A DNA stretch of 64,000 nucleotides from Yersinia canariae. GTDB taxonomy: Bacteria; Pseudomonadota; Gammaproteobacteria; Enterobacterales; Enterobacteriaceae. Where the stretch lies: assembly GCF_009831415.1 (NCBI RefSeq), contig NZ_CP043727.1, positions 3,100,001 to 3,164,000 of the forward strand, given 5' to 3'. The position numbers and the translations under genes were made by a program. Positions 1 through 64,000 of the stretch are shown piece after piece. The notes beneath the pieces were generated by a model. It searched no databases. It had not been told where the DNA came from and worked only from the letters and a program-made list of their open reading frames with translations. Positions within the stretch are counted from its first letter, which is position 1, and each line of letters opens with the position of its first letter.

Positions 1-903
1 AGTATTACTGAGCAAATAAATAACCTTCGCAATATGCGAATACAGTTAGAACAAGATAATCGAGATACAAAACTTAACTTACAAGAGGCTAAATATCAAA
101 TAGCTATTATTTCAAAAGATTTAGCCAGATATAAAATACTCGATAGAAAATCGATGATTGCAAAATCCGAGCTGGAATATAAAGTCAGTATGTTAAGCAA
201 CTGGAAAATTAAAAGTAGAATTCTGAGAGAGCATGATAATAAAAACAAAAGGTTATTCCCTTCGCAATTTAAAAACATAGATAACTCTATTCTATTACTG
301 GAGCAAATGACGGAGGTAATTAAACGTGGCATGGAACAATTAGTCATAGCTGCCCCAATTGATGGAACTTTATCTGTCCTTGATATTGAATTAGGTCAGC
401 AAATAAAGCCTGGGGAAAAAATTGCGATAATAGACAATTTGCAATCATATTATTTTAATGTTTATTTCAGTGAGTACTATTTTGATAAAATAAAACCACA
501 AAGCCACATTACTTCAGCAGTAAACGGCCAAAACATGCCATTACTGATTGAGTCAGTATCAACTATCGTAGAAAATGGTAAATTCAAAGCAAAGCTAATT
601 CCACTAAAAGAAAGCGCTACTCAATTTAAAAGAGGACAATCCATTGAAATAAAAATCCCATTACAAGAAGAGAATAATCATGTGCTATTAGTACCTACTG
701 ACAGTATCATTTCAGACAATAATGGAAATTATTTTATCTATATTTATCAATCAGATAATAATCATGCGGTTAAATCTAAAGTCGAGATTAAACGTCGGGG
801 CTCTACAAATACTGAAATAATAACAGGAGCAAAACCTGGTCAAGTTATCGTTATTCCTCCGGAAGGAAACCGTAATGAACACGATATCATTGGATTTAAA
901 TAA
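1..903 (+). CDS. HlyD/MacA-type membrane fusion protein, 5' partial
   Basis: The reading frame is open from base 1, so the N-terminus (membrane anchor and first half of the biotinyl-like domain) lies outside the window. The visible part starts with charged coiled-coil sequence, then the second half of a lipoyl/barrel-sandwich domain (the IAAPIDGTL stretch), then a beta-barrel domain. Adaptors of this type link an inner-membrane ABC exporter to an outer-membrane channel. The stop lies inside the next gene (29-base overlap), and an ABC ATPase and a radical SAM maturase follow on the same strand. Export of a modified peptide is therefore the likely role (inference). The gene is strongly AT-rich compared with the backbone. 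Confidence 0.85.
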   Translation, partial: SITEQINNLRNMRIQLEQDNRDTKLNLQEAKYQIAIISKDLARYKILDRKSMIAKSELEYKVSMLSNWKIKSRILREHDNKNKRLFPSQFKNIDNSILLLEQMTEVIKRGMEQLVIAAPIDGTLSVLDIELGQQIKPGEKIAIIDNLQSYYFNVYFSEYYFDKIKPQSHITSAVNGQNMPLLIESVSTIVENGKFKAKLIPLKESATQFKRGQSIEIKIPLQEENNHVLLVPTDSIISDNNGNYFIYIYQSDNNHAVKSKVEIKRRGSTNTEIITGAKPGQVIVIPPEGNRNEHDIIGFK

Positions 904-1564
904 TATGTTAAATATGCATAATGCCGAAAAATGCTATATCACTAAAACAGTTAAAACTAAGGTTTTTAGTCATCTTAATTTTACTGTAGCAAAAGGTGAC
1001 TTTGTTTCAATTATGGGGCCGTCAGGATCGGGTAAATCAACACTACTTAATATCATTGGTATGTTTGATAGCCTCGACAGTGGTTCATGTACCCTAGCGG
1101 GAAAAGAGACTGTTGGCATGAGCCATTCACAAAAAATAATTCTAAGAAGATTATTAATAAGCTACATATTTCAATCATTTAATCTTATTACTCATTTATC
1201 TATCTTTGATAACATTGCCTTACCCCTCAAATATCGTGGTGTTGCCAAAAAAGAACGTATTGAACGAGTAAATAATATTTTAAATCTTTTCAGCATTGAT
1301 AACAGAAAAAACCATACACCAGCGCAACTATCAGGAGGTCAGCAACAACGAGTAGCAATCGCCAGAGCTATGGTATCCAACCCTGAATTTCTCTTAGCTG
1401 ATGAACCTACCGGAAATTTGGATAGTAAAAATGCCCATGCTGTACTTCAACAATTAAAAAATATAAATAAAAAAGGTACAACTATTATTATGGTTACACA
1501 TTCAGATGAAGCCTCTATATATGGCAACAGAATAATAAAAATGAAAGATGGTAAACTCACATAA
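875..1564 (+). CDS. ABC transporter ATP-binding protein, MacB/LolD type
   Basis: This 229-residue ATPase has a Walker A motif (GPSGSGKST), the signature [15 protein letters not shown], a Walker B with DEPTGNLD and a switch histidine (VTHSDE). This set is typical of the MacB/LolD/FtsE class, which works with a separate permease and a periplasmic adaptor. The ATG at 875 was chosen because GGAAGG lies just upstream inside the adaptor gene; an ATG at 905 is possible. No permease gene follows, so it is probably upstream of the window. It likely powers export of the peptide made by the adjoining maturase (inference from neighbours). Confidence 0.88.
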   Translation: MNTISLDLNNMLNMHNAEKCYITKTVKTKVFSHLNFTVAKGDFVSIMGPSGSGKSTLLNIIGMFDSLDSGSCTLAGKETVGMSHSQKIILRRLLISYIFQSFNLITHLSIFDNIALPLKYRGVAKKERIERVNNILNLFSIDNRKNHTPAQLSGGQQQRVAIARAMVSNPEFLLADEPTGNLDSKNAHAVLQQLKNINKKGTTIIMVTHSDEASIYGNRIIKMKDGKLT

Positions 1565-1581
1565 CTGACTAGGAATATATC

Positions 1582-2886
1582 TTGGGAAATTTAATACCGA
1601 TACAAAATATTGATTGCATAAATGACGATCACATGAAATATCTAGAGAAACTTAATACTTGTGAGTATAAAATATTATCAGCTTATTTTATTGGTAAGAT
1701 ACCTGCTGAGAATTTATTTGATGCTGATGAATTGGAGATATTAAACCGCGAGATAAATAGAAAAATATCAGCAAAAGCTATTAAAGCAAAAAAACTAGTC
1801 GTTGTATTGAAAGCTACTCGTTTATGTAATCTTCGTTGTACATACTGTCACTCATGGGCCGAGGGCCCTAATCAGACAGTTTCATTTCATACACTAGTCC
1901 GAACGGTACGACAAATCCTTGCTATTCCTAATGTAAATAGATTTGAGTTTGTCTGGCATGGTGGTGAAATTACACTATTGAAGCCAGAGTTTTTTAAAAA
2001 ACTTATTTGGCTACAACAAAATTTTAAACGCCCAGAGCAATATATTACCAACACAATGCAATCAAACTTAGTTAATATTTCTGATGATTGGTTAATGTTT
2101 ATTAAAGGTATTGGTATGAATATTGGAATTAGTCTTGATGGTATACCTACCGTAAATGATAAACGGCGAGTGGACTATAGAGGAAGAGGTACATCAGATC
2201 GTATTGCTAAAGGTATAGAAAAACTTCGAAAACATGATATTTTATACGGTGCGCTTATTGTTGTTGATAGAGATGTCTGCCAAACCAATGTGAGAGAGAT
2301 GCTAGACTATTTTATCTCAATAGAATTAACCAATATTGAATTCCTCAATATAGTGCCAGATAATCGGTTAATTAAAGGAGAGTACGCGGGCAATGCCTTT
2401 ATTAGTTATGCAGAGTTTATCCACTTCCTATCTGCTCTATTTAATATTTGGATAAATGGTTATCAAGAGAGAATACGCATTCCTATTTTTGATGATTTTA
2501 TTAACGTATTAAAAGATCCAAAAAACAAACCATCGGCGTGCTATTGGTCTGGCAATTGCTCACAAGAAATTATCACCTTGGAACCCAATGGAAACATTTC
2601 TCCCTGTGATAAATATGTAGGTGATAAAGACAGTATATATGGCTCTTTATTAGATACTGACTTGGCCGACCTGCTAGCCCATTCATCTCATAATCAACAA
2701 GCCATAAAAGAGGAAAAAGCAGCAACTGAAAAAATGCGCCATTGCGAATGGTTTTCTATTTGTCACGGAGGTTGCCCTCATGACCGGGTTATTAATCGCA
2801 GACATACCGTAGGATATAATGATGCATGCTGTGGAACAGGGAAATTGCTGGCGGCCATTCAGTATCATTTAGCCAACAGTAACTGA
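1582..2886 (+). CDS. Radical SAM/SPASM peptide maturase
   Basis: The protein has 434 residues. It carries the radical SAM [4Fe-4S] motif C82-x3-C86-x2-C89 (RLCNLRCTYC) after an N-terminal extension of about 75 residues. A C-terminal SPASM-like region follows, with cysteines in CYWSGNC, NGNISPCDKY, HCEWFSICHGGCPH and ACCG contexts for auxiliary Fe-S clusters. Such enzymes modify ribosomal peptides, for example by making cyclophane, thioether or C-C crosslinks. The start is TTG with AGGA about 7 bases upstream. From genus and partners it may belong to the XYE cyclophane-forming group (Xenorhabdus, Yersinia, Erwinia); this is an inference, not a match I could test. The precursor peptide gene is not seen in the window. 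Confidence 0.85.
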   Translation: MGNLIPIQNIDCINDDHMKYLEKLNTCEYKILSAYFIGKIPAENLFDADELEILNREINRKISAKAIKAKKLVVVLKATRLCNLRCTYCHSWAEGPNQTVSFHTLVRTVRQILAIPNVNRFEFVWHGGEITLLKPEFFKKLIWLQQNFKRPEQYITNTMQSNLVNISDDWLMFIKGIGMNIGISLDGIPTVNDKRRVDYRGRGTSDRIAKGIEKLRKHDILYGALIVVDRDVCQTNVREMLDYFISIELTNIEFLNIVPDNRLIKGEYAGNAFISYAEFIHFLSALFNIWINGYQERIRIPIFDDFINVLKDPKNKPSACYWSGNCSQEIITLEPNGNISPCDKYVGDKDSIYGSLLDTDLADLLAHSSHNQQAIKEEKAATEKMRHCEWFSICHGGCPHDRVINRRHTVGYNDACCGTGKLLAAIQYHLANSN

Positions 2887-2910
2887 AGCCACATTTGCGT
2901 GTGACTTCAG
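2883..2910. repeat. Inverted repeat between convergent maturase and kgtP genes
   Basis: An 11-bp stem with one mismatch (CTGAAGCCACA / TGTGACTTCAG) overlaps the maturase stop codon. No T-run follows on either strand, so it may be only a weak or Rho-assisted terminator. Confidence 0.45.
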
Positions 2911-2930
2911 CTATTAACGGCAGTTTCGTG

Positions 2931-4250
2931 TTACAACTCTACCTCTTGGCCTTTGCGGTGTAAGCGCAAAGAAACTAGGAAGGTTAAGAAACACATTGCT
3001 GATACATACCAAAAGAAACTATTTTCCATATCAAAAGACTTAAGAGATAGTGCAACATATTCAGCACTGCCACCAAACATGGCATTGGCAACAGCATAAG
3101 ACAAGCCAACACCTAGTGCTCTAACTTCTGGCGGGAACATTTCTGCTTTCAGTAACCCACCAATGGAAGTATAGAAACTAATTATAATCAGTGCAGTGAC
3201 AATCAGCATAAAAGCTATATAAGGACTGGTGACACCTTTTAGCGCATGGAGAATGGGCACTGTTAATAACGCAGATAACAAACCGAAAGTCAGCATAGAT
3301 GTACGCCGACTAATACGGTCGGATAATGCACCAAATAATGGCTGGATTATCATGAAAATAAATAAAGCCGCCGTCATAACTAGGCTAGCGGTTTTTACAT
3401 TCATCCCTGCTGTATTGACTAAATACTTTTGCATATAAGTGGTGTAAGTATAAAAAGAAAGTGAACCGCCAGCAGTAAAGCCCAATACCATAATAAAGGC
3501 TCGGCGGTTCTTCCATAGCCCTTTCAAGCTGCCGGCATCTTTCTTGTTACGTGTTTTTTCATCTGAAGTTTCATTCAATGAACGGCGCAAATAAAGTGCT
3601 ACCACGGCCAGCAATGCTCCGAGCACAAAAGGAATACGCCAGCCCCAGCTGTGCAATACCTCTGATGATAGAGTTTGTTGTAATAAAACCAAGACCAATA
3701 ATGCAAGTAATTGCCCACCTATCAATGTAACGTATTGGAAAGAAGCATAAAAGCCTTTGCGCCCTTTCACCGCGACTTCACTCATATATGTCGCACTGGT
3801 ACCATATTCCCCGCCGACGGATAACCCTTGAAATAGGCGAGCAACTAATAACAAAATAGGGGCCAGGCTACCGATTGAGGCATAAGTGGGCAAGCAAACA
3901 ATCATTAATGAGCCTGCGCACATCATATAAACGGAAATAAGCATGGAGAGTTTACGTCCATGTTTATCGGCAATATATCCAAATAGCCAGCCACCAATTG
4001 GCCGCATCAAAAAACCCGCAGCAAACACACCCGCTGTTTGTACTAACTGTGTCGTAGGATTATCACTAGGGAAAAAAAGCGGTGCAAAGTAGAGGGCGCA
4101 GAATGAATAAATATAAAAGTCGAACCATTCAACCAAATTACCGGAGGATGCTCCAACAATGGCACGGATTCTCTGTCGTGTATCTGCTTGCTCTGTCAAA
4201 CGTGCTGATTGTGAAGACTCACTCGTTTCTAATGATGTTGTTTCAGCCAT
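2931..4250 (-). CDS. kgtP: Alpha-ketoglutarate permease KgtP (MFS, metabolite:H+ symporter)
   Basis: The protein has 439 residues, close to E. coli KgtP (432), and I recognise near-identical stretches such as [31 protein letters not shown] and [15 protein letters not shown]. It has twelve predicted membrane helices, with the MFS loop motif between helices 2 and 3 (ADKHGRK). It imports 2-oxoglutarate with protons across the inner membrane. It converges on the peptide cassette and has about 320 bases of upstream DNA for its promoter. The N-terminus carries a Ser/Thr/Glu-rich stretch before the first helix. Confidence 0.93.
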
Positions 4251-4569
4251 ATTGATACATCTACCATATTGTTAAACTTCCATGCCAACATAAACTCACC
4301 ACTGAAAAATCTCAGATGCTGAGCTCCCATTCATATATTGCAGATTGTTATATATTGGTAACAATATTGTTTCAATGACCACTATAGAGGAGGCGGTAGT
4401 TTAGGAAAAACCTCAAGTTATCCTGTGATGTCAAATGGATAAAAATGTCGACTCGACTTTTAGGTAAGTACTTTTTTTGTGAACATGGTAGCAAACTTGG
4501 TAATAACCAAAGCAGCAATAGCCGCCAGTGCAGATATATCTCTGGCGACTATCGCTCTACTCTTTTGGA
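4251..4569. other. Intergenic region upstream of kgtP
   Basis: About 320 bases without a credible gene. It holds the kgtP leader and promoter region (no box assigned with confidence). Near 4523-4547 an imperfect hairpin (CGCCAG ... CTGGCG) lies just past the displaced 3' end of the DUF924 gene and could have been that gene's terminator. Confidence 0.5.
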
Positions 4570-4676
4570 CTAAAACACCGATCCCGGTTGGAGTAGAAAA
4601 GCTTGTTCTTCAGCACTGGATACACGGCCGAGAATAAGGTTACGATGTGGATATCGGCCAAAGCGGTCAATAATCG
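4570..4676 (-). pseudogene. Displaced 3' end of the DUF924 gene split by the prophage
   Basis: Read on the minus strand from the att core, this stretch encodes I-I-D-R-F-G-R-Y-P-H-R-N-L-I-L-G-R-V and on through S-S-A-E-E-Q to Q-P-G-S-V-F and a TAG stop (complement of 4570-4572). That is the normal C-terminus of DUF924 proteins. It has no start of its own. The first 148 residues of the same gene lie 28.7 kb away (33247-33777). Joining the two at the shared CGATTATTGA core restores an uninterrupted protein of about 179 residues. This is direct evidence of insertion inside the coding sequence. Confidence 0.9.
4667..4676. repeat. attL core of the prophage
   Basis: TCAATAATCG (CGATTATTGA on the host gene strand), repeated exactly at 33335-33344. 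It falls inside the Ile-Ile-Asp codons of the DUF924 gene. Reading outward, the host gene's proper C-terminus follows; reading inward, phage DNA begins. Confidence 0.85.
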
Positions 4677-4778
4677 TTTAAATTCACTTTAAAGGAAAAT
4701 ACAGAAACTATAATTACACATAAAAATCATAACGTTACATTGATATGTTAGTTGTGATTTTTATTCCATAAAATAACA

Positions 4779-4797
4779 ATGGCGATTAAATGGCGAT
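4779..4797. promoter_or_regulatory. Paired 8-bp repeat inside attL, candidate integrase arm site
   Basis: ATGGCGAT occurs twice with a 3-base gap (11-bp period). The same paired octamer lies inside the other end at 33220-33238. The pairs are about 102 bp (left) and 96 bp (right) from their cores. Paired repeats flanking the core are the layout expected of arm-type sites for P2-family integrases. Confidence 0.65.
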
Positions 4798-4827
4798 GTA
4801 AGTTTTAATATTCGATTAATCGCGGCG

Positions 4828-4851
4828 AAAAAAAACCTGCTTTCGCAGGCT
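4828..4851 (-). terminator. Intrinsic terminator downstream of ogr
   Basis: On the minus strand a CCTGC-GAAA-GCAGG hairpin is followed by a run of eight T. It lies just past the ogr stop. Confidence 0.8.
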
Positions 4852-4855
4852 TCTT

Positions 4856-5074
4856 TTAATACCAGAATACAGATTGATTATCGCGACTCGGATGAGGTGG
4901 CGCTGGTTTTGTCTCCCCCGGTTTGACAATTATTCTATCTACTGTTTCGTGCGTGGCAAAAGTACAACTACAATTTATATTCTGGCACTGGTGATAACGT
5001 TCTTTCGTTTTTTCACTCAGGTAACGGCTAGACCGAGCATGTGCAGCGGTTCTACAAAGCGGGCAATGCATCAT
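4856..5074 (-). CDS. ogr: Ogr/Delta zinc-finger late-gene activator
   Basis: The protein has 72 residues and the Ogr signature HCPLC ... RYHQCQN.NC. The four zinc ligands are C4, C7, C30 and C35, at P2 Ogr spacing, with the conserved RY and IVKPGE segments. Ogr binds TGT-N12-ACA sites near -55 of P2 late promoters and recruits RNA polymerase through its alpha subunit (family knowledge). Candidate sites are at 11545-11562 and 21806-21823. It is the last phage gene before attL and has its own terminator. Confidence 0.93.
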   Translation of the reverse strand: MMHCPLCRTAAHARSSRYLSEKTKERYHQCQNINCSCTFATHETVDRIIVKPGETKPAPPHPSRDNQSVFWY

Positions 5075-5141
5075 ATCTGTGTCCCCTCCTCTCTCTGCTT
5101 ATGTCAATATGATAGCATCACAAACGCTCAATAATTAGCTT

Positions 5142-5172
5142 TATGTGATTTTTATATCGATAAAATCACATA
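5142..5172. repeat. Perfect 11-bp inverted repeat between D and ogr
   Basis: TATGTGATTTT / AAAATCACATA with a 9-base loop, about 9 bases past the D stop. It lacks a T-run, so it may be a weak terminator for the FI-D operon or a protein site at the ogr promoter. It is AT-rich compared with the late genes. Confidence 0.6.
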
Positions 5173-5181
5173 TTATGAATT

Positions 5182-6345
5182 TTATTCAGCCTCATAGGTC
5201 ACATCCGACAGCAACACTTCGAGAGATAATTGTGTGGTATAGCCGCTGTTGCTCAGGCTGTGCGCTACCTTGCTGATTATCCAGCTCTGTTGGTCTATCA
5301 CTGATTTAAAGCCGCTGACCGCTATCGGTGTTTCAGGGAATAAATCAGCGCGCCCCATGGCTAAGGTGATAGAGAACTCGGCCACACCGCGCTGCAACTT
5401 CTCCCATTTAGACTGTGCGGCACGCATCGCGGCTTTTTGTGTGGCGTAAACCGTGGTAATAGTAAAAACGTTATCCTCAGACCCCACCAGATAATCCCCT
5501 TGTTTTTCTTCCACCGGCTTTTTCACTGTCGCCGCCTTGGTGCGGATCGGTTTGGCTTTGGGGTGTTCCAGTGCGCGGAGCTGCTTAAACTTGGGCTTGC
5601 GCTGTAATTTCACCTTTTTCGGCTTGGCCGGTTTGGGGTCTTTGGTGTGCAACCAACTGGCACTCACCCCGGTATACGCGCCCCGGTCAGCAATACTAAA
5701 GCTGTGCTGGTCGCCATCTTGCCGGGTGATCGTCATTTGCGGGATAGGTTTACCGCTGGCCGTGACACCGCTGCCCGGCTTAATAAATAACAATCGCCCG
5801 GCTTTGACGGCGGCCACCGCGCCATTAAGCGAGGCTAACCGGGTGATAAACTTGGCGTCAGTCTCTTGGGTCTGGTCGATATGCGAAATAGTGATATCCG
5901 CCAGTCCGTCAGCCAGCATGGCTTTCAGGTTATTGCGCTCGGCCACCTGTGCCACGACTTTCCCCAGTGTGGTTTCATGGTAAGACACCTCCCTCCGGGT
6001 ATTGAGCGAACCGCGAAAATCCGCACTGCGCGCGCGAATGGTTAGCGTATCCGGCGCGCCATGGTGCTCGACCTCATCCACGGTAAAATCCCCCTTACCA
6101 ATCAGCGCCGAGCCTTTCCAGCCCAAGAACACCGACAGCACCGCGCCCCGTTCCGGCATGGCAAGCTGGCCGTCGGCGTCATCCAGTTCAATATCAAGCT
6201 GGTCAGCCTCAAAGCCCCGGTTATCGGTCAGGCTCAGGGACAGCAGCCGGTCACGGATATTCTGCGTAATATCTTTCTGGTTAATGTTCAGCATAAAGTC
6301 CGGGGCCATATCCGCCCCAGCCGGTAGAGCCATGCCGGTCATCAT
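5182..6345 (-). CDS. D: Tail hub protein gpD (late control D)
   Basis: The protein has 387 residues and matches the P2 gpD family: an N-terminal hub domain like T4 gp27/VgrG (DFMLNINQKDIT, LSLTDNRGFEADQLDIELDD), a TRLASLNGAV segment, and a basic Lys/Pro-rich stretch around residues 235-275. It forms the hub between tail tube and spike. It is the last gene of the FI-FII-E-T-U-D block and overlaps the end of U by 4 bases, which suggests coupled translation. Confidence 0.92.
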   Translation of the reverse strand: MMTGMALPAGADMAPDFMLNINQKDITQNIRDRLLSLSLTDNRGFEADQLDIELDDADGQLAMPERGAVLSVFLGWKGSALIGKGDFTVDEVEHHGAPDTLTIRARSADFRGSLNTRREVSYHETTLGKVVAQVAERNNLKAMLADGLADITISHIDQTQETDAKFITRLASLNGAVAAVKAGRLLFIKPGSGVTASGKPIPQMTITRQDGDQHSFSIADRGAYTGVSASWLHTKDPKPAKPKKVKLQRKPKFKQLRALEHPKAKPIRTKAATVKKPVEEKQGDYLVGSEDNVFTITTVYATQKAAMRAAQSKWEKLQRGVAEFSITLAMGRADLFPETPIAVSGFKSVIDQQSWIISKVAHSLSNSGYTTQLSLEVLLSDVTYEAE

Positions 6346-6827
6346 GACAATAATCCCCCGATAGCGGCCTGCGCCTTACTTGTCATTTCTGTCGCCTTAC
6401 CCAGTAACTCGTCAGCCTGTTGTTGCAGGTCGCCAAACATGGCGGTTAATGACTCATCCACCCGTAACAGGTTGAGGGTGAACTCAATGCGCCGGGCGCT
6501 GCCGTCTTCAAAAAATAGCGTACCGGTATGGCTCAAACTCTCGATGACAAACATGCCGTAAATCATGCCACTGCCCTCAACCAGCGGCCACGCCTTGCCT
6601 TGGTCGGCCATCACTTCGAGGGCCAGCAATGACAGGCGGCCGCCGGTCAGCTCCGGCAGCAACACCCCGGACAGAGTGATTTTTTCGCTATCAACGCCAA
6701 GAAACTGTGCAGCCGGGCGCAAGCCCACCCGGCTGTTAGTCGGCCAACGGTAATCAATATTGCGCCCCATGGTTTGATAAGGCGTGGTCTGGCGCATAAA
6801 CACAAATAAACCCAGTGATAACATCAT
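6342..6827 (-). CDS. U: Tail protein gpU
   Basis: 161 residues. It is recognised as the P2 gpU family by MLSLGLFVFMRQTTPYQ, the R-P-A-Q-F-L-G segment and an amphipathic Ala-rich C-terminus. It is required for tail assembly; the family is placed near the tail tip. It lies between T (2 bases upstream) and D. Confidence 0.9.
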   Translation of the reverse strand: MMLSLGLFVFMRQTTPYQTMGRNIDYRWPTNSRVGLRPAAQFLGVDSEKITLSGVLLPELTGGRLSLLALEVMADQGKAWPLVEGSGMIYGMFVIESLSHTGTLFFEDGSARRIEFTLNLLRVDESLTAMFGDLQQQADELLGKATEMTSKAQAAIGGLLS

Positions 6828-6829
6828 GA

Positions 6830-9259
6830 TTAATTCTCCATCTGGCCGCGCTGACGGACGCGCTTATCCCGTTCGTTCTTAGCCAGCGCATCGGTCATCA
6901 TGCGCTCAGCATCTTGTCGGCTCATGCCCGGCGGGATGGTTATCTTGATATCGTTGGTGGTCACGCTGCTATCAACGATAGTGGTGCCGGTATGGGCGGT
7001 GACCGGCTGATAGCCGCCGTATAACACGCCGCCACTGGGTGAGTATCCGCCCGCGTAGGGGTTATCTTTCGGGATGTTATCGGCCAGTCCGGTAGATTTG
7101 CTATCAATAACGCCGAGTTTTTCCAGCACCCAGTCAATGCCACTGCGCAGGGTGTTTAGCGCATCCATCGGCAGACTGAGCGCTGCCGCCAGTCCCTCGC
7201 CAAATAACTTGCCTGCGTTGGTCGCAGTGTCCAAGGTTTCCTGTGTGGCTTTCACCGGTTTAATCAGGTCAGCGAACCAGTTTGAAAGCTGCTTCACCTT
7301 GTCACTAAACCATGCAAACACCGGTTTAAGCGGCTCAAACGCGGCACTGATTGGCCCCATGGCAGCAGTAAAACCCTCAGCCACACCCGCAATAAAGGCG
7401 CTGATAGGCTCCCAGTATTTACGGATAAGCAGACCACCGGCCACAATGGCCGCCACCACGGCGACTATCGGCCATGTCAGCGCGGTGAGTGCGGCGGCAA
7501 TGGTTCCGGCCATCAGGGAAAACCCAGTACTCAGCAGACCCGCCCCGGCCAACAACAGGTTAAACCCGGCCATGACCGGCCATGCAATCAATCCCAATGC
7601 ACCTAACCCGGCAACCAGTGCCAGCGCCGCACCAGTTACCGTGGTAATGGTGCTGACCAGTTCGGGGTTTTTCTTGGCCCACACAGCAACATTGACCAGC
7701 CAGTCCGTTGCGGTCACGGTCAGCCTGCGCAATGCGGAGTCTTGCTTTTCAAAGACTTCAATTTCTAAGTCTTCCCATGCCGAACTCAGGTTTTTCAGGT
7801 CGCCGTCAAGGTTATCCATCCTCACTGTGGCGATAGATTGTGCGGTGCCATCGGCATTTTTCAGCTTACTTTGTTTCTCCGCCAGCTTGCCGTTACCGGC
7901 AGCGGCCACCAGTTTCACCGCCCCTTTCATGGCCTCTTCACCGAATATCACTTTCAGGTATTCAGCTTGCTGCGCGGTGCCTAACTTGTTCTTTTTAAAC
8001 GAGCGGTCAATATCTTTGAGGATTTTCTCCACCGGCAACATATTGCCTTTGCCGTCGCGGGTCGTGATTCCCAGCTCGCGCAAGGCTTCCGGGGCTTTAC
8101 CGACAGGAGCCTGTAACCGGCTAAACACCGCACTGGTACTGGTGCCTGCCATACTGCCTTTAATACCGTTATCGGCCAGCACACCGAGCAGTGCGGTGGT
8201 GTCTTCAATGCTGGCCCCGGCGGCCTCGGCAATCGGGGCCACGTATTTCATGGCCTCGCCCAGCTCTAACAGGTTGGTGTTTGAGCTGGTAAAGCCTTTC
8301 GCCATCACATCCGATACGCGCTTAATCTGGTCTAACGGCAGGTTAAACGCCGACTGCATGTTGGTGACAATATCGGCCGCCTCGGCGATATCGACACCGG
8401 ACGCCAGCGACAGGTTAACCGTCGGCTCAGTGGCGGCCAGAATGGCGTCAGCGTCATAGCCCGAACGGGCCAGCGTGTCTTGGGTTCGCGCCACATCTGT
8501 CGGGGAAAAGGCGGTGGAGCCGCCGATATCCCGCGCCTGTTGACGAATGGCCGCCAGCTTGGCGTCATTTTTATCCAGCCCTAAAATCGCCTGCGTACCG
8601 GACATCTGGCTGTCAAACTCCATCCCCGGTGCAATCAGTTTCGCCGCACCGTACAGCCCGGCGGTTGCCACACCAAGACTGGCCGCGCCCACATTGCGCA
8701 CCGTGGCGGTGGCGGCCTTGCCTTTTTGATAACGCTGGCTGATACGGTTGAGTTGTTCCTGTTTCTGGCTCAGGCGTTGCAGCTCTTGGCGCTGGCGGCT
8801 CAGGGCGGTAGTGGCTTCGGCGGCGCTGCTGCGTAACCGGCGCTGTTCACTGCTCAGGTTTTTGGTCGCGATACCATCAGCATTGAGGGCATCACGCTGG
8901 CGCTGCACTGACTGGCGCAGTCCGTTGTATTTGGTTTGCAGCTCAGTGGCGGCGCGCCTGGCTCCCTCCATCAACCGGGCTTGTTGGGCGGTGGGTTTCT
9001 CGGTGTTTTTAAACGCAATCGCCAGCGCTGCCGCGTCTTCTTTGGCTTTTTTCAGCGCCTGCCCGGTAACGGCCAGTTGGCCGCTGGCTTTGCGGAAACC
9101 GTCAATCTTCGCCGCCTGCATATCAAGGGATTTGATACTGCTTTGCGTGTTGCGAATATCACCGGTAAGGGATTTACTGGCGGTCTGAATAGCTTTAAAC
9201 GGGCGGGTGGCTTGGTCTACGGCTTTGAGTAATACCTGTAGCTGTAAGCTCTTACTCAT
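6830..9259 (-). CDS. T: Tail tape measure protein gpT
   Basis: The protein has 809 residues. An N-terminal coiled-coil region (about residues 1-180) is followed by the TMP core (FSPTDVARTQDTLARSGYDAD ... NTNLLELGEAMKYVAPIAEAAG ... GVLADNGIKGS), then hydrophobic Gly/Ala-rich segments around 545-640, then a soluble C-terminus. Its length sets tail length. The start codon overlaps the end of the E' frame by 8 bases, so T is probably coupled to the frameshift product. Confidence 0.93.
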   Translation of the reverse strand: MSKSLQLQVLLKAVDQATRPFKAIQTASKSLTGDIRNTQSSIKSLDMQAAKIDGFRKASGQLAVTGQALKKAKEDAAALAIAFKNTEKPTAQQARLMEGARRAATELQTKYNGLRQSVQRQRDALNADGIATKNLSSEQRRLRSSAAEATTALSRQRQELQRLSQKQEQLNRISQRYQKGKAATATVRNVGAASLGVATAGLYGAAKLIAPGMEFDSQMSGTQAILGLDKNDAKLAAIRQQARDIGGSTAFSPTDVARTQDTLARSGYDADAILAATEPTVNLSLASGVDIAEAADIVTNMQSAFNLPLDQIKRVSDVMAKGFTSSNTNLLELGEAMKYVAPIAEAAGASIEDTTALLGVLADNGIKGSMAGTSTSAVFSRLQAPVGKAPEALRELGITTRDGKGNMLPVEKILKDIDRSFKKNKLGTAQQAEYLKVIFGEEAMKGAVKLVAAAGNGKLAEKQSKLKNADGTAQSIATVRMDNLDGDLKNLSSAWEDLEIEVFEKQDSALRRLTVTATDWLVNVAVWAKKNPELVSTITTVTGAALALVAGLGALGLIAWPVMAGFNLLLAGAGLLSTGFSLMAGTIAAALTALTWPIVAVVAAIVAGGLLIRKYWEPISAFIAGVAEGFTAAMGPISAAFEPLKPVFAWFSDKVKQLSNWFADLIKPVKATQETLDTATNAGKLFGEGLAAALSLPMDALNTLRSGIDWVLEKLGVIDSKSTGLADNIPKDNPYAGGYSPSGGVLYGGYQPVTAHTGTTIVDSSVTTNDIKITIPPGMSRQDAERMMTDALAKNERDKRVRQRGQMEN

Positions 9260-9718
9260 TATTTACGGCTCCACTTCGTAGTAGGGCTTTATGACGCCAG
9301 CGCACCAGCTCGGTGAGGCTCATCCCCCAACACTCCGAGGGCGGCCAGTGAAAAATGGCGGCAATATCCGCCATCAGGTCGTCAACTTCCAGTTTCGGGT
9401 CGAGCGTTACGCCCCCTGTTTCGGCGACAAAAAACCAATCACCTTGCCCGCCAGTGCCACAAGGTCTGGCAGTTCTAAACGGCCACATTCAGCGGTGGTG
9501 AGTGAGGGGTAAGTGATGCGGGGCAGCACAATAATCAGTGCATCCACATCGGAGTTAGCCACATCGGCCAGTCGCACCCCGCGCAATGTTCCGGCATTGG
9601 GGCGGATCACTTCAATCTCAGTAATCAGGGTGTCGCCACGCTTAACCGGCGTATCCAGTACCACCAGATTCTCGTTAACCTCGGCGATAGATTCAGTTTT
9701 AGCAGTCGCTTTTTTCAT
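9252..9718 (-). CDS. E': Tail assembly chaperone gpE+E' (-1 frameshift product)
   Basis: The E frame (stop at 9407) can slip by -1 at T-TTT-TTG (complement of 9428-9434) and continue as FFVAETGGVTLDPKLEVDDL to a stop at 9252. This reproduces the conserved P2 arrangement between the tube gene FII and the tape measure T, where E and E+E' act as tail assembly chaperones (like lambda gpG and gpGT). The extension is about 60 residues in its own frame and has no good start of its own, which supports frameshifting. Confidence 0.85.
9407..9718 (-). CDS. E: Tail assembly chaperone gpE
   Basis: 103 residues from the ATG at 9718 (MKKATAKTES), preceded by GGAAA; an upstream in-frame ATG at 9760 exists but lacks a better site. 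It is a small acidic protein with the P2 gpE pattern (RPNAGTLRGVRLADVANSDVDAL). It is made in excess over E+E' and is not expected in the finished virion (family knowledge). Confidence 0.85.
   Translation of the reverse strand: MKKATAKTESIAEVNENLVVLDTPVKRGDTLITEIEVIRPNAGTLRGVRLADVANSDVDALIIVLPRITYPSLTTAECGRLELPDLVALAGKVIGFLSPKQGA
9428..9434 (-). promoter_or_regulatory. Slippery heptamer T-TTT-TTG for -1 frameshifting
   Basis: Seven bases of X-XXY-YYZ form in phase with the E frame near its end. The -1 frame stays open for about 60 codons with protein-like sequence, and the position matches P2 E/E'. Confidence 0.8.
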
Positions 9719-9773
9719 GGTTTTTTCCAATTCAGTCAGGGAGGGCCAGCGGGTTAACACTGGCCGTCAGGGT

Positions 9774-10289
9774 TTAGCGGCCAATCGCCTTGCGTTGGGC
9801 TTCCAGCAGGTCAACACCGTTAACCCGTTCAATCAGGTTAACCACGTCAATCTCGATCACTTCTTTGCCGTCAATGGTCAGCTTGTAATAGGTGCACTGG
9901 GTGGACACCTTGGTTTCCGTGTCTTCCCCTTGCTTGGATTCGCCGCCATCGATTTCTTTATGGCGGCCACGCACCTCGACATCAACCGCCATCACTTCCC
10001 CGGTATCGTCACGCTGATAAGCACCGGAAAAACGCAGCGGAACCGCATCAACTTTCGGCGCGCCCCATTGCTGCAACACAAACTCGTCAAGGCCGCCCAT
10101 CGACCACTCCATGGATAACGCATCGTCATCCAGCCCCAAATCAATCGGCGCAACACCATTCATCCCGCCGCCCCGGTAGTTCTCCAGCTTGCGGGTGAGT
10201 TTTGGCAGGGTGATGGCGGACACGATCCCCATGTAATCCCGGCCATCGTTAAACAGGTTCATCAATTTCAGCTTACGTGGCAGTGCCAT
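9774..10289 (-). CDS. FII: Major tail tube protein gpFII
   Basis: 171 residues. MALPRKLKLMNLFNDG and the tube-fold sequence are those of P2 FII. The start has AAGGAAA upstream. It polymerises into the rigid inner tube inside the contractile sheath. It follows FI directly. Confidence 0.93.
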   Translation of the reverse strand: MALPRKLKLMNLFNDGRDYMGIVSAITLPKLTRKLENYRGGGMNGVAPIDLGLDDDALSMEWSMGGLDEFVLQQWGAPKVDAVPLRFSGAYQRDDTGEVMAVDVEVRGRHKEIDGGESKQGEDTETKVSTQCTYYKLTIDGKEVIEIDVVNLIERVNGVDLLEAQRKAIGR

Positions 10290-10302
10290 AAGTCAGGTTT
10301 CC

Positions 10303-11472
10303 TTAGCTGTTAACGGCAGCGGCAAAGTTCACCAAATATTTATCGGTGATGCGCTGGCGCAGGGTTAAATCTTCCAGTGGTGGCACTGGGGTGTAGTCGT
10401 AATCGATAAACAGCTTGCCCGCTTTCAGGGTGTCTTTATCGTTGGCGCTGTCGTCATACCAACAAGCGCCGTCAATAATCAGCCCGGCGGATTTCATTTC
10501 GCGGAATTTGGCGTTGATGCTGCCAATCATGTCTTTAACCAGCGTCGGGTGCATCGGGCGGTCAATCGCCCACAACTGCGCCTCGGCCATGGTGTCAGCC
10601 AAAATTTGTGCGGTGCGGGTGTAGTTCTCGAAAGCAAATAGCGGGTCATCAGAGCAGGTGCGCGACCCCCAAAACTTGAAGCCGTCTTTGCGGATGAGCG
10701 TGGTGACGCAGGCTTTATTAAGCAAATCGGCGTCAGTGCCGACGGTCTGCAAATCCCAGTAGACGCTGGCAGAAATACCGGTCACGCCATTGACCCCAAC
10801 GTTAGACAAGGTTTTATGCCAGCCGGTATCTTGGTCAATCTTGGCGCGCAGGCCGAGTGCGCGAGCGGTGGCGTAAGCAATATCAGTGCTGTTGGCGGTG
10901 GTGTTCCAGCTCAGAAAATCCGGCCAAATCAGCATCAGCTCACGCTGGCTGAAATTGTCGCGGTACAACATCGCTTCGGAAAGGGTTTTGCAGCCGTAGG
11001 CACTGATATAACCAAAGGCGCGCAGCTTCTGACAAATATCCGCCAGCGCCGTCGATACCGCCAGATTATCCAGCCCCGGCACACCGAGAATACGCGGACG
11101 TACACCGGTGACAGACTGCGCATCTAGCAACGCTTTCATGCCGGTGTAGCGGCCGTTCTCGTCAGCGCCGCCGATGATATTAGACGTGGTTTCATCCTCA
11201 TCTTTACCGGTAGCGACGCGAACAACAATCGTCACCGGACGGGCCTGCTCCGCAATCGCCAGTAACGACGCGGCCAGTGTGCCTTTTTTACCGGCTTTAC
11301 CGGCGGCGGCCAGTACGTTGGTAATCAGTACCGGTGTATTGAGGGGGAATGTTGCCGCGTCAGCATCATCGCTGGTGCAGACCATGCCGACAATGGCAGT
11401 GGACACAGTGGAAATGACGCGGGTGCCGTCGTTGATTTCGAGGACACGGACGCCGTGATGATAATCACTCAT
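10303..11472 (-). CDS. FI: Contractile tail sheath protein gpFI
   Basis: 389 residues, the normal P2 length. It shows HHGVRVLEINDGTRVISTVSTA at the N-terminus and the sheath core segments CQKLRAFGYISAYG, FWGSRTCSDDPLFAFENYTRTAQIL and LRQRITDKYLVNFA. It is the first gene of the FI-D late block, with a candidate Ogr site 73-90 bases upstream of its ATG. Confidence 0.95.
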   Translation of the reverse strand: MSDYHHGVRVLEINDGTRVISTVSTAIVGMVCTSDDADAATFPLNTPVLITNVLAAAGKAGKKGTLAASLLAIAEQARPVTIVVRVATGKDEDETTSNIIGGADENGRYTGMKALLDAQSVTGVRPRILGVPGLDNLAVSTALADICQKLRAFGYISAYGCKTLSEAMLYRDNFSQRELMLIWPDFLSWNTTANSTDIAYATARALGLRAKIDQDTGWHKTLSNVGVNGVTGISASVYWDLQTVGTDADLLNKACVTTLIRKDGFKFWGSRTCSDDPLFAFENYTRTAQILADTMAEAQLWAIDRPMHPTLVKDMIGSINAKFREMKSAGLIIDGACWYDDSANDKDTLKAGKLFIDYDYTPVPPLEDLTLRQRITDKYLVNFAAAVNS

Positions 11473-11544
11473 GGATTAACTCTCTGTTGGTTGAGGGTGA
11501 GAGTATGGTGACGACTTACTGTGCGGGCGGCATCTGATAGGGGA

Positions 11545-11562
11545 TGTGTGGTGGCTGGTACA
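11545..11562. promoter_or_regulatory. Candidate Ogr site upstream of FI
   Basis: TGT-N12-ACA (TGTGTGGTGGCTGGTACA) lies in the short gap between G and FI. Ogr sites sit about 55 bases before late transcription starts, which here would give a leader of roughly 26 bases before the FI start. Confidence 0.65.
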
Positions 11563-11565
11563 ACG

Positions 11566-11587
11566 AAAAAGCCCCACAAATGGGGCT
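11566..11587 (-). terminator. Intrinsic terminator after the tail fibre assembly gene
   Basis: Minus-strand hairpin AGCCCC / GGGGCT followed by five T, ending the V-to-G late transcript just before the FI promoter region. Confidence 0.8.
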
Positions 11588-11598
11588 AATATAAAGTA

Positions 11599-12234
11599 TC
11601 AGGCTGACAGCGGAGGCCAGACAGGAACACGATAACCCTGATTCACCGCTTCAATCAAAAGCCATTGCGGCAGTTCGGGTAACTCAATCAACGGCCAGCT
11701 TTCCTGCGTCGGCCATGCGCGATAGGCGGCGCGGGTTTCTGTTAGCTCGGTGCGCTGCTCTGCTGTTAGCGGGGCATCATCAATGCAATAGTCACTGAGC
11801 ATCAAAGAGTCTGTCACCATGATTAAGGCATCACGGTAGCTTCTGGCCGTACATGCTACTGCGTCGGCATCTGTAGCCCACTGCTTGCCGTCCCATTTGT
11901 CAAATGGGGTCACGGGTGCCTTGTCAGTCGAATCGTCCGGGTAATTGCCAATTTGGCCTACGGCAAATGAAACCCCCGTTACCGTGCTATAGCGAACCTC
12001 TCCCCGGTGATCTGCCACATATTCCCATGCTGATTGGTCGGACGTGCGGCAAATAACAAATCCCTTTTTGGGTTTAGGTGGTGAGTCTAAATAAGAGCGG
12101 GCTGGCAAGCCTTGCCCTACGTTTATAAGCTCATCACTTGAACCCATATATTCACGGGTATCCGGCATGGCATTATGCACAATGACGGTTTCGGTGCTTG
12201 TTGCATATCCATCTTTATCAAATTGGATCGTCAT
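11599..12234 (-). CDS. Tail fibre assembly chaperone (gpG-like)
   Basis: 211 residues of the caudoviral tail fibre assembly family. The C-terminal half has LTAEQRTELTETRAAYRAW followed by W-P-x-x-P-x-x-P, typical of the P2 G / lambda Tfa group. Its start overlaps the fibre gene's stop. It helps the fibre fold and trimerise, and usually matches the fibre tip. Confidence 0.88.
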   Translation of the reverse strand: MTIQFDKDGYATSTETVIVHNAMPDTREYMGSSDELINVGQGLPARSYLDSPPKPKKGFVICRTSDQSAWEYVADHRGEVRYSTVTGVSFAVGQIGNYPDDSTDKAPVTPFDKWDGKQWATDADAVACTARSYRDALIMVTDSLMLSDYCIDDAPLTAEQRTELTETRAAYRAWPTQESWPLIELPELPQWLLIEAVNQGYRVPVWPPLSA

Positions 12235-13430
12235 TATGCTGCCCTCACAATGTAGTTAAATGCCAGGTTACGGGGGCGAATGAAGTAACGTGTGCGCGGG
12301 CCAGAACCTGAACCGCCACCTATATTTGATACTCCGCCTATTGCGCCAGTATTAAACTCACCGTCAGTATTAGCTATACCAATATTTGTTGCTAGCGGAC
12401 TGGTTTCGAGGTTGGGCTGTATCCATGTTGATGCCTGTGCGCTTAGTATGACTCGCCCGCTGTCTACTCCTCGTCCATCGTCCCAACCGCGCATAAACTC
12501 ACCACGCATATCAGGTAATACCCCGGTGGGATATTTAAGGGCCAATTTGGGGTAAGTGGTGGTGCTAAAAGTGCCACCATTTAATTTAAAGAATACAATC
12601 CCCATTAATGTTTCAGGAATGGCGGCAAGAGGGTATGGCATCGGCACGCCGATAGGGAAAGCCGCGTCAATCAACTTGCGAACATCCGCCATATTCGCAA
12701 AATCACTTAAACCAAGGTTGGCAAGAGTAGCGGCAACCGCTGTTGCGCCAGCGGCGGCAATCTCAGAAAGGTTGTTGGCAGTTTTTAGAGCAGCATCACT
12801 TACTGTTTTGACCGCTTTCGACGTAGCTGCCAGTGCTTCGCTATTGCTGTCAATGGCACTGCTATATTTTGCAAAACCTTTGGCGGTTAACGATGCATCC
12901 GGGTGATTGCGTGATTTCTCATGTTCCGCTAACAGATTATCCGCGTAGCCTTTCACCTCAATGGCTATATCATCCACATATTTACGCGTTGCCAGTACCA
13001 CTGACGGGTCGATTTTCAGTGTGACAGCGGCGGTACTGCTGACAATCAAAATGACCCGAATGGTTTGGGTGCGGCCGCTGCCCTCTTGCAGTTGCGGTTT
13101 ATAGGTTTCGGCGCAGTTGGCAATGGCAATCAAGTCACCGTCTTTATCCAGTAAACCAATTTCCCTAATCCACCACCCGCCCTCAGTCTCAGGAATCACC
13201 TGTTCCGCAATAATCTGGCTGGTGTTTACCGGGTCAACGGTCAGCATATTCAGAGCAGCGCGGCGCTGTTCATTCACCAGTTGGGTTTGTGCCGGGTTAG
13301 GGGTGGGTAGGGTTCCGCCGCCATCACCGACTGCCATGTGGGTAATCTCTAAGCGGGTGCCGAGGGCGGTAGCGTTCGCCAGCTTGGCTGCGCCGATGTT
13401 GGTCAGTAAAGCAAAAAATCTCGCTGTCAT
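12234..13430 (-). CDS. Tail fibre protein gpH-like, short form
   Basis: 398 residues; P2 gpH is about 670. The N-terminal baseplate-binding region is P2-like (FFALLTNIGAAKLANATALG, ITHMAVGDGGG, IPETEGGWWIREIGLLD). A short middle holds one HPDASLTAKG unit, and a collar-like C-terminal domain follows (PIGVPMPYPLAAIPETLMG ... MRGEFMRGWDDGRGVDSGR). The long repeat shaft of P2 is missing, so the fibre is short rather than truncated: the C-terminal tip is intact and its chaperone is adjacent. The receptor is unknown. Confidence 0.88.
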   Translation of the reverse strand: MTARFFALLTNIGAAKLANATALGTRLEITHMAVGDGGGTLPTPNPAQTQLVNEQRRAALNMLTVDPVNTSQIIAEQVIPETEGGWWIREIGLLDKDGDLIAIANCAETYKPQLQEGSGRTQTIRVILIVSSTAAVTLKIDPSVVLATRKYVDDIAIEVKGYADNLLAEHEKSRNHPDASLTAKGFAKYSSAIDSNSEALAATSKAVKTVSDAALKTANNLSEIAAAGATAVAATLANLGLSDFANMADVRKLIDAAFPIGVPMPYPLAAIPETLMGIVFFKLNGGTFSTTTYPKLALKYPTGVLPDMRGEFMRGWDDGRGVDSGRVILSAQASTWIQPNLETSPLATNIGIANTDGEFNTGAIGGVSNIGGGSGSGPRTRYFIRPRNLAFNYIVRAA

Positions 13431-14035
13431 GGGTTCACTCTCAGGTCATCAATGATATGGACGGCGGCGCTGGCGTAATCCTCGCCGGTCACGGTTATGG
13501 TTTCAGGTAAATAGGGGTAAATTGTCAGCTCATCACCGCTGTAACTGGCAGCGGCGACATACAGCGGGCCGCTGCTGTCAAGATTGATAGACAGGCCGAC
13601 TAAATGGCGGCTGCATGGCTTGGCGTCGTCTATCAGCCGCTCAAGCTCCTGATACATCTCTTCGGTAATGCCGGTTTCCAGTACCCCAACATCAAGGCGA
13701 AAGGTGCCGGGTGTCTCGTTAGTCTTCCACCACTCAATCACCTTGATGAGATAGCCCAGCGGTTCCACCACCCGGCGGATTGCGCCAATCGTGCCTTTGT
13801 GTTTGTGGACGTACTGCGAGGACTTCACCACCGCGCGCTTGGTGGCTTCCGGCCATTTTTCATCCCAACGGTCAACTGAATACGCCCACGCCAGATAGGG
13901 CAATAATGGCAGCGGGCAAGTGTCGGCGTTCCAGAGCTGGCGAATGGGGACAGGTGTATTTTCCAGTTCGGCGCAGGCGCGCGCGGCGGCCACTTCCAGC
14001 ACAGAAGAACCAACAGGCAATAAACGGTCAGTCAT
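13427..14035 (-). CDS. I: Baseplate wedge protein gpI
   Basis: 202 residues from the ATG at 14035 (MTDRLLPVGSSVLE); the longer frame is spurious because it lies inside J. The P2 gpI family pattern includes LPYLAWAYSVDRWD, KHKGTIGAIRRV and EWW. It overlaps J by 8 bases and H by 4, a tightly coupled baseplate-fibre cluster. Confidence 0.9.
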   Translation of the reverse strand: MTDRLLPVGSSVLEVAAARACAELENTPVPIRQLWNADTCPLPLLPYLAWAYSVDRWDEKWPEATKRAVVKSSQYVHKHKGTIGAIRRVVEPLGYLIKVIEWWKTNETPGTFRLDVGVLETGITEEMYQELERLIDDAKPCSRHLVGLSINLDSSGPLYVAAASYSGDELTIYPYLPETITVTGEDYASAAVHIIDDLRVNP

Positions 14036-14936
14036 CCGTACCCCCAACAGTAATGGTGCTGCCGGTGCACCATGCGGCTTGGGTTTTATCCAGCACCACG
14101 TCAGCCAGTGGGGCATTAATCACCGCCCGCTGTACACCCTCAACATGAAGCGCGGCATACAGTGCCGACAGGCGAATGTCACGACCAAGGCGACGTTGCG
14201 CGGTGACAAAGGCGGTCAGTTTCTTCTCAGCCGCCACGCGGATGGGTTCGGCTTCTGGCCCCGGATGCAAATAGAGCACCGCGTCAATGGCATAGTCTTC
14301 AATGCGGGCAGATTGCACCGTCACCCGGTCAGCCACCGGCCGCGTGTTCTCATCATTGAGCGCGGCTTCCACCACGGCCAGCAGCTCGCTTGAGGCTTCG
14401 CCGTTGCCCTCACGCGATAACACCGTGACCGTGACACAGGCCGGGGTCGGGCTGATTGCCGAGGCATCAGCCACCCGGCCGTCAGCCGTTTTAGCATGAT
14501 ATTCATATGCGCCCGTTGGCCCGGCGACGCTCAAGCCCTCAAAGGCTTGCGGGATACGCACCCGGAAATCACTGTCAGATTCCATCACCGCGTCAATCGG
14601 TGGAATAGCGGTGGGGTCAGCCGGGATAATCACCAGCCGCTCAACGTTGTTATTTGCGCCGAGCTGGTCTAAATCGCTGCCGACGGCATAGGCCACCATC
14701 ACCGCGCGGGCCGCATCATTGACGCGTTGGCGCAATATCACCTCGCGATAAGCGTTTTCCTGTAACAGCTTGACCAGCGGCTCAGATTCCAGCGACAGGG
14801 TACGGGCCACGGCGGCGCGCTGTTCCTCCGGGTAAAGAGAAACCAGCGTGGCTTTACGCTCGGCCAACAGGATTTCATAATCCAGCTCTTCCACCACAAA
14901 AGGCGGGGGTAACAGGCTCAGGTCAATGGTTGCCAT
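14028..14936 (-). CDS. J: Baseplate protein gpJ
   Basis: 302 residues, P2 gpJ length, with MATIDLSLLPPPFVVEELDYE, GSDLDQLGANNNVERL and a C-terminal domain rich in short beta segments. It is a homologue of the T4 gp6 wedge group. It lies 4 bases after W. Confidence 0.93.
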   Translation of the reverse strand: MATIDLSLLPPPFVVEELDYEILLAERKATLVSLYPEEQRAAVARTLSLESEPLVKLLQENAYREVILRQRVNDAARAVMVAYAVGSDLDQLGANNNVERLVIIPADPTAIPPIDAVMESDSDFRVRIPQAFEGLSVAGPTGAYEYHAKTADGRVADASAISPTPACVTVTVLSREGNGEASSELLAVVEAALNDENTRPVADRVTVQSARIEDYAIDAVLYLHPGPEAEPIRVAAEKKLTAFVTAQRRLGRDIRLSALYAALHVEGVQRAVINAPLADVVLDKTQAAWCTGSTITVGGTDD

Positions 14937-14940
14937 AGGG

Positions 14941-15291
14941 TCAGCTCACAGGGATGGTTAAAGAAAGGGGGGCCGCGCTATCGGTGCGGGTGCCAGTGAT
15001 ATCGACCACCATTTTTCCGTCAAAGGTGGTATCAAAGGTGATGCCGGTCAGCCTGACCCTCGGTTCCCAGCGCAAAATGGCGCTGTAACTGGCGGCCATG
15101 ATTTGCAGTCTCAAGGCCGGATTTTGTGGCTGGTCAATCAGCTCCGAGAGCAGCGAACCATAAGCGCGGCGCATCACCCGCGAACCGACGGGCGTAATTA
15201 GAATGTCGGCGATGGACTGGCTGATATGGTCAGCATCGGTAATGGTCTGCCCGGCGTTGCGGCTCATGCCGAGGTATTTGGCTGTTGTCAT
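14941..15291 (-). CDS. W: Baseplate protein gpW (gp25-like)
   Basis: 116 residues. GMSRNAGQTITDADHISQSI and ILITPVGSRVMRRAYGS are typical of the gp25/gpW lysozyme-like baseplate family, which initiates sheath assembly. The start overlaps the V stop by 4 bases. Confidence 0.93.
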   Translation of the reverse strand: MTTAKYLGMSRNAGQTITDADHISQSIADILITPVGSRVMRRAYGSLLSELIDQPQNPALRLQIMAASYSAILRWEPRVRLTGITFDTTFDGKMVVDITGTRTDSAAPLSLTIPVS

Positions 15292-15929
15292 TTAATCCCC
15301 ACCGTATAATCGCCACCGCGCTGCACTTGGCCGTGGTCATGGTCATCAACCACCACGCCATTAGATGAAAACTGGCCGCCGGTATGCGTGATATTGCCGC
15401 TCATGGTGCCGCCTTTCTTCACGTTCAACGTGGCGGTAGTCAGGTTATTGGTGCATTCCACTTCCGGCGTATCGAGCAGAATTTTGACCAAGGCGGTACA
15501 GGTGATGTTGGGGGCGGTAGCATTCACCGATTCACTGGCATTGATTACCGCTGTTTTGATGCCGTCAGCCAGCAACTCGCCGCTGTCCGGTTCATAGTGC
15601 AACGTGGCACCGTCAGGAAAGGCGATATACAGGCCATTCGCCGAGGCCGACGGTGGCGGGAAGTCATCAGAGAAAACGCCCGGCAGCACAAAGGCAGTGT
15701 CCAGTTCGCCGCCGAGGGACAATATCAATACTTGCTCACCCTCGGACGGTGCCCACCATGATCGCGATTGACCGGCGCGCAGCGTCAGCCAGTTTAACCA
15801 GCCGGTGGTATTGTCCCCTGTCGCCACACGGCACAGGGCTTGGTCGAGATCGACCTCGGCCACCGTACCAATACGGACAAGGTTGCGCAGCAGGCGCAGA
15901 ATTTCAGTGAGTTGGGTTTGAGTGTTCAT
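15288..15929 (-). CDS. V: Baseplate spike protein gpV
   Basis: 213 residues: an N-terminal OB-fold (about 1-95), a beta-helical stretch, and a C-terminal metal-binding tip with H-D-H within VVDDHDHGQVQRGG, as in P2 gpV where iron is bound by histidines. It forms the membrane-puncturing trimeric needle. It is the first gene of the V-G late block, with a 73-base gap upstream in which no exact TGT-N12-ACA site was found (a TGT-N11-ACA is at 15977-15993). Confidence 0.92.
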   Translation of the reverse strand: MNTQTQLTEILRLLRNLVRIGTVAEVDLDQALCRVATGDNTTGWLNWLTLRAGQSRSWWAPSEGEQVLILSLGGELDTAFVLPGVFSDDFPPPSASANGLYIAFPDGATLHYEPDSGELLADGIKTAVINASESVNATAPNITCTALVKILLDTPEVECTNNLTTATLNVKKGGTMSGNITHTGGQFSSNGVVVDDHDHGQVQRGGDYTVGIK

Positions 15930-16002
15930 ATAGAAAGGATGCCGCCCAACGGGTCAGGCGGCAATTTGTGCGGGTTTGTTCATCGACAGGACAACAGGCA
16001 CT

Positions 16003-16452
16003 CTACTTTGACAGGCTTACCATCACGGCATGCTCGACAATGGCAATATCTTGCTGACTAAAACCGAGCAACGGCCGCTCGTCATACTGCACATCTTTAC
16101 TGTGCACATTCGGACGGTCACGCAGGCCAAAATGATGCACGGCCGCCATCCGTTCCACGCGCCCGGCAAACTCGACCACTGCCGCGTCAGGGCTACTGTT
16201 GGCTTTCATGTAGCGCGCGGTGCGCAACTTGGCGAACATTTCCCGCTTAATCCGCCCCTTGGGTTTACGCAACAGTTGAGATTTACGGACAGCATACGGG
16301 GTGCCGTCGGGCGCTTGCTGGCGTTTAATACGCTGTTGTTGACTGGCCCGCAGCCGTTTAGCAACAGTGACCGCCAGCGCTTTGCGCGCCTTGGGGGTTA
16401 AGTTGGCAATCAGCCCGGCCAATGCATCATCAAAGGGTTTCAGCTCATTCAT
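16003..16452 (-). CDS. S: Tail completion protein gpS
   Basis: 149 residues of the phage virion morphogenesis family: LIANLTPKARKALAVTVAKRLRASQQQRI, a basic middle, then RMAAVHHFGLRDR. It caps or completes the tail for head joining. It ends the O-S late block and overlaps R by 4 bases. Confidence 0.9.
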   Translation of the reverse strand: MNELKPFDDALAGLIANLTPKARKALAVTVAKRLRASQQQRIKRQQAPDGTPYAVRKSQLLRKPKGRIKREMFAKLRTARYMKANSSPDAAVVEFAGRVERMAAVHHFGLRDRPNVHSKDVQYDERPLLGFSQQDIAIVEHAVMVSLSK

Positions 16453-16904
16453 TTGACCGTTTCCCCGTTAAAGTAAATGGCTGTTGGCCGCGTTGGTGTC
16501 CCCGGCCAAGTCGGCTCCAGCGCATGGTTAACATGCAGTGCGCCGTCGACCTCTTTCACAATGGCCCGCTCAGTCAATTGCAAGTCGATACGGATATCAC
16601 TCAACACATCGCTAATCACATCAACCTTATGAATAAAACCGGTGCGGCGCTTTTCTTCTGTTGCCATGATGTCCGGTTGATGCTCGCGCAGCCATGCCAG
16701 TATCGGCACAAAGAGATAATCAACATCGCTGGCGAAGTCCTCAATAAACAGCGTCAGCGTATATTGATTTTCGAAAGAGAGCGACGGGGCCAGTGTTGAG
16801 ACAATGCGCCCGCCATCAACAAACATTTTTAGCCGTTCCGGGTTAGTCTGAAATAGATCCAGACTGTCGGTTAAGGCTTGGCGTAGCAGTTTGGGTTTTA
16901 ACAT
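16449..16904 (-). CDS. R: Tail completion protein gpR
   Basis: 151 residues. MLKPKLLRQALTDSLDLFQTNPERL is the P2 gpR N-terminus. It acts with S in tail completion. Its start lies inside the end of lysC (62-base overlap). Confidence 0.9.
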   Translation of the reverse strand: MLKPKLLRQALTDSLDLFQTNPERLKMFVDGGRIVSTLAPSLSFENQYTLTLFIEDFASDVDYLFVPILAWLREHQPDIMATEEKRRTGFIHKVDVISDVLSDIRIDLQLTERAIVKEVDGALHVNHALEPTWPGTPTRPTAIYFNGETVK

Positions 16905-17157
16905 GATGCTGTTCCTGACACTGTTTAACGGCTTCCACTTGCAGCCCGCAGGCCACCAGTGCGGTTTCTAACTGGCGGATGTCGGCACTTAAATCCCCGT
17001 TAACCGCCGGACTGCTGCCCGGCAGCGGGCAACTGTTCACCGTCGGACAGCCAACGTAAATAATCGTTGGGGCTGGCGAACGCGGGGCGCTGGTGCAGCC
17101 GGATAACATCAGCAGGCAAAGCAGTAGCGAACCAATCACGCAGGGCTTTATTTTCAT
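16843..17157 (-). CDS. lysC: Rz1-like outer-membrane spanin lipoprotein (LysC)
   Basis: 104 residues from the ATG at 17157. The signal peptide ends in a lipobox (LMLSGC), so the mature protein should be an outer-membrane lipoprotein. A proline-rich segment follows (APRSPAPT). It overlaps lysB out of frame by about 158 bases, the classic embedded Rz/Rz1 layout. With LysB it fuses inner and outer membranes in the last lysis step. Confidence 0.85.
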   Translation of the reverse strand: MKIKPCVIGSLLLCLLMLSGCTSAPRSPAPTIIYVGCPTVNSCPLPGSSPAVNGDLSADIRQLETALVACGLQVEAVKQCQEQHHVKTQTATPSLNRQSGSISD

Positions 17158-17422
17158 TGAGTAACCTTTGTATTTTTTGTTCACGGGATAATGACAAGGT
17201 GCTGGCATGGCTCAGTGATTGCCGTAGTGCCTGCTCATTTTCTGCCTGTTGCCGGGCCTCATCTTGCAGGCGGGTGATCGCGTTGTCCCGGCTTTCAATC
17301 CCAGCGGATAAAGTGCCAATCACCAGCGTGGCGCTGTCTAAGTCTTTTTTCAGACTATGGGCATGCCATGCCAGCACTGCCATCATCAAAACCCATATCA
17401 ATAACAGAATTAATGTGCGCAT
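17000..17422 (-). CDS. lysB: Rz-like inner-membrane spanin (LysB)
   Basis: 140 residues: an N-terminal membrane anchor (LILLLIWVLMMAVLAW) and then a long coiled coil (LKKDLDSATLVIGTL ... ENEQALRQSLSHA). It matches P2 LysB in type and position, between the endolysin and lysC. Confidence 0.87.
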   Translation of the reverse strand: MRTLILLLIWVLMMAVLAWHAHSLKKDLDSATLVIGTLSAGIESRDNAITRLQDEARQQAENEQALRQSLSHASTLSLSREQKIQRLLNENKALRDWFATALPADVIRLHQRPAFASPNDYLRWLSDGEQLPAAGQQSGG

Positions 17423-17423
17423 A

Positions 17424-17930
17424 TCAGACCCCGCTCAGGCAGTGTGTTTGTTCGGTGGTGCGGCGACGCTCTAGCCCTTTGGTTTTTACGCCATTGACGT
17501 ACACCCAGCGCGGTAACTGATTGCAGGCGTTGCGCCAGTCGCCCTTGTTGACAAAAAAGGCCAGCGTCGAGCGACAGGCCGCACCTGTGCCGACGTTAAA
17601 GGCGAAACTCACTACCGCGTCATACACCGGTTGTGGCATGGCAACCGGCATACACACCGCGATTGCCTGCTCGACCCGCTGCACATCCGCCACCAGATTG
17701 ACCGCCACCTGTCGCTCACTGATAACGCTGCCCGGCTTGACTCCGGCCGTGTGGCCGATGCCGTTTGTCCAGACGTTGGCGCTGCACTGGTAGGCGTTGA
17801 GCTGGCAGCCCTCATAATCAGCAATCAGTTTTAGCCCGGCGGCCGATGTTTTTAACGCTTGGTAGTTTGGCAAGGTGGCGGCCAGCGCCAAAATGACCCC
17901 GACCAGACAGCGCTTAACGATTGAGTTCAT
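17424..17930 (-). CDS. K: Endolysin (T4-type lysozyme fold, SAR-like N-terminus)
   Basis: 168 residues. A weakly hydrophobic N-terminal segment (about 9-20) could act as a signal-anchor-release domain. The catalytic triad spacing E40-x8-C49-x5-T55 is visible, with cysteine where many lysozymes have aspartate, as seen in some SAR endolysins. Several other cysteines (C8, C42 and later) could form redox-regulated disulfides. It cleaves the glycan chain once released. It overlaps the holin by 17 bases. Confidence 0.88.
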   Translation of the reverse strand: MNSIVKRCLVGVILALAATLPNYQALKTSAAGLKLIADYEGCQLNAYQCSANVWTNGIGHTAGVKPGSVISERQVAVNLVADVQRVEQAIAVCMPVAMPQPVYDAVVSFAFNVGTGAACRSTLAFFVNKGDWRNACNQLPRWVYVNGVKTKGLERRRTTEQTHCLSGV

Positions 17931-18135
17931 CGAACACCTCCCGCCTGATACCCAACTCTTTCAGCAAGAAATAACTCTTGCGCCGGTAGTACCAGTTAAT
18001 AAGACAGGTCGCCGCAGCAGCCACCGCCGCCACATAAAACGCAATATCTTGCGGACTCAGTGCGCCAATAAACGCCAGTATCAGCGCCAAGACATAAGCT
18101 ACCGCAGAGCTGATTTTCTCCATTTTCAATCCCAT
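17914..18135 (-). CDS. Y: Holin (possible dual-start holin/antiholin)
   Basis: 73 residues with two membrane helices (about 9-27 and 30-48) and a charged C-terminus (YYRRKSYF ... REVFDELNR), a class II holin like phage 21 S. The start reads M-G-L-K-M-E-K: a second ATG at 18123 would give a form 4 residues shorter and lacking one Lys, the pattern of dual-start holin/antiholin pairs. It lies between tail gene X and the endolysin as in P2. Confidence 0.85.
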   Translation of the reverse strand: MGLKMEKISSAVAYVLALILAFIGALSPQDIAFYVAAVAAAATCLINWYYRRKSYFLLKELGIRREVFDELNR

Positions 18136-18329
18136 AATTGAACGGTTTCACGTTGGGCCGCCGGGGCCATGTCGGGCAATTCCACCGGATAACCGTGGGG
18201 CAGAATGGCCCCCAGTTCCGACAGCCCCGGATTTGCGTCATAGACTTGCTCCAGCACATCTTGGGTGCGGCCATAATGCCGCCAGCACAATGCGTCGAGC
18301 GTGTCGCCTTGCAACGCGTAAACCCGCAT
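18126..18329 (-). CDS. X: Tail protein gpX (LysM-like)
   Basis: 67 residues. The short LysM-like sequence (YALQGDTLDALCWRHYGRTQ) is characteristic of P2 gpX, an essential small tail protein. Its start touches the L stop, and its stop overlaps the long holin start. Confidence 0.9.
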   Translation of the reverse strand: MRVYALQGDTLDALCWRHYGRTQDVLEQVYDANPGLSELGAILPHGYPVELPDMAPAAQRETVQLWD

Positions 18330-18802
18330 CAGATAAGGCCAATAATGCTGTGAGGCTGACCGGCAATGTTGCGAATGCTAATCCGCGCATCACGCCACAA
18401 CTCATCAACCGTGCTTTCAATGGCCTCCGCGCGTTTATCACCGCGCGCGCTGGCGTCATAACCGCGATAGCGCTCGGCCAGCAGCGCGGCCGTAATGGCG
18501 CAGACCGCCCGCTGGTACTCGGCTAGCAGGATGCTTTCGCCGTCCAGTTGTTCGGCCTGCACCTCGGCCAGTGTTTTAAAACCTGCCACCATCTGGTCAC
18601 GGCGGTACTCGAACAGCTCGGCGTTAACCTCGGCGATTGCGCCTTTGATGGTAAAACGCAGTCGCTCAGCGGTGACGGTTCCCTCAAGGCGCAACAGCTC
18701 GCGCAGTTTTATCGGGTCAACCGCAGGCCAGAAAAAGGTATTTTCAATCACCGGTTCAGCCGTTTTGTCGGGCTTTGGCGCGGGGATAACAACAGTGGTC
18801 AT
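18329..18802 (-). CDS. L: Head completion protein gpL
   Basis: 157 residues with the P2 gpL pattern: NTFFWPAVDPIKLRELLRLEGTVT, ALLAERYRGYDA, RDARISIRNIAGQ. It prepares the filled head for tail joining. About 100 bases separate it from M; I see no gene there. Confidence 0.9.
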   Translation of the reverse strand: MTTVVIPAPKPDKTAEPVIENTFFWPAVDPIKLRELLRLEGTVTAERLRFTIKGAIAEVNAELFEYRRDQMVAGFKTLAEVQAEQLDGESILLAEYQRAVCAITAALLAERYRGYDASARGDKRAEAIESTVDELWRDARISIRNIAGQPHSIIGLI

Positions 18803-18901
18803 GGCAACCTCAATATCAGAATGGGTGGGCGGTGGACGACGGCGTTAACAAGATGAATTCTGTTGCGGCCATCGTGCCGCCCGGCTCGGGGAGCGTTCGG
18901 G

Positions 18902-19561
18902 TTAGCGGCTGGCGGCGTTCTTTAACTTCACGGCCAGCCGCTCAATGTCTTTCTTGACGCCACAACCGGTGTGCAGTTGGAGTGCGCGGTGAAGATGGGA
19001 CAGGGCCAGTTCGCCCCGGCCACTGTCACGCAACACATAACCGGTCATTTTGTGCAGTTTGGCGCGCACTTGGTCGGGCATGTCCTCGTCTTCCATCAGC
19101 TCAATGGTTTGTAGCAGATGGTCAACATCAACCGGCTTACCGGTGGCATAGGCGCGCCCGGCCGACTCGGCCACTTCCTCGGCAATCAGGTAAGCTGTCG
19201 AGCGAGTAAATCTGTCGGTTGGCACTAACTGATAACGCAGGGCATAGCGGGCGATATCCAGTGCGCCGGGGATGTCCCCGGCATCCAGACGCCAAATCAT
19301 GACCGTCATTAAAATGGCGTCCTGCGCGCCTTTCCCCTCACTCAACACACCCGACACCCACGGCAGGTAATCCGGCAATAGCTGGCGTTTCAGCTCGGCT
19401 TTACGCTCTTGTGAACGCACCTGTTTTAGCTTGCGTTTATCTTCATTGAGCTTGAGCAACATCAGCTCGTAGCCAGTGGCATGACGCAACGGGTTATCCC
19501 GTAGCTGTGAGGCGGCAATAGCCGACTGTTGGATAAAGTGGCGACGCGCAGGACTGGTCAT
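18902..19561 (-). CDS. M: Terminase small subunit / endonuclease gpM
   Basis: 219 residues: an N-terminal helical DNA-binding part (SPARRHFIQQ, YELMLLKLNEDKRKL) and the P2 M core LPWVSGVLSEGKGAQDAILMTVMIWRLDAGDI. It works with gpP to cut at cos (25048-25066). Confidence 0.92.
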   Translation of the reverse strand: MTSPARRHFIQQSAIAASQLRDNPLRHATGYELMLLKLNEDKRKLKQVRSQERKAELKRQLLPDYLPWVSGVLSEGKGAQDAILMTVMIWRLDAGDIPGALDIARYALRYQLVPTDRFTRSTAYLIAEEVAESAGRAYATGKPVDVDHLLQTIELMEDEDMPDQVRAKLHKMTGYVLRDSGRGELALSHLHRALQLHTGCGVKKDIERLAVKLKNAASR

Positions 19562-19564
19562 AAC

Positions 19565-20794
19565 TTATTTGCTCCCTTTGGCGGCCGGTGCTTCGCCGGT
19601 GGTTTCCGGGAGTGTTTCAGTGGCGGTTTCCGGTGCGACATCCTCCGGGGTAGACGCGACTTTCACCGCAGCCATAATCGCAGCGGCCAGACCGTCATAG
19701 TTCGGGGCATCAGATACCATCAGCGCGCTTGCACCCATGACTTTTTCACCGCCACTTTTTGCCGGTAAAATTTCGATATTCTCCACCAGACAGCCACAGG
19801 CATAATCTTCCACCACATAATCTTGTTTAATGGATTCGTAGTTTTCGATGCGGTCACGCTTGGCGTTCTCATCGATATGGCGGCGGTGCGAGTCTTCCAG
19901 CCAGTAAATAGACAGGTTATCGAGGCGGGTAATAAGAAACGCGTTTGCCGGGAAGAACGGCACACGGATAGCCGGTAAGTTACCGATACGTTTCTGGCTG
20001 ATAATCAGGTCAGCGGCGAGGGTTTCGCTGTTTTCCTGCTCTTTGTTGACGATGGGGAAATATTTATCCTGCATCAACTGGCGACCCGTGATAACCACCA
20101 GTTCAGGGTCTTCTTGATGCCATTCAGCAATCATGTTATTGGTGGCATCCATGACCAGCGCGTCCAGATTGACGTAATCACCGCCATGACCGACACGGAT
20201 TTTTTCCGACACTACCGCACCATCTTCACCGATGATGTTACTCATTACGCGGGTTGGCGCATTGGTGCGGTATTTTTGCAACCAGCCCGGCGCGATATCC
20301 TGCAACAGCGGGTTGAGTGCGCGGTTAGACGTCTTGGCGCGATGGGTGCCGTTGAAGCCCGCCATGATGCGGTCAAGTGCCTGCCGCTTGATAATGGCGT
20401 CACGCAAACGGGTCTGGAAATCCTGATAACGCGCCCACAGGTCAAGGGTGTTATAGCGAATGTGGAAATCGTAGTTCACCTGCTCACAGAAATACTTCTC
20501 ACTGTCCAGCCCGGCAAACTCGGCAGTTTCGCGCTCATCACCGCCGTCAGTGTCAGTGTTACTGGCAATCGACCCGGTCACACTCAGGCCCACTTTTTCA
20601 GCGGTCAGTTCCGATACTGGCACAATATTGATGCGGCTCAGAAACTCTGAGGACTCTTGGACGCGGGTCATGATGGTTTGCGTGACGGAGGGTTCAACGC
20701 TGAATTTTTTATTCAGGTCGCCGGTTTCCACCCCGTTCAGCTCGGCTTGACGGGTCAGATAGGCATTAAATTTAAAACGGGTTGCTGGGCGCAT
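19565..20794 (-). CDS. N: Major capsid protein gpN with an extended C-terminal tail
   Basis: 409 residues. The first 350 or so match P2 gpN closely in pattern (TRFKFNAYLTRQAELNGV, VVITGRQLMQDKYFPIVNKEQ, ENYESIKQDYVVEDYACGCLVE). P2 gpN is 357 residues. Here about 60 extra C-terminal residues rich in Ala, Pro, Glu and Thr follow. This tail has no recognisable fold and could be a capsid-surface extension or linker. gpO is expected to process the N-terminus during maturation. Confidence 0.92.
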   Translation of the reverse strand: MRPATRFKFNAYLTRQAELNGVETGDLNKKFSVEPSVTQTIMTRVQESSEFLSRINIVPVSELTAEKVGLSVTGSIASNTDTDGGDERETAEFAGLDSEKYFCEQVNYDFHIRYNTLDLWARYQDFQTRLRDAIIKRQALDRIMAGFNGTHRAKTSNRALNPLLQDIAPGWLQKYRTNAPTRVMSNIIGEDGAVVSEKIRVGHGGDYVNLDALVMDATNNMIAEWHQEDPELVVITGRQLMQDKYFPIVNKEQENSETLAADLIISQKRIGNLPAIRVPFFPANAFLITRLDNLSIYWLEDSHRRHIDENAKRDRIENYESIKQDYVVEDYACGCLVENIEILPAKSGGEKVMGASALMVSDAPNYDGLAAAIMAAVKVASTPEDVAPETATETLPETTGEAPAAKGSK

Positions 20795-20870
20795 AATAAT
20801 CCTGATTCAGTTAAATAACGTGTTAATGAAATAGCAATTTGGCCGCACAACCGGCGGCCAGTAATCCCGG

Positions 20871-21725
20871 TTAGCAGTCGGTCAGCACCTCGGCTTTACC
20901 ATTAACGCCAGTGGACTCCGGCCGTTTGGTCTGGCTAAAGTTTTCAGTGGTAGACAGTTGCGTTTTCAGGGCGACAACCCCTTGTTTGCTTTGGTCGATG
21001 TCTTGTTTCAACTCCACCACGTGGTCAGAGAGCTTTTTCTCAATGGCCGTAAAGCGGGCTTCAATGGTTTCGCTATGCCCCTGCACATGTTCCGCTACCG
21101 CGTTAACTGCCTCATGCACATCATTAAAGCGAGCGTCGTCATTTGCCTGTTTGCGGCTGAATACAGACTTCACTCGGCTCAGCAACGTAGCAACCGGCTC
21201 GGCCACGTCTTCAAACTCCAGATGCACTTCAACCGCTGCCGAGAACAAGTTTTCCGGGTTAAATTTACGGGCGGCCAGTGGGTTCTGTTTAGCTTTGGCG
21301 CTGAATTCCAACATTTCAGTGCCGAGGCTGGCAGGGTCATCGGTCACGGCCAGCCCGACCAAATAGGCTTTGCCGGTATTGGCAAAATTCGGGCTAATTT
21401 CCATCGAGGTGTAGATTTTTTGTAGGGCTTTGGTCATCTGCACCAAATCGTCGGTTGGGCTGATTTGGGCGAACAACGCACGCTTACCATTGAGAATGGA
21501 ATCGTCTTCAATGGTTTCCGCTTTAAGGGCTGATACATCGCCATAACGGCGGAAAGTGCTGTCAGGGGAATAGCTTTTCAGATGTTCCAGATTAATGCGG
21601 CAACCGTAGACACGCGGGTCAAAGGATTCGGCCATTTGGTTGATATCGTTGACGTCAATCACTCGCCCGTCGCAGGTGTCACCCTCAACGCCGATACGAA
21701 ACCATTTTGATACTTTCTTAGCCAT
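20871..21725 (-). CDS. O: Capsid scaffolding protein / maturation protease gpO
   Basis: 284 residues from the ATG at 21725 (MAKKVSKWFRIG), chosen because GGAG precedes it. With this start D19, H48 and S107 fall exactly on the serine protease triad known for P2 gpO. The C-terminal half is helical and coiled-coil scaffold. An upstream in-frame ATG at 21737 lacks a ribosome site. It is the first gene of the O-S late block and diverges from P. Confidence 0.93.
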   Translation of the reverse strand: MAKKVSKWFRIGVEGDTCDGRVIDVNDINQMAESFDPRVYGCRINLEHLKSYSPDSTFRRYGDVSALKAETIEDDSILNGKRALFAQISPTDDLVQMTKALQKIYTSMEISPNFANTGKAYLVGLAVTDDPASLGTEMLEFSAKAKQNPLAARKFNPENLFSAAVEVHLEFEDVAEPVATLLSRVKSVFSRKQANDDARFNDVHEAVNAVAEHVQGHSETIEARFTAIEKKLSDHVVELKQDIDQSKQGVVALKTQLSTTENFSQTKRPESTGVNGKAEVLTDC

Positions 21726-21805
21726 GAGCGGCTCCATTTAATGTGGGTTGTTTGGTACGGGGCTTAGTTTCCAGACTGAGGGGGGCGGCAACAACGAAAG
21801 CCCGT

Positions 21806-21823
21806 TGTGACGGGGCTGGCACA
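21806..21823. promoter_or_regulatory. Candidate Ogr site in the divergent O/P region
   Basis: TGT-N12-ACA (TGTGACGGGGCTGGCACA), centred about 89 bases upstream of the O start, similar to the 81 bases seen for FI. A weaker site with only one good half (CTG-N12-ACA, 21776-21793) is centred about 86 bases before P and could serve that gene. Confidence 0.6.
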
Positions 21824-21870
21824 ACAGCGAGGACGCGCAGAGGGTCGGGCTGGTCGCGTAGCCTAATGGC

Positions 21871-23643
21871 ATGAACACGACACCGAGCACCATCATCAGC
21901 GACCCACGGCGACAGGCGGCCTTGCTTTACTGGCAGGGCTTTTCTGTGCGCCAGATTGCGGACACGCTAAGCCTGAAATCGCCGACTGTGCAGAGCTGGA
22001 AGAAGCGCGACGGGTGGGACGCCATTGCGCCCATTTCCCGCGTGGAAACCAGCATGGAAGCGCGGTTGATTCAGCTCATCATGAAAGACGCCAAAGAGGG
22101 GCGGGACTTTAAAGAGATTGACCTGTTAGGCCGCCAGATTGAACGACTGGCGCGGGTGAACCGCTACAGCCAGACCGGCAGCGAAGCCGACTTAAACCCG
22201 AACGTGGCGAACCGCAACAAAGGGGAGCGCAAGACCCCGGATAAAAACCTGTTTGGCGAATCCGCCATTGAAAAGTTGGAGTCTATTTTTCACAAAAATA
22301 TCTTTGATTATCAGCGCAACTGGTTTGAGGCTGGGTTACAACATCGTATCCGTAATATTCTGAAATCGCGCCAGATTGGCGCAACGTTCTTCTTTGCCCG
22401 TGAAGCGCTGTTGGATGCCATCACTACGGGCCGTAATCAGATATTCCTGTCCGCCAGTAAGGCACAGGCGCATGTGTTCAAAAGCTACATTATCGACTTT
22501 GCCCGGATGGTTGACGTTGACCTGAAAGGCGACCCGATGGTGTTACCCAATGGCGCGCGCCTGTTCTTCCTCGGCACGAATGTGCGCACCGCGCAGAGCT
22601 ACACCGGCAATCTGTATCTGGACGAATATTTCTGGATACCCAAGTTTCAGGAACTGCGCAAAGTCGCCAGCGGCATGTCATTACACAAAAAATGGCGTAC
22701 CACCTATTTCTCAACGCCGTCGAGTCTGGCCCACAGCGCCTATCCGTTCTGGTCTGGCGAGCTGTTCAATAAAGGCCGGCGCAATAAATCCGACCACATC
22801 CAACTGGATTTAAGCCACAGCCATTTGGCCCGTGGTGCACTGTGTGATGATGGTCAGTGGCGGCAGATTGTGACGGTGGAAGATGCACTGTCAGGCGGTT
22901 GCAACCTGTTTGACCTCAACCAGCTCTCACTGGAATACAGCCCGGCCGACTACCAAAACCTGTTGATGTGCGAATTTGTGGACGACCAGGCGTCAGTCTT
23001 CCCGTTCAAGGAGCTGCAGGCTTGCATGGTCGACAGTCTGGAAGAGTGGGAAGACTACAACCCGTATTCATTGCGGCCGTTTGGTTATCGCCCGGTGTGG
23101 ATTGGTTACGACCCGTCAGAGGCCAATGGCGGCGACAGTGCAGGGTGTGCGGTGATTGCGCCGCCGATGGTGCCGGGCGGCAAGTTCCGCGTATTGGAGC
23201 GCCACCAGTGGAAAGGGATGGATTTTGAAGCGCAGGCTAAGCATATCGAAGAATTAACGCAGAAATATTGCGTGGAATACATCGGTATCGATGCGACGAC
23301 TGTCGGCCAAGGTGTCTTCCAGTTGGTGCGCCAGTTCTTCCCAGCCGCAAGGGAAATCAAATACACCCCTGAAATCAAGACCGCCATGGTGCTGAAAGCC
23401 AAACACACCATCAATAACGGACGTCTGGAATATGACACCGGCCACACCGATATAACCCAGTCCTTTATGGCCATTCGCAAAACCATGACCGCCAGCGGTA
23501 AGAGTTCGACTTATGTCGCCAGCCGCAGCGAAGAAGCCAGCCATGCCGATGTGGCGTGGGCGATTATGCATGCCTTGTTAAATGAACCCCTCACCGCGAC
23601 ATATGGCGGCAACAGCCCTAATTTCTTGGAGTTTTACGGATGA
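21871..23643 (+). CDS. P: Terminase large subunit gpP
   Basis: 590 residues. The N-terminal helix-turn-helix (GFSVRQIADTLSLKSPTVQSWKKRDGW) is followed by the terminase ATPase (LKSRQIGATFFFAREAL, LYLDEYFWI) and a C-terminal nuclease region (WIGYDPSEANGGDSAG, IGIDATTVGQGVF). It drives DNA packaging and cutting at cos with gpM. The Q start overlaps its stop by 4 bases. Confidence 0.94.
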   Translation: MNTTPSTIISDPRRQAALLYWQGFSVRQIADTLSLKSPTVQSWKKRDGWDAIAPISRVETSMEARLIQLIMKDAKEGRDFKEIDLLGRQIERLARVNRYSQTGSEADLNPNVANRNKGERKTPDKNLFGESAIEKLESIFHKNIFDYQRNWFEAGLQHRIRNILKSRQIGATFFFAREALLDAITTGRNQIFLSASKAQAHVFKSYIIDFARMVDVDLKGDPMVLPNGARLFFLGTNVRTAQSYTGNLYLDEYFWIPKFQELRKVASGMSLHKKWRTTYFSTPSSLAHSAYPFWSGELFNKGRRNKSDHIQLDLSHSHLARGALCDDGQWRQIVTVEDALSGGCNLFDLNQLSLEYSPADYQNLLMCEFVDDQASVFPFKELQACMVDSLEEWEDYNPYSLRPFGYRPVWIGYDPSEANGGDSAGCAVIAPPMVPGGKFRVLERHQWKGMDFEAQAKHIEELTQKYCVEYIGIDATTVGQGVFQLVRQFFPAAREIKYTPEIKTAMVLKAKHTINNGRLEYDTGHTDITQSFMAIRKTMTASGKSSTYVASRSEEASHADVAWAIMHALLNEPLTATYGGNSPNFLEFYG

Positions 23644-24677
23644 GTAAGCGCAAAGGCCGCAAGGCATTAAACCGACCGACAACCCATCACACCGCCAGCC
23701 AACAGCAGCCGGTGGAGGCATTCACCTTTGGCGAACCCTCCGCCGTGCTCGATAAGCGGGAAATACTGGATTACATCGAATGCACCGGAAATGGAAAATG
23801 GTATGACCCGCCTATCAGCTTTGACGGGCTGGCGCGCAGCTTTCGGGCGGCGGTGCATCACAGCTCACCGCTGTATGTGAAACGCAACATACTGGCAAGT
23901 ACCTTTATTCCTCATCCGATGCTTAGCCAACAGGCTTTTAGCCGTTATGCACTGGATTATCTGGTGTTCGGTAATGCTTTTTTAGAGGTACGCCGTAACC
24001 AACTGGGCGCACCACTGCGCCTCGACCCCAGCCCGGCCAAGTACACCCGCCGTGGATTAGAAAAAGATTGCTATTGGTTTGTGCAGAACTGGAAAGATGA
24101 ACACCTGTTCGCCGCCGGGAGTGTTTTCCACCTGATAGAACCGGATATTAATCAGGAGCTTTACGGTTTGCCGGAATATCTCAGCGGCTTAAATTCGGCT
24201 TGGCTCAATGAAGCCGCCACACTGTTCCGACGCAAGTATTATCAGAACGGCGCTCACGCGGGATACATCCTGTATATGACAGATGCCGCCCAAAGCAGCA
24301 GCGATATTGAGGCGATGCGCAAAGCCATGCGTGACACCAAAGGGTTAGGCAACTTCCGCAACCTGTTTATGTACGCACCTAATGGCAAAAAAGACGGTAT
24401 CCAGATTTTACCGTTGAGCGAGGTCGCCACCAAAGATGATTTTTTTAATATCAAGAACGCCACCCGTGACGACCTGCTCAGTGTTCACCGGGTGCCGCCG
24501 CAGATGATGGGGATTATCCCCAGCAATACCGGCGGTTTTGGTGACGTGGCAAAAGCCTCACAAGTGTTTGTCCGTAACGAGTTAACGCCGTTGCAAGAAC
24601 GATTGAAAGAGGTGAATGACTGGATAGGGGAAGAGGTGATCCGGTTCAAGCCTTATGAACTGATAAGCGAGGATTAA
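23640..24677 (+). CDS. Q: Portal protein gpQ
   Basis: 345 residues, P2 gpQ length. PISFDGLARSFRAAVHHSSPLYVKRNIL, the AGYILYMTDAAQSS segment and LLSVHRVPPQMMGI are portal signatures of this family. It forms the dodecameric ring at the packaging vertex. Confidence 0.94.
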   Translation: MSKRKGRKALNRPTTHHTASQQQPVEAFTFGEPSAVLDKREILDYIECTGNGKWYDPPISFDGLARSFRAAVHHSSPLYVKRNILASTFIPHPMLSQQAFSRYALDYLVFGNAFLEVRRNQLGAPLRLDPSPAKYTRRGLEKDCYWFVQNWKDEHLFAAGSVFHLIEPDINQELYGLPEYLSGLNSAWLNEAATLFRRKYYQNGAHAGYILYMTDAAQSSSDIEAMRKAMRDTKGLGNFRNLFMYAPNGKKDGIQILPLSEVATKDDFFNIKNATRDDLLSVHRVPPQMMGIIPSNTGGFGDVAKASQVFVRNELTPLQERLKEVNDWIGEEVIRFKPYELISED

Positions 24678-24678
24678 C

Positions 24679-24843
24679 ATGGGACGTAAAGCGCCGACAC
24701 CACCGCCATACAAACCCGGTGACACAGTGAAGAGGCCCGCGCCACCGCCTCAACCACCAAAGAAATGTGTGTGTTCAGGTTGCTACCGCCAGCGAATGGG
24801 TCTAGGTGGATATCAGCCTCATAGTTGCAGCACCGTCGGATGA
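24679..24843 (+). CDS. Small Pro- and Cys-rich protein after the portal gene
   Basis: A 54-codon frame starts one base after the portal stop. The N-terminal half is Pro/Lys-rich (APTPPPYKPGDTVKRPAPPP) and the C-terminal half has C-V-C-S-G-C and one later Cys. A weak ribosome site (GGA) overlaps the portal stop, and a strong terminator follows within 20 bases, consistent with a genuine last gene of the P-Q transcript. I do not know its function; the Cys cluster could bind a metal. Confidence 0.55.
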   Translation: MGRKAPTPPPYKPGDTVKRPAPPPQPPKKCVCSGCYRQRMGLGGYQPHSCSTVG

Positions 24844-24860
24844 TTGAAGCACCACACCAC

Positions 24861-24885
24861 AGCCGCCGAACCGGGCGGCTTTTTC
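24861..24885 (+). terminator. Intrinsic terminator of the P-Q transcript
   Basis: AGCCGCC / GGCGGCT hairpin with a 6-base loop running into TTTTT. Confidence 0.85.
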
Positions 24886-25200
24886 ATGCCCGAAAAGTAG
24901 CCATTTCAACACCTCGCGCCATACGCCACCAGACGCCCGCCACGCCCTCGCACCCCACGAACACGCATTGATTCCCAACCCAACCGAACGCAGCACCACG
25001 GCCCGCCCAAGATCGATAAATAAGGGTATCAAAACCCTTTGCGCGCAATGCTATCCCCGCCACGCCTGCGCGCTTTGCAGGTCGCTTTTCATGCACTTGC
25101 ATGAGGTATCGAAAACCGCGCCGGGACTGGGGCTAAGGGGGAGTTTCTGATTCAGGTTCATCATGCAAAATCATGCACTATATGCATGCAACGCTAAAAG
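24886..25200. other. Non-coding cos region
   Basis: About 315 bases with no credible gene, between the P-Q terminator and the early-region end. It holds the cos cut site and flanking GC-rich repeats of the CCCGCCACGC type (near 24937 and 25056), which may be terminase recognition sequence. Confidence 0.6.
25048..25066. other. cos: cos site (19-base cohesive end)
   Basis: On the minus strand the sequence is GGCGTGGCGGGGATAGCAT, followed by TGCGCGC. From memory this differs by only one or a few bases from the cohesive ends of P2 and 186, and it lies where cos belongs, between Q and the right end of the early genes. Confidence 0.8.
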
Positions 25201-25383
25201 TCAGCGTAAAGAATGTAAACCGGACTCCCCTGCCCCGTCTAAATAGCTATTTTTAGCTTCCATGGCTAATTCAGCAATCCACGCCAGCGCCACTTCACGA
25301 TCTCTATTTTTCATCTCGTCACCGGCTGACATTCTCGCTATGAGGTCTATACGTTCCAGCAAAACTAGCCCATCTAAATCCAT
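25201..25383 (-). CDS. Small hypothetical phage protein
   Basis: 60 residues from ATG 25383; a GTG at 25386 is an alternative with better spacing to GGAG. The composition is protein-like and acidic/amphipathic (NRDREVALAWIAELAMEAKNS). It lies between cos and the replication genes, the spot where P2 carries old and tin. No family recognised. Confidence 0.45.
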   Translation of the reverse strand: MDLDGLVLLERIDLIARMSAGDEMKNRDREVALAWIAELAMEAKNSYLDGAGESGLHSLR

Positions 25384-25578
25384 CACCTAGTAATCTCCCA
25401 GCACCTATGCATACTGTGTTTATATACAGTATGATATGCACTTTTTAAGAAAGTTTCTATATAAATATATGGTTTTACTTAAGTAAAAAATCTTGGCTTA
25501 AATAGTAGCCTGTTGAACAACAAGCCCTTTATGCCTCAAATCAGTGAACACATCGCGTCACATTGCTTATTTAATTAT

Positions 25579-25598
25579 CATTGTGACGCGTCACAATG
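25579..25598. repeat. Perfect 20-bp palindrome with an extra half site
   Basis: CATTGTGACGCGTCACAATG overlaps the stop of the upstream gene on the minus strand. A near-copy of one arm, CGCGTCACATTG, lies at 25554-25565, 33 bases away. There is no loop and no T-run, so it looks more like a protein-binding site than a terminator. Confidence 0.7.
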
Positions 25599-25950
25599 GT
25601 TTAATTGCGCTAATTAATAAGCTATTCACGCCTTGGGTCTGCCAACATGCCGCCTCACCCCGCAAACAGCACCCATTCGGATCGCCCGGTAATGTGTCGC
25701 CACATCGGCCACAACGCTGTTTACCCAGTTCAGCCAGTTGCTCTTTTAGTCGCTGGTTATCTTGGCGAATCAGCAGCGCGATATATTCCGGTAAATCATA
25801 GGCAGGCCGGAATAAACGCCGGGCCGCCATGCCCTCGGTCAACATGGCATATTCTTCCGGCTCAAGCCGGGCACGGATCTCATTGATACCGGCAGATTTA
25901 TCACGCTGGCGCTGTGCCTGTTTACGGGTAGTTGCAGCGGTTTTAGTCAT
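25591..25950 (-). CDS. Conserved P2-like early protein with Cys-rich C-terminus
   Basis: 119 residues from ATG 25950, with a GAGAGA stretch upstream. A basic N-terminus (TTRKQAQRQRDKSAG) and helical middle (EPEEYAMLTEGMAARRL, YIALLIRQDNQRLKEQLAELG) are followed by C-x2-C ... CC ... C (CGRCGDTLPG), which could bind zinc. It resembles small proteins found beside gene A in enterobacterial P2-like phages. Function unknown. It is the last gene of the early operon. Confidence 0.75.
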   Translation of the reverse strand: MTKTAATTRKQAQRQRDKSAGINEIRARLEPEEYAMLTEGMAARRLFRPAYDLPEYIALLIRQDNQRLKEQLAELGKQRCGRCGDTLPGDPNGCCLRGEAACWQTQGVNSLLISAIKPL

Positions 25951-25969
25951 GGTTTCTCTCTCAGGTAGA

Positions 25970-28249
25970 TTAATCATCGAATTCCGGCCAGTCGGACAGG
26001 GCTGGATATTGAATAACTGTGCCGTCTAACGTCATTGAAGCCCCACGCGCTAACGACTCCAGCTCCCAGCGCTCGATGCTGATATCTTTCAACAGTAAAT
26101 CATTGCGAATTTGGGGGATGCGCTGGCGTTCTTCGCGGGTTAAACGGGCGGATGGCGCAATAAGTCGGCCCTTGGTGGGGTCATAACTGCGTTGCATCTT
26201 GCTTATCGTTGGCTGTTTCTCTTTAACGCGGGCCACAATCGCCCTCACGGCGGCAGTGTCCGACCAGTCAATAACGGCGTCCGGTGGGTATTCCATCGCT
26301 ATCACAGGCGTTTTAGCCTGCCCGTTGGGGTCATTTGGCGCTTGGGTGTTTCCACCTAACCCACAGTTATTGACAGGACTCCGAGGCGCGCCAGAGGCGC
26401 TTTTCAAAGTCAAAAGCTCAACGTCAACGGCACCAGCAACGATGCGCCATTGAGTTGTGCGGGTTTCATGAACGAGGTCAGCGCCCAAATGCGGCGCATA
26501 GATACCGACGACTTTCTGTACTTCTTCATCGTAGGCGTTGAGTTCATCGGCAACGCGCTTGGCTAACCGGACGGTCTGATTGCCGCAATTGGTTCCACCT
26601 TGCGCCATAATGTAGGCAGCAAAATCACCCTCGTCAGCAGCATGGCGCACGGCTTCCACGGTTTCGTCGAAAGTCTCAGCCAGACTAATAGAGCGAATAC
26701 GGCGGCACTCGCGATAGACGCCCATGGAGGGCAGACCAATCGGGCGAAATTGAGGGATGCGCCATGTTGCCGCCCACGCCGTCACCGCCGCAGCGGAGTC
26801 AGTTAACAGCTCGCCGGTTTCATGGTCACGCTCACCCTCAAGCGCGTAGCCGTCGATATTCTTGGCGATGTATTTAGCGATATAGCCAGCGGCCCCGCCT
26901 TTGTTCATGTGCTTGCACTCAAAGCGGTATTTAGCGGCTCCGCGCTCGTCACTGTCTTCTTTCAACGCATAGCGGCGCATGACGTCGATAATCTGTTGGC
27001 GCTGGCGACGCTCACAAAACAGCATCATGTGCCAGTGCGGGGTGCCGTCGTGGTGCGGCTCAACCACCCGCATTCCGTAGACGCTTAATTTATTGTCTTT
27101 AAAGGCAGTGCGCATTTTGCTCCAAATATTGCAGAGATAGCGCTGGCCGTCTTTGGGGGAATAGGCTTCATCGTCCCACTTATGGTTAAGCTGGACTTTC
27201 TCGTTATCGCCTTTCCCAACAACGCGGGTCGGGTGATATTTTGACGGGGTGGTGACGGTCAGGAACATGCCGACGTGCTTTTGCCCGGCAGCATATTTTT
27301 CAGTGAAAGCGATGGTGTTCATTAACTCCATGCGGCGAATTTCTGGATTAGAGATACTTGCCATGACCTTATCAATCAGGTCAATACGCTCACCGGTTTC
27401 AATATTTTCTAACTGGCAGCTTTTGAGATATTCCAAATTAGACTGGCGACGGGCGAACACTTCCCGGATAGCCTGCTTACTGGCATAAGAAGACGCCAAA
27501 GCATCCCGGCTAACATTACCGACAGCAATCAATAACGCTTCCCGCCAGCACATCCGTTGGGCTTTAAGTTTGCGCTCCCACCATTCGGGATTAACCAGCC
27601 GCGACAGACTGGCGATAGCAGACGTGATATCTAACCGGCCTTTCAGGTATTTGCGCCAGTGCATCGGCGTGATATTAAAAGCGCGCGCCATTCTGGCAAG
27701 GTCGCCGTATATGCGCACCTGTGCATCTGTCTGCAACAAAACAGCTCTATCACCCTCATTAGCCTTGATGCATTCATCACAATGATGATTGTACGCCACC
27801 ATTAACTCATCACCGATTTTACGAGCAAAGCGGCGCAGCTCTTTATCGTGCATACCTGCTAGGCTGGCATAGGTTGGCGCATCAATGGAAAAGCTCTGTG
27901 AGGCACTGAGGCGCATAACATTCTTATTATTAACCACCTGAATACGCGGCCAGATTCGCTGGTCAAAAACAAACACCAGCCACTTGTTAGCGTCATTTAG
28001 CCCTTTATTGGCTAGCAGGTATTCATAGCGAGAAACAAACTGGCTACGCAGGAAATGAGGGAGTGTGTCGATACGGTCTAAAACAGCTTGCCCCTGAATC
28101 AGTTGTTCACGGGTAAGCGGTCTTTGAATGCCGGGCAAGGTTTCGCGCGGCTTGCTGCCGGGGTAGGTATAGGCGGGAACAGCAGCGCCGCTGCCCGAAT
28201 AAGGCAACGGCGGAGCTGAGGTAATGCGGCCATGAATAGAGGTGCTCAC
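25970..28249 (-). CDS. A: Replication initiation protein gpA (HUH endonuclease)
   Basis: 759 residues from a GTG that overlaps the preceding stop (GTGA). It contains the rolling-circle initiator motifs: H405-W-H407 in GTPHWHMMLF (metal-binding HUH) and the two tyrosines Y456 and Y460 in YIAKYIAK, equivalent to the active pair of P2 gpA. It nicks one strand at the origin, which lies within its own gene (26370-26390), and starts rolling-circle replication. It is translationally coupled to the Topo VI A-like gene. Confidence 0.95.
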   Translation of the reverse strand: MSTSIHGRITSAPPLPYSGSGAAVPAYTYPGSKPRETLPGIQRPLTREQLIQGQAVLDRIDTLPHFLRSQFVSRYEYLLANKGLNDANKWLVFVFDQRIWPRIQVVNNKNVMRLSASQSFSIDAPTYASLAGMHDKELRRFARKIGDELMVAYNHHCDECIKANEGDRAVLLQTDAQVRIYGDLARMARAFNITPMHWRKYLKGRLDITSAIASLSRLVNPEWWERKLKAQRMCWREALLIAVGNVSRDALASSYASKQAIREVFARRQSNLEYLKSCQLENIETGERIDLIDKVMASISNPEIRRMELMNTIAFTEKYAAGQKHVGMFLTVTTPSKYHPTRVVGKGDNEKVQLNHKWDDEAYSPKDGQRYLCNIWSKMRTAFKDNKLSVYGMRVVEPHHDGTPHWHMMLFCERRQRQQIIDVMRRYALKEDSDERGAAKYRFECKHMNKGGAAGYIAKYIAKNIDGYALEGERDHETGELLTDSAAAVTAWAATWRIPQFRPIGLPSMGVYRECRRIRSISLAETFDETVEAVRHAADEGDFAAYIMAQGGTNCGNQTVRLAKRVADELNAYDEEVQKVVGIYAPHLGADLVHETRTTQWRIVAGAVDVELLTLKSASGAPRSPVNNCGLGGNTQAPNDPNGQAKTPVIAMEYPPDAVIDWSDTAAVRAIVARVKEKQPTISKMQRSYDPTKGRLIAPSARLTREERQRIPQIRNDLLLKDISIERWELESLARGASMTLDGTVIQYPALSDWPEFDD
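26370..26390 (-). other. ori: P2-type replication origin (gpA nick region)
   Basis: On the minus strand, CGCGCCTCGGAGTCCTGTCA followed by A, inside gene A. It matches the P2 ori sequence as I remember it and is the expected cis site for gpA. Confidence 0.8.
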
Positions 28250-29151
28250 TCGTCACCCGCATCAAGTTCAAACCTATTAGCAACATCTTCAAGCGCAGTA
28301 CGGCTGACTTCAATCTCAGATTTTTTTTGCTCCCACTCATCCCAATCAATTCGACTGGATATCTTTTCCTCAACAAGTTGATTTAGATAGCGAGGCTGCA
28401 AAGCATCAAGCTCCCAACTTGAGCGGCCATATCTTTTGATATATTGAGCGAAACGAGAGTCTGTTGTTTTGGCTGGATTTTCGGGCGGGTTGATTTCTTC
28501 AACCTGTTCCATATTTAGCGCGATTCGCTCAAGGGAAACTAGAGCGGAGGTATAAGTAAACATATCCAATCGGCCTACCAAATCCCGCGTCATATCAATG
28601 CCACTTGGATCATGGTCGCCAAGGTGCAAAATATGGCAGCGCTGCCGCATATTGGTTGCAGGAATTAAATGACTTTGAGCAAAATCATACAAAACAGAAC
28701 CTGACGGATAACCACGCGCAGCAAGTAAAGGCACATCATACCGATTACAAAGCGACTCAAGGACGCCGACCAATGCCTCTTTTTCGATAATCACAAAAAG
28801 CCGCTGGGATTGATTACTCCATAAATCCTCATGGTACTGCTCAGCACTGGCACGAATAATCTCGCTAGGACTCCTCCAGTGACTCCGGGTAATAAAATCA
28901 CGCGTCCTATCCTCAAGACCAGACCAATCAATCAAGCCCGCGAGCTTCGCGTCATTAATCAGCGAAGCAATACGTTTATAGCTCTGTAGGGTGTTCTCAA
29001 TCATTCCACGCGCCACAAGTTGGTAATAAACCTGACGAGTAGTTAATCGATACCCCTGCCCTTGATATTCCGTCACAATATCGTCAATGGTATTAATCAT
29101 TAACGCGCGTTCATCATTAAAGTTTTTATATACAAAGCATTCAGTAGACAT
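28246..29151 (-). CDS. Topo VI A / Spo11-like protein (5Y-CAP plus Toprim), 'Mini-A' candidate
   Basis: 301 residues from ATG 29151; a TTG at 29208 would lie inside the preceding small gene. The N-terminal winged-helix-like part carries T-T-R39-Q-V-Y42-Y43, matching the catalytic Tyr motif R-x-x-Y-Y of type IIB topoisomerase A subunits, followed by ASLINDAKLAGLIDWSGLEDRTR. The Toprim half has E123-K-E-A, a G-Y-P-S segment and D179-x-D181-P-S-G184. No B (GHKL ATPase) subunit is nearby. It may cut or bind DNA to aid replication or segregation; this is inference. It replaces nothing structural and is coupled to gpA (GTGA overlap). Confidence 0.7.
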   Translation of the reverse strand: MSTECFVYKNFNDERALMINTIDDIVTEYQGQGYRLTTRQVYYQLVARGMIENTLQSYKRIASLINDAKLAGLIDWSGLEDRTRDFITRSHWRSPSEIIRASAEQYHEDLWSNQSQRLFVIIEKEALVGVLESLCNRYDVPLLAARGYPSGSVLYDFAQSHLIPATNMRQRCHILHLGDHDPSGIDMTRDLVGRLDMFTYTSALVSLERIALNMEQVEEINPPENPAKTTDSRFAQYIKRYGRSSWELDALQPRYLNQLVEEKISSRIDWDEWEQKKSEIEVSRTALEDVANRFELDAGDE

Positions 29152-29153
29152 AA

Positions 29154-29255
29154 TTACAGCCCATAAACTTTTAAGGTGAGACACAGCATCACCAAGCCAG
29201 CCCCGCAAATAGCTGGCAACATGACGTGCAAGAAAATCCAGAAACTTAATTTCAT
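29154..29255 (-). CDS. 33-residue single-pass membrane peptide
   Basis: ATG 29255 is preceded by AAGG at good spacing and overlaps the previous stop (ATGA). Its TAA lies 2 bases before the next gene. The peptide is almost entirely one hydrophobic helix (FWIFLHVMLPAICGAGLVML) with short basic ends (MKLS, LKVYGL). The overlaps on both sides and the ribosome site argue that it is real. Function unknown; it could be a small inner-membrane modulator. Confidence 0.65.
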   Translation of the reverse strand: MKLSFWIFLHVMLPAICGAGLVMLCLTLKVYGL

Positions 29256-29536
29256 GGTTTTACCTTGTTGCCACTAGTGACTGAAAACGCAGCCTGACAT
29301 AGCTTCCCTATACGGTTAATTTCAGCCGCCAACGAGGTAAAGCTATTAATCTGCGCTTCACCTATATTGCGTTTTATTAATCCCTCAACCAGTTGAGTAA
29401 TAGTTGGATAATAAGCAATTGGCTCTAGACGCTCTTGCCCCTCGCTTTTACCTTTCTGACTAACCTTTACTTCATTAAGAATAAATTGCAGGCTGTCAGA
29501 AGTAACAACGTGTTTTTCACCGATTTTAATATGCAA
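29252..29536 (-). CDS. DUF5405-like early protein, copy 2
   Basis: 94 residues if started at TTG 29536 (AAGGA upstream), which leaves 10 bases after the previous gene; an alternative start at 29608 overlaps it heavily. Features shared with its neighbour are FILNEVK, AYYPTITQLVEGLIKR, INSFTSLAAEI and a C-terminal LC. Small proteins of this kind are common in P2-like early operons. Function unknown. Confidence 0.7.
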   Translation of the reverse strand: MHIKIGEKHVVTSDSLQFILNEVKVSQKGKSEGQERLEPIAYYPTITQLVEGLIKRNIGEAQINSFTSLAAEINRIGKLCQAAFSVTSGNKVKP

Positions 29537-29546
29537 AATAAATTCC

Positions 29547-29852
29547 TTACTTTGGTAATAGGTTAGGGGAATGAAAATCTTTAAATCCTTTTTCACATAA
29601 CTCAGCAAGACGCTTAGTTTCCTCGACCAGTGCCGAAATAGAATTAATACCTGAGCGATAAATACGATGATGAATTAAATCATTCACTAAGCTAACCCTT
29701 GTTGGATAGTGAGCAATTACCGCCAACACCCTTTCATTTTCTTTGGTGAATTTAATCTCGTTAAGAACGAGGTTTGGAATACGATTTAAAAATTTGGTTG
29801 GCTCACACAAAGTAATTGCGTAACGAGCATCAATGACAATTTCACCAACCAT
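29547..29852 (-). CDS. DUF5405-like early protein, copy 1
   Basis: 101 residues. Paralogue of the downstream gene: LVLNEIK, AHYPTRVSLVNDLIHHRI, INSISALVEETKRLAELC line up residue by residue. The two copies have diverged (about one third identical by eye), so the duplication is old or came from two sources. Its start shares a base with the preceding stop (TGATG). Confidence 0.72.
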   Translation of the reverse strand: MVGEIVIDARYAITLCEPTKFLNRIPNLVLNEIKFTKENERVLAVIAHYPTRVSLVNDLIHHRIYRSGINSISALVEETKRLAELCEKGFKDFHSPNLLPK

Positions 29853-30124
29853 CAGTGCTGTGCCTGCGCTTGGTTGAGAATCCCCTCAGCTACTTGGTTA
29901 AGCAGCTCCGCCGCTTCTATGCCGTTCAACTCTCGGTTTAGAATTTGATTAGCAATCTCATCCAGACGAAATGAAACCACCGCAGCCTGATTTTTTCTTT
30001 CATCCCTGCGCGCTTCATTTAGCATTAACTCCATTGATTCAACTGTCATCACTGTTACTGTGCGCTCACTGCCCGGCTTGGCGAGGTCTACACCCACCCA
30101 TATATTTTGTGTTGTATTCTGCAT
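29852..30124 (-). CDS. DUF2732-like early phage protein
   Basis: 90 residues. The central ESMELMLNEARRDERKNQA and ELNGIEAAELLNQVAEGI resemble the small DUF2732 family of P2-like phages (recalled, moderate). It has AGGA upstream of its ATG and sits at the head of the coupled run of genes leading to A. Confidence 0.65.
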   Translation of the reverse strand: MQNTTQNIWVGVDLAKPGSERTVTVMTVESMELMLNEARRDERKNQAAVVSFRLDEIANQILNRELNGIEAAELLNQVAEGILNQAQAQH

Positions 30125-30189
30125 AGATAATTCCTGTTTTTAGGTAATACAAAACCCGGCGAGTAAAACGCCATATATTGCGACTTTGG

Positions 30190-30501
30190 TTAATTAATAA
30201 TATTCAGAGTGCAGTCATCGTTACTGATAAATGGTGGTAACGAACGAGTGAACTCAATCAAGTAATTTAACGCTTCAACAACAGACTCTCTTTCTGCCGG
30301 ACTTAATTCTGAAAACTGCATATTCACGTGACGACTTTTTAAGCCAGCATGAAAACAAATTGTTTTACGCAAATGTGCGGGCGATTTATCAAAAGCCTCT
30401 TGAGCAACATTTTTTCTATGGTGTAAATACTTTTCTTTAAATTCAGTAATTCGGGCAATACCCGTCATTCTCAATTTTTCAGCTTCCGTTAATTGCAGCA
30501 T
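30190..30501 (-). CDS. Early phage protein, possibly replication gene B type
   Basis: 103 residues from ATG 30501 with GGGGGA close upstream; a GTG at 30519 is possible. A helical protein: LTEAEKLRMTGIARITEFKEKYL, then FSELSPAERESVVEALNYLIEFTRSLP. By position it could correspond to the P2 B or small-operon proteins, but P2 B is longer and I cannot confirm homology. Confidence 0.6.
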   Translation of the reverse strand: MLQLTEAEKLRMTGIARITEFKEKYLHHRKNVAQEAFDKSPAHLRKTICFHAGLKSRHVNMQFSELSPAERESVVEALNYLIEFTRSLPPFISNDDCTLNIIN

Positions 30502-30512
30502 ATATCCCCCAA

Positions 30513-30698
30513 TCAACACCCGAATAGACGGCGTAATATTGGCGTCTTCTTTACAGAGGACAATTCTTGTAAAAGCGCCTTTTGATTACTTCCCGGCGTC
30601 CAGCGCTGGCCGTTCTTCAACTCCAGCATACCGTGGCCGAAATGGCGCAGGTTTACCGGGCTTTGCTGCTTTAACAATGGGGCAATAGAAATAATCAT
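30513..30698 (-). CDS. Fil-like small phage protein
   Basis: 61 residues. IAPLLKQQSPVNLRHFGHGMLELKNGQRWTP and a basic LRRLFGC end resemble the short 'filamentation' (Fil) family next to cII in 186-like phages, whose overexpression blocks cell division. The assignment is from memory of the family pattern and gene order. Confidence 0.55.
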   Translation of the reverse strand: MIISIAPLLKQQSPVNLRHFGHGMLELKNGQRWTPGSNQKALLQELSSVKKTPILRRLFGC

Positions 30699-30707
30699 AA
30701 AGACACC

Positions 30708-31217
30708 TCAACTCAAACCGGCGACAGCACTCAAGCCGCTAATAACATCAACGGTTGAAGCAAGCGCAGGGGTTGACTGAATGCGACACTGCACTGTCAG
30801 ACCAATCAGTGACAGGTGGCGAATAGCTGTATTGACCGTATCCAGCAGAGAGGATTTGCGAGAAGCAGTCTTATGGTCGCCTTGAACGGCAGCGGCGGCA
30901 ATCAAGCCCACGGCGGCAGTTGCTTTAAGTGCATAGGTAGAAATGTTATCGGCACAGGCTTCATTGACTGGCACCGATGGCATGCAATTGATTTGGGCCA
31001 ACATGGCATCAATCAAGCTGGCGTCTTCTGTTGCATCGGTAATAGCCAATAATTCAGTGACAGTAAGATGGTGAGGCTGTTCCGGGTTGAGCTTGTTCCG
31101 CAACGTTTGCGCATTCATATCCAACTGTTTCGCCAACTGCGTCAGATTGTGGCGCGTTGAAAACTGGCGGCATGCATTGTCAAAGTGCGGATGTTTAGAA
31201 ACAGAAAAATCAAACAT
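30708..31217 (-). CDS. cII: Regulatory protein CII (186 family)
   Basis: 169 residues, the same length as 186 CII. The N-terminal helix-turn-helix region is LTQLAKQLDMNAQTLRNKLNPEQPHHLTVTELLAITDAT; a helical C-terminus follows. It activates repressor establishment in 186. It lies directly after cox in the early operon. Unrelated to lambda CII in sequence. Confidence 0.85.
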   Translation of the reverse strand: MFDFSVSKHPHFDNACRQFSTRHNLTQLAKQLDMNAQTLRNKLNPEQPHHLTVTELLAITDATEDASLIDAMLAQINCMPSVPVNEACADNISTYALKATAAVGLIAAAAVQGDHKTASRKSSLLDTVNTAIRHLSLIGLTVQCRIQSTPALASTVDVISGLSAVAGLS

Positions 31218-31231
31218 GTTCCCCCCTCGAA

Positions 31232-31248
31232 ATTCACTTAATATGAAT
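31232..31248. promoter_or_regulatory. 17-bp palindrome between cox and cII, candidate repressor operator
   Basis: ATTCA-N7-TGAAT. A related half-palindrome (ATTCAC-A-TTAAG on the minus strand, 31568-31580) lies upstream of cI. The two could be CI operators; inferred from symmetry and placement only. Confidence 0.4.
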
Positions 31249-31502
31249 CACGCACTAATGACGATTTGAAAACGTGAATGACCGAGAGACATGGCCGCCT
31301 GCTTTGCTTTGTACATTGCGTACAAAATTTTAGTTTTTCCGCCGGGCCGTTTTTTATCTTTGTTAATAACTTTTGGAGCGATATCAAGTCGCCCATCGGC
31401 AGTCCATTTATAAACGGTATGAACTGACATTCCCTCAAAGGCTGCAAATTCTTTAACAGTGACAGTTTCGCGAGGGATCTTGATTGTAATGAGTTCGGTC
31501 AT
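31248..31502 (-). CDS. cox: Cox/Apl-like excisionase and regulator
   Basis: 84 residues. The winged-helix DNA-binding pattern TVKEFAAFEGMSVHTVYKWTADGRLDI is followed by a basic segment (NKDKKRPGGKTK). P2 Cox and 186 Apl repress the lysogenic promoter and bend the att region for excision. It is divergent from cI. The array of 10-bp repeats upstream, and a related array at attR, are its likely binding sites. Confidence 0.78.
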   Translation of the reverse strand: MTELITIKIPRETVTVKEFAAFEGMSVHTVYKWTADGRLDIAPKVINKDKKRPGGKTKILYAMYKAKQAAMSLGHSRFQIVISA

Positions 31503-31520
31503 AGTGCAACATCTCCGGTT

Positions 31521-31570
31521 AGCATCTTTTAGTACCTGCTAGTATCAGCTAGCATCTCTTGGCATTTCTT
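31521..31570. promoter_or_regulatory. Array of five 10-bp repeats in the cI/cox switch region
   Basis: Five consecutive decamers (AGCATCTTTT, AGTACCTGCT, AGTATCAGCT, AGCATCTCTT, GGCATTTCTT) repeat exactly every 10 bases, placing the AG-pyrimidine-A core on one face of the helix. The same core in inverse orientation (GATACTAA) occurs three times beside attR. This suits the phased binding of an Apl/Cox protein. Confidence 0.7.
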
Positions 31571-31602
31571 AATGTGAATTTTAAAGGAGACTACCTTTCT
31601 TT

Positions 31603-32214
31603 TTGGGAGTAGTCAACGGTGAAAACTTGGATAAAGTGATTATAGACTTTTCAAGTGGCGGCGCTCAGGTTCTTGATCGCATAGCTACTGCATATGGATT
31701 CTCATCCAAAATTCAGCTAGCACAGCATTTTGATATTGCTGGCAGTAGCCTTTCTAACCGCTATAAAAGGGACTCATTCCCCTCTGACTTCGTTGTGCAA
31801 TGCATGGCGGAAACTGGTGCTGATTTGGCTTGGCTTGTGACTGGCGAAGGTGACATTTACGGAAAGGAAGTTGAATCCGATACAACTCGAACAATCGAAA
31901 AGCTTAAAATAGTGAATGGCAAGCTCGCATCAGATGGGGTTCTAACCCTAGACCAGTCATTCATATCCAGACCCGCGAAACAACTTCAAGCCGTGATTGA
32001 TGACCACAATATTTATCTTATAGAGATGGCCGTTACCGATTTATCTGATGGAAAATGGCTGGTTGATATTGAGGGAAATGTCAGCATTCGCGACTTAGCA
32101 CTTATCCCGGCCAAGCGAGTTCACGTAACAGGTAGCAAAGTACCTTTTGAATGTGACGTGAGTGACATTAATGGATTAGGGCAAGTTGTAGGCATCTACA
32201 GTGAGATAAAATGA
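31603..32214 (+). CDS. cI: Prophage repressor CI (186-like)
   Basis: 203 residues from TTG 31603 with AAGGAGA 12 bases upstream; no ATG is available in frame before the stop at 31582, so a rare start (this TTG or TTG 31627) must be used. The N-terminal DNA-binding domain (VLDRIATAYGFSSKIQLAQHFDIAGSSLSNRYKR) and the C-terminal oligomerisation domain (NGLGQVVGIYSEIK end) match the 186 CI type, which is not self-cleaving. I found no tum-like antirepressor gene. The stop overlaps the int start (ATGA). Confidence 0.85.
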   Translation: MGVVNGENLDKVIIDFSSGGAQVLDRIATAYGFSSKIQLAQHFDIAGSSLSNRYKRDSFPSDFVVQCMAETGADLAWLVTGEGDIYGKEVESDTTRTIEKLKIVNGKLASDGVLTLDQSFISRPAKQLQAVIDDHNIYLIEMAVTDLSDGKWLVDIEGNVSIRDLALIPAKRVHVTGSKVPFECDVSDINGLGQVVGIYSEIK

Positions 32215-33254
32215 CAGTACGAAAGTTACCAGCAGGCAAATGGTTATGTGAATGCTATCCAAACGGGGCAAGTGGCAAACGGATCAGAAAACAGTTTGCC
32301 ACAAAAGGCGAAGCTCTCGCCTTTGAACGTTTTACTATGGATGAAGTTGACGACAAACCATGGCTTGGTGAAAAAGAAGACCGCAGAACTTTGAAAAGCC
32401 TGATTGACTCTTGGTATAGCGCTCACGGTTCAACACTTAGTGATGGACTGAGACGACAAGGTGCTATGCACCATGCATATGAATGCATGAACAAGCCTCT
32501 AGCAAACGAATTTTCCGCTCAACTTTTCTCACGTTATCGTGAGAAACGACTAAATGGTGAGTTCGCCAGAACATCAAGGGTTACAAAGGTCAAACATCGC
32601 ACTCTCAATCTTGAGCTTACTTACTTTCGCGCTGTATTTAACGAAATGTCCCGTCTTGGTGAGTGGAAAGGGGAAAATCCCTTAAAAAATATCAGACCTT
32701 TTCGTACTGATGAAAGTGAAATGGCCTTTTTAACACGCGAGGAAATCAGCACGCTATTAGACCAGTGCCAAAAAGTTGACGGGGATAATCTAGTAATGGT
32801 TGTGAAAATCTGTTTATCGACTGGCGCAAGATGGTCTGAGGCTGAGGGACTTACACGTTCTCAGTTAAGCCCGGGCCGTATCACCTTTATTAGAACTAAG
32901 GGCAAGAAAAACCGCACTGTTCCCATTTCGAAAGAACTACATGATAGTTTTCCAGAAAATAGTGGCCGCCTTTTTACTGATTGTTATACACAATTTGGAA
33001 CCGCATTAAAACGCTGCAAAATTGAGTTACCCAAAGGTCAGTTAACACATGTTCTCAGGCATACCTTTGCCTCCCACTTTATGATGAAAGGAGGGAATAT
33101 TTTAGTACTACAAAGAATACTCGGACATACAGATATCAAAATGACTATGCGATATGCGCACTTTTCACCAGACCACCTTGATGATGCAATACGTTTTAAC
33201 CCTCTAGCCGATAGTAGCGATGGCGATAAAATGGCGATTGGATATATTAAGTGA
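32211..33254 (+). CDS. int: Tyrosine recombinase integrase (P2 Int family)
   Basis: 347 residues. An N-terminal arm-binding domain (LPAGKWLCECYPNGASGKRIRKQFATKGEA), a core-binding domain and the catalytic domain are present, with R207 (GARWSEAEGL), H280-x-x-R283 (HVLRHTFASHF), H306 (LGHTD) and Y315 (MRYAHFSPDHL) all visible. It catalyses integration at the CGATTATTGA core. It is coupled to cI by a 4-base overlap. Its last codons contain the right-hand arm repeats, and its stop overlaps the truncated DUF924 gene. Confidence 0.95.
   Translation: MTVRKLPAGKWLCECYPNGASGKRIRKQFATKGEALAFERFTMDEVDDKPWLGEKEDRRTLKSLIDSWYSAHGSTLSDGLRRQGAMHHAYECMNKPLANEFSAQLFSRYREKRLNGEFARTSRVTKVKHRTLNLELTYFRAVFNEMSRLGEWKGENPLKNIRPFRTDESEMAFLTREEISTLLDQCQKVDGDNLVMVVKICLSTGARWSEAEGLTRSQLSPGRITFIRTKGKKNRTVPISKELHDSFPENSGRLFTDCYTQFGTALKRCKIELPKGQLTHVLRHTFASHFMMKGGNILVLQRILGHTDIKMTMRYAHFSPDHLDDAIRFNPLADSSDGDKMAIGYIK
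33220..33238. promoter_or_regulatory. Paired ATGGCGAT repeat inside attR, candidate integrase arm site
   Basis: Two ATGGCGAT octamers with a 3-base gap, embedded in the 3' end of int. They mirror the pair at 4779-4797 in sequence, spacing and distance from the core. Confidence 0.65.
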
Positions 33255-33777
33255 TACTAAAAGATACTAAAAGATACGAAGTAACCCATTGCTTTAAAAG
33301 ATAAATATATGATTTTAAACGACATTTAAAGGTATCAATAATCGCTTTATGGCGTAATTCGTAATCCAACTGAACCTCATTACCTAATTCGGTATATAAC
33401 TTTAGTGCTTGCTGATGAATTAATGGGGATTCCGAATGCATAAAGGGTAAATAGAGAAAGCCACGTTGTGTGTCTGATAGCTGATCAGCTTGGCCACTGC
33501 TTACCGCTTCCTGTGCCAGCACCAATGCCATTCCATCACAGGAAAAAGAGGTGGGTAAATCACGAAATAGATTTCGGCTAAACTGATCCAATATTAATAT
33601 TTCAGCCAGACGCCCCTCAATATTCTGCCGCCAATGTGCCAGTTCTCCCTTTGAAGCCGCCTGCCAATAGGCCCCAAAATGCTGACGTAGATGGGCATCA
33701 AAATCTTCATCCTTTTTGAACCATAACTCTGGGTCCATCTCACTAAACCAGAATTTCAGAATTTTTTGATAGTCCAT
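33247..33777 (-). CDS. DUF924 family protein with a phage-encoded C-terminus
   Basis: 176 residues. Residues 1-148 are the host DUF924 sequence (QKILKFWFSEMDPELWFKKDEDFD, LILDQFSRNLFRD, FMHSESPLIHQQALKLY, YELRHKAIID). The last 28 residues (TFKCRLKSYIYLLKQW and on) come from prophage DNA and replace the normal 31-residue C-terminus now at 4570-4676. The swap removes the conserved RFGRYPHRN motif, so function is doubtful although the frame remains nearly full length. GGGGGAAAC precedes the ATG. Function of the family unknown to me. Confidence 0.88.
   Translation of the reverse strand: MDYQKILKFWFSEMDPELWFKKDEDFDAHLRQHFGAYWQAASKGELAHWRQNIEGRLAEILILDQFSRNLFRDLPTSFSCDGMALVLAQEAVSSGQADQLSDTQRGFLYLPFMHSESPLIHQQALKLYTELGNEVQLDYELRHKAIIDTFKCRLKSYIYLLKQWVTSYLLVSFSIT
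33251..33280. promoter_or_regulatory. Three tandem 10-bp repeats beside attR, candidate Cox/Apl sites
   Basis: GATACTAA, GATACTAA and GATACGAA at 10-base spacing, between the arm repeats and the core, which is where P2 Cox and 186 Apl bind. The core is the reverse complement of the TAGTATC units in the switch-region array. Confidence 0.7.
33335..33344. repeat. attR core of the prophage
   Basis: TCAATAATCG, identical to attL. To its right is the 5' part of the DUF924 gene, to its left phage DNA. Confidence 0.85.
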
Positions 33778-33978
33778 GTTTCCCCCTAATTTCGCCTGAC
33801 AAAGGCAAAAACCAATAAAAAAGAGTGCCAGAACTCAAGACACTATCAGACTGCGACCTCTTTGCCTCCCATCAATTCACCCGCATGGCAAACTCTGCCA
33901 TAATGGCGCTCTTATTTGATTATTGCCCTGCACCAGTTATAGCTTCTGGCGACGGTGGCTCAGAGCACGGAGTTCAGC

Positions 33979-35214
33979 ATGGATCACTGTAATACCTCGG
34001 ATTTACTCTCTCTGGAACAAGCACTGACTAAAATGCTGTCACAGGTCACGCCATTACAGGCCACAGAAACTGTCGCTCTCACTGATGCTGCGGGACGCAT
34101 CACAGCTTGTGCAATTACATCACCGATTGCCGTGCCACCTTTCGCTAATTCCGCCATGGATGGTTATGCTGTTCGCTGTAATGAGCTTAGCAGCACAATG
34201 CCTTTACCGGTGGCGGGTAAAGCTTTCGCAGGTGCGCCCTTTAAAGATGAATGGCCAGCAAATAGTTGTATTCGGATCATGACCGGTGCCCCTATTCCCG
34301 GAGGGGCCGATGCTGTCATCATGCAAGAACAAGCCGTTGTGAGTGAGCAAGGTGTTACATTTAGTGACAATGTACGTGTAGGCCAAAATATCCGGCTGGC
34401 TGGTGAAGATATCCAGCAAGGAGCGGCTGTTTTCCCCGCAGGTGTCAAATTGGGCGCGGCTCAACTACCACTATTAGCATCGTTGGGTATTGCCGAGATT
34501 ACCGTTTTCCGCGCGCTGAAAGTCGCCATTTTCTCTACTGGAGATGAACTAAAGCCAGTCGGACAACCCTTGGATGACGGGGAAATTTACGATACAAATC
34601 GCTTTGCTGTTCGTTTGATGCTGCAACAGTTAGGTTGCCAAATCATTGATTTGGGTGTCATCCGTGATGATCAACAAGCCTTGCGCAAGGCATTTGAACA
34701 AGCTGATATTGCTGCTGATTTGGTCATCAGCAGTGGAGGAGTTTCAGTCGGCGAAGCGGATTACACCAAACAGATGCTGGAAGAACTGGGTGATATTGGT
34801 TTTTGGAAATTGGCGATAAAACCCGGTAAACCTTTTGCTTTTGGCAAATTGGGCCGCGCTTGGTTCTGCGGCCTTCCGGGTAACCCAGTCTCCGCAGCAC
34901 TGACATTTTATCAATTAGTACAACCCCTTATTGCTAAACTTTCCGGTCACTCAGAGTGGCATCCACCATTACGTTTGAAAGCAAAAACGATAACTAAGTT
35001 GAAAAAAACGCCGGGCCGCTTGGATTTCCAACGTGGCGTATTCTCAACCAATTCTCATGGCGAATTGGAAGTCAGCACGACTGGCCATCAAGGTTCACAT
35101 ATCTTCAGCTCATTCAGCCAGGCCAACTGTTTTATCGTGCTCGAACGGGAGCGGGGTTCAGTAGATGTCGGTGAAACAGTTGAAATAGAGTTATTTAATA
35201 GCCTATTTAATTAA
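33979..35214 (+). CDS. moeA: Molybdopterin molybdenumtransferase MoeA
   Basis: 411 residues from ATG 33979 (GGAG upstream), the same length as E. coli MoeA; the GTG at 33955 is less likely. Clear MoeA motifs: [64 protein letters not shown] and GLPGNPVSA. It inserts molybdate into adenylylated molybdopterin to complete Moco. It is followed 36 bases later by moeB. Confidence 0.96.
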
Positions 35215-35250
35215 TGAATTATTGGAACAATAAATTGCTGGGAGGCTAAT

Positions 35251-36036
35251 ATGTTGCCCGAACTTTCCGATGCACAAATCTTGCGTTATAACCGGCAAAT
35301 CGTCTTGCGGGGATTTGATTTTGACGGACAGGAAAAACTCAACGCAGCCAAAGCATTAATTGTTGGGTTAGGTGGCCTCGGGTGTGCGGCAGCACAATAT
35401 CTGGCAGTGGCAGGTGTGGGGCATCTTACACTGCTGGATTTTGACACGGTTTCTCTGTCCAACTTGCAACGACAAGTTCTGCATCGTGATACACGTATTG
35501 GCATGTCAAAGGTGGCCTCCGCAGCAATGACTTTGTCAGAGATGAATCCCGACCTGACACTAAAAACCATTGATACTCAATTAGATGATGAGCAACTGGC
35601 TATTACCATAGCTGAGCACCAATTGGTGTTGGATTGTACTGATAATGTCGCCAGCCGTGAGCAGCTTAACCGCCTGTGTCATGCACAACACAAACCACTG
35701 ATTTCGGGCGCAGCAATTCGGATGGAAGGGCAAGTTAGCGTATTTACATATCAAGAGGGCCAGCCCTGCTATCGCTGCCTTAGCAGATTATTTGGCGATA
35801 ATGCCCTGACCTGTGTTGAGGCTGGAGTCATGGCTCCATTAGTGGGTATTATTGGTAATTTGCAGGCGATGGAAGCCATAAAATTATTGACGGATTATGG
35901 TCAATTAATATCAGGCCGCATACTTATGTATGATGCTATGACAGCAGAATTTCGCAGCTTGAAGTTGGCAAAAGATCCTCAGTGCGAAATTTGTAGCAAT
36001 ACTGTATTAACTGATATTGCTGACAAACCTGTTTAA
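35251..36036 (+). CDS. moeB: Molybdopterin-synthase adenylyltransferase MoeB
   Basis: 261 residues (E. coli 249). Nucleotide-binding motif GLGGLGCAAAQYLA, DFDTVSLSNLQRQ, DCTDNVASREQLN, and zinc ligands in C-Y-R-C and C-E-I-C. It activates the MoaD C-terminus by adenylylation for sulfur transfer. GGGAGG lies upstream of the ATG. It forms an operon with moeA. Confidence 0.96.
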   Translation: MLPELSDAQILRYNRQIVLRGFDFDGQEKLNAAKALIVGLGGLGCAAAQYLAVAGVGHLTLLDFDTVSLSNLQRQVLHRDTRIGMSKVASAAMTLSEMNPDLTLKTIDTQLDDEQLAITIAEHQLVLDCTDNVASREQLNRLCHAQHKPLISGAAIRMEGQVSVFTYQEGQPCYRCLSRLFGDNALTCVEAGVMAPLVGIIGNLQAMEAIKLLTDYGQLISGRILMYDAMTAEFRSLKLAKDPQCEICSNTVLTDIADKPV

Positions 36037-36380
36037 TAGCGGCAATGCGCTAATGTAGATTCTGGTGGCTGCTCCCCCTTTTCGCCTCCTATTATCTAAT
36101 TATCAATTTTGTTAAATAATTACTGCAGCCTGACACTTCTCTTATTTATTTAAATTCCATTCTTAATGGTGGTAATTTGTTTCTTATTAATGATAAATAA
36201 GGGAGTTTGTTACCTTATTTATCATTAATTTCTATGACCTTCTTGGACTTTTTTGAACTCCGTCTTAGCCGCATAGTTGAGTTAAGAATCGATGTACTAA
36301 AATACACTCCTCGTAAATTCTTTCTTAACTCAATTCAATTTTCATATTAGTGGAGTTGAATGCTATCCGGAGATAACTTT
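36037..36380. other. AT-rich intergenic region before the M60 protease
   Basis: About 340 bases with no credible gene apart from the possible earlier start of the next gene at 36360. It contains the large inverted repeat at 36187-36228 and presumably the protease promoter. Confidence 0.5.
36187..36228. repeat. Perfect 16-bp inverted repeat downstream of moeB
   Basis: TTAATGATAAATAAGG / CCTTATTTATCATTAA around a 10-base loop. It is too AT-rich and lacks a clean T-run, so it may be a terminator of moeAB, a small mobile remnant or a regulator site of the downstream gene. Confidence 0.7.
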
Positions 36381-38801
36381 ATGTTGCATCCTGTTTTACG
36401 CGCCACACCTATTGCCCTCAGTCTATTATTGTCCTTGGGTTTCTCTTCTACGTTATCCGCTGCTGTTTCAAATATTCCAACCAATATGTCAGTTCAGCGA
36501 ACAGAAGTTGCAAATAGTAATGATGTTGCTGAAGCATCGCGGCAAATTCGCTTGGATCAGCATGGATCGCCTTTATATTGGAATGAACAACAAAAGCGGC
36601 ACTTTTTTACCCATCCGACCCAGTCCAGCGGTTTCTGGGCAAATAAAGGTGACAATCTGCGCATTGAGTACCAGCATCAGGGAGAGGATATTGATGTATT
36701 GCCTGAATTATGGATTGTTCCAATCAAGATAGATAATGAAGAGAAGTTTGAGCGGCAGGTAATTAAGTTACAACAGGGGATTAACGAGATTGAGGTTGAT
36801 AATGCTGGCCCTATTTATTTTGTGGCGGCTAACCAACAAGGTAGCAGTGAGATTACGGTCAATTTGCTAGAGGGCGGTAAACCTATGCCTCGCTTTATTC
36901 TGGGTGAAAATACCGTTGAAAACTGGCAGGCGCAGTTGGAAAAATTTGGTAGCTCACCTTTCGCCGAGTTAGTCGGTAAGCGCATGATCCTCACCATGCC
37001 GATTGAAAACATGCGTAAACAAGCAACCAATCCCGAGGCTGTTTTGGTATTGTGGGACCGTATTGTTGACCTGGCAGAAGAACAATTTGGACTCAGCGCG
37101 GAGAAAGCCTTCCCCCATCGCGCAACACCTTTCCAATATCAGTTTGTCAGCAAACCAGATAATACAGGTGGCTATATGTCAGCATCTAATTACTGGTTGG
37201 GCACTAATGCTTCAGGGATTCCGAAAGTGATTAATGCCGACAAATTACAGAATGAAGGTTGGGGGCCATGGCATGAGTTGGGCCATCATTACCAAATGCC
37301 GGCATGGACGTTTGATGGTGATGGTGATGGTGAAACCACAGTAAACTTGACTTCTTTGTATATTCAGCGAGCTTTCGGTGACACTTCGCGCATGGAAGCA
37401 GAATCACGCTGGGATGAAGTTACGGCCTTTTTGGAAAACAAAGGTAAAAAATATGAAGATGGCGATGTATTTGTTCGTTTAGGCATGTTTTGGCAGTTGG
37501 ATTTGGCATTTGGCCAAGATTTTTACCAACGTCTTGGCGATCGTTACCGCACACTGACTGCAACAGAACAGCCCAAAAATAACGATGAGAAAAAACAACG
37601 ATTTTTGCTGGAAACAAGCCGGGTATCTGGCATTAATCTGATGCCGTTTTTCCATCAATGGGGAATAAACCCAACTAAAGAAACCAGCGCTCAATTAAAA
37701 GCAATGAATCTGCCATACTTAAACCAGGCAATTTGGCAAAATAGAGACGACAATATTGCTCACAATTATCCGCTAACCCAACAAAATATTACCGGCGATG
37801 TACGTGTACCTGACACCGTCAATGCAGGAGAAGTATTTACCGTATTCGTAGAGGTGAAAAACCGTGATGCATCAACATTAACTTACCAATGGGGTATTCC
37901 AAAGGGTATTGAAGTTATTGCAGATAATGGTAAGGAAATAACTCTACGAGCACCACGTAATATATTACAAAATGCCATGCTATCAATTCCAGTAACTATA
38001 AAAGACAGTAATAATCTGACAATGATACTGGCCAGCTCGACTCAATTGAAAACCACAGGTGAAAATATATCAGCACGTGAAGCTTATAATGAATCGGTCA
38101 AGCAGCGCTACCAAATAGAGGGAGACTTTAATCACTGGGATGGTGTATCACATAAAGGTGTGCCAGGTTCACTCTATTTATACGAAAACCATTACACTAG
38201 CACCCGTGATTATTTCCGTTTGAAAACCAGCTCATATTGGTATTTCCCAAGTAATCAAACCAGTAATAAATATTGGGAATACTTGGAGAGTTATGATGGC
38301 AGCCAATATCTCAATGGTGATGTTATTGAGCAAACCGCTGAAACCAAACCGGTAGAAAGAATAGTGCAGTGTGATGTGCCATCCTGGCAGGAAAAAGTCT
38401 ATAGCAATCCAACCACCATCAGTAAAGATGGCCGTGTTTACACCAACAAATGGTGGGTATCCACTACAACTGTCCCCGGTGATGCTGCGGTAACCGATAC
38501 TACCGGTAACAGCACTGGCTGGGGTAAGGCTTGGGAAGATAAGGGTTTATGTGACACCACGGCTAAAGAAGAACTGCAAACGGTGATCCCGTCAAAACCG
38601 GTCACAATACAGCAGTGCAGTGCACCATCCTGGCAACAGAGAGTCTATGGCGACCCGACGACAGTCAGTAAAGATGGCCGTGTTTATACCAACAAATGGT
38701 GGGTTTCTGCTGAAAGCGTACCAGGTGATAGTACAGTTACCGACACTAGCGGTAATGGCACCGGTTGGAGTAAAGTTTGGGAAGATAAAGGGGCCTGCTA
38801 A
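36381..38801 (+). CDS. Secreted M60-family (enhancin-like) metalloprotease with two C-terminal carbohydrate-binding-like modules
   Basis: 806 residues from ATG 36381 (GGAG 8 bases upstream). A signal peptide (ATPIALSLLLSLGFSSTLSAA) is followed by a beta-rich domain and the M60 catalytic core: H298-E-L-G-H302 with E318 in ETTVNLTSLY as third zinc ligand. An Ig-like middle (VPDTVNAGEVFTVFVEVKN) leads to two 64-residue C-terminal repeats with WW and PGD motifs like chitin-binding type 3 modules. M60 enzymes degrade mucin-like glycoproteins (family knowledge). It is likely secreted and may act on host mucus or the insect gut matrix (inference). Confidence 0.88.
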   Translation: MLHPVLRATPIALSLLLSLGFSSTLSAAVSNIPTNMSVQRTEVANSNDVAEASRQIRLDQHGSPLYWNEQQKRHFFTHPTQSSGFWANKGDNLRIEYQHQGEDIDVLPELWIVPIKIDNEEKFERQVIKLQQGINEIEVDNAGPIYFVAANQQGSSEITVNLLEGGKPMPRFILGENTVENWQAQLEKFGSSPFAELVGKRMILTMPIENMRKQATNPEAVLVLWDRIVDLAEEQFGLSAEKAFPHRATPFQYQFVSKPDNTGGYMSASNYWLGTNASGIPKVINADKLQNEGWGPWHELGHHYQMPAWTFDGDGDGETTVNLTSLYIQRAFGDTSRMEAESRWDEVTAFLENKGKKYEDGDVFVRLGMFWQLDLAFGQDFYQRLGDRYRTLTATEQPKNNDEKKQRFLLETSRVSGINLMPFFHQWGINPTKETSAQLKAMNLPYLNQAIWQNRDDNIAHNYPLTQQNITGDVRVPDTVNAGEVFTVFVEVKNRDASTLTYQWGIPKGIEVIADNGKEITLRAPRNILQNAMLSIPVTIKDSNNLTMILASSTQLKTTGENISAREAYNESVKQRYQIEGDFNHWDGVSHKGVPGSLYLYENHYTSTRDYFRLKTSSYWYFPSNQTSNKYWEYLESYDGSQYLNGDVIEQTAETKPVERIVQCDVPSWQEKVYSNPTTISKDGRVYTNKWWVSTTTVPGDAAVTDTTGNSTGWGKAWEDKGLCDTTAKEELQTVIPSKPVTIQQCSAPSWQQRVYGDPTTVSKDGRVYTNKWWVSAESVPGDSTVTDTSGNGTGWSKVWEDKGAC
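38361..38798 (+). repeat. Two tandem 192-base repeats encoding C-terminal modules of the M60 protease
   Basis: Copies at 38361-38552 and 38607-38798 are 64 codons each and offset by 246 bases. Both encode C-x2-P-S-W-Q, SKDGRVYTNKWWVS, VPGD and G-W-x-K-x-W-E-D-K-G-x-C. The shared DNA stretch AGTAAAGATGGCCGTGTTTA suggests a recent duplication or ongoing homogenisation. Confidence 0.85.
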
Positions 38802-38821
38802 GTACGCGAGCACATAATAGA

Positions 38822-38847
38822 TAAAGGCAGGGGGAACCCTGCCTTTA
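38822..38847. repeat. Perfect 11-bp hairpin after the protease
   Basis: TAAAGGCAGGG / CCCTGCCTTTA with a 4-base loop. The 3' side gives only TTTA, so it is a moderate bidirectional terminator between convergent genes. Confidence 0.6.
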
Positions 38848-38854
38848 GACTGCG

Positions 38855-38886
38855 AAGCTGATATCATAAATACATCAGCTTTTTTA
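38855..38886 (+). terminator. Terminator between the M60 gene and ybiT
   Basis: AAGCTGAT / ATCAGCTT stem followed by five more T on the plus strand. Confidence 0.7.
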
Positions 38887-38905
38887 TGAATACATCATCC
38901 GAAAA

Positions 38906-40501
38906 TTAGGACTGAATCCCCTGACTACGCAGGTAATCTTCATAGTTACCTGTAAAGTCGATCAATTTCTTCGGCGTCATTTCAATCACTCGGGTCGCCA
39001 ATGAACTGACGAACTCGCGGTCATGGGATACGAAAATTAATGTGCCTTCGTACATTTCCAATGCCATGTTGAGAGATTCGATCGATTCCATATCTAAGTG
39101 GTTAGTTGGCTCATCCATTACCAGAATGTTCGGCCGCTGCATCATCAGCTTACCAAATAACATCCGCCCTTTCTCACCACCCGACAGAACCTTAACTTTC
39201 TTCTTGATATCATCTTGGCTAAACAGTAAACGGCCCAACACGCTGCGCACAGCTTGCTCGTCGTCTTTTTCTTGTTTCCACTGGCTCATCCAGTCAAATA
39301 CTGTCAAGTCGATTTCAAAGTCTTGGGCATGATCCTGCGCGTAGTAACCTATCTTACTGTTTTCAGACCATTTTACCGCGCCTGTATCTGCCTCATAGTC
39401 TCCGACCAATGTCTTCAGTAAAGTCGATTTACCAATACCATTAGGCCCAAGAATAGCGACTTTTTCACCAACCTCCAGGCGCAGATCCAGGTTCTTAAAC
39501 AGTGGGCCGTTATCAAAACCTTTGGTCAGCATTTCTACTTCAAGCGCATTACGGAACAACTTTTTATCCTGGTCAAAGCGGATAAACGGGTTCTGACGGC
39601 TAGAAGCTTTAACTTCATCAAGCTGGATTTTATCAATCTGGCGAGCACGTGAAGTGGCCTGTTTAGACTTAGAAGCATTGGCACTAAAGCGGCTAACGAA
39701 AGATTGGAGTTCAGAGATCTGAGCTTTCTTCTTCGCGTTATCAGATAACAGACGATCGCGAGCTTGGGTCGCCGCTGTCATGTATTCGTCATAGTTACCC
39801 GGATAAACACGCAATTCACCGTAATCCAAGTCCGCCATGTGGGTACACACCATGTTGAGGAAATGACGGTCATGGGAAATAATAATCATGGTACTGCTAC
39901 GTTCATTCAGAACCTGTTCTAACCAACGGATAGTGTCGATATCCAAGTTGTTGGTTGGTTCGTCAAGTAGCAGAATTTCTGGATTTGAGAACAGAGCCTG
40001 GGCTAACAATACACGTAACTTCCAACCAGGAGCGATTTCACTCATCAAACCATAGTGTTGTTCGACGGGAATACCGACGCCAAGCAACAATTCACCGGCA
40101 CGGGCTTCTGCGCTATAACCATCCATTTCACCATAAGCAACTTCTAAATCAGCCACTTTATAGCCGTCTTCTTCGCTCATTTCAGCCATGGCGTAAATGC
40201 GGTCGCGCTCTTCTTTTACTTCCCACAGTTCGCCGTGCCCCATGATAACGGTGTCCAGCACTGTGTTGTTTTCAAAGGCGAATTGATCCTGACGCAACTT
40301 ACCCAGACGCTCATTTGGGTCAAGGAAGACGTTACCGCCACTTGGCACCAGATCGCCACCAAGAATTTTCATGAATGTGGATTTACCACAACCATTAGCG
40401 CCGATCAGGCCATAGCGATTACCGCCACCGAATTTTACTGAAATGTTTTCAAACAGCGGCTTGCTGCCGAATTGCATGGTGATATTGTTAGTACTTAGCA
40501 C
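38906..40501 (-). CDS. ybiT: ABC-F protein YbiT
   Basis: 531 residues from GTG 40501 ([20 protein letters not shown]), matching the E. coli YbiT length of 530; the longer frame upstream is non-conserved. Two ABC domains with Walker A (GANGCGKST and GPNGIGKST), an ABC-F interdomain linker ([26 protein letters not shown]) and two Walker B/signature sets. It has no membrane domain. ABC-F proteins act on ribosomes; YbiT is an EttA-related translation factor. Confidence 0.95.
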
Positions 40502-40857
40502 AGAGCTCGCTCTCGATTGGATTACTGAATAGGGATATTCAAGAATACTAGAAAATGTGATTCGGCGCGCATTATGCCACAAGATGGCAAGAGTATCGCC
40601 TCCAGTTTGCATGAAATCTCAGCAAGGGGTGGAAAAGTTGGTTAAGTTGAGGAGCAAAATCTGAGGTTAGTCAGCAGAACTTATCACGCGCCCCGCAGTT
40701 TTGTTCATCTGTAGTTCAAGTTGAGTTTCGTTTTTTATATTTAGTAATGGAATTTCATCCCAGAGTATCATTGCCTCTCACTCATTCCCCAAAGACATCT
40801 CTGCAAGTAAAGGGGCTAAATAGCCCCTAATATAAATAAGATACAATCAGAAGAATA
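40502..40857. other. Intergenic region upstream of ybiT
   Basis: About 356 bases with no credible gene. It holds the ybiT leader, and near the left gene a hairpin at 40811-40828 (GGGGCT / AGCCCC) that could terminate the M24 gene on the minus strand, though only TTTA follows. Confidence 0.5.
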
Positions 40858-42276
40858 TTAATATGGTGCTTCATTCAAACATTGTAGCGCACTGTATTTA
40901 TCTAATAGGAAAGGCCGCAGATAACCCACAGTATTAGACATCGGCAACACTTCTTCGCTGAGATGGATATTCAATATATTGCTGAGATAATCACGTCGTT
41001 TTTGTATTCTTTGCCAAACATCAGGATAATGAGTAGCCAGAGATTCACGCAACTGTTGATCGGCTAATGCAATGCAATCCTCCGCACTCACTCCCGCATA
41101 ACCTTTAACAGAAGGGATAATGTCGATTTGGAATAACATTCCACTACGGATTTTCTCTTCTGACCCCTTATAAATAGGCGAACACAACCATTCTTCATCC
41201 GCAACTAAGTGCCCAGGATTTAAAGACCAATGATATTGTGCTTTAGGGAAAACAGTTTCAATTAGCGCATACATCTCTTTACCTGGCATGCCAATACGAA
41301 TATTTTCTAGCCAAGCTATGACCGTAGCGTAATAAGGAATAGCAACTTTATCGAGATAATCTCTTTCTGCCAAAGGCAACTCATCGGCATGATATACTGC
41401 ATAACCCGTTCTACTGCTCAAACCACCTTTAAACCCAGTGGTCAATGATACTTTATCGCCAAGTTGGACGGTTTTATCACTCGGATATAAATTAGCTTTT
41501 TCAAAGCGTTCGCCTGTTGCAGCAATCATCACAACAGTATTCGGCTGCCCTTCATCTGCCAGACAAGTACCAAGTTGTTTCTCGGTTATACCGATATCTA
41601 CCGCGGTCAATGCATTAAGAATACAATTAGAGGCCAGATTAGCGCCATATTCATAATGCGCCAATTCATTCGCATTATTAGTCACTCTAGCCGCAATATC
41701 GCTGCCAATAAACAGGCTTGTAGCATTAACCACCAAAGTTGATGATGGAACAGATTCTTTTATCGCCGTTAGAATAAAAGCAGGAATATCAAATAATTGA
41801 CTGTTATCATCTATCTTACTGGTAAATAGCTTCCATCCAACAATCCCAATTTTTTTGGCCCGCCAAATTTCAGTATCGGCCAATAATTCAACCAGTGTTT
41901 TACTATTATCCATAGGTTGATTTGGCAGCGAAAAATAGGGAACATGGATTGCTGTATTGCTAACTCGGGCATATTGAGACAATTTTAAATTCTCATTACC
42001 CAACAATAAACAGATCTCCCCGGATGCATGTAACACCAGAGCGGCCTCTTCAAATCGGGGAATGAATCCACTGAGATATTCAAAGTTACCGCCATGCTCC
42101 TTATCAGCATAAACAAGCAAATAATCTATATTGGCCTGAATCATATTGGCAATAATCTTGGCTTTGCGCGCCGTAATAGTGCTGTCATTTATCGCAACTG
42201 TGGCGACAGCATTAAATCTTGGGGGGACATCAATTGGGCTAAGTTTGATATGGCGTTTGGCAATCATCTTTTTCAT
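40858..42276 (-). CDS. M24 (Xaa-Pro peptidase-like) protein, probably catalytically degenerate
   Basis: 472 residues. The creatinase-type N-terminal domain (about 30-190) is followed by a pita-bread domain (NELAHYEYGANLASNCILNAL, GITEKQLGTCLADEG, LNPGHLVADEEW, SAEDCIAL). Of the five metal ligands usual in M24 enzymes, His (LNPGHLV) and the last Glu (SAEDC) are visible. The paired Asp positions read SLTTGFKGGLSSRTGY, without the expected Asp residues. It may therefore be a non-metal hydrolase such as creatinase-like enzymes, or a binding protein. It runs with the CDF gene upstream. Confidence 0.72.
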   Translation of the reverse strand: MKKMIAKRHIKLSPIDVPPRFNAVATVAINDSTITARKAKIIANMIQANIDYLLVYADKEHGGNFEYLSGFIPRFEEAALVLHASGEICLLLGNENLKLSQYARVSNTAIHVPYFSLPNQPMDNSKTLVELLADTEIWRAKKIGIVGWKLFTSKIDDNSQLFDIPAFILTAIKESVPSSTLVVNATSLFIGSDIAARVTNNANELAHYEYGANLASNCILNALTAVDIGITEKQLGTCLADEGQPNTVVMIAATGERFEKANLYPSDKTVQLGDKVSLTTGFKGGLSSRTGYAVYHADELPLAERDYLDKVAIPYYATVIAWLENIRIGMPGKEMYALIETVFPKAQYHWSLNPGHLVADEEWLCSPIYKGSEEKIRSGMLFQIDIIPSVKGYAGVSAEDCIALADQQLRESLATHYPDVWQRIQKRRDYLSNILNIHLSEEVLPMSNTVGYLRPFLLDKYSALQCLNEAPY

Positions 42277-42325
42277 TACCCCTGATTAGTGAATATAAAG
42301 TCACCCGACCCATTACTTTCCTACC

Positions 42326-43264
42326 CTACAACCATTTAGGATTACGGGTAAACGAGATTGTTAGCCAGCGATGTGGGCCTGATTCACCAATCGCCTGTGA
42401 TATTTCATCGCGTATTTTGTCAAAATAGGACACACCGCTACTTTCCATTTCTGGCGGTATAACCACATGAATCTCAACAAATAAGCCTCGACCAATACGA
42501 GTGGCATAATGTGAATAATCAATAAATTGATATTTCGCCATTAACTTATCCATCAAATTCTCCATGGAGGCATCCAGTGTATCTGGAGTCATTTGTAATA
42601 CTTCGCGGACGGCTGCAATGACGGTCTTTATCGGAACGGGGATCAATATCAGTGTTAACAGAGCCAGCACGCTAGGGTCCGTGTACACAATCAAATATTC
42701 ATAACGCGTCCCTTCCATACTCCAGGAAAGTAAAAATGCCACTAATAAGGCTGAACTGATACAAGCCGACATTAACCAGCTTTTGGTATCCAGAGCAATT
42801 AACTCGGATTTAACGCGTTTATTCAAATGACGTTGTTTTAGGAAGATAGTAAAACAGAAAATACTCACCACCAGCGCATAAACAATCGCCCACCCCAATT
42901 CTAGCTCGCGGCCACCATCAATTATGCCTTTAATAGCATTAACAAAAGCATACAGACAGAGGAAAGCCAGTAAGCTGCCATTAAAAGCTAAGACCAACGG
43001 TTCGACATGCCAGAACCCATACTGAAAACGTCGACTATTCGGTTGACCAAGTAACCGGGATACCAATAAAGATAAACTGCACATCCCCGCATCTAAAGCA
43101 GAGAACATACCATCAAAAATTATCGACATCGATCCGCATACAATACCGAAAATAATCCCCATGATGGCAATAAATAAAGTACAAAAAATCGAACGTCGTA
43201 AAATTTGCTGCTCAAGTTTCGTATCATGCAGCATAGGTGCTACTTGTTCACTGAGTGTCGTCAT
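42326..43264 (-). CDS. Cation diffusion facilitator (CDF) family transporter
   Basis: 312 residues with six membrane helices. Helix 2 carries DGMFSALDAGMCSLSLLVSRLL, with D and D four residues apart as CDF metal ligands, and helix 5 has the second site (YTDPSVLALL). The cytosolic C-terminal domain is short. It exports divalent metals such as Zn, Fe or Mn against protons. The substrate cannot be read from sequence. About 50 bases separate it from the M24 gene, so the two may be co-transcribed. Confidence 0.85.
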   Translation of the reverse strand: MTTLSEQVAPMLHDTKLEQQILRRSIFCTLFIAIMGIIFGIVCGSMSIIFDGMFSALDAGMCSLSLLVSRLLGQPNSRRFQYGFWHVEPLVLAFNGSLLAFLCLYAFVNAIKGIIDGGRELELGWAIVYALVVSIFCFTIFLKQRHLNKRVKSELIALDTKSWLMSACISSALLVAFLLSWSMEGTRYEYLIVYTDPSVLALLTLILIPVPIKTVIAAVREVLQMTPDTLDASMENLMDKLMAKYQFIDYSHYATRIGRGLFVEIHVVIPPEMESSGVSYFDKIRDEISQAIGESGPHRWLTISFTRNPKWL

Positions 43265-43762
43265 GATTACAACCTATTTTTTGGTGAACTATTTTTATAG
43301 TAACCAACTGTTTTATAACAATCTATTGTTATTTATTCAGCTTGATGTGTAAATCACGATAGAGGCAGTGATAGTAAATCAGAGCTAATAATAGTGTGTC
43401 ATATTATTCTATTTTTACCAGTAAATAACATTGTAACGCCCGAATGAAGAAATTCGTTAATGTCTTGTTTTTACTTATTTTAAATAAGGTGTTTTTTGCT
43501 TTAAGAAGTTTAATCGTGTTTATGACCATTCAAAGAGACAAATCTATCGATTCATTTTCATCTTTATCTTAAGGCCATCCTCCCCCATCGCCTTATACTT
43601 TAAATGTAATAACAGATTAGATTAATTTAAATAACATATAGCGATAAGATTAATTATTAATTAACAACAGTCACAGTAAATGAGTAGAAGTTGTTATTCA
43701 TCAAAAATAGTGTGTTTGCATAACGATATTATGCACCACTTGATACCCGTCCTGGGGGAAAT
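43265..43762. other. AT-rich intergenic region between divergent CDF and hydrolase genes
   Basis: About 500 bases with no credible gene. It must carry promoters for both neighbours; I could not assign boxes with confidence. GGGGGAA before 43763 is the hydrolase ribosome site. Confidence 0.5.
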
Positions 43763-44455
43763 ATGGCGACTAAACTTAATATTTTATTAGTACATGGCGC
43801 ATGGGCTGATGGTTCACAATGGCGATATATTATTCCTGCCCTCCATGCTATGGGACATCGGGTTATTGCTATACAAAATCCATTAACGTCATTGGCAGAT
43901 GATGTTGAGCGCACGATAAAACTCACAACCGCCTTGTATGGCCCAACACTGTTAGTCGGTCATTCTTACGGTGGGATGGTGATTACCCAAGCTGGTCATC
44001 TGCGAAATGTGGTTGGAATGGTTTATCTTGCCGCTTTTGCACCTGATTCCGGAGAAAGCTTGTCCAGCATTTATGCATTGCGCAAACCACCTGTTGGCGC
44101 GGCCTATATTCGCCCTGATGATAATGGTTTTTTATGGATCGACACGGATAAATACCATGAAAACCTGTGTCAGGATATTGACGAAACTGAAGCGCTGGTG
44201 CTGGCTTTGGTACAGAAACCGCTAGCGGCTCGTGTTTTTACAGATAAATCAGCCCAGCCGGCCTGGCGAGTAAAACCTTGCTGGTATCAGATTTCAACAC
44301 AAGACAGAATGCTGCCGGTGGAAACACAACGCGAATTTGCCGAGCGAATTCAGGCGCAAAAAGTAATTGAACTGCCCGCTAGCCACGCCGCTCATCTCTC
44401 ACATCCCCAGCATATTATTGATTTGATTGCAGAGGCTGCGAATGCAGTCAGATAA
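43763..44455 (+). CDS. Alpha/beta hydrolase
   Basis: 230 residues. LLVHGAWADGSQW (oxyanion-side HG), nucleophile elbow V-G-H-S-Y-G-G, and a late catalytic His in SHAAHLSHP. It resembles the salicylate-esterase/RutD-like cytosolic hydrolases encoded singly in many bacteria. Substrate unknown. It converges with ompX and shares the terminator at 44540-44568. Confidence 0.85.
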   Translation: MATKLNILLVHGAWADGSQWRYIIPALHAMGHRVIAIQNPLTSLADDVERTIKLTTALYGPTLLVGHSYGGMVITQAGHLRNVVGMVYLAAFAPDSGESLSSIYALRKPPVGAAYIRPDDNGFLWIDTDKYHENLCQDIDETEALVLALVQKPLAARVFTDKSAQPAWRVKPCWYQISTQDRMLPVETQREFAERIQAQKVIELPASHAAHLSHPQHIIDLIAEAANAVR

Positions 44456-44539
44456 TCTTTAGTTTCTTCTGACGAAACACGTTCAATACCATTGATATAA
44501 ATAACCAACAACAGTGGGACAGTTGGGTTATTACAGACG

Positions 44540-44568
44540 AAAAAAATCCGCCCGAAAGCGGATTTTTA
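44540..44568. terminator. Bidirectional terminator between hydrolase and ompX
   Basis: AAAATCCGC / GCGGATTTTT-type hairpin with A- and T-runs on both sides, usable from either strand. Confidence 0.8.
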
Positions 44569-44619
44569 TCAAATACAGTATTCACCCTAAAGATGAACGC
44601 TGACTAACTAAGCAGTTGC

Positions 44620-45147
44620 TTAGAAAGTGTAACCTACGCCAGCAACCCAAGTACCGACGTCAACGTTACGGATGCGGCTTTGCTCGTAAGAAACGTCAAA
44701 GGCAACATTTTGCATTGGGTTGAACTGCAGGCCTGCACCATATGTGAAGCCGTAATCGCTGGTGCTGTTTTTATCGCTAGGTGAAGTTGGGTAGTTCTGG
44801 CTGAAACGACCATAACCCACACCGACCAGGCCATAAACGCTAGCCCAATCATTGATACGGTAAGCTGGACCAGCGGTGATTGCGTTGTACTGTGCTTTGT
44901 TGTAAACAGACGCGCTGTCACCGAAGCTGCTTTTTTCAGTGTGAGTGAAAGAGGTGATGTAACCCAGTTGAGAATCACTCCACTCGTAACGGTACTTCAG
45001 GTTAAAACCTGAAGATTTGTTAGCAACACCTTGGTAATCGCTCTGGGCATAACCACCAGAAACGGTGCTTTGACCTGCAAAGGCTGACCCTGCGGTCACT
45101 GCTAATACACAAGCTGCTGCAGCTGAAAGACATGCAATTTTATTCAT
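44620..45147 (-). CDS. ompX: Outer membrane protein OmpX
   Basis: 175 residues from ATG 45147 (GAGGTGG upstream). Signal peptide ending SAFA, then eight beta strands with OmpX hallmarks: STVSGGYAQSDYQG, GFNLKYRYEW, ITAGPAYRINDWASVYGLVGVGYG, SYEQSRIRNVDVGTW and terminal aromatic VGYTF. It belongs to the Ail/Lom/OmpX family; the loops look like housekeeping OmpX rather than the virulence adhesin Ail. Confidence 0.95.
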   Translation of the reverse strand: MNKIACLSAAAACVLAVTAGSAFAGQSTVSGGYAQSDYQGVANKSSGFNLKYRYEWSDSQLGYITSFTHTEKSSFGDSASVYNKAQYNAITAGPAYRINDWASVYGLVGVGYGRFSQNYPTSPSDKNSTSDYGFTYGAGLQFNPMQNVAFDVSYEQSRIRNVDVGTWVAGVGYTF

Positions 45148-45549
45148 AACCACCTCGAAAAACGCAAATTTTTAGATGAAACTAAAACACCATGAAATTA
45201 TAACAAAAAATAGTGTGAAACTCTGCACATCAATGATTGTCTAATCATTTATTTGGTGTAACAAAGGGTTTCAAGAATCTTCTATCTTACTAATACGCTT
45301 ACGAATTTTAGGTATAATACTCCTTTTTGTGATATCCATCACCAAAACCCATTCCAGACTATTCTTAATTTTAGAGTGCAATAAATCATCATAAATAGTG
45401 TTAAAAAACAGCACTCATAGAAAAAATTATTTATTTCATCTTTTTCTTGGTGACTATTATGACCATTGGTAATTTTTAAACACTTCATCGACATTTCATT
45501 TACACTGCCAAGGATTGATACCTAATATTTTTCGTTGAGGCTCAACAGG
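45148..45549. other. Divergent ompX/rhtA intergenic region with candidate ompX promoter
   Basis: About 400 bases, AT-rich, no credible gene. A TATAAT -10 box for ompX is on the minus strand at 45197-45202, which gives a leader of about 40 bases; the -35 is weak. Nothing else could be assigned. Confidence 0.5.
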
Positions 45550-46437
45550 ATGTCTTTGTCTCCTTCGTCCAAACATTCACTGCCATTACTTCCAATTTTC
45601 TTGCTCGTGATCGCCATGATATCAATTCAAAGTGGCGCGTCGTTGGCGAAAAGCCTATTCCCACTGGTTGGCGCGCAGGGAATAACCTCATTACGACTCG
45701 GCATCGGAACGCTGATTCTATTTATTATTTTTAAACCCTGGCGAATGCGGTTTGAAGCAGGCAGCCGGTTACCCTTGCTGATTTATGGGGTTACCTTGGG
45801 GGGAATGAATTTCCTTTTTTACCTGTCATTAAAAACAGTGCCATTAGGTATTGCCGTTGCGTTGGAGTTTACCGGCCCGCTGGCAGTCGCCATGCTATCT
45901 TCTCGCCGCCCGGTCGATTTTATCTGGGTGGGGTTGGCAGTTTTGGGTCTATGGTTCCTGCTGCCTCTGGGAAATAACATCGGCTCCATTGATTTATTTG
46001 GGGCCGCCTGTGCGCTGGGTGCCGGTATTTGCTGGGCGCTGTATATTATTTCAGGACAAAAAGCCGGTGGTGATCATGGCCCTGGTACTGTGGCGATTGG
46101 CTCTTTGATTGCAGCGCTGGTTTTTTGTCCGATTGGTGTAGCTTACAATGGCCTTGCGCTGTTCGACCCCGCAATTCTGCCGGTTGCTTTGGCGGTTGCC
46201 ATTCTATCTACAGCACTGCCCTACTCACTGGAAATGGTCGCACTGACCCGCTTGCCCACTCGTACATTTGGCACATTGATGAGTTTAGAACCCGCATTAG
46301 CGGCGATTTCAGGGCTGGTATTCTTAAATGAACATCTGACATTGATTCAATGGTTGGCTTTGGCATCAATTATCAGCGCTTCTATCGGCGCAACGCTGAC
46401 CATCAAACCTAAACCGCAGATCGACCCAGTGACTTGA
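45550..46437 (+). CDS. rhtA: Threonine/homoserine exporter RhtA
   Basis: 295 residues from ATG 45550 (ACAGG upstream); the TTG at 45535 is less likely. Ten membrane helices in two EamA repeats, with near-identical E. coli RhtA blocks: GGASLAKSLFPLVGA, TVPLGIAVALEFTGPLAVA, LPTRTFGTLMS. It effluxes amino acids across the inner membrane. The ompX-rhtA pairing is the enterobacterial order. Confidence 0.95.
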   Translation: MSLSPSSKHSLPLLPIFLLVIAMISIQSGASLAKSLFPLVGAQGITSLRLGIGTLILFIIFKPWRMRFEAGSRLPLLIYGVTLGGMNFLFYLSLKTVPLGIAVALEFTGPLAVAMLSSRRPVDFIWVGLAVLGLWFLLPLGNNIGSIDLFGAACALGAGICWALYIISGQKAGGDHGPGTVAIGSLIAALVFCPIGVAYNGLALFDPAILPVALAVAILSTALPYSLEMVALTRLPTRTFGTLMSLEPALAAISGLVFLNEHLTLIQWLALASIISASIGATLTIKPKPQIDPVT

Positions 46438-46449
46438 AAGGAGCCATAT

Positions 46450-46947
46450 ATGGATATTAGAATGGCCAAACCTGATGATTTTGCTGAGATTTGGCCCCTT
46501 TTTCAAGCAGTAATCAGCTGCGGTGATACCTATGTATTTACCCCGGACACCTCTGAAAAAGATGCATATGATTACTGGTTTGGTACCGGCGTCCGGTGCT
46601 GGGTGGCCCTGCATGAGGGGAGCATTGTCGGTATGTATAAATTAATTGATAACCAGCGCGGCCTTGGTAATCATGTCGCGAATGCATCTTTTATGGTGGA
46701 GGGTAAAGTGCGCGGTCAGGGCATTGGCAAAGCGCTCGGGCTTCACTGTATTGAGCAAGCAACAGCTCTCGGTTATCGGGCAATACAATTCAACTTTGTA
46801 GTCAGCACAAATACCCTTGCCGTTGCCCTCTGGCAAAAACTAGGATTCGAGATCCTCGCCACACTACCTGGCGCATTTAACCATAGCCAACAGGGTTATG
46901 TGGATGCCTATGTCATGTATCGATCACTGGTTCCTCATCAGAGCTGA
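46450..46947 (+). CDS. GNAT N-acetyltransferase
   Basis: 165 residues. The acetyl-CoA binding motif A reads VRGQGIGKALGLHCIEQA, with motif B FNFVVSTNTLAVALWQKLGFEI. AAAGGAG precedes the ATG. It lies 12 bases after rhtA and probably shares its transcript. Substrate unknown. Confidence 0.87.
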   Translation: MDIRMAKPDDFAEIWPLFQAVISCGDTYVFTPDTSEKDAYDYWFGTGVRCWVALHEGSIVGMYKLIDNQRGLGNHVANASFMVEGKVRGQGIGKALGLHCIEQATALGYRAIQFNFVVSTNTLAVALWQKLGFEILATLPGAFNHSQQGYVDAYVMYRSLVPHQS

Positions 46948-46987
46948 TGACCTCTTTTACTCCCAGAAATACGTCTATCAATTGCAT

Positions 46988-47022
46988 ACCAGCCCAGTGA
47001 TTTAGCGGGCTGGCTTTTTTTA
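46988..47022 (+). terminator. Terminator of the rhtA-GNAT unit
   Basis: CCAGCCC / GGGCTGG stem with an 11-base loop followed by C and a run of seven T. Confidence 0.85.
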
Positions 47023-47189
47023 TTCACTATTTCTCACTTTTCTTGCATCCAAAACCCCAGGCTGATTCGTATAAGTAGATGTGAGGCAAAGCTTCACCTC
47101 AACCCATACAGGCTCTAAATAATTCGATTGCTTGAACGTGGCCAATGCACGTGCAACTTGAAATATGGCGAGCATAAAAGGAATACATT

Positions 47190-47750
47190 ATGAAAACGCT
47201 TATTCGTACCGCTCTCTGTGCTTCCTTAGTATTCAGCAGTGTTTCTATGGCCGCCATGATGTCCGACACTGTCATGGTGGGTAGCGCATCAATGCTTCCG
47301 AGCAAAAATATTATCGAGAATGCCGTGAACTCCAAAGATCACACCACCCTGGTGGCCGCGGTGAAAGCTGCCGGTTTGGTTGATACGTTACAAGGCCCCG
47401 GTCCCTTTACCGTGTTTGCGCCCACCAACGCCGCGTTCGCAAAATTGCCCGCCGGTACGGTTGAAAATTTGGTCAAACCAGAAAATAAAGCCCTGCTCAC
47501 TCAAATCCTGACCTATCACGTGATCGCCGGGAAATACGACATGAAACAACTGGAAAGTAAAATTAAGGCCGGCGGCGGGACTGCGGAGCTGAAAACTGTT
47601 AACGGCCAACCATTATGGATTATGAATAATGGGCCACATAATATTCAGATCAAAGATGGTAAAGGTAACATCGCCAATATCAGTACCTATGATGTACAAC
47701 AGAAAAATGGTGTGATTGATGTTATCGATACGGTTCTGATGCCTAAATAA
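47190..47750 (+). CDS. Secreted fasciclin (FAS1) domain protein
   Basis: 186 residues. Signal peptide (LIRTALCASLVFSSVSMAA) followed by one FAS1 domain: H1 motif GPFTVFAPTNAAFAKLP and H2 region LTYHVIAGKYD ... NGVIDVIDTVLMP. FAS1 proteins mediate adhesion or act as periplasmic lipoprotein-like factors. It has its own leader, and an ECF sigma factor and anti-sigma factor follow, so it may be a target or part of that circuit (inference). Confidence 0.88.
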   Translation: MKTLIRTALCASLVFSSVSMAAMMSDTVMVGSASMLPSKNIIENAVNSKDHTTLVAAVKAAGLVDTLQGPGPFTVFAPTNAAFAKLPAGTVENLVKPENKALLTQILTYHVIAGKYDMKQLESKIKAGGGTAELKTVNGQPLWIMNNGPHNIQIKDGKGNIANISTYDVQQKNGVIDVIDTVLMPK

Positions 47751-47812
47751 AACCCGTCTATACTGGGTGCAGTGTCTCACTGCACTTAGTGGTTTATTTA
47801 GGGATTGGCGCA

Positions 47813-48367
47813 ATGAATGAATATTCTCTGGAACAACAGATAGGGCTGATCGACGCCATTGCTCAGGGCGATCAGTCCGCTTTTGAAAAGCTTTACCGTC
47901 TGACATCTCCTCGATTATTCGCGCTCGCCTTACGCATGTTACGTAACCATGCGCGGGCAGAAGAAGTGCTGCACGACAGTTTTCTTACTGTCTGGAACCG
48001 GGCCAGCAATTACAATGCGCAACTCAGCGCACCACTCACTTGGTTAACCCATATAGTTCGCAATCGGGCTATCGACCTGATGCGCAGTTGTGATAATCGG
48101 CTGCAAACATTGGACGATACTGAAACCGATTCTCTGACTGACGATGAGTTGACACCACTGGCACAACTACAGCAAGACAGTGAAGCTAAACAATTAGCCG
48201 ACTGTCTAATTCACCTGCCTGTTGAACAGCGGCAAAGTATTATGCTGGCTTATTATCAAGGGCTTTCTCATGGGGAAATCTCTGCTCATTTACAGCAACC
48301 ACTTGGTACGATAAAAAGCTGGATACGTCGTGCACTGGACCATCTAAAGGACTGTGTAGGCTTATGA
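47813..48367 (+). CDS. ECF-type sigma factor (SigK-like)
   Basis: 184 residues from ATG 47813. Region 2 reads FEKLYRLTSPRLFALALRMLRNHARAEEVLHDSFLTVW and region 4 LPVEQRQSIMLAYYQGLSHGEISAHLQQPLGTIKSWIRRAL with a helix-turn-helix. It redirects RNA polymerase to a small regulon. The stop overlaps the anti-sigma start (ATGA). Confidence 0.9.
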   Translation: MNEYSLEQQIGLIDAIAQGDQSAFEKLYRLTSPRLFALALRMLRNHARAEEVLHDSFLTVWNRASNYNAQLSAPLTWLTHIVRNRAIDLMRSCDNRLQTLDDTETDSLTDDELTPLAQLQQDSEAKQLADCLIHLPVEQRQSIMLAYYQGLSHGEISAHLQQPLGTIKSWIRRALDHLKDCVGL

Positions 48368-49029
48368 AAAACAGACGCGAATATGACTCAGCCTTGGCTG
48401 CTGAATATGCGCTGGGCACCCTGCGCGGGCTAGCCCGGATGCGGTTTAAGCGCAGAGTCCGCCGTGAGCCACGGCTGGCGGCTGATGTTGCCAGTTGGCA
48501 AAGCCTATTTACTCAACTTGATAATCAACTTGCCCCTTTAGAGCCGCCTGAACGTATCTGGAAACGGCTGGAGTTACAGTTACCGCCGCTCAATATTCGC
48601 CACATTAAACGAAACCCCTGGTCTTATATCGGCTGGGCTGTTGCCGCATGCCTTGCGGCCATACTGCTTATACCGCGATTATTGGTTGAGCCACCCGCTA
48701 TCATCCCTGTGGCGGTGTTATCAAATAGCCAGCAGAGTGGTCAATGGGTTGTGAGTCTGGAGAAATCAACTCGCAGTTTAACATTAACACCACTGAATCC
48801 TGTCGCGGTCAGTGACACTAATAGCCTTGAATTATGGAGTATTCCTGCCGGCGAAAAGCCCCATTCGCTGGGATTGTTGAATACTCAAGGCCCGACGCAA
48901 CTGACATTGGCTGAAAACCAATTAACCGCTCATTCATTACTGGCAATCAGCCTGGAGCCTCATGGCGGTTCGCCTACCGGACAACCGACCGGAGCCGTAT
49001 TATTTAGCGGGCCATTACAAAATCTGTAA
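48364..49029 (+). CDS. Anti-sigma factor (RskA-like)
   Basis: 221 residues. An N-terminal cytosolic part that should hold the sigma factor (YALGTLRGLARMRFKRRVRREP), one membrane helix (SYIGWAVAACLAAILLI, about residues 82-98), and a periplasmic domain of the anti-sigma-K type (LELWSIPAGEKPHSLGLL, AISLEPHGGSPTGQPTGAVLFSG). It releases the sigma factor on an envelope signal that is unknown here. Confidence 0.88.
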   Translation: MKNRREYDSALAAEYALGTLRGLARMRFKRRVRREPRLAADVASWQSLFTQLDNQLAPLEPPERIWKRLELQLPPLNIRHIKRNPWSYIGWAVAACLAAILLIPRLLVEPPAIIPVAVLSNSQQSGQWVVSLEKSTRSLTLTPLNPVAVSDTNSLELWSIPAGEKPHSLGLLNTQGPTQLTLAENQLTAHSLLAISLEPHGGSPTGQPTGAVLFSGPLQNL

Positions 49030-49054
49030 GTAATTTTTCTACCGGAGGCCATAT

Positions 49055-49831
49055 ATGCAAGACTGGGATCCTGATTTATACCGCCAATTTGAAGCAGAAC
49101 GTACTCGCCCGGCTCACGACCTGTTGGCGCACATTGATGTTGCCACACCACAGCGCATCAGCGATTTAGGGTGCGGTCCGGGCAACTCGACTCAATTGCT
49201 GCACCAGCGTTTTCCCCATGCCCAACTTGTCGGCATTGATAATTCGCGCGCCATGCTGCTGAGCGCACAACAGCGCTTACCTGATTGTGCTTTTCTCGAG
49301 GCGGATATCCGCCAATGGCAACCTTCAGAACCGCAAGACCTTATTTATGCCAATGCATCGTTGCAGTGGCTCACTGACCATCAGCAGCTTTTCCCTCATA
49401 TATTTTCCAAATTGGCTGCTAACGGAATACTGGCCGTCCAGATGCCAGATAATCTGGATGAACCCAGTCATAGAGCCATGCGGGAGGTCGCCGAAAACGG
49501 CCCGTGGCAACAGACATTACAAGAGGCTGGAGCGGTGCGGGCTAAAGTGCTCAGCGGTCATCAGTATTATGATTTACTGGCCCCCCATGCTGAGCAAGTT
49601 GATATCTGGCGAACCACTTATTATCACCCGATGCCGTCAGCACAGGCGATTGTCGACTGGCTACGCGCGACCGGTTTACGGCCTTTCCTTGAACCGCTGC
49701 CAGAATCTATGCGATTGGATTTTCTGCAAGATTATCTGGCCATTATTGATGCAGCCTATCCACAACAAATTGATGGCCGGCGCTTACTCGCATTCCCGCG
49801 CTTATTTATTGTTGCCCGAGCGGCTCAATAA
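49055..49831 (+). CDS. tam: Trans-aconitate 2-methyltransferase Tam
   Basis: 258 residues. SAM-dependent methyltransferase motif [15 protein letters not shown], acidic post-I GIDNS, and Tam-specific [23 protein letters not shown] and ANASLQWL. It methylates trans-aconitate to detoxify it. CCGGAGG precedes the ATG, 25 bases after the anti-sigma gene. Confidence 0.93.
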
Positions 49832-50146
49832 TCCTTTGAGCATGCCGGTTAAATTAATTGACCGGCATACCGCACTGATATCTCTCAATAAAATAATTTA
49901 CAGACAAAATTACTTATATTTTAAAATAACAAAAACGCATATAAATCAGAGCAATAGTCATTATCAATTAGACATAACAATAAGAATGATAATATTTTAG
50001 TTACGAAACACTAAATTACACTTTAAAACACACTCAGCAATGAGCTATTTAATTGATAGGCATTATCTGCCTGCAAAATTAAATATCTTTGTTATACTTA
50101 ATGCGGTGAAGAAATTGGTAATCAACTCAATAAAGGGATACCTATT
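49832..50146. other. Intergenic region before dps
   Basis: About 315 bases without a gene. It contains an inverted repeat at 49842-49868 (ATGCCGGT / ACCGGCAT) that may end tam, then AT-rich DNA with a likely dps -10 box TATACT near 50093-50098. Confidence 0.5.
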
Positions 50147-50650
50147 ATGAGTACAGCAAAACTGGTAAAAGCAAAATCTTCCGAACTCATTTATACACGT
50201 AATGATGTTGATGAACATACAAAGACACTGACGATTAAACTATTAAATGAGATGGTTATTCAGTTTATCGATCTGTCGCTTATCACCAAACAAGCACACT
50301 GGAATATGCGCGGTGCTAACTTTATCGCGGTTCATGAAATGCTGGATGGCTTCCGCACTGCCATTAACGATCACCTCGATACCTTTGCAGAACGCGCCGT
50401 ACAATTAGGGGGGATTGCACTCGGTACTGCGCAACTCGTGACTGATAAAACACCATTGAAAAGCTATCCGACCCATATTCATAGTGTGCAAGAACACTTG
50501 AAAGAGTTAGCAGACAGGTATGGCGTGGTAGCAAACTTCGTGCGCAAGGCCATATCAGAAGTCAAAGATGAAGACAGCGCAGATATGTTTACTGCCGCAT
50601 CACGCGATCTTGATAAATTCCTGTGGTTCCTTGAAGCCAACATTGAATAA
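50147..50650 (+). CDS. dps: DNA-binding ferritin-like protein Dps
   Basis: 167 residues, as E. coli. The Lys-rich N-terminus ([11 protein letters not shown]) binds DNA. Ferroxidase-site residues lie in [22 protein letters not shown] with H and D/E ligands. It forms a dodecamer that protects DNA and stores iron in stationary phase or oxidative stress. AAAGGGA precedes the ATG. Confidence 0.96.
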
Positions 50651-50738
50651 CCGCGCGTATTGCAGCCAATAGATTTCAATATGCAGAAAGGCAGGAACCC
50701 AAAACCGCCAATACAGCTGCAATTTGAAAGATAGTGAG

Positions 50739-50762
50739 ACAGGGCCGGTTTTCCGGCTCTGT
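50739..50762 (+). repeat. Hairpin between dps and ybiI
   Basis: ACAGGGCCGG / CCGGCTCTGT with a TTTT loop and one mismatch; it stops just before the ybiI ribosome site (GGAGG). It lacks a T-run after it, so it may be a weak terminator or may affect ybiI translation. Confidence 0.5.
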
Positions 50763-50775
50763 TCACGGAGGTTAT

Positions 50776-51042
50776 ATGGCAAGTGGATGGGCCGGAGACG
50801 GCGCAGTACAAGATCAAATTGACTCAACCCTGGAAGATGCTGTTGAACGCGCGCGTCTTGCACTTGGCAAAGGTGACAGCGAAAAGTATTGTCTGGAATG
50901 CGGGCAAGCTATTCCTGACGCGCGGCGAAAGGCGCTGGCCGGTGTTAAATACTGCCTGACTTGCCAAAACGAATTAGATAAACAGCAGTCCAGTCATGCG
51001 GGATATAACCGCCGTGGTAGTAAAGATAGCCAACTTAGATAG
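50776..51042 (+). CDS. ybiI: DksA/TraR-type zinc-finger protein YbiI
   Basis: 88 residues from ATG 50776 (CGGAGG upstream), the same length as E. coli YbiI. The four-Cys finger reads C-L-E-C ... C-L-T-C (KYCLECGQAIPDARR ... VKYCLTCQNE). It may bind RNA polymerase like TraR-type proteins, but its role is not established. Confidence 0.92.
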   Translation: MASGWAGDGAVQDQIDSTLEDAVERARLALGKGDSEKYCLECGQAIPDARRKALAGVKYCLTCQNELDKQQSSHAGYNRRGSKDSQLR

Positions 51043-51176
51043 TTCCCGCCCTCTCGTCTTACTGAACCCTTTTCAAACAAAAATCCGATACAGTTAACAA
51101 TATTGTTACATGAGTGTTGGTTATCGATTGTTTATTATTGACTCGCGAGTTAATAATAAGTAAATAATTGGCTAGT

Positions 51177-51225
51177 TGCACCATGATGATATTGATGCAC
51201 CATTTTAGGGCTTCAATTTGGTGCA
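51177..51225. promoter_or_regulatory. Candidate NtrC half sites upstream of glnH
   Basis: TGCACC at 51177-51182 and 51196-51201, and the inverse GGTGCA at 51220-51225, resemble NtrC half sites (TGCACC...GGTGCA). They lie roughly 100-150 bases upstream of the expected sigma-54 start, a normal enhancer distance. Confidence 0.55.
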
Positions 51226-51297
51226 ATTAGAGCCAGCTAAGTAATGTCTTGCTAATTACTTTGAGAAAAATCTTTATTTTTAAATAACTTGCATTTC

Positions 51298-51313
51298 TGG
51301 CACGATCTTTTCA
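51298..51313 (+). promoter_or_regulatory. Sigma-54 promoter of glnHPQ
   Basis: TGGCAC-GATCT-TTTCA matches the -24/-12 pattern and is nearly the same as the E. coli glnHp2 element as I recall it. The start of transcription would be about 12 bases later, leaving a 100-base leader. The 388 bases between ybiI and glnH hold no gene. Confidence 0.75.
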
Positions 51314-51430
51314 TATTGCACTCTGAAATATAAAAATGGATCTCCATGCCCTGAGCGGTTGGTGTTGTAGCTTGGCCGCAATATCAGCAACAAAGGGTAT
51401 ATCCACAAAAGCACAAAGGAACACCCACTT

Positions 51431-52174
51431 ATGAAGTCACTTGTCAAAGTTTCATTGGCCGCTCTTGCGCTGGCCTTTGCCGTTAGCTCCCACGCCGCAG
51501 AAAAAGAACTGATTGTTGCCACAGATACCGCTTTCGTCCCTTTTGAGTTCAAACAAGGGGATAAATATGTGGGTTTCGATATCGACTTATGGGATGCCAT
51601 CGCAAAAAAACTGGATCTGAAATACACCCTGAAACCGATGGATTTCAGTGGCATCATTCCTGCGTTGCAAACCAAAAACGTTGATCTGGCACTGGCTGGG
51701 ATCACTATCACCGACGAACGTAAAAAAGCAGTCGATTTCTCTGACGGCTATTACAACAGCGGCTTGCTGGTTATGGTCAAAGCAAATAACAACGACATCA
51801 AAGGCGAAGCAGACCTGAAAGGCAAAGTGCTGGCAGTGAAAAGCGGCACCGGCTCTGTCGATTATGCAAAAGCCAACATCAAAACCAAAGACCTGCGCCA
51901 ATTCCCAAATATCGATAATGCTTATTTGGAGTTAGGTACAGGTAATGCTGACGCGGTGTTGCATGACACCCCCAACATCCTTTACTTCATCAAAACTGCC
52001 GGTAATGGCCAATTCAAAGCTGTGGGCGACTCCATCAAAGCTCAGCAGTATGGTGTAGCATTCCCACAAGGCAGTGACCTGCGTGAAAAAGTTAACGCAG
52101 CTCTGAAATCCCTGAAAGAAGACGGCACTTACGCTGCAATTTATAAAAAATGGTTCGGCGTAGAACCTAAGTAA
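51431..52174 (+). CDS. glnH: Glutamine ABC transporter periplasmic binding protein GlnH
   Basis: 247 residues. Signal peptide ending [40 protein letters not shown] is the GlnH N-terminus, with ligand residues such as D and R in the two lobes. It captures glutamine in the periplasm and docks on GlnP. Confidence 0.96.
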
Positions 52175-52208
52175 TTCATTTTTGCCGTTTTAAACCAGGA
52201 GAATATCC

Positions 52209-52865
52209 ATGCAGTTTGAATGGAGCGCTATTTGGCCCGCCATCCCAATCCTGCTTGAAGGCGCCAAGTTAACCCTATGGATTTCGGTCCTGGGGTTGCT
52301 TGGCGGCCTGATTATTGGGGTTGTAGCAGGTTTTGCCCGCGCCTATGGCGGTTGGCTGAGCAGCAATATCGCATTAGTGTTTATTGAACTTATCCGTGGT
52401 ACGCCAATTGTGGTACAGGTGATGTTCATCTACTTTGCGTTGCCGATGATGATGCCAGTGCGCATCGATCCCTTCACCGCGGCTGTGGTGACTATCATGA
52501 TTAACTCAGGGGCGTATATCGCGGAAATCACCCGTGGCGCGGTCCTGTCAATCCATAATGGGTTCCGCGAAGCAGGTCTGGCGTTAGGTTTATCCAAACG
52601 CGATACCTTGCGCTACGTGATTGCGCCGCTGGCACTGCGCCGTATGTTGCCACCATTAGGTAACCAATGGATTGTCAGCATCAAAGACACCTCACTGTTT
52701 ATCGTGATTGGGGTAGCCGAACTGACGCGTCAGGGGCAGGAAATTATTGCCGGTAACTTCCGCGCCATGGAAATATGGAGTGCGGTTGCGGTTATCTACC
52801 TGATAATCACCTTGGCTCTGAGCTTCGTTCTGCGCCGGTTAGAAAGAAAACTGAAAATAATATGA
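52209..52865 (+). CDS. glnP: Glutamine ABC transporter permease GlnP
   Basis: 218 residues with five membrane helices and the EAA loop ending in [30 protein letters not shown]. It forms the homodimeric inner-membrane channel. The stop overlaps the glnQ start (ATGA). Confidence 0.96.
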
Positions 52866-53584
52866 TTGAATTCAAAAACGTCTCCAAACACTTTGGTAAA
52901 ACCCAGGTGCTCCACGACATCAATCTGAATATCACCAAGGGAGAAGTGGTGGTTATTATTGGTCCCTCCGGCTCGGGTAAATCGACCTTGCTGCGTTGTA
53001 TCAATAAGCTGGAAGTCATTACCAGCGGTCAGTTGATTGTTGATGGCCTGGATGTCAATGATCCCAAAGTTGATGAACGCCTGATTCGCCAGGAAGCTGG
53101 CATGGTGTTCCAACAGTTTTATCTGTTCCCGCATTTGACTGCGCTGGAAAACGTGGCTTTTGGCCCCATCCGTGTACGAGGAGCTTCTAAGGAAGCGGCC
53201 AATAAACTCGCGATGGAGTTATTGACCAAAGTCGGGTTGGAAGAGCGCGCTCATCATTATCCGGCAGAGTTGTCTGGTGGCCAACAGCAGCGTGTGGCGA
53301 TAGCCCGTGCTCTGGCGGTAAAACCTAAACTGATGCTGTTTGATGAGCCGACGTCTGCGCTGGACCCTGAATTGCGTCATGAAGTCTTGACGGTAATGAA
53401 AGATTTGGCCGAAGAAGGCATGACCATGGTCATTGTCACCCACGAAGTGGGCTTTGCTCAAAAAGTGGCATCGCGACTGATCTTCATTGATAAAGGCCGG
53501 GTGGCACAAGATGGGGATCCGGATAGTTTGATCTCAAATCCGCCCAGCGAACGTTTACAGGAATTCCTGCAACACGTTTCCTGA
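52862..53584 (+). CDS. glnQ: Glutamine ABC transporter ATPase GlnQ
   Basis: 240 residues from ATG 52862 ([12 protein letters not shown]), matching E. coli GlnQ. Walker [10 protein letters not shown], signature [15 protein letters not shown], Walker [15 protein letters not shown], switch His in VTHEVGF. It drives glutamine import. Confidence 0.96.
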
Positions 53585-53608
53585 CAAGCGATTGATATTA
53601 CACTAAAA

Positions 53609-53650
53609 TAAAAATGGCGGGCATCTTTACTGATACCCGCCATTTTTATA
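53609..53650 (+). terminator. Terminator of glnHPQ
   Basis: ATGGCGGG / CCCGCCAT stem, extended by an imperfect ATC/GAT pair, followed by TTTTTAT. A-rich on the other side, so it may also serve the convergent chemoreceptor gene. Confidence 0.8.
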
Positions 53651-53752
53651 TGGATATTTGGTCATATATGGGTTTGCTGATTCTTAACCTGAGAAAATGC
53701 CCTCATCAACTTCACCACATCCTGCATCCCAATATTGACCTGATTAATCACT

Positions 53753-54967
53753 TCACCGGCATCTTGGGTCAGCGTCACCCCGCCCCCCCGCCTGCTCAAC
53801 ACACACCCCCATACCTTTGATGGCCGCCATAACACCATCTTGAATCGTTTTGGTCATGTGTTCGATTTCAGTCGCCGCCTTACGTGAGCTTTCTGCCAAT
53901 ATACGCACCTCACTGGCTACCACAGAAAAACCCTTTCCATGCTCACCAGCATGGGCGGCCTCTATTGAGGCATTGATCGCCAATAAATTAGTTTGCGAAG
54001 AGATTTTGCGAATTGCCTCCACAATGGTGCCAATCTCTTTCGAACATCGGCCTAACTCACTGATAACACCCGATGTTTCGCGAGCAACAGACTCCACCTC
54101 CTGCATACCACGCACTGCCTGCTGGACAATCTCAGCCCCTTGTGATGCCGACCGGTCAGTGGTTAATGATAAATGATGCACATCGCGGATCAGGTTTTCC
54201 TCTTGCTCCTGCTGCAACATCAATTGTGTAATATCCTGAGCAATTTTCACCACTTTCAGCACCTGCCCCTCTTTGTCCATAATCGGGTTGTAGCTCGCTT
54301 CCAGCCAAACTCGCTCGCCACGACTGTTCACCCGCTCAAAACGCCCAACAATAAATTCACCACGGGCTAAACGCTGCCAATGCTGGCGATATTCATCGGA
54401 GTGGGCAAATTCTGGGGTACATAAAATTTGGTGCGACTTATGTCGAATATCGGCCAGTGAATAACCAATAACATGCAGTAAATTAGTATTAGCATCCAAA
54501 ATAATGCCTTGCGGTGTGAATGTAATCATTCCCATCGAGCGATTAAGTGCAGCCAATAAACTCTGATGCTCTTGAGATTGTAAAATTCGTTCAGTCACAT
54601 CACTCGCAATCTTGATAATTTCCACGACATTCCCTTGGCTATCAAGTACTGGCGTATATGTCCCTTGCAACCAAATAATACTGCCATCTTTACAGACGCG
54701 TTTAATATTGTCGGTAATCGGTCGCCCTTCATTAAGCAATTGCCAATGACGCCGATATGCATCGCTTTGCACATAATGTGGATCACAAAACAGCTTATGA
54801 TGCTTCCCGAGGACTTCTTCACGCTGGTATCCCATTGCTTGTAAAAACAGTGTATTAGCATGCTTCACCGTGCCATCCGGCTTGAAAATAATCATGGGGA
54901 CTGCACTGTCAATCGAGGCCAATTCGGCACGGGGAGAAGTATGAGATGAGCTGAAGTTGAACAACAT
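53753..54967 (-). CDS. PAS-PAS methyl-accepting chemotaxis-type protein, 3' end shifted at a C7/G7 tract
   Basis: 404 residues as read. Two PAS domains (about 20-130 and 135-250; each with an [19 protein letters not shown] or [16 protein letters not shown] start), then an MCP signalling domain with the conserved hairpin tip [26 protein letters not shown]. No membrane helix, so it is cytosolic. After GVCVEQAGG the frame ends in an unrelated RGDADPRCR. Removing one G from the tract (complement 53783-53789) restores [13 protein letters not shown] and on to a stop at 53662, a protein of about 434 residues. It is therefore a frameshift, phase variant or sequencing error. Confidence 0.85.
53783..53789. 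repeat. Homopolymer C7 (G7 on the gene strand) at the frameshift
   Basis: Seven identical bases within a GC-rich stretch of the chemoreceptor gene. Six would keep the conserved C-terminal reading frame, so the tract length sets whether the last 40 or so residues are made. Confidence 0.75.
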
Positions 54968-55360
54968 AAGTCGAGTCCTTATGGTGAAAGATAGAGCTGC
55001 AAATAGGTCATGTGGCTATCAACGTTTTTGCACAACAAAACCCAAAAAAGCCTAATAGGATTTTCTTTAAGTTTTATTCTTCACCCTGGACGATGAGGTC
55101 TTTAGTTAATAAAAGTAAATACAGAAAAAATCAAAAGAAACCTACACTTGTCGGCTATGGTGCCCAACTAAGAATTATCTTAATTAGCATAGACGAAAGT
55201 ATTGAGGTTTGCTGCAAGGCAGTAGAAGGGAAATAAGATAGTGTGATTCCAATACCCAAAGTCATTGGAGTTGCAGGTAGGCGGCCAGTAAACAACAAAT
55301 AGCATTTATGCTAGCCCGTAGGGTGACCCCAGCCCCCTGCAACGTCAAATACGAATGGAA
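54968..55360. other. Intergenic region with Yersinia-type repeat
   Basis: About 390 bases. The chemoreceptor promoter region is on the left; one 74-codon frame there (55012-55236) has no coding features. The right part is the repeat described at 55249-55357. Confidence 0.5.
55249..55357. repeat. Dispersed intergenic repeat of Yersinia type
   Basis: The segment starts CCAATACCCAAAGTCATTGG and has facing TTGCAGG (55271-55277) and CCTGCAA (55336-55342). The opening words (ACCCAAAGTCATTGGAGTTG) occur in a common intergenic repeat of Yersinia genomes as I remember it. It lies between the convergence of the chemoreceptor and rlmF neighbourhoods, without coding content. Confidence 0.5.
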
Positions 55361-56323
55361 TTACCAGCGTTCGGCTTTCCACGCTGCCTGCTGCTCTGGC
55401 GTCAGGAACGTCCATGCTACAAACCGGCTCACCTTCTGCCCCTGCGCCATATCAATGGTACGAACTTCAACAGCATTGGCGTAACGCAGTGCGTGATAAA
55501 TAGCCGGTAATGTTGTCTTTTTAGAAATCAGGGAAGTAAACCAGAAACAGTTTTGTGCTTTCGTTGCACTCTCTGCCACCATGCGGCTCACAAATCCTTC
55601 TTCCCCGCCCTCACACCAAAGCTCGCTATTTTTGCCACCAAAGTTTTGCACCGGCTTGGCGTCGACGTCACCTTTACCCAGCTTGTGCAGTTTACGACGA
55701 GTGGTTGCCGCCGCCTCTTCTGCTGAGCCGTGGAACGGGGGATTACACAAAGTGGCATCGTAGCGTTCATTCACGGCCAGAATACCGTCGAATATTGCCT
55801 GTGGATCTTTTTGCAGCTTAAGTCGAAGAGTATTTTTTAGCGTTGGATTCATGGAAACCACCATCTTCGCTGCGCTAAGTGCTTGCGAATCAATGTCAGT
55901 TCCGGTGAAACGCCAGCCGTATTCTCGTTGACCAATAATGGGGTAAATACAGTTCGCGCCAACGCCAATATCCAGCAAAGCAATATTTTTACCTTGTGGA
56001 ATAACACCATCATTGCAACTGGCCAATAAATCAGCCAAATGGTGCACATAATCAGCACGCCCAGGGATCGGCGGGCATAAAAAGTCAGCCGGAATATCCC
56101 AATATTCAATGCCATAAAAATGTTTTAGCAATGCCTTGTTGAGCATTTTTACCGCCACTGGAGAGGCGAAGTCGATAGAAATATCACCATAGGCAGTGAG
56201 AGCCAAAAATGGAATTAGCTCCGGGCAACTCGCTGACAGCGCGTCAAAGTCATAACGCGAGCGATGACGGTTGCGCGGGTGCAATCCACTTTTTTCTTTA
56301 GGGAATATTTTTTTATTTTCCAT
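55361..56323 (-). CDS. rlmF: 23S rRNA (adenine-1618-N6)-methyltransferase RlmF
   Basis: 320 residues from ATG 56323. GLHPRNRHRSRYDF at the N-terminus, SAM motif LLDIGVGANCIYPIIG, and the N6-adenine methyltransferase motif NPPF (CNPPFHGS) identify RlmF (YbiN). It methylates A1618 of 23S rRNA. The longer frame upstream is not conserved. Confidence 0.94.
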   Translation of the reverse strand: MENKKIFPKEKSGLHPRNRHRSRYDFDALSASCPELIPFLALTAYGDISIDFASPVAVKMLNKALLKHFYGIEYWDIPADFLCPPIPGRADYVHHLADLLASCNDGVIPQGKNIALLDIGVGANCIYPIIGQREYGWRFTGTDIDSQALSAAKMVVSMNPTLKNTLRLKLQKDPQAIFDGILAVNERYDATLCNPPFHGSAEEAAATTRRKLHKLGKGDVDAKPVQNFGGKNSELWCEGGEEGFVSRMVAESATKAQNCFWFTSLISKKTTLPAIYHALRYANAVEVRTIDMAQGQKVSRFVAWTFLTPEQQAAWKAERW

Positions 56324-56615
56324 CGTACTGACTCTCTGATAGGCATTTTCTGGCGCGTAAGATAGCACAAATTTGTGTTAAACGGGTCAGCAGCATCGGG
56401 CAACGTAACCTTACAGCTGCTTTAATTGCTTTAGTGGTCGCCCCCTATTATTGGTTTTTCTCGTAGTATCTGAAAAGGCAGCATGGCGAATTTGATTCAA
56501 AAAAACTGAACAATTAACTCAATTCTATCCGGTTTTAAAATTTCAACAAGGGCGTAACATAGCTTCTATCGAAAGGGAACGCCCTTTCAAACTTAAAACC
56601 GAATAGGAATACATC

Positions 56616-56876
56616 ATGAAAAACATCAAAAATTTCGTTGCAGTTATCGCTCTGTCTACTTTATCTTTCGGTAGCTTTGCCGCTGAATACGTCAGCAGTC
56701 AGGATGCTGCTAAATTGGAACAAGTTGGCGTTATCTCTGTCAGTGGTGTAACTGACCTGAGCAGCTTGAAAGCACAATTGGCAGAAAAAGCCGATGCAGC
56801 GGGCGCTAAAGCTTTCACTATCACTTCAGCAACAGGCAATAACTTGATGCACGGTACTGCGGTTATTTATAACTAA
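56616..56876 (+). CDS. YbiJ/BhsA-like DUF1471 periplasmic protein
   Basis: 86 residues: a signal peptide ending SFAA and then the DUF1471 fold (VGVISVSGVTDLSSLKAQLAEKADAAGAKAFTITSATGNN, with NLMHGTAVIYN end). Members (BhsA, McbA, YahO, YbiJ) respond to stress and affect biofilms. In the dinG-ybiB neighbourhood YbiJ is the expected orthologue. GGAAT precedes the ATG; a strong terminator follows. Confidence 0.88.
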   Translation: MKNIKNFVAVIALSTLSFGSFAAEYVSSQDAAKLEQVGVISVSGVTDLSSLKAQLAEKADAAGAKAFTITSATGNNLMHGTAVIYN

Positions 56877-56910
56877 TTTACCTCTAGCTATCAGATAGTT
56901 GTAAGAGAAA

Positions 56911-56941
56911 AAGCCCATCAGCAAACCTGATGGGCTTTTTT
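56911..56941 (+). terminator. Terminator after the DUF1471 gene
   Basis: AAGCCCATCAG / CTGATGGGCTT stem followed by five T; the A-rich left side could also serve the convergent M3 peptidase. Confidence 0.88.
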
Positions 56942-56969
56942 CTGCATGTAAAACAAAGAGTTATACTTT

Positions 56970-58826
56970 TTATTGAAGCCGCGCGTTTATTGCGTGGGCA
57001 AATGTACGGCACATTACCTCATCACCCTGCTGGTTGTCAGCCAGAAGTTCATCCCCATCAATCACCCGCATCGTCACGTTTAAATCAAAGTCTGCCGCCA
57101 GCTGTGGCCGCATTGCTGCCAGTTCAATCGTTTTTCTGGCCTCATCCCAGGCCTCTGTAACCGTTTGATTGCAAACTTTGGCCAGATAATCCGGATTAAA
57201 ACCTTCCCCTGTCAGACTGCGCAATGTTTCATCGTGGCTAACACTGTTGCCTGGCCGCCAATAATGCTCAGCGAGATCGGGGCCGATAGCCGGGTTGTCC
57301 GTCAGGTAACCATCGCGTTTGAGGAAGAATGCTCGGGTCTGCTCGACCGCCATCAGTGCCAATAAATAACCTTGATAAGAGCAAGCGGATTCCATGGATA
57401 ACAAATGCGGAATAGCCAATGTTGGGCGCGGGCTGCCACTGACGCCCAAGATTTTTAACTCAATATCCCGGGCCAATTGGGTCATCGCCTCTGGCGTGCA
57501 TTGGGCGTCATCCCATTGATAAAGCTGCCATTCAAAATAGGGTACTAATAAGATATGACGCTCATTAAAAGCTCTCATAGGTTGCCGCGCCCGAATACTT
57601 TCCTGAATCAATGCATCGGGAACCGATTCACCCTCATTATTTTTAGCATAACGTTTTATCCAATCGGCATCATCAAGCAGGCTATCACAGAACATTGATT
57701 GTGTTTCGGCGTAGGCCATTGAGGTTGGAGGGAATTCCTGCGAGAGACACGGCGCATTTTGCACAATATTAGAAAAATGAGCCGCATGCCCCCCTTCATG
57801 GAATAAGGTGTTTAGCCCCGATGCCCCACTTCCAACCTGATCTGGCTTGGCCAGGCTGGTGAAATTGATCCGCGCGGGAATCCATTTGCCTTGATCGACA
57901 AAGGGCGGTACCGGCCCATGCATAAACCCATTCTCATATTTACCCTTTCGTACCAACAGATCTAAATTCATCTGCGCACCACGAAAACCAATATGCAGCC
58001 GTTTAAAGCTTTTGACCCACCGATCAAGTGACTCCGCAAAGGGGAAATAAGGGTCTAATTGGCGAGTGACATCGCCTCCACTGGCAAAGCGAATATTCCA
58101 TGGCTCTAGTGTTTCAGGCCCTTTCTCCTGCGCTAATTGCTGCAAACTTCGCAAGTTAGCCTCTCGAGTCTGGACTTCGAAACGATCCAAAATGGCAAAC
58201 AACTGCTCTGGCGTCATCTGCTCCGTTTTATTCACTTTGTAATCAAAGTAATTGCGATAGCCCATTCTCCGCGCGAAACGATTACGTAAACTAATTAGTT
58301 CCGGCAAACCATTGTGCAATAGCCATTGTTCCAGCTCACGCAATGCCAGATGCGAACTGTGCCGACATTCCGCATTTTCATTGGTGCCTTGGTTGGTCAA
58401 TAACTCACCCAAAGAAGCAGGAACTCGCTCACCAGCAGCATTTAAATGTGTCAAGGTAAAGGTCTTGCGGCGCTGATAAAGGGATGATTCAGCAGCAATA
58501 ATTTCATCGAGTAAAGTTTGCGTTTCGGGGTCTTCAATGGCATTACAATCAAAAAAACGATACCAGCCCTGCAACCCGTGCAGCAGTTCATCGCGTTCCG
58601 CCGTAGCGGGTTCATTTTTCATCTGAGCAATCAGGTCACGCAATTCCTTTAAACGATAGCTTTGTGCAATAAAACGCTTATAAATTGTCTCGGCAGCAGA
58701 GAATTGCTGTGCAATATCCTCTCCGCCAAGCCCCATATAGTTCAGCCAGAAAAGATCTTCTTTAGCCTGATGGACTGCCAGGTAATCCTTATTCAGAGCA
58801 GTAAAGTAGTTCAAAGCCTGTTGCAT
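56970..58826 (-). CDS. M3-like zinc oligopeptidase
   Basis: 618 residues, mostly helical. Zinc site H343-E-G-G-H347 (LFHEGGHAAHF) with a third ligand expected at E374 in AYAETQSMF. There is no signal peptide, so it is cytosolic. It is shorter than PrlC/Dcp and resembles the stand-alone M3 family oligopeptidases. It probably degrades short peptides; the substrate is unknown. Confidence 0.82.
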   Translation of the reverse strand: MQQALNYFTALNKDYLAVHQAKEDLFWLNYMGLGGEDIAQQFSAAETIYKRFIAQSYRLKELRDLIAQMKNEPATAERDELLHGLQGWYRFFDCNAIEDPETQTLLDEIIAAESSLYQRRKTFTLTHLNAAGERVPASLGELLTNQGTNENAECRHSSHLALRELEQWLLHNGLPELISLRNRFARRMGYRNYFDYKVNKTEQMTPEQLFAILDRFEVQTREANLRSLQQLAQEKGPETLEPWNIRFASGGDVTRQLDPYFPFAESLDRWVKSFKRLHIGFRGAQMNLDLLVRKGKYENGFMHGPVPPFVDQGKWIPARINFTSLAKPDQVGSGASGLNTLFHEGGHAAHFSNIVQNAPCLSQEFPPTSMAYAETQSMFCDSLLDDADWIKRYAKNNEGESVPDALIQESIRARQPMRAFNERHILLVPYFEWQLYQWDDAQCTPEAMTQLARDIELKILGVSGSPRPTLAIPHLLSMESACSYQGYLLALMAVEQTRAFFLKRDGYLTDNPAIGPDLAEHYWRPGNSVSHDETLRSLTGEGFNPDYLAKVCNQTVTEAWDEARKTIELAAMRPQLAADFDLNVTMRVIDGDELLADNQQGDEVMCRTFAHAINARLQ

Positions 58827-58905
58827 AGCGTTCCTTTTCAGCAGGTTGGGAAAGCAAAAGAGGTTACTCAGTCCGACGTGATCAAGAGGGCTAAATGACC
58901 GAATG

Positions 58906-59874
58906 TCAGAGTGGTTTGATTGTTTTTATTTGTTGGCATGCCTGTTCGATAGTATCAGCCTGCCCGACCGCGACCAAACAGCATGCTAGCTGTTTTTGGA
59001 TAGAATCAGGGATAGGTAAAACCCCCGCTAAACAATCTTCAATCCAACGGGTGGTGATGGCGGCATCTTTCGATAAGGGTAATTGCAGCTCCGTTGGCTC
59101 TGGCTGGCGATCCAACAAAATTTGCTGCTCGCCTTCATTGATGTAATGAATTGGTGGACAACGTAATGGATTAGCATAGACCTCCCCTTCGGTCCCTTGC
59201 TGTAACAGGGCTGGCGCACTGATTGCTTGGAAGAAACCACCGACCTTTTGCATGTATTCCGGATGAGAAACACTGGCAAGGCGCAGCGCTTTATCGTGGA
59301 TAAACGGCGTTGCCAGTTTTGCCAACGTGTGGCTGCTGTTTCTCACCCCCATACGCCAGCGTTGCTGTAATTGCGCGTCTAATTGCGCAGACAGTGCTGA
59401 AACAGGAATAAACACTGGCAGCCCATTATCCAGGCGCTGTTGAGCCTCTGTCGCATTGCCCGACCAAGGAATATTCAGTTGCTGAAAAATCTCGGCACTG
59501 GTCACCCGGCTACTGTCTTCTATCACACCGTGTACCACCACTGGCAGCCCAAGGCGGGACAGCAATAATGCCAATAGTGGAGTGAGATTGGCTTGTTTCC
59601 GAGCGCCATTGTAGCTTGGAATCACAATCGGCAGTGGCCGGCCTTGCGGTGCGCGCAGTGACATCACCTGTTCTTGCATCGCCTGATAGAAACCCAGAAT
59701 TTCCTGTTCGGATTCACCTTTGATGCGAAATGCGATCAGAATGCCCCCCAGCTCCAGCGCCGGGACTTGTCCCGCCAACATGGCTTTATACAGTTCATAG
59801 GCCGTCGCCTGATCCAAATCACGGGCATGATTTTTACCGCGCCCAATCTCTTTGATAATTTTGCTGTAATCCAT
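58906..59874 (-). CDS. ybiB: TrpD2-like DNA-binding protein YbiB
   Basis: 322 residues. MDYSKIIKEIGRGKNHARDL, PIVIPSYNGARKQANLTPLLA, WRMGVRNSSHTLAKLATPF, and GTEGEVYANPLRCP are near-identical to E. coli YbiB. It has the anthranilate phosphoribosyltransferase fold without that activity, and in E. coli YbiB binds nucleic acid and is linked to the SOS response. It lies next to dinG as in E. coli. Confidence 0.94.
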   Translation of the reverse strand: MDYSKIIKEIGRGKNHARDLDQATAYELYKAMLAGQVPALELGGILIAFRIKGESEQEILGFYQAMQEQVMSLRAPQGRPLPIVIPSYNGARKQANLTPLLALLLSRLGLPVVVHGVIEDSSRVTSAEIFQQLNIPWSGNATEAQQRLDNGLPVFIPVSALSAQLDAQLQQRWRMGVRNSSHTLAKLATPFIHDKALRLASVSHPEYMQKVGGFFQAISAPALLQQGTEGEVYANPLRCPPIHYINEGEQQILLDRQPEPTELQLPLSKDAAITTRWIEDCLAGVLPIPDSIQKQLACCLVAVGQADTIEQACQQIKTIKPL

Positions 59875-60210
59875 GGTGCGGTATTTCTCCTATCAATATT
59901 TCGTAAATACAAATCAGGTTCAATATTGCTGAAACTTTATCACTGATATGGACATGCCCGAAATAGTTACCGAGGATAATGCGGAGTAAAAGCCCAAACC
60001 GCAGCACATCATCCACTAGCAAGGCAATCCCATGTTTGGTCAGTGTTGCGGATATCAGTATTGCCAGTGTTCGCAGTGAGTAGCGGGGAGGTCACTGTTT
60101 TTAATAGTGTTTGGAATATCAACGCGGGTGGGTAGGATTACTGACCCTCAGTTGGCGGGGAAAACAGGTCACGGCTGAAAGTGAAACACAGCAATGACCT
60201 GCATATGCCT
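59875..60210. other. Intergenic region between ybiB and aqpZ
   Basis: About 336 bases with no credible gene or clear element. It holds the ybiB promoter region on one side and the aqpZ 3' flank on the other. Confidence 0.5.
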
Positions 60211-60915
60211 CTAGGGATTGTTCAGCTCTTCCGGCGGGCTGAACAGCACACGATAGATAGCGCCCCCCAGCGCGCCGCCGACCAAAGGCGCGACCCAAAA
60301 CACCCATAATTGCTGTAATGCAATTCCGCCAGCAAAAATCGCCACCCCAGTGCTACGGGCTGGGTTTACTGAGGTGTTATCCACAGGAATGCAGACTAAA
60401 TGAATCAGTGTAAGGCACAGGCCAATCGCCAGGGGAGCGGCAACTGCCGGGGAGCGTTTATCCGTCGCCCCCATAATCACCATTACAAACCCCATGGTTA
60501 AAATCACCTCTGCGACCAATACCGATTGTAAGTTATAGCCCCCCGGTGAGCGAACGCCAAAGCCGTTACTGGCGAACCCGGCACTGACATCAAAACCGGC
60601 CTTGCCACTGGCGATTAAATACAAAACTGCGGCGCCTGCTAATCCCCCGAGTACTTGCGCACAAATATAGGGAATCAATTGCGCACCAGAGAAACGGCCA
60701 CCGACCCATAATCCGAGTGATACCGCAGGATTAAAATGCGCACCAGAGACATGCCCTAATGCATAGGCCATCGTGACCACCGTTAGCCCGAATGCCAGTG
60801 CTACGCCGAGAAATCCAATACCGACCACCGGGAACATTGCCGCCAATACTGCGCTGCCACACCCGCCTAACACCAGCCAGAAAGTGCCAATAAACTCTGC
60901 CATTAGCTGTTTCAT
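60211..60915 (-). CDS. aqpZ: Aquaporin Z
   Basis: 234 residues from ATG 60915 (AGAGG upstream). Both NPA motifs are present (HFNPAVSLG and SVNPARSTG), with six helices and AqpZ features [16 protein letters not shown] and [20 protein letters not shown]. It is a tetrameric water channel in the inner membrane. Confidence 0.95.
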
Positions 60916-61245
60916 TCTGATCGACCTCTGCCCGCTAAACATCTTGATAGCAGTTAGCGTTGTCGCTAACCAATAACTAGCAATTTACACCGGAGGTACT
61001 GCTAAGCTTGACGTGTTAGTGTCTGCTCACCAGCGGCTGATATAAGCTTAGTCACTGGATTAATGCATATCGGGAAAGATTTCAGATCAAATGATTTTTT
61101 TGAGAAATTACTTAATGAAGGGAAAGATATTTTGCAGTGATATTTAGGCTAGAGTGGGCGCAATCCAAATGAGGCGGGCAGTATCACTCGAAACTATCAT
61201 TCATTCGAGCCGCACTGATGACCGAACCCGCTCACCAAACCATCC
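60916..61245. other. Intergenic region between aqpZ and dinG
   Basis: About 330 bases with no gene. A separated 8-bp inverted repeat (CTAAGCTT 61002-61009 and AAGCTTAG 61044-61051) is present; its meaning is unclear. Confidence 0.5.
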
Positions 61246-63429
61246 TTATAAAGCGGCCCGTTTTTTCCGGACACGTTTTCCAGCCACTTTAGTTGCCCCT
61301 TTCACCGCTGGCGCGGCAACACTTTTGCCTTCTGGCATATCTGGCTGCTCAATGGGGAAAACCGGTAACGCCGCCAACAATCGTGAACCATAGCCCTTGG
61401 TTATTAAACGCCGGTCATAAATAACAATTTCTCCGCGGCATTGGTTACTGCGAATCAAACGCCCAACCTGCTGAATCAGATTGAATGAGGCGCTTGGCAA
61501 ACTTTGCACTTCAAACGGATAGCGATTCAATGACTTTAGCCACTCACCTTCCGTCAAAATCACCGGGCTGTCGATAGGAGGAAATGAAATTTTGTGAATA
61601 TGAACCTGAGTCAACAATTCACCTTTCAAATCCAACCCTTCGGCAAAGGACTGCAAACCAATCAATACACTGGCAATCCCCTTATTCACCCGCCTACGGT
61701 GCTCTTCTACCAGCCGATAGCGCGGTTGATCCCCCTGAACTAACAGCATTAACCGCAGATCAGTGACATGGCTAAGGAAAGTTTGCATTGCCCGATGGCT
61801 GCTAAAGAGGATCAACATGCCCTTATGCCGCCCACTGGCTTGCTGCGCGCGGAAGAAATGCGCCATTTCAGCTAAATGTTCCGCTTCATGGGCCATAGTT
61901 GGCTCAAAACGCATTTTGGGAATGATCAGTTTCCCTTGCTCAATATGATTAAACGGCGATGACAAAGTTTCAAACCTATCGCCCGCCTTCTCACTCAACC
62001 CACTGAGTTCCTGCAAGCGGGCAAAACTATTCAATGAACGCAAGGTGGCCGAAGTGACAATCACATGGGGCACTTTGCGCCACAACATTTTGTTTAGCTG
62101 GTCACTGACACGAATTCCCACACAGTGGAAGTAAAGATGAGTTTGATTCTCGCGATAATCCCGAGCAATCCACTTGGAAATAGGCGCATTCGATGCTTTT
62201 TCCATTGCAGCCAAGCGCCAAAGCTTGCTCATGGCCTCGAGATAACCCAATGTTCGGCTCATTTGTAAAATGGCGCGATGCAACCGCACAATATCGTGCT
62301 TACCAGTTTGCTCACTCAAATCATTGAGAACAAACTCAGCCAAACCACGCAAAGCATCTGTCAATTTGAATAACTTAGCGCAATCTTCTGTCAAACCGCC
62401 CGGCAGCTCACCCATTTCAAAACGATATACCGCGGGGCTACCGTCGGCAGGAAGAAGCTGACTGACTTGCTGTTCAACACTCAGCATCAGCTCCCGCAAT
62501 TGTTCGCAATGATCTTTCAAGCGCTCAGGGTTAGCCAGGCCTGGCGGGTTTTTCGGCCGATATTGCACCATGCATTGGTCGACCAACCGAACAATCATAT
62601 CCAACTGCATATTGGCAAAAACGGCGGTGATTTCGCCCTCAATTTCTAAAGCATCTCGAGCAACATCGGGCAGATGATGGCCTTCATCCAATACCAGCAG
62701 CAGTTCTTTGGGGTTGGGCAACACGGATTCAGTTTCCAACGCCGCCATAACTAATGCATGGTTCGCGACCACCACATCTGCACTTTCAATCTCTTTGCGG
62801 GCAATAAAAAATGGGCATTCACGGAAATAATGGCAATTGCGCCCAAGACAGTTGACCTTATCGGTACTTAATTTGGCCCACAAACTGTCACTGAGTGATA
62901 ACTGATGATGATCACGCAGCCCGTCCCAAACATGGCTGTTGAGTGACTTGGACAGCGCCAGACACGTGGCCTGTTCCTCACCATTGGCGGGTGCCAGTTC
63001 GTCACCAAGAAAAAGCGATAAATCCCCTTGCCCGGACACATCAGTGCACATCGCCGCCAGATTACGCGGACACACATACCGCCCGCGCCCAAAGGCACCG
63101 GTGAACTTGAGATCAGGAATAATTTTCTTCAGCAGCGGCAAGTCTTTACTGTAAATCTGATCCTGCAATGCCACGTTTGCCGTGCTGACCACCAGCGGCT
63201 TGCTCTCTGCCCGACTAACCGCGATGCCGGGGATCAGATAAGACAGGGTTTTACCAACACCGGTCGGCGCTTCAATAGCCAAATGACGGCCAGCATCACC
63301 GGCCAGCGTTTTTGCCACTTCAGCTATCATCTGGCGCTGTGGCGCACGAGAAATAAAGTCTGGGATCTGCTGCGAAAGAGCCTTATACCACTGACTAATT
63401 TGTTCTTTTACTGCTGGGGACAACGCCAT
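61246..63429 (-). CDS. dinG: ATP-dependent DNA helicase DinG
   Basis: 727 residues from ATG 63429 (MALSPAVKEQISQWY), close to E. coli DinG. Walker A APTGVGKT, DEGH box (LDEGHHLPD), Fe-S cluster cysteines in GRYVCPRN, VNCLGRNC and RECPF, and helicase motif VI QQVGRLIRS. It is an SOS-related 5'-3' helicase that unwinds R-loops and forks. The C-terminus is basic (VAGKRVRKKRAAL). Confidence 0.95.
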   Translation of the reverse strand: MALSPAVKEQISQWYKALSQQIPDFISRAPQRQMIAEVAKTLAGDAGRHLAIEAPTGVGKTLSYLIPGIAVSRAESKPLVVSTANVALQDQIYSKDLPLLKKIIPDLKFTGAFGRGRYVCPRNLAAMCTDVSGQGDLSLFLGDELAPANGEEQATCLALSKSLNSHVWDGLRDHHQLSLSDSLWAKLSTDKVNCLGRNCHYFRECPFFIARKEIESADVVVANHALVMAALETESVLPNPKELLLVLDEGHHLPDVARDALEIEGEITAVFANMQLDMIVRLVDQCMVQYRPKNPPGLANPERLKDHCEQLRELMLSVEQQVSQLLPADGSPAVYRFEMGELPGGLTEDCAKLFKLTDALRGLAEFVLNDLSEQTGKHDIVRLHRAILQMSRTLGYLEAMSKLWRLAAMEKASNAPISKWIARDYRENQTHLYFHCVGIRVSDQLNKMLWRKVPHVIVTSATLRSLNSFARLQELSGLSEKAGDRFETLSSPFNHIEQGKLIIPKMRFEPTMAHEAEHLAEMAHFFRAQQASGRHKGMLILFSSHRAMQTFLSHVTDLRLMLLVQGDQPRYRLVEEHRRRVNKGIASVLIGLQSFAEGLDLKGELLTQVHIHKISFPPIDSPVILTEGEWLKSLNRYPFEVQSLPSASFNLIQQVGRLIRSNQCRGEIVIYDRRLITKGYGSRLLAALPVFPIEQPDMPEGKSVAAPAVKGATKVAGKRVRKKRAAL

Positions 63430-63701
63430 GCATATCTTATCTAAACTGAATGTTGCCCTATTGTCCCACACCATCGCGCTCACGTCAGCCCGAAAGCACC
63501 GCAGCCAATAGCTGAAGTGTCAGTTTATCGCAAACGAAAACAAACAACATTTACGAAAAATCGCAGTTATTTATGTTTTGTCATAAATACATCACACAGA
63601 TGCGGTAAAAATTCTGCGCTGGATGAATTCAGACAGATATTGGATACAGCAAAAAATTCTACTACTCGCGTCTTTTTAAATAAGAGAAACAGGGCAAAAA
63701 T

Positions 63702-64000
63702 ATGAAACGTAATATTCTGGCAATCCTGGTACCAGCTTTATTAGTTGCCACTACGTCACACGCAGCAGAAATCTATAATAAAGACGGTAACAAGCTTGAT
63801 TTATACGGAAAAGTAAAAGCTCTGCATTACTTCTCCGATAATAATAAAAGTGATGGCGATAAATCTTACGTCCGATTTGGTTTTAAAGGTGCGACTCAAA
63901 TCACCGACCAACTGACTGGTTACGGCCAATGGGAATATAACATTGCAGCTAACTACGCTGAAAGCCAAGAAACAAAAGACAATAAAACACGTTTAGCATT
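63702..64000 (+). CDS. OmpC/OmpF-type general porin, 3' partial
   Basis: Starts at ATG 63702 with AGGGC upstream. [21 protein letters not shown] is the signal peptide; [23 protein letters not shown] and [25 protein letters not shown] are enterobacterial porin strands. The gene runs off the window. It forms trimeric channels in the outer membrane; whether it is OmpF or a related paralogue cannot be told from the first 99 codons. Confidence 0.92.

Follow-up and report, generated by a model that had tools for sequence, protein, structure and literature searches.

The P2-like prophage in the window, the 64,000-nucleotide stretch of Yersinia canariae DNA analysed here, encodes a 301-aa protein that, judged by its sequence, belongs to Mini-A, the Topo VI-A homologues that occur without a B subunit. 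The family is already known in phages and plasmids, and its setting here, beside gene A of a P2-like phage, is not described in the available parts of the Mini-A reviews. We favour, with moderate confidence, the reading that the protein is a tyrosine-linked DNA-breaking homodimer, a type IIB subunit without a B subunit that serves phage replication or recombination, and that in this prophage it is an optional helper. The computational evidence consists of family membership, the predicted domain layout, a conserved active-site set, purifying selection, the failure to find a transducer domain and the position of the gene as a one-gene cassette in an early replication operon (Table 1). The available part of one review describes Mini-A as a family of unknown function (PMC8084294), that of another states that its archaeal members have yet to be characterised (PMC8185306), and the accessible portions of the review literature report no Mini-A activity. 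The locus offers a natural with/without comparison: closely related phages differ in whether they carry Mini-A, the gene sits in a clean cassette of its own, and Y43 is predicted to be the nucleophile. Should Mini-A make tyrosine-linked breaks by itself, it would provide a simple model for a reaction, that of Topo VI-A and Spo11, which is usually examined together with partner subunits.

Table 1 Features of the Mini-A locus, in window coordinates.
Feature	Position	Strand	Description
Mini-A gene	28246..29151	minus	301 aa, ATG start; phrog_6247 match
Winged-helix domain, residues 12-83	28903..29118	minus	model aligned to 1d3y_A 72-143
R39-Q-V-Y42-Y43 motif	29023..29037	minus	Y43 is the predicted nucleophile; spacing as in M. 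mazei Top6A R102/Y106
Toprim domain, residues 115-267	28351..28809	minus	model aligned to 1d3y_B 189-364
E123-K-E-A, first Toprim acid	28774..28785	minus	sequence and conservation
D179-H-D181-P-S-G184, Toprim DxD	28600..28617	minus	sequence and conservation
E247 in W-E-L-D-A-L, proposed to match the clasp glutamate of Topo VI-A	28411..28413	minus	match by eye
P2-type replication gene A	25970..28249	minus	759 aa, GTG start; PF05840 E 1.7e-98; phrog_91
DUF5405 gene upstream of Mini-A	29252..29608	minus	3' end at the cassette edge
Cassette missing in two related phages (L008, L011)	28241..29277	minus	1037 bp; DNA comparison

The family assignment rests on homology to proteins that already carry the name. 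The PHROG family phrog_6247, 'DNA topoisomerase', matches the protein at E 4.2e-121, and the homologue in Pseudomonas phage NP1 is 52.6% identical over 96% of the query. The NP1 protein is the Mini-A example in the Fig. 4 legend of a review (PMC7614492, available in part). A more distant homologue, 24% identical over 78% (E 2e-14), is encoded by archaeal plasmid LC711082 and annotated 'Topo Mini-A/DNA topoisomerase VI, Type II'. Because both the NP1 Mini-A and the plasmid-borne 'Topo Mini-A' are homologues, we assign the prophage protein to Mini-A. Homologues were found in 76 phage records, 60 of them listed individually, and in 44 plasmid records, two of which are archaeal plasmids bearing the depositor label 'Topo Mini-A'; a test of distance from the plasmid ends took in 36 of the 44, leaving out one duplicate and seven records from outside Streptomyces and Kitasatospora. 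Takahashi et al. reportedly described Mini-A in 2020 as type IIB topoisomerase-like proteins of mobile elements. A distribution mainly on mobile elements is also given in the available part of PMC8185306, and PMC11302465, likewise available in part, calls Mini-A a viral homologue of Topo VI-A/Spo11.

Profile libraries gave weaker signals. Neither Pfam nor NCBIfam returned anything above cut-off for the 301-aa protein, nor did Pfam for ten diverse relatives, and the Topo VI/Spo11 models also stayed below threshold for the NP1 protein. Weak matches among 34 aligned members were obtained with PF21180 (TOP6A-Spo11 Toprim; nine members, best E 0.0013), with TP6A_N of Pfam (two members) and with DUF2399, the JetD domain, which matched more members than the Topo VI/Spo11 models did (31, best E 0.00018). 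Alignment by hhalign with a narrow set of 16 Topo VI-A sequences (Neff 1.6) was non-significant both for a diverse Mini-A set (probability 1.6%, E 0.03) and for a close one (probability 0.2%, E 0.37). When the PDB was searched by sequence, the profile found no match up to E 10 and the single-sequence query gave chance-level matches only.

When structural models of the winged helix and the Toprim domain were each searched alone against the PDB with VIA-align, M. jannaschii Topo VI-A (1d3y) came first for both, although under the rule that rows less than 1 Z apart count as ties both of these first places are ties. For the Toprim model, 1d3y (Z 9.6) was followed by JetD (9.3), a C. glutamicum nuclease (9.1) and small Toprim proteins (8.9 and 8.6); for the winged helix, 1d3y scored 7.4 and unrelated rows 6.8 or less. 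JetD is absent among the winged-helix matches listed, which excludes nothing. The winged-helix alignment of residues 12-83 with chain residues 72-143 has an offset of 60 at both ends and puts Y43 opposite 1d3y residue 103, which we take to be the catalytic tyrosine of M. jannaschii Topo VI-A. For M. mazei Top6A, the key residues given in the available part of PMC13040014 are R102, Y106, E202, D254, D256 and the clasp glutamate E342, and these correspond to R39, Y43, E123, D179, D181 and E247 of the prophage protein. The last of these pairings was made by eye, the W-E-L-D-A-L context of E247 resembling A-E-Q-Q-A-L in the Topo VI-A set. The protein is thus predicted to have a 5Y-CAP winged helix with a catalytic-type tyrosine, followed by a Toprim domain with its glutamate and DxD. 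A preliminary description of this DNA had proposed a Mini-A-type protein resembling Topo VI-A and Spo11, and the NP1 and plasmid homologies and the predicted winged helix ahead of the Toprim domain bear this out; the residues that it named (R39, Y42, Y43, E123-K-E-A, D179 and D181-P-S-G184) are all found in the translation, as is Q40. Of the outcomes that it had held against its own assignment, neither a missing Toprim fold nor a confident match to an unrelated family was seen, a Toprim domain being predicted by the model.

Conservation singles out the same residues. R39, Q40, Y42, Y43, E123-A126, D179 and D181-G184 are invariant in all 34 aligned relatives, and in 30 more diverse sequences R39, Q40, Y43, E123, D179, D181, S183 and G184 remain so. 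Y43 is the predicted nucleophile because Y42 varies, being kept in 27 of the 30 diverse sequences and replaced by F, W or M in the other three, while Y43 never does. The E247 position is glutamate in 29 of the 30. Comparison with three relatives gave a dN of 0.020 against a dS of 0.22-0.32, which supports purifying selection on Mini-A, and at least 8000 homologues score at E<=0.001 (8000 of the 8000 candidates scored); because of these two results, the reading frame and its motifs are not attributable to chance. A single translated frame of the plus strand opposite the gene is interrupted by stops.

A B subunit was sought through its transducer domain, using PF09239 (Topo-VIb_trans) as the only model. 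No match was found in 50 of the 80 viral Mini-A records, some of which are fragments, or in the host genome, and the same search was positive in four control archaea. This agrees with the preliminary remark that no ATPase subunit lies nearby.

The element that carries the gene is a P2-like (Peduoviridae) prophage, recognised by its gene A, Cox, CI, CII and integrase cluster and by collinearity with Duonihilunusvirus phages. Reading leftward, the integrase is followed by CI, Cox, CII, small genes, DUF2732, two DUF5405 genes, Mini-A and gene A; a comparison of positions 33200-33990 with 1400-6000 for attachment sites turned up no exact direct repeats at or above a length of 14 bp. The GTGA overlap given in the preliminary description is present, positions 28249-28246 containing the start codon of gene A (GTG) together with the stop codon of Mini-A (TGA). 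The coupling to the P2-type initiator that it claimed is not supported. Gene A adjoins Mini-A in one of 68 distinct viral loci (BLAST over 80 records, family model over 50 of the 80), and four Yersinia phages (Peduoviridae) have a 92-93% identical gene A, no annotated Mini-A and no DNA match to it. Coupling to gene A was rejected as a general rule on these two results. Instead of Mini-A, small genes named 'replication initiation protein' lead directly into A in phages 06.16-2 and 201.16, the Mini-A slot of phage 56.17 holds a small gene named 'heat shock protein', and phage 31.17 has fewer small genes ahead of A. Two of these four phages (L008 and L011) are collinear with the window on both sides at 87-91% identity and skip positions 29277-28241, with about 10 bp instead, and because of this Mini-A can be described as a one-gene cassette. 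The gene is rare, occurring in two of 25 genus genomes (this one included) and in one of 295 sampled family genomes, which is this genome. A FastTree tree of 63 sequences puts the lineage in a 12-member group that also contains the Mini-A proteins of Salmonella phage SPN19 (Chivirus) and Serratia phage Smarc5 (support 0.91), a grouping that fits a possible transfer of Mini-A between phage types.

To see what accompanies Mini-A elsewhere, we kept 80 loci from 292 IMG/VR relatives; 79 have a Mini-A ORF and 68 are distinct (<95% identity), and of the latter 62 have a downstream ORF on the same strand and 60 yielded a control gene lying more than 1.5 kb from Mini-A in the same locus. The family models PF05840 and PF09239 were applied to 50 of these 80 records. 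The next gene downstream was Sak4-like in eight of the 62 loci, a phrog_16 helicase in five, a primase in three and gene A in one (among the 25 of 61 families listed), with about 45 belonging to other families or none. Controls (n=60) gave three phrog_3022 primases, two phrog_16 helicases and one phrog_62 helicase, and at most one Sak4, which is absent among the 25 of 66 control families listed. Sak4 is thus the one clear downstream excess over controls, with one-sided Fisher p values of 0.018 (one control match) or 0.0035 (none) that are optimistic because the loci are not independent and the genes were called crudely. A special tendency of Mini-A to lie ahead of helicases or primases is not supported, since neither is in clear excess over the controls.

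Individual loci illustrate the range of arrangements. CII, Mini-A and a primase follow each other with hardly any gaps in L026, L031, L036 and L040, in L035 the called primase frame begins 908 bases on, and in L042, L055 and L063 a helicase comes directly after Mini-A. Ten loci have DNA ligase, Mini-A and Sak4 in succession, some with an intervening small gene, as in NP1, where ligase, a small gene, Mini-A and Sak4 come in that order, with a Cas4-type exonuclease and a helicase farther along the same row. The neighbours in one phage group include ligase, the Sak4 strand-exchange protein, SSB and a Cas4-type exonuclease. The gene adjoining Mini-A thus differs from phage to phage, and there is no fixed partner, because the largest ORF cluster, with Mini-A and frames overlapping it excluded, spans 14 of the 68 distinct loci. 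Adjacency to gene A looks like a local case of a wider habit of sitting in replication and recombination gene blocks.

In the mechanism that we favour, Mini-A would act as a homodimer in which Y43 from one chain attacks DNA bound at the partner's metal site (E123/D179/D181), and cleavage would leave tyrosine-linked 5' ends, as in the case of Spo11. With no ATPase to drive it, ATP-powered strand passage would not be expected; Mini-A would break, and perhaps rejoin, phage DNA, leading to the start of recombination or to the release of tangled replication products. Its place in this prophage would be that of an optional helper, produced just before gpA, rather than of a required gpA partner. A bolder version, which we put forward tentatively as a possibility, is that Mini-A is a phage Spo11, whose programmed double-strand breaks feed the phage recombination machine and start recombination-dependent replication, and that a P2-like rolling-circle phage has acquired the same breakage module as an optional addition.

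Other readings share part of this evidence. An ATP-independent relaxing topoisomerase would cut and reseal, freeing supercoils in rolling-circle or theta replication with no lasting breaks. The complete active-site set and the siting among replication genes agree with it, as does the relaxation of supercoils without ATP, a weak activity, by M. marina topo VIII (PMC7614492, available part), but the transducer domain was found neither in the 50 viral records nor in the host genome and Mini-A-less phages carry nearly the same gene A. We consider this reading somewhat unlikely, and breakage is tentatively favoured over relaxation, given that no B subunit was found and that Sak4 keeps Mini-A company. 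A dedicated partner of gpA, acting jointly with it at the P2-type origin or resolving the products of that origin, would explain the tight gene overlap and the retention of the pair in L012 (100% identical, perhaps the same prophage), L013, L018 and L005. It is nevertheless very unlikely given the four phages with 92-93% identical gpA and no Mini-A, the changing neighbours of Mini-A, and the occurrence of gpA in 3 of 80 Mini-A viral records by BLAST and 3 of 50 by the family model PF05840, the same three and all of this lineage.

Two further readings would take the protein out of phage replication or out of DNA cleavage. As a weapon, it would be a nuclease directed at competing phage or plasmid DNA in the style of Wadjet JetD/MksG. 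PADLOC, run on the Mini-A protein alone, gave weak matches only, to JetD (E 0.03) and BnzB (E 0.038); the gene lies in an early phage operon, and isolated phages, NP1 among them, have their homologues in replication blocks. Moreover, the 5Y-CAP-like domain of MksG contains no tyrosine that is a candidate for catalysis, according to the available part of PMC10123090, whereas all 30 diverse Mini-A sequences have Y43, and we judge a role as a weapon to be unlikely. A DNA-binding regulator that kept the fold and lost cleavage would suit the predicted winged-helix N-terminus, but with the catalytic positions so strictly conserved it is highly improbable.

Set against known systems, the DNA-breaking protein that we propose is set apart from JetD/MksG by the 5Y-CAP tyrosine that MksG lacks and by its surroundings, the nine or ten scanned neighbours being genes for phage replication, regulation and integration or small genes without an assignment, none of them like a Jet component, rather than a JetABCD or MksBEFG operon. 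Spo11 is the enzyme that starts meiotic recombination, and it needs partner proteins in meiosis. Its layout and its R/Y and Toprim residues are the same as those of Topo VI-A (PMC13040014 and PMC11302465, both available in part), and the likeness of the prophage protein to Spo11 is drawn from such descriptions. A Topo VI holoenzyme includes a B subunit with a transducer domain, which the prophage protein appears to do without; it also differs from Topo VI-A in length (301 aa against 377 aa for the protein L111) and in having E-K-E-A where the Topo VI-A set has E-T-G-G. It resembles Topo VI-A in having a winged helix and then a Toprim domain, with the same motif order, the same R-to-Y spacing and a Topo VI-A structure as the first-ranked PDB entry for both domains. 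From published Mini-A it differs in its place beside gene A of a P2-like prophage, a setting that goes unmentioned in the accessible parts of the Mini-A reviews, and with published Mini-A it shares sequence homology, the lack of a detected B subunit, a similar size and a location on a mobile element.

The surroundings of Mini-A, the stand-alone Topo VI-A/Spo11-like gene, differ between phages. In two of the prophages of this lineage that keep the Mini-A and gene A pair (L013 and L018), the equivalent of a window stretch making up most of the second DUF5405 gene is absent, so the slot upstream of Mini-A is also variable. A second arrangement in temperate phages is the order CII-like activator, Mini-A and large primase, which is nearly gapless in four viral loci (L026, L031, L036 and L040); L035 has a similar order, with the called primase frame beginning 908 bases downstream. 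Elsewhere, a DNA ligase gene, Mini-A and a gene for a Sak4-like protein stand in a row (L045, L046, L054, L056, L060, L061, L065, L069, L076 and L081), in some cases with a small gene interposed, and genes for SSB and a Cas4-type exonuclease lie near this row in L056 and some others.

In phage SPN19, the annotated start of the topoisomerase is apparently ~50 codons too late, since the reading frame stays open 5′ of it and the extra upstream portion aligns to the Mini-A family N-terminus.

Distant Mini-A homologues are also carried by Streptomyces and Kitasatospora plasmids (records H203-H244; L104, L105, L109 and L110). In the homologue of plasmid pFRL3, conserved E247 is replaced by Q, the sole case among 30 sequences, and the R-Y and E-K motifs of this homologue are changed too, around their invariant residues. 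The Streptomyces and Kitasatospora homologues are frequently close to a plasmid terminus: 15 of 36 lie at ≤10% from an end, vs. 7.2 expected (KS p = 5e-4 for end-distance, n = 36). Topology was linear in all four plasmid records inspected. A possible tie between Mini-A homologues and the ends of linear replicons merits attention.

Coordinates of individual features discussed in the text
Feature	Record	Position
Stretch upstream of Mini-A	window	29268-29541
SPN19 topoisomerase, as annotated	L094	5922-6680
pFRL3 Mini-A homologue	L105	14950-15858
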